This document shows, in pieces, positions 1-23,197 of a stretch of 23,197 nucleotides of DNA. The stretch lies in the IMG/VR virus record IMGVR_UViG_3300020428_000090, positions 1 through 23,197 of that record; one strand, given 5' to 3'. The translations under genes and the position numbers were made by a program. The notes below the pieces were generated by a model. That model worked only from the letters and a program-made list of their open reading frames with translations, made no database searches and was not told where the DNA came from. Position 1 is the stretch's first letter. Every line of letters begins with the position of its first letter. This DNA comes from a virus.

Positions 1-61
1 TAATGGCTCGCGATGCTTCGTCGAGCTTGTTCCCGGTGCAGCTAATTATTAAGTGATTCAT
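1..61 (-). CDS. Start of a minus-strand phage gene (20 codons visible)
   Basis: The first 20 residues read MNHLIISCTGNKLDEASRAI and then run off the left edge of the window. The ATG at 61-59 has AAGGAG eight bases upstream (69-74 on the plus strand), so the start is secure. It follows the minus-strand gene ending at 98, and the two probably share a transcript. The pattern of a short hydrophobic strand, then S-C-T-G-x-K-L-D and an alanine, recalls the opening of DUF6884-type phage proteins. Twenty residues cannot establish that, so no function is assigned. Confidence 0.7.
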   Translation of the reverse strand, partial: MNHLIISCTGNKLDEASRAI

Positions 62-76
62 GTTGTGTCTCCTTAT

Positions 77-90
77 GCCCCCGAAGGGGC
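77..90 (-). promoter_or_regulatory. Intercistronic hairpin with cUUCGg loop
   Basis: In the minus-strand transcript this reads GCCCC-UUCG-GGGGC: five perfect GC pairs closing the extra-stable cUUCGg tetraloop. It lies between the stop codon of the 171-residue gene (98-100) and the ribosome binding site of the next gene (69-74). No run of U follows, so it is not an ordinary intrinsic terminator. A role in mRNA 3'-end protection, processing, or tuning translation of the downstream gene is inferred from position. Confidence 0.65.
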
Positions 91-97
91 GGTTAAG

Positions 98-613
98 TTA
101 AATCGCTATCGCGTCCGCATACAACTTGACAACGTCCGTTGGCCTTTTGAATGACGCTTCGGCCATGAAGGTGACGGCCAGCCTGTCTACTCCGTGGATG
201 ATGATATCGCGGCCATCAGGCGTCTCACCGACCTTCAGAAAGGTATACTCGACTGCATCTCCGCTCGCATCGCGCAGTTCAGCCGTCAACACGGACCTTT
301 CGGGATGATTAAGGTCGAAGCCCCTCTCACCGACAGAAATTTTAAGATCGAATTTTTGAGTTGCGATTCTCAGCTCTGACCAGCCCTCGCAACCGGCGTA
401 GTTTTTAATTTCCTTCACGCTTAGATTCTTGCCATTCACCACGAGTCGGATAGCTGACTGATCAGTCGTGTAGTCATAAACATATTCACAGTGCAATCCA
501 ATAGAAGGATTTCGGAAGCCGACTGCCAGTGCAACGGCAGTGTCGTGATCTGGAACATTAATTGTGGCTTCGTGCGAACTGTTGTCAATCTTTGCTTTTG
601 TGAGGTCGTTCAT
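98..613 (-). CDS. Hypothetical phage protein, 171 aa
   Basis: I do not recognise this protein. The ATG at 613 has AGGAGACACAAA directly upstream, almost the same leader as the next minus-strand gene, so start and strand are well supported. The product is soluble-looking: there is no signal peptide or hydrophobic segment, only mixed charge and many beta-prone stretches. It has only two cysteines (about residues 42 and 74). It is the only complete minus-strand gene in the window and is transcribed away from the replication block, from a promoter facing that of the DNA polymerase. In virulent phages such divergent small genes are often early host-takeover or anti-defence genes; here that is inference from position only. 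Confidence 0.75.
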   Translation of the reverse strand: MNDLTKAKIDNSSHEATINVPDHDTAVALAVGFRNPSIGLHCEYVYDYTTDQSAIRLVVNGKNLSVKEIKNYAGCEGWSELRIATQKFDLKISVGERGFDLNHPERSVLTAELRDASGDAVEYTFLKVGETPDGRDIIIHGVDRLAVTFMAEASFKRPTDVVKLYADAIAI

Positions 614-679
614 TTTGTGTCTCCTAGTTGTTGTCGTTTAGTCACTTTTTTCGCCGTGCCTCTCCCGAAGCACATGTGT

Positions 680-708
680 ATTATCCTATGTATTGCATAG
701 TAAATCAA
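680..708 (-). promoter_or_regulatory. Sigma70-like promoter for the minus-strand genes
   Basis: On the minus strand, TTGATT (708-703) and GATAAT (685-680) are separated by exactly 17 bases. These match the host consensus TTGACA and TATAAT at four and five of six positions. Transcription would begin near 673, inside the perfect palindrome CACATGTG (671-678), about 60 bases before the ATG at 613. No other good promoter is visible for these genes. Confidence 0.6.
686..700. promoter_or_regulatory. Operator-like dyad CTATG-N5-CATAG
   Basis: CTATG at 686-690 and CATAG at 696-700 form a perfect 5-bp dyad with a 5-base centre. It fills most of the spacer of the minus-strand promoter and covers the -35 box (694-699) of the plus-strand promoter, so a dimeric protein bound here would touch both. 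The helix-turn-helix protein encoded at 3768-4070 is one possible ligand, which is inference. Confidence 0.4.
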
Positions 709-723
709 TAGAATAACTATAAA
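694..723 (+). promoter_or_regulatory. Sigma70-like promoter for the DNA polymerase block
   Basis: TTGCAT (694-699) and TATAAA (718-723) are separated by 18 bases, giving a reasonable host-type promoter. The -10 overlaps TAACTATA (714-721), an octamer seen again twice at 4931-4948 in the other large noncoding region. The leader would run about 40 bases to the ATG at 769. The transcript would cover the overlapping replication genes to at least 4070. Confidence 0.5.
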
Positions 724-768
724 TAAAGTAGTTTTTTCTCAATTAATTTCAGATAGTTGGAGACATTT

Positions 769-2541
769 ATGCGAGTAGTTTTTGATCTTGAGACGGATGG
801 TCTTCTACCTGAGCTCACCAAGATCCATTGCATTGGTTTGAAGTACATTTCGAGTGAGCTTTTCTATGAAGACACTGAGCTGCGCTTTACTCCCACCGGG
901 AAGCTGGAGGCATTAGCTGCGCTAGAGAAAGCTGACGAGATCATTGGTCACAACATCATTGCTTTCGATATCCCGGCGATCAAAAAGATTTACCCAGAGT
1001 TCAGCCCCAAAGGAAAGATCACAGACACTCTTGTGTTAAGCCGACTCATCAAGCCAAATCTTTCTGAAGATGATCGCCTCGTAATGTTCAATAAGCCCTT
1101 CCCAAAAAGTCTCTATGGCTCGCATAGTTTGACTGCTTGGGGACTAAGGCTTGGCAACCTCAAAGGCGACTACAACGGTGGCTGGGAGAAGTTCTCCGTC
1201 GAGATGGCAGACTACTGCAAGCAAGACGTGAACGTAACCACGCAGCTCTATGAGCTCTTAATGCAAGCAAACTTTGATCCGAGATGCGTTGAGCTAGAGC
1301 ATGACTTGGCAGAGATCTGTGACCGCATTGGCAACGCCGGGTGGACATTTGATTCTAAGAAAGCTGGTGAGCTATATGCTCAGTTCTGTCAGCGTCGATC
1401 AACTTTGAGTATGCAGCTCGGTGAGCTCTTTGAACCTTGGCAAGAGGAAGAAGAGTTCATTCCAAAGCGAGACAACAAGACCCGGGGCTATAAGAAAGGT
1501 GTGCCATTCATAAAGAAGACAACAGTCCACTTTAATCCGAACAGTCGCCAGCACATAGCCCACTGTCTCAAGACTAAATATAAGTGGAAGCCAAAGGAGC
1601 TCACGCCAACCGGGGAAGCCAAGATTGACGAAAGCACGCTCGGGGAGCTGCCTTACCCAGAAGCAGGAAAGCTAGCTGAAATGTTTCTGTTGCAGAAGCG
1701 AATCGGCATGTTAGCGGAGGGCTCTAATGCGTGGATGAAGCTCGTCAATGGCGACACAAGGCTAAGACATCAGATCATCAGCGGCGGCACTGTAAGCGGC
1801 AGAGCTGCCCACAGGAATCCTAATTTAGGCCAAGTGCCCGGACTCCAAAGCCTCTATGGCAAAGAGTGCCGAGAGCTCTTCACTGTGCCGCAAGGATGGG
1901 TGCTGCTCGGAGCTGACTTGAGCGGCCTTGAGCTCAGATGCTTGGCGCACTATTTGTCTGCTTGGGATAACGGTGACTACGCCAATGAGATTATGTCAGG
2001 TGACATTCACACTAAGAATCAACATGCAGCTGGGCTGCCCTCAAGAGCTGAAGCAAAGACCTTTATTTACGCGCTGCTCTACGGTGGTGGCAATCGGCTC
2101 ATAGGCGACATCGTGGGCAAAAGCTCCGTTGTTGGGGCAAAGCTCAAGAGAAACTTTGAGCAAGCAATACCGGCTTATAAGAAGCTCCAAGAGAAGCTCG
2201 GCAGCACACTCCGTGACCGAGGCCACATTAGAGGTCTGGACGGTCGCAAACTGACAGTGAGGAGCGAACACAAAGCGCTCTCGCAGCTGCTCCAGAGTGC
2301 CGGGGCAATTCTCTGCAAACAATGGGTAAAACTTATCGATGACTGCTTAGATCCAAAAGACGCTTACATCGTTGGCTGGATTCACGACGAAGTACAAATC
2401 GCAATCCGAAATAAGGAGTTAGCAGAACATGTCGGTAATCAATCTGAACGAGTGGCGCAAGAAGCTGGCAGAGCGTTCAACCTCAAAATTCCCATCGAAG
2501 CCGAATGGAAAATCGGGCAAACGTGGGCAGACACTCACTGA
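769..2541 (+). CDS. Family A DNA polymerase, T7 gp5-type, with 3'-5' exonuclease
   Basis: This is the replicative DNA polymerase, 590 aa. The start is the ATG at 769, six bases after GGAG, rather than the in-frame TTG at 757. The proofreading domain shows D6-x-E8, D67 in GHNIIAFD and D153 in YCKQD. The polymerase domain has motif A GADLSGLELR (D383), motif B with R426, K430, Y434 and Y438, and motif C WIHDEVQ (D540). The final WADTH parallels the T7 C-terminus. Y434 occupies the position of E. coli Pol I Phe762, where an aromatic residue is usual in virulent phages. T7 gp5 is 704 aa. The difference lies mainly in the thumb: where T7 carries its long thioredoxin-binding loop, only about 30 mostly charged residues precede FNPNSRQHI. 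Processivity may therefore not depend on host thioredoxin. Confidence 0.97.
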   Translation: MRVVFDLETDGLLPELTKIHCIGLKYISSELFYEDTELRFTPTGKLEALAALEKADEIIGHNIIAFDIPAIKKIYPEFSPKGKITDTLVLSRLIKPNLSEDDRLVMFNKPFPKSLYGSHSLTAWGLRLGNLKGDYNGGWEKFSVEMADYCKQDVNVTTQLYELLMQANFDPRCVELEHDLAEICDRIGNAGWTFDSKKAGELYAQFCQRRSTLSMQLGELFEPWQEEEEFIPKRDNKTRGYKKGVPFIKKTTVHFNPNSRQHIAHCLKTKYKWKPKELTPTGEAKIDESTLGELPYPEAGKLAEMFLLQKRIGMLAEGSNAWMKLVNGDTRLRHQIISGGTVSGRAAHRNPNLGQVPGLQSLYGKECRELFTVPQGWVLLGADLSGLELRCLAHYLSAWDNGDYANEIMSGDIHTKNQHAAGLPSRAEAKTFIYALLYGGGNRLIGDIVGKSSVVGAKLKRNFEQAIPAYKKLQEKLGSTLRDRGHIRGLDGRKLTVRSEHKALSQLLQSAGAILCKQWVKLIDDCLDPKDAYIVGWIHDEVQIAIRNKELAEHVGNQSERVAQEAGRAFNLKIPIEAEWKIGQTWADTH

Positions 2542-2815
2542 TTCTCAGCTCGCTCACATCGAAGCGTGGACCGAAGAGATGAGTGACTTGATCAGTATTT
2601 ACTTTGTCCTCGATTCGTCCAAGAAAAGCCCCTTCACAGTGAAATCTAAGTTCGCCCGGGACTGCGCTGAATGGATCGGGTTTTGTGCTTCAGAAGGCTT
2701 CATCACGACGAAAGTGGACCATCAAGCGTGGGACAACAAGTGGCGCATCACAGTAAGTGGAAATCAACTACACAGGGATCTAGAAGATGAACTCAGTCAA
2801 CTCACTAAGCAATAA
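2429..2815 (+). CDS. Hypothetical protein, 128 aa, overlapping the polymerase gene
   Basis: I do not recognise this protein. The ATG at 2429 follows AAGGAGTTAGCAGAAC, a good Shine-Dalgarno sequence lying inside the polymerase gene, so the first 38 codons overlap the polymerase C-terminus in another frame (113 bases). The N-terminal 35 residues are basic (RKK, SKxxxKxxGKRG). The rest forms a compact acidic-to-neutral domain with W48, W82, W100 and W105. An alternative start is the ATG at 2578, inside EEMSDL, but it lacks an equally good ribosome site. Its place between polymerase and exonuclease suggests a role in DNA replication or nucleic acid binding, which is inference. Confidence 0.75.
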   Translation: MSVINLNEWRKKLAERSTSKFPSKPNGKSGKRGQTLTDSQLAHIEAWTEEMSDLISIYFVLDSSKKSPFTVKSKFARDCAEWIGFCASEGFITTKVDHQAWDNKWRITVSGNQLHRDLEDELSQLTKQ

Positions 2816-3545
2816 GACTACGCTGCTCATAGACGCTGATCTGTACCTGTATCGGAGCCTTGCGGCTGTAGAGGAGGTCGTAGATTGGGGTGACGATGTC
2901 TGGGCAACTTGGGCTGATCATAAGCAAGCCAAGAAGGCATTTGAAAGCCAGCTCAAGCGCTTCTGTGACAAGCTACAGACTGATCACATGATCATGTGCT
3001 TGAGTGGTGCGGATAACTTTCGCAAGAAGGTTGACCGTGGATACAAAAGTGCTCGAAAGAAATCTCGAAAGCCTCTGGGCTATCCAGAGTTCGTGACGTG
3101 GTGCAAAGAGCATTACTTCTGTGCTTTCGAGGATCAGCTTGAGGCTGACGATGTCATGGGCATCCGGGCAACGACTCCAGAGCATGACTGCATCATCGTG
3201 TCTGACGATAAAGACATGCTCACGATACCGGGCAGAATCTATCGCCCAATGCAAGACGAGCTCGTGCATCAGTCAAAAGAGGACGCAGACCGTCAGTTCT
3301 ATTTGCAGACGCTCACTGGTGACAACGTCGATGGCTACGCTGGCTGCCCGGGGATTGGGCCAGTGAAAGCCGAAAAGATCCTTGGACCACGCCCAGATTG
3401 GGGACTCGTCGAACGTGCGTTCACACAGGCAGCTCTGCCACTCAGCTATGCCCTCCAGCAAGCAAGGCTCGCTCGGATACTTCGCTATGAAGACTGGGAT
3501 GACATCAACAAACAAGTGAGGCTATACCGCCATGAAGCTGACTAA
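2787..3545 (+). CDS. 5'-3' exonuclease, T7 gp6 / FEN-type
   Basis: This is a 252-residue flap/5'-exonuclease of the PIN-like fold, which in T7-like phages removes RNA primers and degrades host DNA to supply nucleotides. The visible metal-binding acidic residues are D16 and D18 (LIDADLYLYR), E119, D121 and D122 (LEADDVMG), D140, D141 and D143 (SDDKDM) and D179/D182 (GDNVDG). The segment GCPGIGPVKAEKIL after GDNVDG is the helix-3-turn-helix DNA-binding element of this family. The start overlaps the previous gene by 29 bases and the end overlaps the next by 14, so translation is probably coupled. The adjacent T7-type polymerase fits the T7 arrangement. Confidence 0.93.
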   Translation: MNSVNSLSNKTTLLIDADLYLYRSLAAVEEVVDWGDDVWATWADHKQAKKAFESQLKRFCDKLQTDHMIMCLSGADNFRKKVDRGYKSARKKSRKPLGYPEFVTWCKEHYFCAFEDQLEADDVMGIRATTPEHDCIIVSDDKDMLTIPGRIYRPMQDELVHQSKEDADRQFYLQTLTGDNVDGYAGCPGIGPVKAEKILGPRPDWGLVERAFTQAALPLSYALQQARLARILRYEDWDDINKQVRLYRHEAD

Positions 3546-3780
3546 ATATGACCGAATGCAGACCACCCGATATGGGAAAGAGCGAATGCCTTGGACCAAT
3601 AAGATGGGCGAAAGAACTTACTTTTGGACAACTAAAACGTGTGGCATTTACTTTGCTCACCTATGCAGACATCACCCACAAGATAAGCCAGATCCCGACT
3701 GCGAAGAGTGCAAAGGGCAAGAGCAACAAAAGTACTTAACGAATATCAAATGGAGGCACTACAAGAAATGGGCAACTTAA
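3532..3780 (+). CDS. Small basic Cys/His-rich protein, 82 aa
   Basis: I do not recognise the family. The ATG lies in the last codons of the exonuclease gene and the stop overlaps the next gene, the tight overlap typical of this operon. The sequence is basic and aromatic-rich (several W and Y). It carries C37, C45, H47, H48, C57 and C60, including a CxxC (CEEC), which could bind one zinc ion. A DNA-binding or small nuclease function would suit the replication neighbourhood but is not shown. A competing frame at 3548-3739 lacks a ribosome site and a Cys/His pattern, so I prefer this one. Confidence 0.65.
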   Translation: MKLTKYDRMQTTRYGKERMPWTNKMGERTYFWTTKTCGIYFAHLCRHHPQDKPDPDCEECKGQEQQKYLTNIKWRHYKKWAT

Positions 3781-4070
3781 CCAATACAAAGACAATGACG
3801 CTAAATCGTGAGCTGCAAGAGCGAGTCGAGAATGCAGTTGCTGGCAACACAACGAAGAGCATCAAGCTAGCTGAAGATGCTGGTGTTCACTTTAATACCG
3901 TTGCTCGATTAAGACGAGGCGAAAACTTATCTATTGATACCCTCGCAGCAATCGAGAACGCATTGAACAATCGAGATGACCGAGCTGCTAGAGATCAACG
4001 ACTCGCAGTTCAGCTTAACCAAGAGAGCGCAGCACGCTTCAACAGTATGTATTGCGTTGACTGCGACTAA
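3768..4070 (+). CDS. Small helix-turn-helix DNA-binding protein (XRE/Cro-like), 100 aa
   Basis: This is a probable transcriptional regulator. I start at the ATG at 3768, 11 bases after GGAGG (3752-3756); a longer reading from GTG at 3708 has no such site. Residues 30-66 read as a helix-turn-helix: KSIKLAEDAGVHFNTVARLRRG, followed by ENLSIDTLAAIENALN, the usual helices 2 to 5 of the XRE/Cro fold. The C-terminus is charged and ends with YCVDCD. It overlaps the upstream gene by 13 bases. Candidate binding sites are the dyad at 686-700 and the CTGAGTGTTCC-like repeats at 4140-4990 just downstream. A Cro-like protein in a phage without visible lysogeny genes suggests early/late switching, which is inference. 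Confidence 0.75.
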   Translation: MGNLTNTKTMTLNRELQERVENAVAGNTTKSIKLAEDAGVHFNTVARLRRGENLSIDTLAAIENALNNRDDRAARDQRLAVQLNQESAARFNSMYCVDCD

Positions 4071-4220
4071 ACAGAGTTCTAACTGGAAGACGTTCCTTAG
4101 ACGCTCTCAGCGGTGAGTGTTAAAAAATGCAGATGAAGTGCTGAGTCTTCCTTATTCATACGCATAATACAGCGAATCTGTGAACCGCTATTAATTTCTA
4201 GAAGACGGAGAACGAGACAC

Positions 4221-4583
4221 ATGAGTATTGATGATGCAAAGCCAAGCGAGTGGGATGCACTGAGAAGCGGCTATAAGATTACTGAGACTATCAGCGAGCC
4301 CGGGCAAACAGATGTAGTGAGATGCCCTGAGCACTATCGGGATGGTGACATCGAGTGCATCGATGCGCTGCGGTCCATGACTACCAAAGAAGAATTCATT
4401 GGCTACTGCCGCTGCAATGCAGTCAAGTATGTCTGGAGACTACCGCACAAAGGCAAGAGCAACGCAGCTAAGATTCAAGACGCTGAGAAGGCTATCGTCT
4501 ATCTGGAGTGGCTAATAGAAGCAATGAAAGAAAGACGTGATGACATCAGACACTTTGAAGATCGGTCTCTAGTTCATCCGTAG
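4221..4583 (+). CDS. DUF3310 family protein (T7 gp1.7-related)
   Basis: This 120-residue protein matches the DUF3310 signature: HYRDGDIECIDAL at about residues 39-51, then NAVKYVWRLPHKGK and a helix beginning DAEKAIVYLEWLIE. The family includes the C-terminal part of T7 gp1.7, a nucleotide kinase acting on dTMP/dGMP, so a role in nucleotide metabolism or in sensing nucleotides is possible. No Walker motif is present and the biochemical activity is not deducible here. GGAG lies ten bases before the ATG. It is separated from the upstream gene by 150 bases that hold copies of the repeated motif and only a weak candidate -10 (CATAAT, 4163-4168). Its UAG stop lies within the inverted repeat that opens the downstream noncoding region. 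Confidence 0.88.
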   Translation: MSIDDAKPSEWDALRSGYKITETISEPGQTDVVRCPEHYRDGDIECIDALRSMTTKEEFIGYCRCNAVKYVWRLPHKGKSNAAKIQDAEKAIVYLEWLIEAMKERRDDIRHFEDRSLVHP

Positions 4584-4936
4584 TTAGCTGAGTGTTCCCC
4601 GGCTGCTGTGGATTGGGCTCAATTGTGACGATCCCGGAGACACCCAAGTTCGCCTAGCCTTGTCTGACAGCAACCGAGGAACCTTGGGGATACTACAGAA
4701 AACCTACGCAAAAGACCACAAATTCAATTGTACTGACCTATAGGAGAGATGATCCTTAACCGACACTCTCTCGACTCTTAGGATACCGACTAGGGCTCCT
4801 AGCTGCTCAAGATTACATGAGTGTAGGACTTGGGCTAACCAGATCTATGACAAGGGCTTTGGTGTATCTATTAGAGATAATATCAATGACATATTACTTA
4901 TAGAAACACTCAGCTCTTGGAACACTCAGCTAACTA
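4581..4936. repeat. 18-bp perfect inverted repeat, arms 320 bases apart
   Basis: TAGTTAGCTGAGTGTTCC at 4581-4598 is the exact reverse complement of GGAACACTCAGCTAACTA at 4919-4936, and a G-U pair (4580 with 4937) would extend it. The left arm begins at the UAG stop codon of the DUF3310 gene. In RNA this would be a long stem closing a domain of about 356 nt; in DNA it would be a pair of opposed binding sites. Confidence 0.85.
4731..4750 (+). promoter_or_regulatory. T7-like promoter core candidate (CTATAGGAGAGA)
   Basis: CTATAG at 4738-4743 is followed by GAGAGA, closely resembling the T7 class initiation region CTATAGGGAGA. The bases further upstream do not match T7 well, as expected if a different polymerase reads it. 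It lies in the noncoding region before the virion genes. No phage RNA polymerase gene is in this window, so the assignment is conjectural. Confidence 0.25.
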
Positions 4937-4950
4937 TAGATAACTATAGA
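4931..4950 (+). promoter_or_regulatory. Tandem TAACTATAGA repeat, promoter-core candidate
   Basis: The decamer TAACTATAGA occurs twice head to tail (4931-4940 and 4941-4950). ACTATAGA is also the core of T7/SP6-type promoters. TAACTATA recurs at 714-721 in front of the DNA polymerase gene. The first copy partly lies in the right arm of the inverted repeat. A weak host-type reading also exists (TTGGAA 4917-4922, 18 bases, TAACTA). This is the best candidate start for the late operon that I can find, but it remains weak. Confidence 0.3.
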
Positions 4951-4960
4951 GTCATCTATG

Positions 4961-4980
4961 GTCAATAGCTTTGTATTGAC
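4961..4980 (+). other. Hairpin GTCAATA / TATTGAC
   Basis: GTCAATA (4961-4967) and TATTGAC (4974-4980) pair perfectly around the loop GCTTTG. The right arm also belongs to an alternative stem, TTGACTG (4976-4982) with CAGTTCAA (4993-5000, one bulge), so the two cannot coexist. No T run follows, so it is not a terminator. Confidence 0.5.
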
Positions 4981-5027
4981 TGGAGTGTTCGTCAGTTCAA
5001 CGAATGTGTGCCAAAGAGGAAGATACC

Positions 5028-5049
5028 GAAGAGAGACTGAAGAGAGACT
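5028..5049 (+). repeat. Perfect 11-base tandem repeat GAAGAGAGACT x2
   Basis: GAAGAGAGACT occurs twice without a gap (5028-5038, 5039-5049). The second copy contains the segment that resembles the 5' strand of a group I intron P7 helix. The first copy offers an alternative partner for the same downstream sequence. Confidence 0.8.
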
Positions 5050-5220
5050 AAGGATCGGTCCCAATTCCTAAACAACAAATCCAACCCTATTCCAATAAAT
5101 TTTTCGATTTCGGCCGGATAGTCCTGCAGATGATACGGATTCGATATCCTTTGGCAGAGATCATGAACTACATCAATGACTTAGGAATCTACTGTCGATC
5201 TTTTGGGACTCCAGCGCCCT

Positions 5221-5257
5221 AAATCGAGCCCCATTGGGCCTAATCTCAAGTCGATTT
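5221..5257 (+). other. Compound hairpin with a competing upstream pairing partner
   Basis: AAATCGA (5221-5227) pairs with TCGATTT (5251-5257), enclosing GCCC-CATT-GGGC (5228-5239). The same AAATCGA is also perfectly complementary to TCGATTT at 5104-5110, so two exclusive folds are possible. A run of seven A, not T, follows, which argues against a terminator. Confidence 0.5.
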
Positions 5258-5273
5258 CAAAAAAATGTTAAAG

Positions 5274-5297
5274 GTTGTCGTTGTTGTTGTTGTTGTC
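5274..5297 (+). repeat. GTT/GTC triplet microsatellite
   Basis: Eight consecutive triplets read GTT, GTC, five GTT and GTC. The tract ends 11 bases before the ribosome site of the mini-gene at 5323. It is untranslated if that start is right. It may be an unstructured leader segment keeping the ribosome site open; this is inference. Confidence 0.85.
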
Positions 5298-5322
5298 CCA
5301 CCCTTTCAAGGAGACCCAAATT

Positions 5323-5478
5323 TTGAAATTTAACATTAGTAACGATTGGTCAACTGGTCAGCAGTTCAAGGTCTTGCCTGAGCTAGAGATCACGTTAGAA
5401 AACATCCATGAATCCACCACGCTGCGCGTATTGCGCTTAGGTTGGCTCACGCATTCCCTTTGGATCGAAAGGAAATAA
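5323..5478 (+). CDS. Mini-gene with TTG start, 51-aa protein
   Basis: The TTG at 5323 lies nine bases after AAGGAG (5308-5313), and the 51-codon frame ends three bases before the tail collar gene. Reading in from 5275 would translate the GTT microsatellite and is unlikely. The protein begins MKFNISNDWSTGQQF and ends LRLGWLTHSLWIERK. Short phage proteins with a similar plan (an N-terminal beta segment and a C-terminal W/L-rich amphipathic strand) occur beside tail genes in other phages, but I know no function. The last 15 residues might associate with a membrane or virion surface. It is probably the first gene of the late operon. Confidence 0.7.
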   Translation: MKFNISNDWSTGQQFKVLPELEITLENIHESTTLRVLRLGWLTHSLWIERK

Positions 5479-5481
5479 CTT

Positions 5482-6213
5482 ATGACACTCGAAAGTGGCA
5501 CTTACATCAACTCGCTTGACGATAGTAACCCAGCAGCGACAGATAGCCTTGGTCAGGCCGATGATCACATAAAGTTAATCAAGGCAACCATCAAACGCAC
5601 CTTTCCGTTCATCACTGGAGCCGTCACCGCCACTCATACGGCCCTCAATGCGGCCACCCCGGCAGCCATAACAACCGATGGTTCGACGCCCAGCTTGGCA
5701 TCAGGCATCACAGCAGCTGAGGTCCAGACCCTCATTGGTGTCACCCCGGCAGCAATCACTAGTGACGGCAGCACCCCCAGTTTAGCTAGCGGCATTACCG
5801 CAGCCGAAGTAAGAACTCTAGTCACTGTGCCAACTTTGCTCGAAGTGTACCCAGTGGGCGCTATCTATATGTCAGTAGTCAGCACCACCCCTGCGACTCT
5901 CTTTGGTGGCACTTGGGCAGCTCTTGCAGCTGGTAAAGTCTTAGTGGGCCTCGATGCGAGCGACACTGACTTTGATACTGCTGAAGAGACAGGGGGAGCC
6001 AAGACGCACACGCTGTCAATCGCAGAAATGCCAGCTCACACACATGACGTCCTTTATCAAGAGATCGATGATGTCGGTGTCACTACTCATCCCGGGGGAA
6101 CGCAGCCCGGTGACCCCACTGCAACAATTGCTACCCAGAGCACCGGGGGCGGTGGAGCTCACAATAACTTACAGCCTTACTTGGTCTGCTACATGTGGAA
6201 AAGGACAGCTTAA
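5482..6213 (+). CDS. Tail-tip collar-type protein with internal tandem repeat
   Basis: This 243-residue structural protein has an N-terminal segment typical of phage tail-tip proteins (YINSLDDSNPAATDSL, then DDHIKLIKATIKRTFP). The C-terminal collar-like domain carries PVGAIYMS, TLFGGTW, GKVLVGLD, THTLSIAEMPAHTH, a GGGGAHNNLQPY turn and a final YMWKRT. Such domains trimerise, and the His-rich AHTHD loop often binds metal. Residues 59-87 and 88-116 are a tandem repeat with about 25 of 29 positions identical. AAAGGAA precedes the ATG by seven bases. It probably forms a tail tip or short fibre and contacts the neighbouring nozzle-like protein or fibre. Confidence 0.85.
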   Translation: MTLESGTYINSLDDSNPAATDSLGQADDHIKLIKATIKRTFPFITGAVTATHTALNAATPAAITTDGSTPSLASGITAAEVQTLIGVTPAAITSDGSTPSLASGITAAEVRTLVTVPTLLEVYPVGAIYMSVVSTTPATLFGGTWAALAAGKVLVGLDASDTDFDTAEETGGAKTHTLSIAEMPAHTHDVLYQEIDDVGVTTHPGGTQPGDPTATIATQSTGGGGAHNNLQPYLVCYMWKRTA

Positions 6214-6215
6214 CT

Positions 6216-7823
6216 ATGCTCTATGGCGTCAAAGAACTTGGAAGCATAGGCGTCGTAACTGACGTGACTCCATCGAGATTGCCAGACAATGCCTTTAGCC
6301 GTGGCAAAAATGTACGCTTTGATGAAATGTCAGTCACAAGATCTCCAGTATTCCGCAACATCAGCACATTAGCATTTGAGCCTCGGATTGCTATGGGCCT
6401 CATGCCCACCGCTGGTGGCTTCAGCACCGTTGTAGCTGTCAGTCCCACCTATCAAATCAATGAGTACGCCAATGGCTCTGTCAGCGGCAAGAATGGCTCT
6501 ATCAGCACTACGAGTAGCAGCGATGTGCCTTTTACAACGACTACGCTAGCTGACGTTGACTACATCAATCGACCCGACCGAGTGCCTGTCTTTAGGTTAC
6601 CAGCCGGGGCTAACTTTGCTGATCTAACGAACTGGACTTCGACGTGGCGAACAAAGTCTCTGAGGGCTTTTGGTGACTTCTTGTTAGCCATCAATACAAC
6701 CGAGGGTGCTACAGATTATCCTCAGCGAGTGCGGTGGTCCCACACTGCATTGGCTAACGCTATCCCGGATTCTTGGGATGCCACTAATGCAGCCAAAAGC
6801 GCTGGCTTCAATGATCTTGCTCAACTGAAGACGCCGCTTGTTGACGGAGCTGCCTTGAGTACTAACTTTGTTGTCTACTCTAGCGACGAGGCTTACCTTA
6901 TCGAGTTCGTCGGAGGTACGTTCATTTTCAACTTTCGCAAGCTATTTGAGAACTCTGGGGTCATCAATCAAAACTGCATTGTGGAGGTTGATAAGCTGCA
7001 CTTTGTGTTTGGCAAAGATGACATCTATAAGCATGACACGCATACCAAGAAATCAATCTGTGATCAGATAGTCAAAGACTACATTTTTAACGGCATGGAC
7101 ACTTCAGCCTACGATAAGTGTTTCATTGCTCACAATCAGTCAATCGAAGAAATCATGTTCTGCTACAAAAGCAACGACGATATGGCTGAATTCACCAGTG
7201 GCTCACGCTGTAACCGGGCTGCTATTTATAACTACCGCACATCAACATGGAGTTTTCAAGATCTACCAAATGTCTCAGCTGCCACAACTGGTGCTATCGC
7301 TAGCACGCAAACTTATGCAAACACTACACAAATTTATTCGACAGCCGGGGGAACATACAACTCCCAAGGTTCCGGCTTCGACACCCATTTACTCTTCGTC
7401 GGAAGCAGCAGTGCAAGCGATGGTTTATCTGATCACTCTCTGTTTGGTTTGGATTCTGCCGATTCTGCCACTCTTGGGTTTCCCATTGACGTAGCAGCTA
7501 ACAAAGCTCCTTATCTGGAGCGCACCGGGATTGATATGGACGAAAGCAATCCGATCTCAGGTCAAAAGGTCTTATCTCGCGTAACTCCTCAAGTCGTAAC
7601 GAACAACACTGACAAGACATTTGAGTTTACATTTGGTGCTTCACCCATGATCTCAACTGCTCCAACCTACGAGGGCACAGTGACGTTTGATGCGGCTGTA
7701 GACTACAAGGTTGACTCGCGAGCAAGTGGGCGATACTTAAGCTATAAATTCAGTGTTCCGACTAACAAAGACTTCAATTTGACGGGCTTTGACGCAGAAG
7801 TAGCAATCGTCGGGAGAAGATAG
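6216..7823 (+). CDS. Tail nozzle-like structural protein, 535 aa
   Basis: I start at the ATG at 6216, just after the collar gene stop and ten bases after AAAAGGA; an in-frame GTG at 6195 overlaps the collar gene. The protein is beta-rich with few charges and many T, S, N and F residues. It includes RVRWSHTALANAIPDSWD at about residues 168-185, a phrase common in podovirus tail nozzle and stabilisation proteins (T7 gp12, P22 gp10 and relatives) that fold as beta-propellers. The opening SIGVVTDVTPSRLPDNAFSRGKNVRF is also typical of that group. It would form the distal tail tube through which DNA leaves. Assignment rests on these phrases, length and position; a precise family needs a profile search. 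Confidence 0.65.
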   Translation: MLYGVKELGSIGVVTDVTPSRLPDNAFSRGKNVRFDEMSVTRSPVFRNISTLAFEPRIAMGLMPTAGGFSTVVAVSPTYQINEYANGSVSGKNGSISTTSSSDVPFTTTTLADVDYINRPDRVPVFRLPAGANFADLTNWTSTWRTKSLRAFGDFLLAINTTEGATDYPQRVRWSHTALANAIPDSWDATNAAKSAGFNDLAQLKTPLVDGAALSTNFVVYSSDEAYLIEFVGGTFIFNFRKLFENSGVINQNCIVEVDKLHFVFGKDDIYKHDTHTKKSICDQIVKDYIFNGMDTSAYDKCFIAHNQSIEEIMFCYKSNDDMAEFTSGSRCNRAAIYNYRTSTWSFQDLPNVSAATTGAIASTQTYANTTQIYSTAGGTYNSQGSGFDTHLLFVGSSSASDGLSDHSLFGLDSADSATLGFPIDVAANKAPYLERTGIDMDESNPISGQKVLSRVTPQVVTNNTDKTFEFTFGASPMISTAPTYEGTVTFDAAVDYKVDSRASGRYLSYKFSVPTNKDFNLTGFDAEVAIVGRR

Positions 7824-7825
7824 CG

Positions 7826-9574
7826 ATGACAGCAGATACTACGGTTGTCGTCTATAAGCGCGAGCCGCTCCCTCAGATCCTCACTGATGAGTCAATACTC
7901 AACTATTGTGGTGACGAGTTTCAGCGCATAGAGAATGTGCTCAATCGTCACGACGAGGCTGTACAGAACGTCAGTACTGAAGTTGATACGAACAATGGTA
8001 CAGCGATTCAAGGCATAGCAACTGCCAATGGCACGATTGCATCTCTGACTTCAACCGTGAATGGGAACACATCTGCAATTAGCTCTGAAGCCACCACAAG
8101 AGCAACTGAGGATTCAGCGCTTGCCACGTTAATCACGAATTTAACTGCGACTGTATCCAGCAATCAGTCTACCAACAGTGCTGCGATTAGCAGTGAGGCT
8201 ACTGCAAGGGCTAACGCGGATTCGGCAGCAGCCAAAATACAGAACACGCTCCGGGCAATCAATGGCGCGGCAGTCTCAGACACTTGGGAGTCAGGCAAGT
8301 CATACAATGGCGGCGTCGATGGCAATGGTGACGCTACTGGTGACGAAGTGGTTGTCAATCCATACATCTACCGATGCAAGAGCTCGCATACGTCATCGAA
8401 CTCTAACAAGCCACCTAACAGCACTTATTGGCAAGCGATTGATACTGTCGATGCAAAAATTGCAGCCGGGGTAACAACAGCAAGCAACGCACATACAACC
8501 GCTGGCTATGCGATGGCTTCAGACCTCACCGCCTTAACATCAAGAGTGAGCACAGTTGATGGTATCGATGCGAGTGGCGTTCAGCAAAATGCTGGTGATG
8601 TCTACAGTTTGTCTCAGACGATTGCTACCAATGATTCTGTTGTGTCCGATTCGCTCGATGTAGTCAGCGCAAGATTTGGTGTTACCGTTTCAGATAACTA
8701 TGACAACTCGCGTGCCTATCAAGTCAAAGATGAGGTCATCTACAACACACTTATCTATCGCTGCACAGCCACATCGACAGGCAACATTCCAACGAATACG
8801 AGTTATTGGGCGCTTCAAGATGCAGTGCCGGGTATTGTAAATGCCGCAGTCGCCGTTGAAGCACAAGCCCGAGTTGCTGCGGACAATACCATTTCAGCGC
8901 GCTATGGCGTCGAGCTCAATGCCAATGGCTATGTCACCGGGTTTCGTCAAATCAATGACGGCACCACTGGCACATTTAAAATACTAGCTGACAAATTTCT
9001 TGTCGTAGATCCAAGCTCAAGCGCCGGGGTAGCCGGGGAACAAGTTTTTAGCATAGAGTCCGGTCAAGTCAGAATGAATGCGGCGTTTATCAAGGATCTG
9101 ACGGTCGATAATATCGAAGGCGATGTCAACACGATTACTTATTTTTCTAGCTCAGGCTCTAGAACTTTTGGTCCAACGTCAGTTGCTGGTATCAACAGTA
9201 CAGGCTTTGTCGAGCTAACAACGGTCGATTGCGCTGCAAATACAGCCGGAAAAACTCACAGACCAACGCTGAATATGATTTTCTCTGGTCGATTTGAAAA
9301 CGACACTGCTGAAGTGAAAGTTGAAGTCGCCACGTTAACTGGCGGTTCACCCGGCACTTACTCGACGATTCAATCTCTTGAGCATTTCTGTGGCGGTGTC
9401 AACGGAGCAAACACAACGATCCCGGTCATTGCAGCCATGTCCTCAGACACCACGAGCGCTGTCAGATTCCGCATTAGCATAAAAATGTGGGGCGACCAAG
9501 GCAATCCAAACACAACCTCAGCCAGCAACACTGGCACTGCTAAATGGCGTGGCTACACCGTGGGACTGACCTAA
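7826..9574 (+). CDS. Receptor-binding tail fibre with two CBM-like modules and a lambda J-like segment
   Basis: This 582-residue fibre protein has a short N-terminal attachment part (1-45). A T/S/N/A-rich coiled shaft follows, with two related 21-residue segments at 83-103 and 119-139 (SAISSEATTRA, AAISSEATARA). Two modules resemble carbohydrate-binding CBM5/12 domains: 149-204 (WESGKSY, VVVNPYIYRC, STYW) and 289-330 (YDNSRAYQVKDEV, LIYRC, TSYW). Residues about 355-435 (ARYGVELNANGYVTGF, FKILADKFLVVDP, GQVRMNAAFIKDLTV) resemble the DUF1983 region of lambda-type J tail-tip proteins. The C-terminus (436-582) is beta-rich and unrecognised, and is probably the receptor-binding head. GGGAGAAGA precedes the ATG. 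The combination suggests binding of a surface glycan. Confidence 0.8.
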   Translation: MTADTTVVVYKREPLPQILTDESILNYCGDEFQRIENVLNRHDEAVQNVSTEVDTNNGTAIQGIATANGTIASLTSTVNGNTSAISSEATTRATEDSALATLITNLTATVSSNQSTNSAAISSEATARANADSAAAKIQNTLRAINGAAVSDTWESGKSYNGGVDGNGDATGDEVVVNPYIYRCKSSHTSSNSNKPPNSTYWQAIDTVDAKIAAGVTTASNAHTTAGYAMASDLTALTSRVSTVDGIDASGVQQNAGDVYSLSQTIATNDSVVSDSLDVVSARFGVTVSDNYDNSRAYQVKDEVIYNTLIYRCTATSTGNIPTNTSYWALQDAVPGIVNAAVAVEAQARVAADNTISARYGVELNANGYVTGFRQINDGTTGTFKILADKFLVVDPSSSAGVAGEQVFSIESGQVRMNAAFIKDLTVDNIEGDVNTITYFSSSGSRTFGPTSVAGINSTGFVELTTVDCAANTAGKTHRPTLNMIFSGRFENDTAEVKVEVATLTGGSPGTYSTIQSLEHFCGGVNGANTTIPVIAAMSSDTTSAVRFRISIKMWGDQGNPNTTSASNTGTAKWRGYTVGLT

Positions 9575-9957
9575 TGCAAATGTATATTCGAGTGATCGAC
9601 GGCAAACCAGCTGGCTCACCGCAGAGCAATCCGCTCGACGGATCTTGGGTCAAATACACGCCCTTCACAGGCGACTTTGACGATGATCGAATGCAGCTCG
9701 TTGACACCTTCGACAGCGATTCAAATAGCGTCATACAGAGCGTCATTGAGCGGCCCGATAAGACTGCTCAAGTTCTCAAAACAGTGCGTCAAAAGCGCAA
9801 TAAACTGCTCTTAGAGAGTGATTGGACTCAACTGCCCGATGTCTACATGAACGCCGGAAAAAAAGAGCAATGGACAACTTACCGCACGCAGCTGCGCGAC
9901 ATCACAAAAGACATCGACATCAATAATATTGTTTGGCCTAACATCCCGGAGATTTGA
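9574..9957 (+). CDS. Tail assembly chaperone-like protein (Phage_tail_APC type), 127 aa
   Basis: The ATG at 9574 overlaps the fibre stop as TAATG, with GGGA upstream; ATGs at 9544 and 9580 are alternatives. The C-terminal half has the phrase VRQKRNKLLLESDWTQLPDV, followed by WTTYRTQLRDI and a final WPNIPE, as in the tail assembly chaperone family found after fibre genes. These proteins help fold or assemble the upstream fibre, and the direct coupling to the fibre gene agrees. The N-terminal half (MYIRVIDGKPAGSPQSN) is typical of the same small proteins. Confidence 0.75.
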   Translation: MQMYIRVIDGKPAGSPQSNPLDGSWVKYTPFTGDFDDDRMQLVDTFDSDSNSVIQSVIERPDKTAQVLKTVRQKRNKLLLESDWTQLPDVYMNAGKKEQWTTYRTQLRDITKDIDINNIVWPNIPEI

Positions 9958-9958
9958 C

Positions 9959-10273
9959 GTGCAGAAAGACAGTTCGCGCAAAGTGAAAGTGATTGAAAAC
10001 GGCGCGTACACGGTCTGGTTTGAGCAGCTGGGGAGCTACACGTTCATCCATCTCGATATGCACACTGAATACTCTCTTGGCATCAAAAAAAGAATGCAAA
10101 CGCAACTTCAACTGTTGATGGCGATGCGAAAAAACGCAATACATGCTCTCAATGATCCCCGGGATCAGAAGCATAAAAAGTATCTAGATCTCATGGGGTT
10201 TAGGTTTTCACAAGAAATTTTAGGCGATGACAAAAGGCTGAAAGAAGTCTGGATTAAACAGCAACAGAGGTAA
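9959..10273 (+). CDS. Small protein with GTG start, 104 aa
   Basis: GTG at 9959 lies seven bases after GGAG and one base after the preceding stop, a better start than TTG at 9929. The protein has an N-terminal beta-rich half (AYTVWFEQLGSYTFIHLDMH) and a helical, basic C-terminal half (KKRMQTQLQLLMAMRKNAIHA, HKKYLDLMGFRFSQEIL). The last segment recalls the Y-x-x-x-GF strand of GNAT-fold proteins, which occur as small genes among podovirus tail and ejection genes. No acetyl-CoA loop is visible, so an enzyme is unlikely. Function is unknown; a virion or assembly role is inferred from location. Confidence 0.7.
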   Translation: MQKDSSRKVKVIENGAYTVWFEQLGSYTFIHLDMHTEYSLGIKKRMQTQLQLLMAMRKNAIHALNDPRDQKHKKYLDLMGFRFSQEILGDDKRLKEVWIKQQQR

Positions 10274-10278
10274 AATTT

Positions 10279-11310
10279 ATGGGAATGGAAGCAGCCGTTG
10301 TTGGCAGCGCCCTAATGGGCTATAAAGGCCAAAAAGACGCCAAGAAAGGCCAGCAAGCAGCTCTTGATGCTCAGATGGCCGGGTATCGACGAGACGATCC
10401 TTACATCAGAGCTCTGCTTGAGGGATCTCAAGGCGCTCTAAACGACTCTATTGCTCAAGGCACTTATCAAGGCGACACTTATGCCGCCATGGACCCTCGA
10501 ACTCGCGAAGCACTTGAGTACATTAGCCAGCAATCGCAAGCCTATCGACCAATTGCAGACAATTTAGTAAACACTGGCAGTGCTTTTGGTCAAAACTATG
10601 CCGATCTCTATGAGATGGCTGGTCAGGACCGAATGGGCGCAGCTCAAGACTATGCGCTTGCCAACGCTGATCCGTTGATCCGCGCTGCAATGCGAGACCC
10701 TTATCGAGAACTCCAAGAAAACACGCTCCCGGGCATTAACTTAGGCGCATCGGGCTCTGGTAACGCCGGGAGCTCAAGAGCTGGAGTTGCGGAAGCTGTC
10801 GCGCAGCGAGGCTACGGTGATCGATTAGCTGACATGAGCTCTACTATCCAAGACAGCCTGATGACTCGCTACTTGACTGATGATCAGCAGCGCTACCAGA
10901 ACATGATGAATGCAAATCTTGGCCTCAGAGGCGCGTTTGACACCGGGATGGGCATGACAGGAACTCTTGCAGATTGGCAAGTGGGGGCCGGAGATCGATT
11001 CCAGAGGGACGCCCAAGGCCAGATGGTCGATTCTTACAATCGTTTCAATGAACAACGCGATTTTCCTTTGAATCAATACATCAAGTACAACCAAGGAATT
11101 CTAGCTAACGCAAACTGGGGATCTCCGCAGAATCCAACGATGGTTACTGCCTCTCCGATTGCTGGTGCTCTCGGTGGAGCCATGCAAGGCTATGGATTTG
11201 GCAATGGAATGGGCTTTGATTCGTTTTTAGGCAAATACATGGATGGCGGTGGATCAAGCCAATCTGGAGGGAGCCGGGGTGGAACTGGTGGCGGCTTTAT
11301 GATCTTTTAG
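10279..11310 (+). CDS. Putative internal virion / DNA ejection protein, 343 aa
   Basis: There is no enzyme motif. The N-terminus MGMEAAVVGSALMGYKGQ, followed by a Lys/Gln/Ala helix, is typical of small ejection proteins encoded between tail and packaging genes in podoviruses, where a short amphipathic start is thought to meet membrane. The body is Ala/Gln/Asp-rich and helical, with repeated Tyr-Ala-Asp-rich phrases. A central small-residue segment (GASGSGNAGSSRAG) is present, and residues about 315-343 are a Gly/Ser-rich tail. AGAGG lies upstream of the ATG. Its role would be with the two following genes in forming the channel or core delivered with the DNA; this is inference from composition and order. 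Confidence 0.55.
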   Translation: MGMEAAVVGSALMGYKGQKDAKKGQQAALDAQMAGYRRDDPYIRALLEGSQGALNDSIAQGTYQGDTYAAMDPRTREALEYISQQSQAYRPIADNLVNTGSAFGQNYADLYEMAGQDRMGAAQDYALANADPLIRAAMRDPYRELQENTLPGINLGASGSGNAGSSRAGVAEAVAQRGYGDRLADMSSTIQDSLMTRYLTDDQQRYQNMMNANLGLRGAFDTGMGMTGTLADWQVGAGDRFQRDAQGQMVDSYNRFNEQRDFPLNQYIKYNQGILANANWGSPQNPTMVTASPIAGALGGAMQGYGFGNGMGFDSFLGKYMDGGGSSQSGGSRGGTGGGFMIF

Positions 11311-11331
11311 ATTACGAAAAAGGACAATTCT

Positions 11332-12537
11332 ATGACTCAATTTGGACAGTACGTCAATATGAATCCAAACCTTACGGCTAATTCAGCTGGAGGCGTGACG
11401 TATAACTTACCTCCGACTTATTATGACCCTGCTGGCAACCCTATTTCTCAAGAGCAATACTTAGCATTACAACAAGGGCCCACTGTGCCAAATGCTGGAG
11501 TAGTTCAAGCGCCTAGCACCCCAGCGCCAGCTTTAGCAAACTCAGCAAACCCACCAATAGACCCTACGCGAGGTCCAATTGGTGCGCCGAAGAATTTGCC
11601 CGGTATTTTGTCTTCAAATGTATTAGGTTTGCCGCCATTGCCTCCCATGCCAGTTATGCCAACTCGCCAGACTGTGACAGGCAACAAGAGAAATAGCACA
11701 TTACCGCCGTTTCCAAACACTGACATCAGCAAAGGTGAAATGTTCATGCGGATGGGTGGGGCCATGCAAGGCGCTGCCACAAAGGGTGGATTATCAGGCG
11801 GCATAGCAGCGGCCACTGATGCCTACGGTAATATTAAAGACTACAACAGAGGCTCCGCATTAGCTCAATATGAGGACGCTGTCGCTCGCGAGCAAGCGAT
11901 GATTGAGGCCGAGAAGGCAGCTCGTCAACGTCAGCAAAAGATGTCTGATGATGACTTGCAGTTTGGCCGCGATATCTACAAAGAGCAGCTCAAGTATCGT
12001 CAAGAAATCCAAAAAGAATACGCAAAACTTTCATTAGACCAACAATCAGCTCTAGCGCCTGTGGATGATCAGATCTTCAAATATCAAGACGCTCTCAATG
12101 GCATTGAGGCTGCAATTGCCAACGATGTGTCGCTCACTGGTTTGTCGATGGAAGACATAAAGTCTAGAGTCAAAGGCACAATTTTTGGCGGTCCGCAAGC
12201 AAGTCTGCGACTGAAGCTAGAAGGGCTCCGAGTTGACGCTATCCTCTTAAACACCGCAAAAACCAAAGGTGCAATTTCAGATTCCGAAATGAGAATATTT
12301 GCCACTCCACTGCCTAGCATGAACGCACAGGAAGGCGTTTGGAGAGATTGGATCAAAGATCAGCAAGAAGCAACGCTCAGAGTCCGACAAAGACTTCTCA
12401 CTGGCGAGGTAGTGCCTATTGATAAGCGCCCCAGCAGTCAATGGGATTACATGTTTAAACAAGAAATACCACCTTCAAAAACCGCGCCAGATGAAGAAAG
12501 TTTGGTTGATACAGCTCTTAAATTTATGACGGATTAG
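11332..12537 (+). CDS. Putative internal virion protein, 401 aa
   Basis: The family is unrecognised. Residues 1-130 are a Pro/Asn-rich, probably disordered region (PTYYDPAGNPISQEQY, PPLPPMPVMP). Residues about 140-165 are Gly/Ala-rich. Residues 180-250 form a charged predicted coiled coil (AQYEDAVAREQAMIEAEKAARQRQQKM). The C-terminal 150 residues are helical. AAGGA lies ahead of the ATG. Position immediately before the 1648-residue protein and after another candidate ejection protein suggests a structural partner of these in the capsid core. I see no catalytic motif. Confidence 0.55.
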   Translation: MTQFGQYVNMNPNLTANSAGGVTYNLPPTYYDPAGNPISQEQYLALQQGPTVPNAGVVQAPSTPAPALANSANPPIDPTRGPIGAPKNLPGILSSNVLGLPPLPPMPVMPTRQTVTGNKRNSTLPPFPNTDISKGEMFMRMGGAMQGAATKGGLSGGIAAATDAYGNIKDYNRGSALAQYEDAVAREQAMIEAEKAARQRQQKMSDDDLQFGRDIYKEQLKYRQEIQKEYAKLSLDQQSALAPVDDQIFKYQDALNGIEAAIANDVSLTGLSMEDIKSRVKGTIFGGPQASLRLKLEGLRVDAILLNTAKTKGAISDSEMRIFATPLPSMNAQEGVWRDWIKDQQEATLRVRQRLLTGEVVPIDKRPSSQWDYMFKQEIPPSKTAPDEESLVDTALKFMTD

Positions 12538-12548
12538 GCCACTCACAT

Positions 12549-15500
12549 ATGTATTCAGCTCAACAATATGAGTCAGGCATTCGCAAAGCGTATGCAGCTG
12601 GCGACTATGAATCTGCACAATATCTGACTAACCAATATAAGCAGAGTATTGCTCCAAATATTGAACCGGGACAGCGCGACAATCCGTTTGAGTACTCTAT
12701 TGATCAAGCACAAAAAATGCTTGGCGCTGGCGTGGAAACTGTCGGTCGAGGATTCAATAGCAACATACTCCAGCAATACGGTCAGAACGTCCAAGCTCAA
12801 CAAGACATCGACATAGCGCGAGGCGGTTATCAATCCGCGCACCCGGATGACCTCATCGACACATACAAAAACAAAGGTTGGGCAGGAGTTGTAGCCGCTA
12901 TTCCCACGAAAGCAGCGGAGTCTTCTGCCTCTGGAGGTGCTGCCATAGTCGGCACAGGTCTAGCAGCTGCCTCAAGTCTTGTAGGCGCTCCAGCATGGAT
13001 GACAGCAGTCATAGGTTACACAACGCTCGGTACTACCTTCGGACTTGGCGTGGGTGAAGCAACGCTAGAGCAAAAAGAAAAACTCAACGACTTTGACACA
13101 GCCACTTCGGTTGGCACTGGTATCGTCATTGCGTTACTGGACCGAGTTGGCGCGAAGGGTGTCATCCCGACCGATGCACTCCAAAAAATGTCTGTCAATG
13201 AAATCGAAAAAGCCCTCAGAGATGCTGGCCGAGAAGGTGCAGCTCAAGCGTTTGGGTCTGCTATAAAAAACACTGGCAAGGCGACAGGCAAAGAATTTGC
13301 AACAGAAGGTGCTCAAGAACTCGCGATTATGGGAGGCGCTGCTACTCAAGGCGCAGAATACACGCCCCGAGAGATTGCCGGGAGAACCTTAGATGCCTCG
13401 GCAGCTGGTGGCTTCACTGGTGGAGCTGTGCGAGCTCCCATTGAGATCGGTAGTGCTGCCTACAATGCATTGCCACAAGCTCCCACCCGGGAGACTGTCG
13501 AAAATGAGGTTTTAGCTCCAGCTGCACAAGCAGTATCGAGCGTTCTAGGTGACAGACGAGAAACTGGTGACCCAACCGAGCAGGGGGCTAAGGCAGAGGT
13601 TGCTCGGCGTCTTTTGGAACAACAAGCAGTCAACAACTTTAATTTAGAAGATGTAAATGTTGGCAGTACTGATGGTGCAAGAGCTGCAATTGATGATTTA
13701 CACGTTGAGATTGTTTCGCAGATTTCTGGTCAGGGTGAGATTTCGAGGGATGAAGACGGCCATATCGAAGACATTACTCCCGGCAACGGTGGTCTTCTTG
13801 CTCAGATAAAACAAGCGTACAACTTGAACGCCAATCAGTTGCGGATATTGAATAAAATTGTCAAGAAAGCTGGCAACAAGGTAAAAAATAAAGTTACAAA
13901 TACTGACATACAGGAGATCGGACAGATACTAGGCAACACCCCTGATTCCTTGCAATTAATTAATCTACTTTTGCAAAGTAACGAAATAACGAATATACAC
14001 AGCGGAGGCTATAAGGGCGGCATTTCGCGGTTTACCGATATGTTCAATCCGCTCGATACTGCTCGCGGCAACTACAATCCAATGAACATGCTGGGCAGCC
14101 CACAAAATATTTTAGCAACTGGTGGGGCTTTGGCGACGCAGGGCGCTACGCTAGGCATTCCTTTGGCTGGTAGAGCAATTGATAAGTACGTTCCCATAGT
14201 CGGTGGCAGACGCTCCCCGGTAGCAAAATATTTACGAGACAACATCAATAAGCCAGCGTTGCCATTGGCTAGCGGTCCAAGCCTCATCGCCGCCGCAAAA
14301 AGAGCTCAAGAGCAAGAAGATGCAGAAGCTGCCAGCTTTGAACGTGCTGGGCAAAACTTGCTTGATGAACAGTTAGCGACAGGAGGTGATCCAAATCTCG
14401 GCAGTCCTCGGGACATATTTGGTCAGGGAACTGGCTTGAGCACTATCGATGCGATTGAAGCGCTTGAGCAAATGGCGAGCGAAACAACTAATGAGGACGT
14501 GCGAGCAGTTTTGCAAGCTAACATTGACTCACTAAGGTCTGGCACTCAGGCCGCACCGCAAATGTCAAATGTAGTAGCGGCGCTCCGCAATCGAGTGCTT
14601 AGTGATCCCGAGCTGCAAGCAAAAGCAGTGTCTGAACCTCAACGAACTGGCGCTGGTTTTAATCTTCAGCAACCTCAAGCTCAAGGAGCTGCACCAGTTG
14701 CACCGGGCATGACGCAACAGCAAATCAACTATGAGCGAGGCGTTCAAGCTAACAAAGACAGAGCTGCAAAGTTGCAATCTGATCTGATGGCAGACAATGG
14801 TGTAAGCGCAGTTGACAAGGCTGTCATTGGTACAGCGCTGGATGAGCTCCAATATGGAAACTTAGGCGTCGATCCAATCCAAAGCCTAAACAACATAGTT
14901 CAACGGATGAGAGAGGCAAATGTTGCTACAGAGGCTATGGATACTTATCTCATGCCAGCGTTGACAGCTATTGCTGAACAGCAAGCAAGAAATCCTCAAG
15001 GGAGTCAGACAGAGTTAAATTTTAGTCGATTAGCACCAGACGCAGACCAAGAAGCTCAACTAACACAAGCTAAGGTCACAAACATTGACATCTTGCCGAC
15101 AGAACAAGAAGTAGGCCAGATGAGAGAAGGGACTTTCAAGCCTAAAAAAGTTATCACAAAGTCACAAGCTGGAAAAATTTTGGAGAAGCGTTGGCAAGAA
15201 GCAACAGGACGAACAGAACCTTTTGAATACACCCCAGAAAATATAGATCTGCTTGCTGACTACATGGCTGAAGAAGGCATTCACAATTTGTCTCGTGATG
15301 GCAATGCAGTTGGTTGGTATGACAGAAAACTCAAGGCGGCAAAAGCTGTTCTAGAGCTCGTTGATCCTCGGATTACTGAGAGCTATGAAAACGAAGTTAT
15401 CTTTGATTTTCTGCTCGCTGTTACCTCTAATGGACAAGCGGTTGTATTTAATTTTCAGCACGCACACACGCTTTTCAAAAGATATCTTGATACCGGGCTA

Positions 15501-17495
15501 ATGCCACAGAACAAAAAAGAATGGGACGTTGGCGGCGAGCGCAATCAGGCAATGCTGGATTCTTTTACTTTTTGGAATGCTTGGCATGAAAATACTCCAG
15601 ACGCCTCTATCCAAGAATTTTTTGATACCGATTGGACCGTCAGAGAACTAGACGAATTTATAACGCAATTTAACAAGGAGCACGGCACAAAACTGAGTCT
15701 AGGGACTTCAGAGGCAGCAGACACAGCGGTCAAAGGTAGTTTTGTTTTAGGCCCAAAAATTGGACAAGGATTTCATCAAAACCTCCGAGGTAACTATGAT
15801 GCCTTAACAATGGACATCTGGTGGATGCGGATGTGGAATCGTTTGGTCGGTGATAATTTCAAACCGATAACCGATGAGACTATGCGAAATAGTCGGAAAA
15901 TGATCTCTGAATTCATCAAGTCAACTAGAAGTCCAAATCCAAAGGACATGAAACAATTTCTCAACGCGAAAGACCAAAAAACATTGTGGCGAGACATTGA
16001 TCTTGAGAAAAAGATTATCCGGGATACTCTAAAAAGAACAGGCATTAAACTTCAGGGTATTTACTCAAAGCCAAAAGAGTTTGATAAGTTAATTTTAGAG
16101 TTAAACAAAAGCTGGAATAAGTATTTCGACGCCTATAAAAAAAAGAATAATAAAAACCCTAAGAAGCCCACGTTTTTTCAGAAGCTGGGAACACACAAGC
16201 TCTATTTGTCAGAGCCTCTGCAAGAGACTCCGAGGAATTCTACGGAGCGCGAGTACATGCGCCAAGTGACCGCTCGGGCGATAGAAAAAATGGCTCAAAA
16301 TGGTTACAATATCCAAACAGCCGATTTCCAAGCCTTGATGTGGTATCCCGAGAAGCAGCTGTTCAGAAAGTTAGGGGTAAGGCCGGGAAACGGCGAAGAT
16401 AATGATTATCTAGATGCGGCTAAAATACTGGCGCAAAAAGAAGGTGTATCAGATGAGCAAATTGAAGAAACACTCCGCAATACAGGATCAGAACGAGACT
16501 CCGATAGTGAGCCAAGTGCCGAAGGACAAGATGGGAGACTTCGTCAAAGGTCTACAGGATTTGATGAAAGCAAAGCGCGAGCAGAAGCAAGCGCAGCAGC
16601 CCCAGCGCTAGCGCCCTATACCAACCCAGCGCCGCGATCTCTACCCAAGCCAACAGTCAAACAAACGCAACTACAGTTTGACCTAGCCTCCGATACATTT
16701 GATATCGGAAGAAAAGGCAGCCGCTTTGAAGAAGGCATCCCAGATGTTGCCGCAGCGGAAGAGCTCATGGAAGCGCTTGGTATCACTTTCCAGATTGCTG
16801 AAAATTACGCAGAATTAAAAGACATCGTTGGCCTTGACGTTGGTGAGGGTGTCGCTGGAATTTATCGCGGTCCTAACGCCGATGAAAAAGCAGAAGTGGT
16901 GCTTCGGTCGGACGCTGGAAGCACTCAAGAACAATTTCACACATTGTTGCATGAGATTGGACATCATTTAGAGTCTTTCACGGTCCTTTCCGGGCCGCAT
17001 GGTTATAAAAACTTGAGAGGCGACATTGATTACAGCTATAAAACTCGGCCAGCAATCCGCAAAGAAATCGACAATCTTCAAGAAAATGTCATTGTAAATG
17101 GACTGCCTGTTCGTCCGGGAGCTTCATCAATACGACAGCTGCGAGAGTTCAAAACAGACCCCTATGAAAAGGCAATTCCAACGCGAGAGCAATTTGCCTA
17201 CTATGATTATGTCAAAAGCAAAGGTGAGCTAGCAGTTGATCCTGTCTGGATTTACATGTTGAAACCAAAGCTACTTAAAGAAGTTGCTCCCGGCGTCTCA
17301 AAGCTCATCCAGAAGTATTTTAAGCAGATACATACGGCATCGCGAAAAGATATGCCAGTTACCTTTCATGCACATCCACTCACAGTCACGTTAGCTTTTG
17401 TATTGGCTGCTATGGCAAACATGAAAGATGACGATGAAGAAGAATTAGAACCCGGAGCACTCTCGCTCCCCCCGGGCGCACTCAGCGCCGCTTAA
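12549..17495 (+). CDS. Giant multidomain virion protein (probable ejection protein) with HEIGHH protease-like motif
   Basis: This 1648-residue protein is comparable in size to T7 gp16. Residues 1-40 (AAGDYESAQYL) resemble the opening of internal virion proteins. About 110-170 is a Gly/Ala-rich hydrophobic stretch that could insert in membrane. About 590-860 is Gln/Ala-rich linker. About 880-1285 is a domain I associate with large polyvalent phage and plasmid proteins (DUF7178-like): GPKIGQGFHQNLRGN and DALTMDIWWMRMWNRLVGD at 1069-1102, TADFQALMWYPEK at 1257-1269. About 1300-1375 is a low-complexity linker. Residues 1468-1473 (HEIGHH) form a zincin-type HExxH motif, with E1547 or E1560 as a possible third ligand in the segment leading to LKEVAP. 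A hydrophobic helix lies at 1611-1625. A protease acting after ejection, or structural use of the fold, is inferred. The ribosome site is weak. Confidence 0.8.
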   Translation: MYSAQQYESGIRKAYAAGDYESAQYLTNQYKQSIAPNIEPGQRDNPFEYSIDQAQKMLGAGVETVGRGFNSNILQQYGQNVQAQQDIDIARGGYQSAHPDDLIDTYKNKGWAGVVAAIPTKAAESSASGGAAIVGTGLAAASSLVGAPAWMTAVIGYTTLGTTFGLGVGEATLEQKEKLNDFDTATSVGTGIVIALLDRVGAKGVIPTDALQKMSVNEIEKALRDAGREGAAQAFGSAIKNTGKATGKEFATEGAQELAIMGGAATQGAEYTPREIAGRTLDASAAGGFTGGAVRAPIEIGSAAYNALPQAPTRETVENEVLAPAAQAVSSVLGDRRETGDPTEQGAKAEVARRLLEQQAVNNFNLEDVNVGSTDGARAAIDDLHVEIVSQISGQGEISRDEDGHIEDITPGNGGLLAQIKQAYNLNANQLRILNKIVKKAGNKVKNKVTNTDIQEIGQILGNTPDSLQLINLLLQSNEITNIHSGGYKGGISRFTDMFNPLDTARGNYNPMNMLGSPQNILATGGALATQGATLGIPLAGRAIDKYVPIVGGRRSPVAKYLRDNINKPALPLASGPSLIAAAKRAQEQEDAEAASFERAGQNLLDEQLATGGDPNLGSPRDIFGQGTGLSTIDAIEALEQMASETTNEDVRAVLQANIDSLRSGTQAAPQMSNVVAALRNRVLSDPELQAKAVSEPQRTGAGFNLQQPQAQGAAPVAPGMTQQQINYERGVQANKDRAAKLQSDLMADNGVSAVDKAVIGTALDELQYGNLGVDPIQSLNNIVQRMREANVATEAMDTYLMPALTAIAEQQARNPQGSQTELNFSRLAPDADQEAQLTQAKVTNIDILPTEQEVGQMREGTFKPKKVITKSQAGKILEKRWQEATGRTEPFEYTPENIDLLADYMAEEGIHNLSRDGNAVGWYDRKLKAAKAVLELVDPRITESYENEVIFDFLLAVTSNGQAVVFNFQHAHTLFKRYLDTGLMPQNKKEWDVGGERNQAMLDSFTFWNAWHENTPDASIQEFFDTDWTVRELDEFITQFNKEHGTKLSLGTSEAADTAVKGSFVLGPKIGQGFHQNLRGNYDALTMDIWWMRMWNRLVGDNFKPITDETMRNSRKMISEFIKSTRSPNPKDMKQFLNAKDQKTLWRDIDLEKKIIRDTLKRTGIKLQGIYSKPKEFDKLILELNKSWNKYFDAYKKKNNKNPKKPTFFQKLGTHKLYLSEPLQETPRNSTEREYMRQVTARAIEKMAQNGYNIQTADFQALMWYPEKQLFRKLGVRPGNGEDNDYLDAAKILAQKEGVSDEQIEETLRNTGSERDSDSEPSAEGQDGRLRQRSTGFDESKARAEASAAAPALAPYTNPAPRSLPKPTVKQTQLQFDLASDTFDIGRKGSRFEEGIPDVAAAEELMEALGITFQIAENYAELKDIVGLDVGEGVAGIYRGPNADEKAEVVLRSDAGSTQEQFHTLLHEIGHHLESFTVLSGPHGYKNLRGDIDYSYKTRPAIRKEIDNLQENVIVNGLPVRPGASSIRQLREFKTDPYEKAIPTREQFAYYDYVKSKGELAVDPVWIYMLKPKLLKEVAPGVSKLIQKYFKQIHTASRKDMPVTFHAHPLTVTLAFVLAAMANMKDDDEEELEPGALSLPPGALSAA
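16453..16611 (+). CDS. Possible nested small gene, 52 aa, inside the giant virion gene
   Basis: An ATG at 16453, eight bases after AGAAGG, opens a 52-codon frame in +1 relative to the host gene. The peptide begins MSKLKKHSAIQDQNE and contains an amphipathic helix MGDFVKGLQDLMKAKREQ. It coincides with the low-complexity linker of the large protein, where overprinting costs least. It may still be a chance frame, since there is no homology argument and no codon-usage test was possible. Confidence 0.2.
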   Translation: MSKLKKHSAIQDQNETPIVSQVPKDKMGDFVKGLQDLMKAKREQKQAQQPQR

Positions 17496-17509
17496 CTTGG
17501 AGATAACAA

Positions 17510-17797
17510 ATGAACGCAACTGCCCTCAGTTTGGTAGCGGTTCTCGACGCCTGTCAAAAGGTCGAAGACAGCACGCTGCTTAATGATCCTCAAAAATACT
17601 TGATTCTTCACGAGCTTGAAAATCAGTTAGCTCCCGAAATGTTGAGCTCGGGCTGCTTGGAAACACGCAAGATCGTCAGTCACGTTTTGATCACTCTTGG
17701 TCATCAAAGAAAACAGAAGTTTGAGGAGGAGAAAGTTGTCGCAGCAAAAAAAAGAACGCAAAAAAAAGCCACAAAAAGAGCTAACCCATCCAAATAA
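17510..17797 (+). CDS. Small helical protein with lysine-rich tail, 95 aa
   Basis: The family is unrecognised. GGAG lies eight bases before the ATG. Residues 1-65 are helical with a hydrophobic core (LSLVAVLDACQKVED, YLILHELENQL). Residues 66-95 are strongly basic (KKRTQKKATKRA). The last 62 bases overlap the TerS gene in another frame, and the lysine tails of both proteins come from the same two A8 runs. Its place immediately before the terminase genes suggests a DNA-binding packaging accessory, which is inference. Confidence 0.7.
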   Translation: MNATALSLVAVLDACQKVEDSTLLNDPQKYLILHELENQLAPEMLSSGCLETRKIVSHVLITLGHQRKQKFEEEKVVAAKKRTQKKATKRANPSK

Positions 17798-18239
17798 TTC
17801 GCGGTCAGGCAAAAGTCATTTTTTTTCAAATCTTATGTCTACCCCGGAAGGGCGAGCTCTTCGCAAGCAGTGGTCCACAAAACCTCGAAAGAACGCTGGA
17901 AGACCAATGGGCGTCCCAGATGGTCACTCGCAAGAGAGTTTTGCGCCAGTTAGAGAGGAAGCAAGAGTCTATGCAGACAAGGTTGTGAAAATTATGAAGA
18001 AAGAATTTGACATTGAAGACGAGTATCAAACGGAAGCTCTGAGAACAGCAGTTGAAGTTATGCGGCTCGATGGGCAGACGCGAGAAAAGCTAGCAGCTGC
18101 TCGCCTAGTGCTCGACTTCACGAAATCAAAGCCAGCTGCAAAGTCTGATGTCACCATCAGTGCAGCTGAAGATTTCTTGGCGAGCGTCATGAGAGAAATT
18201 GAGGATATTGATGGATCAACTGAAGAAGATTCGACATAG
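17736..18239 (+). CDS. Probable terminase small subunit, TTG start, 167 aa
   Basis: TerS recognises the phage genome and regulates the TerL motor. The best start is TTG at 17736, six bases after AGGAGG within a run of GAG repeats. The N-terminal 60 residues are very basic and probably bind DNA (KKERKKKPQKE, KPRKNAGRPMGVPDG). Residues about 70-135 are helical (REEARVYADKVVKIM, RTAVEVMRLDGQTREKLAAARLVLDF), with the R-x-x-A-A-x-x-x-L-D phrase usual for TerS-like proteins near KPAAKSDV. The C-terminus is acidic (DIDGSTEEDST). It overlaps the upstream gene by 62 bases and TerL by 29. The identification depends mainly on position directly before TerL plus this layout. Confidence 0.75.
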   Translation: MSQQKKERKKKPQKELTHPNNSRSGKSHFFSNLMSTPEGRALRKQWSTKPRKNAGRPMGVPDGHSQESFAPVREEARVYADKVVKIMKKEFDIEDEYQTEALRTAVEVMRLDGQTREKLAAARLVLDFTKSKPAAKSDVTISAAEDFLASVMREIEDIDGSTEEDST

Positions 18240-19779
18240 ATTAGCAATTGATTTTCCCCTTTATGCAAAAACTGCACTGAAAATCAGAACGAAGGTTGGT
18301 CAGATTGCACCGCTCCAATTAAACGCAGCGCAAACAATTCTGCACAATGCAGTCACTGATCAAATCGCAAATGAAGGCAAAGTCAGAGTCATCATTCTGA
18401 AAGCCCGACAGCAAGGTTTATCCACTTACACTGGCGGCTATCTCTATTGGAGTGTGAGCCAAAAAGCCGCTCAAAAAGCGATGGTAGTGACGCATCACTC
18501 TGACTCTACGAGAGCGCTATTTGACATGACGAAGCGCTATCACGAGAACTGTCCACAGATACTCAAGCCGCACACAAAGTATTCCTCCAGACGCGAAATG
18601 AACTTCGATGTGCTCGATAGCTCATTCATCGTAAGTACTGCTGGGGGTGAGGCAATTGGTCGTGGCGAAACACTGACGCACGTCCACGCTTCAGAGCTCG
18701 CATTCTGGCAAAAAAGCACAGCGCTCGACAACTGGAATGGTCTGACCCAAGCCGTACCAAATGCGCCCGGGACAGCCGTGTTTGTCGAATCTACTGCAAA
18801 CGGTATTACTGGTGTTTTCTACGACCTATGGAAAGGCGCAGTCGAAGGAACGAATGGCTATGTGCCTGTGTTTATTCCGTGGTTTACCGACCCGGACTAC
18901 CGCGAAAAAGTCCCGGATCATTTTGAGCGTACTCCCGAAGAAGAAAATCTTGTAGACGAATATGATCTCGACGATGAGCAGCTGATGTTCAGACGGCGAA
19001 AGATTGCTCAAAACGGCCTTGATTTGTTTCGTCAGGAATACCCAGCGGAACCAGATGAAGCATTCTTGACCACAGGTCGCCCGGTGTTCAACCCGGAGCA
19101 ATTGCAAAAACGTCTCAAAGATCGGAGGCAGCTCCGTGAGCGCATGGCTCTGGAAGGCGGCGAATGGGTAAACAATGCCCGGGGTGAGCTCTCGACATTC
19201 CTCATGCATGACGAAGGCGAGCAGTACATTATTGGCGCTGACGTTGCGATGGGTGTACGAAATGGCGACTACTCAGTGGCAACTGTGCTTGATTCAAAGA
19301 AACGCCAAGTTGCCATCTGGCGAGGCCACGTTCACCCGGACTATTTTGCAGAGATCCTTTATGAGCTCGGCGGCTATTACAACGAAGCATTCATCATTGT
19401 CGAGAACAACAGTCACGGCATTTTGACCTGTACACGCCTCGGCAAAGATATGGCATACCCCAACTTTTTCACAGACGTTTCCGTGGATAAGCTGACTGAA
19501 AAAGAAACAATCAAGCTCGGTTTTACGACAACGGTTAAAACAAAACCTTTGATCATTGACGAGCTCAGGGCAGCTGTCAGGGACGAAGAAATCGAAATAA
19601 ATTGTGCAGTAACTTTGCGCGAAATGCTGAGTTACATCGTGACGGAAAGTGGCGCGATGCAAGCTGAAGTGAACTGTTTTGACGATTGTGTGATGTCGCT
19701 TGCATTAGCTAATCACGTTCACGAGGGTGCGTGGGAGCCAATCGAATCCCACGATGATTATTACCTAGAGGCCATCTAA
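18211..19779 (+). CDS. terL: Terminase large subunit
   Basis: TerL is the DNA-packaging motor and nuclease, 522 aa from the ATG at 18211, which follows GAGG by about seven bases; TTG at 18199 is an inferior choice. The ATPase domain has a variant Walker A, KARQQGLST (64-72), where the usual GK[S/T] is replaced, as in a known subset of phage terminases. The Walker B/catalytic strand is THVHASE (E162), with S161 in place of the usual acidic residue, and VESTANG follows as coupling motif. The RNase H-like nuclease has D344 (GADVAMG), E398 (VENNSHG) and D491/D492 (CFDDCVMS). Overlap with TerS and adjacency to the portal are as in P22-type modules. The variant suggests headful packaging but does not prove it. 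Confidence 0.95.
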   Translation: MDQLKKIRHRLAIDFPLYAKTALKIRTKVGQIAPLQLNAAQTILHNAVTDQIANEGKVRVIILKARQQGLSTYTGGYLYWSVSQKAAQKAMVVTHHSDSTRALFDMTKRYHENCPQILKPHTKYSSRREMNFDVLDSSFIVSTAGGEAIGRGETLTHVHASELAFWQKSTALDNWNGLTQAVPNAPGTAVFVESTANGITGVFYDLWKGAVEGTNGYVPVFIPWFTDPDYREKVPDHFERTPEEENLVDEYDLDDEQLMFRRRKIAQNGLDLFRQEYPAEPDEAFLTTGRPVFNPEQLQKRLKDRRQLRERMALEGGEWVNNARGELSTFLMHDEGEQYIIGADVAMGVRNGDYSVATVLDSKKRQVAIWRGHVHPDYFAEILYELGGYYNEAFIIVENNSHGILTCTRLGKDMAYPNFFTDVSVDKLTEKETIKLGFTTTVKTKPLIIDELRAAVRDEEIEINCAVTLREMLSYIVTESGAMQAEVNCFDDCVMSLALANHVHEGAWEPIESHDDYYLEAI

Positions 19780-19781
19780 AT

Positions 19782-21812
19782 ATGGAGCTTAAAGACTACA
19801 CGCCGATTGACGACGAAAAGGTCGTAACGGTCTTAGATGATTGCATCCGAAAATCTATTGGATATTACGACTCGGAAATCTCAAAAGAGCGCCAACGTGT
19901 CATGGAGTATTATCACGGAAAGCTGCCTAAGCCCTCCCACGATGGCAATTCCAAGTATGTAAGTCTCGATGTTTATGACACGGTCGAGAGTCTAAAAGCA
20001 GCCTTGCTTGAGACCTTTGCAGCTGGCGAAGGCATCGTCAAGTTTACACCGCAGAATGCCGATGACGTTGACCAATCAGCAATCTGCACAGCCTATACCG
20101 ACTTTGTCGCACACCGTCAAAATGACTTCTTTTCGATAGCATCAACAGTCATAACTGACTCCTTGCTCGCCCGGGTTGGTGTAGTCAAATGCTTCTGGTC
20201 AGTCGAGGAAGATTTTCATGAAGAGTATTTTGAAGGACTGACCGAAAACGAATTGGACATGCTTTTAGGCCAAGATAATGTCGAGCTTAAAGAGCAAGAG
20301 ATTGATGAGCTCGGATTGAGCTCCGGGACCATCTGCGTCTACCGGGACACATCGCAAGTCAGAATCGAAAACATTGCACCAGAGGAATTTCTCATTGAGC
20401 CCCTAGCTCGCAGCTTGGATGATGTCGGATTTTGCGCTCACAGAACCAATAAAACTCTTAGCGAGCTCCGCGACGAAGGCTACGATGAAGAGCTCATAGC
20501 GAAGATTGGCGATCACGAAGATGTTGAGATGGAGACTGATCCAGAAGTTCTAGCGAGATACGAGGGTGTCAGCAGTGCGCGTGGATTTACCCGGGATGGT
20601 TATCAGGACCAAGTTAGAACGGTCACAGTGTATGAAGCCTATATTGATTTGGATGTTGACGGCAACGGCGTGGCCGAGCTGCACCGTGTGGTCAAAGCTG
20701 GTAATGTGATTCTTGAGAAAGACAAAGTCAATCGAAAGCCTTTTGTTTCTTTTGCTCCTGTTCCTGTGCCACATAGTTTTCATGGCGCTAACTTCGGACT
20801 CAAAGTTGTTGCCACACAAAACGCCCGGACAATTCTTACGCGATCAATTTTGGATCATGCCGTCATAACCAATAACCCAAGATACACAGTTGTCAAAGGC
20901 GGCCTGACCAATCCTCGTGAGCTCATTGATACTCGTGTTGGCGGTATCGTCAATGTCTCGCGCCCGGATGCTGTAATGCCCATGCAGCAAGCGCCGCTCA
21001 ATCCGTTTATCTTTCAGACAATCAAGCTACTCGATGAGCAGCTAGAGGACACCTCTGGGGTGAGCAAAATATCCCAAGGCACAAACAAAGATGCTGTAAG
21101 CAAACAGAACTCCGCAGCTCTGATGGAACAGCTCGCAACAATGAGCCAGCAGCGTCAAAAGATTATTGCTCGACATTTCGCGAATCAGTTTGTGAAGCCT
21201 CTCTTTCAGATGATCTATCAGTTGTGCGTCGAGAACGAAACCGACGAAAAGATCGTCGAGCTGGGTGGCAACTACGTTGACATTAGACCTTCTGAATGGG
21301 CAGACAGGCGTGACGTTTCGATTGCCTTACACCTTGGTTATGGCGAGCGCGAAAGAGAGTCTGAGAAGTTCTTAGCTATGCACCAATTGCTGACAGCTGA
21401 TCCAAATCTTAGCGCTATGTATCAGCCGCAGAATGCTTACAAAGTTGCAAGCAAACTCATGGAAATGAACGGAATAAAGAATGTCTCAGAGTATCTCACC
21501 GATCCGCAGCAGCTCCCTCCACCAGAGCCAGATCCACAGCAAGAACTTGAGCTTGAGATGCTCAAGAAACAGATCGAGGTCACAGAGCGCCAAACGCAGA
21601 TTGCAGAGGCGAAGACGCAAATAGATGCTCAAATGGCAGCTCTCAAGATTCAGCTAGACAAGATCAAAGCCGAGGCCGACTTCGCGATCCAAAGCGACAA
21701 GGTTGACCTCAGTGAAGCGCAGCTGGAGCACAAGCGCAACATCGATGAAGCCGAGCTTGAAATGGCAAGACAGGCTGACGAAATTAACGCAATTATTTCA
21801 CCAAGAGGATAA
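19782..21812 (+). CDS. Portal protein, P22-like
   Basis: This 676-residue portal would form the dodecameric ring at the packaging vertex and bind TerL and the tail. The N-terminal part contains a helix (KSIGYYDSEISKERQRVMEYYHGKLP) and the conserved SKYVSLDVYDTVESLKAALLETF. The core has VRIENIAPEEFLIEP, HSFHGANFGLKV and LDHAVITNNPRY, followed by DTRVGGIVNVSRPDAV and LLDEQLEDTSGVSKISQG, phrases of the P22-like portal family. Residues about 578-676 are Pro-rich and then a long charged coiled coil, consistent with the barrel extending into the capsid in P22. The ATG follows the TerL stop by two bases. It is slightly shorter than P22 gp1 (725 aa). Confidence 0.93.
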   Translation: MELKDYTPIDDEKVVTVLDDCIRKSIGYYDSEISKERQRVMEYYHGKLPKPSHDGNSKYVSLDVYDTVESLKAALLETFAAGEGIVKFTPQNADDVDQSAICTAYTDFVAHRQNDFFSIASTVITDSLLARVGVVKCFWSVEEDFHEEYFEGLTENELDMLLGQDNVELKEQEIDELGLSSGTICVYRDTSQVRIENIAPEEFLIEPLARSLDDVGFCAHRTNKTLSELRDEGYDEELIAKIGDHEDVEMETDPEVLARYEGVSSARGFTRDGYQDQVRTVTVYEAYIDLDVDGNGVAELHRVVKAGNVILEKDKVNRKPFVSFAPVPVPHSFHGANFGLKVVATQNARTILTRSILDHAVITNNPRYTVVKGGLTNPRELIDTRVGGIVNVSRPDAVMPMQQAPLNPFIFQTIKLLDEQLEDTSGVSKISQGTNKDAVSKQNSAALMEQLATMSQQRQKIIARHFANQFVKPLFQMIYQLCVENETDEKIVELGGNYVDIRPSEWADRRDVSIALHLGYGERERESEKFLAMHQLLTADPNLSAMYQPQNAYKVASKLMEMNGIKNVSEYLTDPQQLPPPEPDPQQELELEMLKKQIEVTERQTQIAEAKTQIDAQMAALKIQLDKIKAEADFAIQSDKVDLSEAQLEHKRNIDEAELEMARQADEINAIISPRG

Positions 21813-21836
21813 AACTTAATAGAAGGAGACAACTAC

Positions 21837-22091
21837 ATGACAGACGAAGAATTAATAGAAATGGGCAATGACTCAGAAGTGATTCTGGGATCGCGAGCCT
21901 TCAGTCGCACCGTTGATAAACTGGTCGATTCAACGATGCAAAACTTTCTCAACTCGACCACCGATCAAAGCGAGAAGCGTGAGCAATACTATCGGCACTA
22001 TCGTGCTCTTGTAGACATTGTCGCCACTCTGAAACAGCACGTTGCTGTCAGGGATGAAATTCACGCTAAGACTAAAGAAAATGAGGAGTAG
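21837..22091 (+). CDS. Small helical protein between portal and scaffold, 84 aa
   Basis: AGAAGGAGACAACTAC before the ATG is one of the best ribosome sites in the window, so expression is probably high. The protein is charged and all-helical: acidic at the start (MTDEELIEMGNDSE), a middle segment RAFSRTVDKLVDSTMQNFLNS, and a C-terminal helix EQYYRHYRALVDIVATLKQHV. I do not recognise a family. Small genes at this place in podoviruses are often head-assembly or head-completion factors; that is an inference from position. Confidence 0.75.
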   Translation: MTDEELIEMGNDSEVILGSRAFSRTVDKLVDSTMQNFLNSTTDQSEKREQYYRHYRALVDIVATLKQHVAVRDEIHAKTKENEE

Positions 22092-22095
22092 CACC

Positions 22096-23124
22096 ATGGC
22101 CGAAGCTAACGTGCAATCACGACCCGAAAGAACCGCATTTGAAGATCTTGATGATGCGGCAGAAGCAATTTTGACTAATTGGAAATCAGACGCTGAAGAG
22201 CCATCCGATTCCGTGGACGAAGTTGCGACAGATGATGATGTTGCTGAGACTGACAACGACATCACTGATGAGATAGATGATGAAACCCAGGATTTAGAAG
22301 ATGATGAGAAAGACCCTGAGAACGACGAAACCGAAGCCAGCAACCAAGAGGAAGAAGAAGTCGAAGAAATCGAAATCGACGAGGACTTCTTATTAGACAT
22401 TGCTGTAGACGGTAAGACTCAACAGGCATCGATCAAAGATCTGAAAAGACTCTACGGTCAAGAAGCATCACTCACAAGAAAGTCTCAAGAAGCAGCTTCT
22501 CTCAGAAAACAGGCTGATGAGAATTTGCAACGAACTTCCGCGCAAATGCAGCGTATGATCGAGCGAGCTGAAGAAAGATACAAGCCATATTCCGAGGTGG
22601 ATATGCTCGTAGCGAGTAGACAGATGAACGCTCAAGAATTTGCGGCACTTCGACAGGAAGCCAAGTCAGCTGAAGAAGATCTGAAGTTTCTCAAAGAAGA
22701 ATCAGAATCTTTTTACGGTGAGCTCACGAAACAGCACCAAGAGGCGCAGCGCAAAGCTGCCACCGAAGCGGTCAAAGTTTTGGAGGAAAAACTGCCCGGT
22801 TGGAATGACAACATGTATAACGAGATCAGAAGCTATGCAATTAATAGCGGTCTCGGTGAAGGCATGGTCAATCAAATCACTGATCCAACAACCATTATGT
22901 TGCTAAATAAAGCACGATTGTTCGATCAAGGTAAAAAGGCAGCAACTGTGAAAAAGACGAAGATTAAAGCGACACCAAAGATTCTCCGAAGCAAAAAAGC
23001 GCCCCCGACAACAGCAGATCGCAGCGCGGCAAAACGCCGCAAAACGATGGACACGCTGAGGACCGGGGATGCCAATGACATGGATATTGTTGCAGACGCC
23101 ATTATGTCGCGCTGGGAAGCATAA
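22096..23124 (+). CDS. Capsid scaffolding protein
   Basis: The scaffold directs coat assembly and leaves the prohead. I start at the ATG at 22096, seven bases after GAGGAG, giving 342 aa. Residues about 20-110 are extremely acidic (long D/E runs). Residues 120-245 are predicted coiled coil (RKSQEAASLRKQADENLQRT, EAKSAEEDLKFLKEESESF). The C-terminal 60 residues are strongly basic (VKKTKIKATPKILRSKK, SAAKRRK) and end in a short helix. An acidic head, coiled middle and basic coat-binding tail are typical of scaffolding proteins, and the gene lies between portal and coat as in P22 and T7. No protease motif is visible. Confidence 0.9.
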   Translation: MAEANVQSRPERTAFEDLDDAAEAILTNWKSDAEEPSDSVDEVATDDDVAETDNDITDEIDDETQDLEDDEKDPENDETEASNQEEEEVEEIEIDEDFLLDIAVDGKTQQASIKDLKRLYGQEASLTRKSQEAASLRKQADENLQRTSAQMQRMIERAEERYKPYSEVDMLVASRQMNAQEFAALRQEAKSAEEDLKFLKEESESFYGELTKQHQEAQRKAATEAVKVLEEKLPGWNDNMYNEIRSYAINSGLGEGMVNQITDPTTIMLLNKARLFDQGKKAATVKKTKIKATPKILRSKKAPPTTADRSAAKRRKTMDTLRTGDANDMDIVADAIMSRWEA

Positions 23125-23153
23125 ATCTCATTTGTTACAACAGGTAAAAAACA

Positions 23154-23197
23154 ATGGCTACATATACAACCTATGACGTCGTTGGACAGAAAGAATC
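23154..23197 (+). CDS. Major capsid protein, N-terminus only
   Basis: Fourteen codons are visible before the window ends: MATYTTYDVVGQKE. The opening TYTTYD-x-VG is characteristic of a family of tailed-phage coat proteins (SU10-like, DUF5309), where it continues into a segment with TPF. The position directly after the scaffold gene is exactly where the coat gene is expected. The ribosome site is weak (AGG at 23142-23144). The family assignment rests on 14 residues plus context. Confidence 0.7.
   Translation, partial: MATYTTYDVVGQKE

Follow-up and report, generated by a model that had tools for sequence, protein, structure and literature searches.

The window, i.e., the whole stretch of DNA that was analysed, is a viral fragment of 23,197 bases. 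Its nearest proteins in sequenced phages share less than 50% identity, and no isolated phage matches it at the nucleotide level. A DUF3310 gene (4221-4583) closes with its stop codon at 4583 and the next gene, p51, begins at 5323. Between them lies the interval considered here, 4584-5322 on the plus strand. No other gap in the window comes close in size: with ORFs down to 45 aa counted, it measures 691 bases vs 104 for the next one. No ORF of at least 60 aa lies wholly within it. A hidden small gene was considered and dropped, as none of the 28 stop-to-stop frames of the interval has a convincing homologue in related phages (tblastn, best E 0.1). The preliminary description had proposed about 740 bases without a credible gene at the boundary of early-type and late-type genes. 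Both statements are confirmed: the gap measures 739 bases, DNA polymerase, exonuclease and DUF3310 genes lie upstream, tail and virion genes downstream.

The p51 gene (5323-5478, plus strand) codes for 51 aa without a family match. It has a TTG start, a ribosome binding site AAGGAG nine bases ahead (5308-5313) and homologues in 11 relatives. It heads the tail/virion operon and is followed by the tail gene (5482-6213, plus strand). Within the tail protein, PAAITTDGSTPSLASGITAAEVQTLIGVT is repeated as a near copy. Elsewhere in the window, a 171-aa ORF on the minus strand (98-613), upstream of the polymerase gene, has no family match, and ARAGORN found no tRNAs.

With the window's 542-aa virion protein as a query, 80 contigs were retrieved at 50-67% identity. 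The sufficiently long ones are largely syntenic in the order polymerase, exonuclease, often DUF3310 or ribonucleotide reductase, gap, (p51), tail and virion protein. A T7-type RNA polymerase is encoded in 11 of 12 relatives tested; the window fragment itself has none. Similarly, a tyrosine integrase is present in most near-complete relatives and lacking from the window, which is a fragment. The large terminase (18199-19779, plus strand) is T4 gp17-like by sequence comparison, i.e., of the headful type. The genome is thus a mosaic in which a T7-type replication block (757-2541 in the window; the RNA polymerase in relatives) is joined to a T4-type terminase, and the family as a whole combines T7-type expression and replication with a T4-type packaging motor. 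The starting point of near-complete contigs varies widely along the genome, which would be expected if the DNA were permuted. None of the contigs examined was reported to have a terminal repeat.

A prophage of this family, about 40 kb in length, resides in a tRNA-Lys(ttt) gene of a complete SAR116-family genome of 2,753,527 bases (G034:C1, approximately 384.6-424.6 kb; L290, L285, L291). The window's family can therefore be temperate. SAR116 is the likely host group of the phage. Among the prophage genes is one for a T7 gp4-like primase-helicase, whose ORF start was read by eye. The best explanation of the locus is that early and late genes meet here in a family of temperate marine podoviruses whose RNA polymerase is of the T7 type and whose terminase is of the T4 type.

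When the interval is compared with its counterparts, two halves emerge. The 5' half, 4584 to about 5055, has no blastn match to any relative, whereas the 3' half has 42. The 3' half, approximately 5056-5322, is strongly conserved in more than 100 related phage contigs and is positioned nearly always just 5' of the same tail gene. An alignment of 29 diverse phages shows a fixed order of boxes. It begins with GTCCCNATTT, CCAATAAATTT and CTAATGTC, followed by a hairpin of the type NNGAT-n5-RTCNN, then by GGGACTCC or GGTACC, GACCCCCnnTGGGTC, TTCAAAAA, CTAAAGG, (GTT)n and GAGAG. In the window the upstream boxes GGTCCCAATT and CCAATAAATTT (5057-5102, plus strand) are conserved among phages only. The hairpin is located at 5136-5150 (plus strand), and its outermost pair is broken in the window. 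Downstream lies a module which is common to phages and to islands in SAR116 genomes, as profile models and alignments demonstrate: GGGACTCC, GCCCCATTGGGC, TTCAAAAA, TTAAAGG and (GTT)n at 5179-5294 (plus strand). Immediately 3' of the (GTT)n run (5280-5296, plus strand) the phage and island sequences part. That the noncoding DNA has a selected function, as proposed beforehand, is strongly supported by this ordered set of motifs.

The spread of the module among phages was examined with the pattern TTCAAAA...TAAA...(TTG)n, which matches at least 120 viral contigs. Other proteins of the window's family are encoded at 114 of the 117 analysed loci, and the tail gene is almost always found 70-650 bases 3'. 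Five matches in genome contigs, L226, L228 and L231-L233, are devoid of the remaining motifs and were taken as chance. A profile model built exclusively from the 29 phage copies (R2) detects the module in 38 of 38 further phage loci; these had been collected via the pattern, so the result confirms the wider module and is not independent of the pattern. Fixed genome ends at the module were considered and rejected: contig ends seemingly clustered just upstream of it in the pattern-selected set, where short tandem repeats may break assemblies, and did not clearly do so in the unbiased set.

What kind of signal is conserved? The preliminary description had listed a large structured RNA, an intron, an origin or a control hub. 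Searches of Rfam, including GOLLD, ROOL and group I models, gave no match at gathering scores, and even the permissive E<=5 yielded just two chance matches far below the gathering score. RNAalifold on the 29 phages predicts a single 5-bp hairpin and nothing else paired. This hairpin covaries well, with 93% of cells paired and 22 double changes vs 6.4 in shuffles, U-G pairs included. The covarying pairs for which relatives were to be tested do exist, yet they are confined to this one element without any extended structure. In the module, the most conserved part with about 115 bases, RNAalifold finds no conserved pairs at all. The folding z-score of the 3' half is +1.0 in the window, with a weak mean excess of -1.2 across phages. 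Since the module has no conserved pair and the conserved half folds no better than shuffled sequences in the window, the module looks like a cis-acting DNA site rather than a structured RNA, and the proposals of a large RNA or an intron are not supported.

The 5' half presents a different picture. It holds all three CTATAG sites of the window, the core of T7-type promoters. One is part of a T7-type promoter-like site, CTGACCTATAGGAGAGA (4733-4749, plus strand), with similarly placed counterparts in relatives, e.g., CCCTATAGAGA; two more cores are at 4934-4949 (plus strand). Across 38 phage sequences, some closely related to one another, the equivalent stretch of 750 bases has 2.04 CTATAG cores per kb vs 0.24, an 8.3-fold enrichment. 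Enriched cores and a cognate type of RNA polymerase encoded in relatives are what one finds in a T7-type late promoter region. A 23-nt inverted repeat has its left arm at 4576-4598 and its right arm at 4919-4941, 91% matched. As a conserved motif it was dismissed because just two 16-mer matches were obtained, not above chance. The interval as a whole folds better than expected (z -2.5 on the plus and -3.8 on the minus strand), and the excess is located in the 5' half, where z is about -3 in the window. Across 18 phages the mean z values of the 5' half for the two strands are -2.2 and -2.4, vs -0.6 for coding controls. The initial characterization of the interval as rich in structure is thus correct with respect to the hairpins, the inverted repeat and the overall z-scores, but it applies to the variable 5' half and not to the conserved 3' half. 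By motif and position, the 5' half appears to supply the phage polymerase with promoters and to hold a late leader rich in hairpins; the clustering of promoter-like sites fits the notion of a control hub.

One might extend this view and regard the entire interval as a late 5' leader. Phage RNA polymerase would start at CTATAG, and hairpins, boxes and (GTT)n would act in mRNA stability, processing or translation of the tail operon. The position directly upstream of this operon in nearly all relatives, the enrichment of CTATAG, the hairpins of the 5' half and the U-G pairs of the covarying hairpin all agree with such a role. We nevertheless consider it improbable as an account of the whole, because the most conserved part is without conserved pairing, island copies are not followed by a phage gene on their 3' side, and two islands have the module pointing at the 3' end of a cargo gene.

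Slightly better, though still unlikely, is a replication origin in the conserved half. T7-type origins combine promoter cores, an AT-rich box, a hairpin and repeats. Here promoter cores, the AT-rich box CCAATAAATTT, the hairpin and repeats are found together, and the related prophage has its T7 gp4-like primase-helicase. Transcription from CTATAG would open the AT-rich segment, hairpin and repeats would load the primase-helicase, and islands would have copied the site to be replicated by the helper. Against this it must be held that boxes, hairpin and promoters, the most origin-like elements, are absent from the island copies, which retain the module alone, and that one island contig has a D5-type primase of its own.

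Several relatives have short tandem repeats with differing units directly 5' of the conserved half (L015:1-80, L016:1-95, L023:2740-2840). The T7 terminal repetition likewise has repeats beside it. The T7 primary origin and concatemer junction, with promoter cores for the phage RNA polymerase and short tandem repeats near a conserved cis region, thus resembles the present locus in its CTATAG cores and, in some relatives, in the repeats. It differs in that the region here is situated between early and late genes and goes along with a T4-like terminase.

The module extends beyond phages. The pattern also matches bacterial genomes, at places next to or not far from integrase genes; two of these genomes are recorded as Candidatus Puniceispirillum (SAR116). 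With R2, which contains phage copies only, about 80 copies were detected in 30 of 61 SAR116-family genomes (E<=1e-3). A second model, R1, built from phage and bacterial copies, has matches in 34 of these 61 genomes vs 8 genomes in an even sample of 337 Alphaproteobacteria, and three of these eight are again SAR116 (E<=1e-4). The module is rare in other Alphaproteobacteria. Good copies are nonetheless present in two alphaproteobacteria outside the SAR116 matches (L332 in G373 and L333 in G229), where they directly follow a serine resolvase gene and a tyrosine integrase-like gene.

Apart from the prophage copy, all bacterial copies examined sit in islands or island remnants. Many are apparent remnants or are at contig ends, and boundaries could be fixed for a few. 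In four genomes an integrase gene is within 3 kb of the module in 13 of 29 cases vs 1.5 expected, often with the module directly after the integrase gene. Two islands in tRNA-Leu(gag) are bounded by att repeats which enclose 2.65 and 6.8 kb; the module is positioned 120-190 bases inside one end. The recombinases differ from island to island and comprise DUF6538 tyrosine, short tyrosine and serine resolvase types. The islands carry, among other cargo, genes for a D5-like primase, for an Mrr type IV restriction enzyme, for a DpdF-like helicase and for metabolism. In the islands read, which hold part of the copies, there are no virion genes; phages and integrative islands devoid of virion genes thus share a noncoding site. 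The similarity covers the last 75-115 bases or so only; upstream boxes, hairpin and promoters are absent from the bacterial copies. In the islands mapped in detail the sequence changes right after (GTT)n because the cargo starts there; elsewhere the adjoining DNA may be that of the host.

The proximity to integrase genes raises the question of whether the module is an att-type recombination site with (GTT)n as its core, used by island integrases and possibly allowing islands to enter the phage genome. Island copies often follow directly upon the integrase gene and diverge right after (GTT)n, as such a site would. The related prophage argues otherwise. It is integrated in tRNA-Lys and adjoins its own integrase, and the conserved element is intact 18 kb inside, neither split by integration nor beside the integrase; it is therefore not attP. 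Further, the tRNA-Leu islands have separate att cores of their own at 120-190 bp from the module, and the recombinase type varies between islands. An att function is thus the least probable of the explanations weighed here. On the evidence of the tRNA-Lys prophage and the tRNA-Leu islands, the bacterial copies were also dropped as attP or attR candidates.

The sharing of the module between phages and many islands with different integrases is an observation. Identical modules in islands with different recombinases and att sites point to a shared trans-acting phage factor, which would best explain a site common to a phage family and to islands with unrelated integrases. In the P4/P2 pair, too, the satellite shares a noncoding site with its helper. 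The satellite islands SaPIbov4 and SaPIbov5 carry the cos site of their helper phage (PMC5052747), and from this precedent packaging is the most likely shared function. A headful-type terminase, as encoded in the window, makes a pac site plausible. We propose that the interval combines late promoters for a T7-type RNA polymerase and a leader with a pac-like site for the initiation of packaging which satellite islands have copied, and we assign this reading a probability of slightly above one half. For the module considered on its own, the chances of a packaging role are about even. In this proposal the phage terminase, as the presumed reader, would start packaging at 5179-5294 and cut near (GTT)n. 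SAR116 integrative islands, probably phage-dependent satellites, would have copied the module, and an excised island carrying it would be loaded into phage particles and travel in virions.

Several facts count against packaging. Pac sites usually are in or near terS, and the module is about 12 kb away from the terminase genes. Some copies are located directly after an integrase gene, which would also fit an att role, and a search of viral contigs with one island integrase found no relative. The many apparent remnants and contig-end copies among the bacterial ones weigh against it too. A cis-acting site common to phage and host islands was not foreseen in the original list of functions, from which the control hub fits, an origin is less likely and a large RNA or an intron lacks support.

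How does the proposed packaging site compare with known satellites? As in the cos satellites (SaPIbov4/5; P4 with P2), integrative islands that lack virion genes have a noncoding site in common with a phage, here their presumed helper. The differences are the T4-like terminase, the location at an early/late junction far from the terminase genes and the SAR116 hosts. PICMIs are small satellites of marine Vibrio which are moved by phage and for which pac-like random ends were reported; a cos or pac site in the helper could not be found by the authors (PMC10803314), so a candidate shared site is useful. PICMIs and the SAR116 islands have in common that they are small marine integrative islands with integrase, primase and defence roles; in contrast, the shared site is the main finding here, mobilisation of the islands by phage is presumed, and AlpA was not identified. 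Islands transduced by jumbo phages (PMC12595487) and cargo islands of the tycheposon type are similarly tRNA- or tmRNA-linked, encode a tyrosine integrase, carry cargo for defence or metabolism and are free of transfer genes. Here, however, a family of 40-kb podoviruses would be the helper, and a shared noncoding site provides the link.

A widespread marine phage family and dozens of mobile SAR116 islands thus have a short cis site in common. Should this site serve as a packaging signal, the gene-free DNA of a compact phage is explained, and a sequence handle becomes available for phage-moved islands in uncultured bacteria, in which satellites are otherwise hard to recognise. One may go further and suppose, tentatively and at somewhat less than even odds, that a single noncoding packaging site, that of an uncultivated temperate podovirus family, serves as the common passport of a large and diverse set of islands with cargo or defence genes, present in roughly half of the SAR116 species examined. 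If so, abundant ocean bacteria receive islands with unrelated integrases from one another by way of this one phage family.

The islands have additional features in common. A small related gene of about 60-76 aa, possibly a regulator or an excisionase, recurs beside the module (L313:6312-6542, L316:7427-7657 and 14983-15171 in the L287 region). Two large island proteins, L313:7165-8502 from a SAR116 genome and L332:4796-6310 from another alphaproteobacterium, are alike by eye in a KRKR...DLL stretch; neither has a Pfam match, and they possibly represent a core island gene. In the island L287 (G055:C13), a homologue of the phage protein p128 (window 2429-2815, phrog_1334) is encoded at +295 to +669 past the module.
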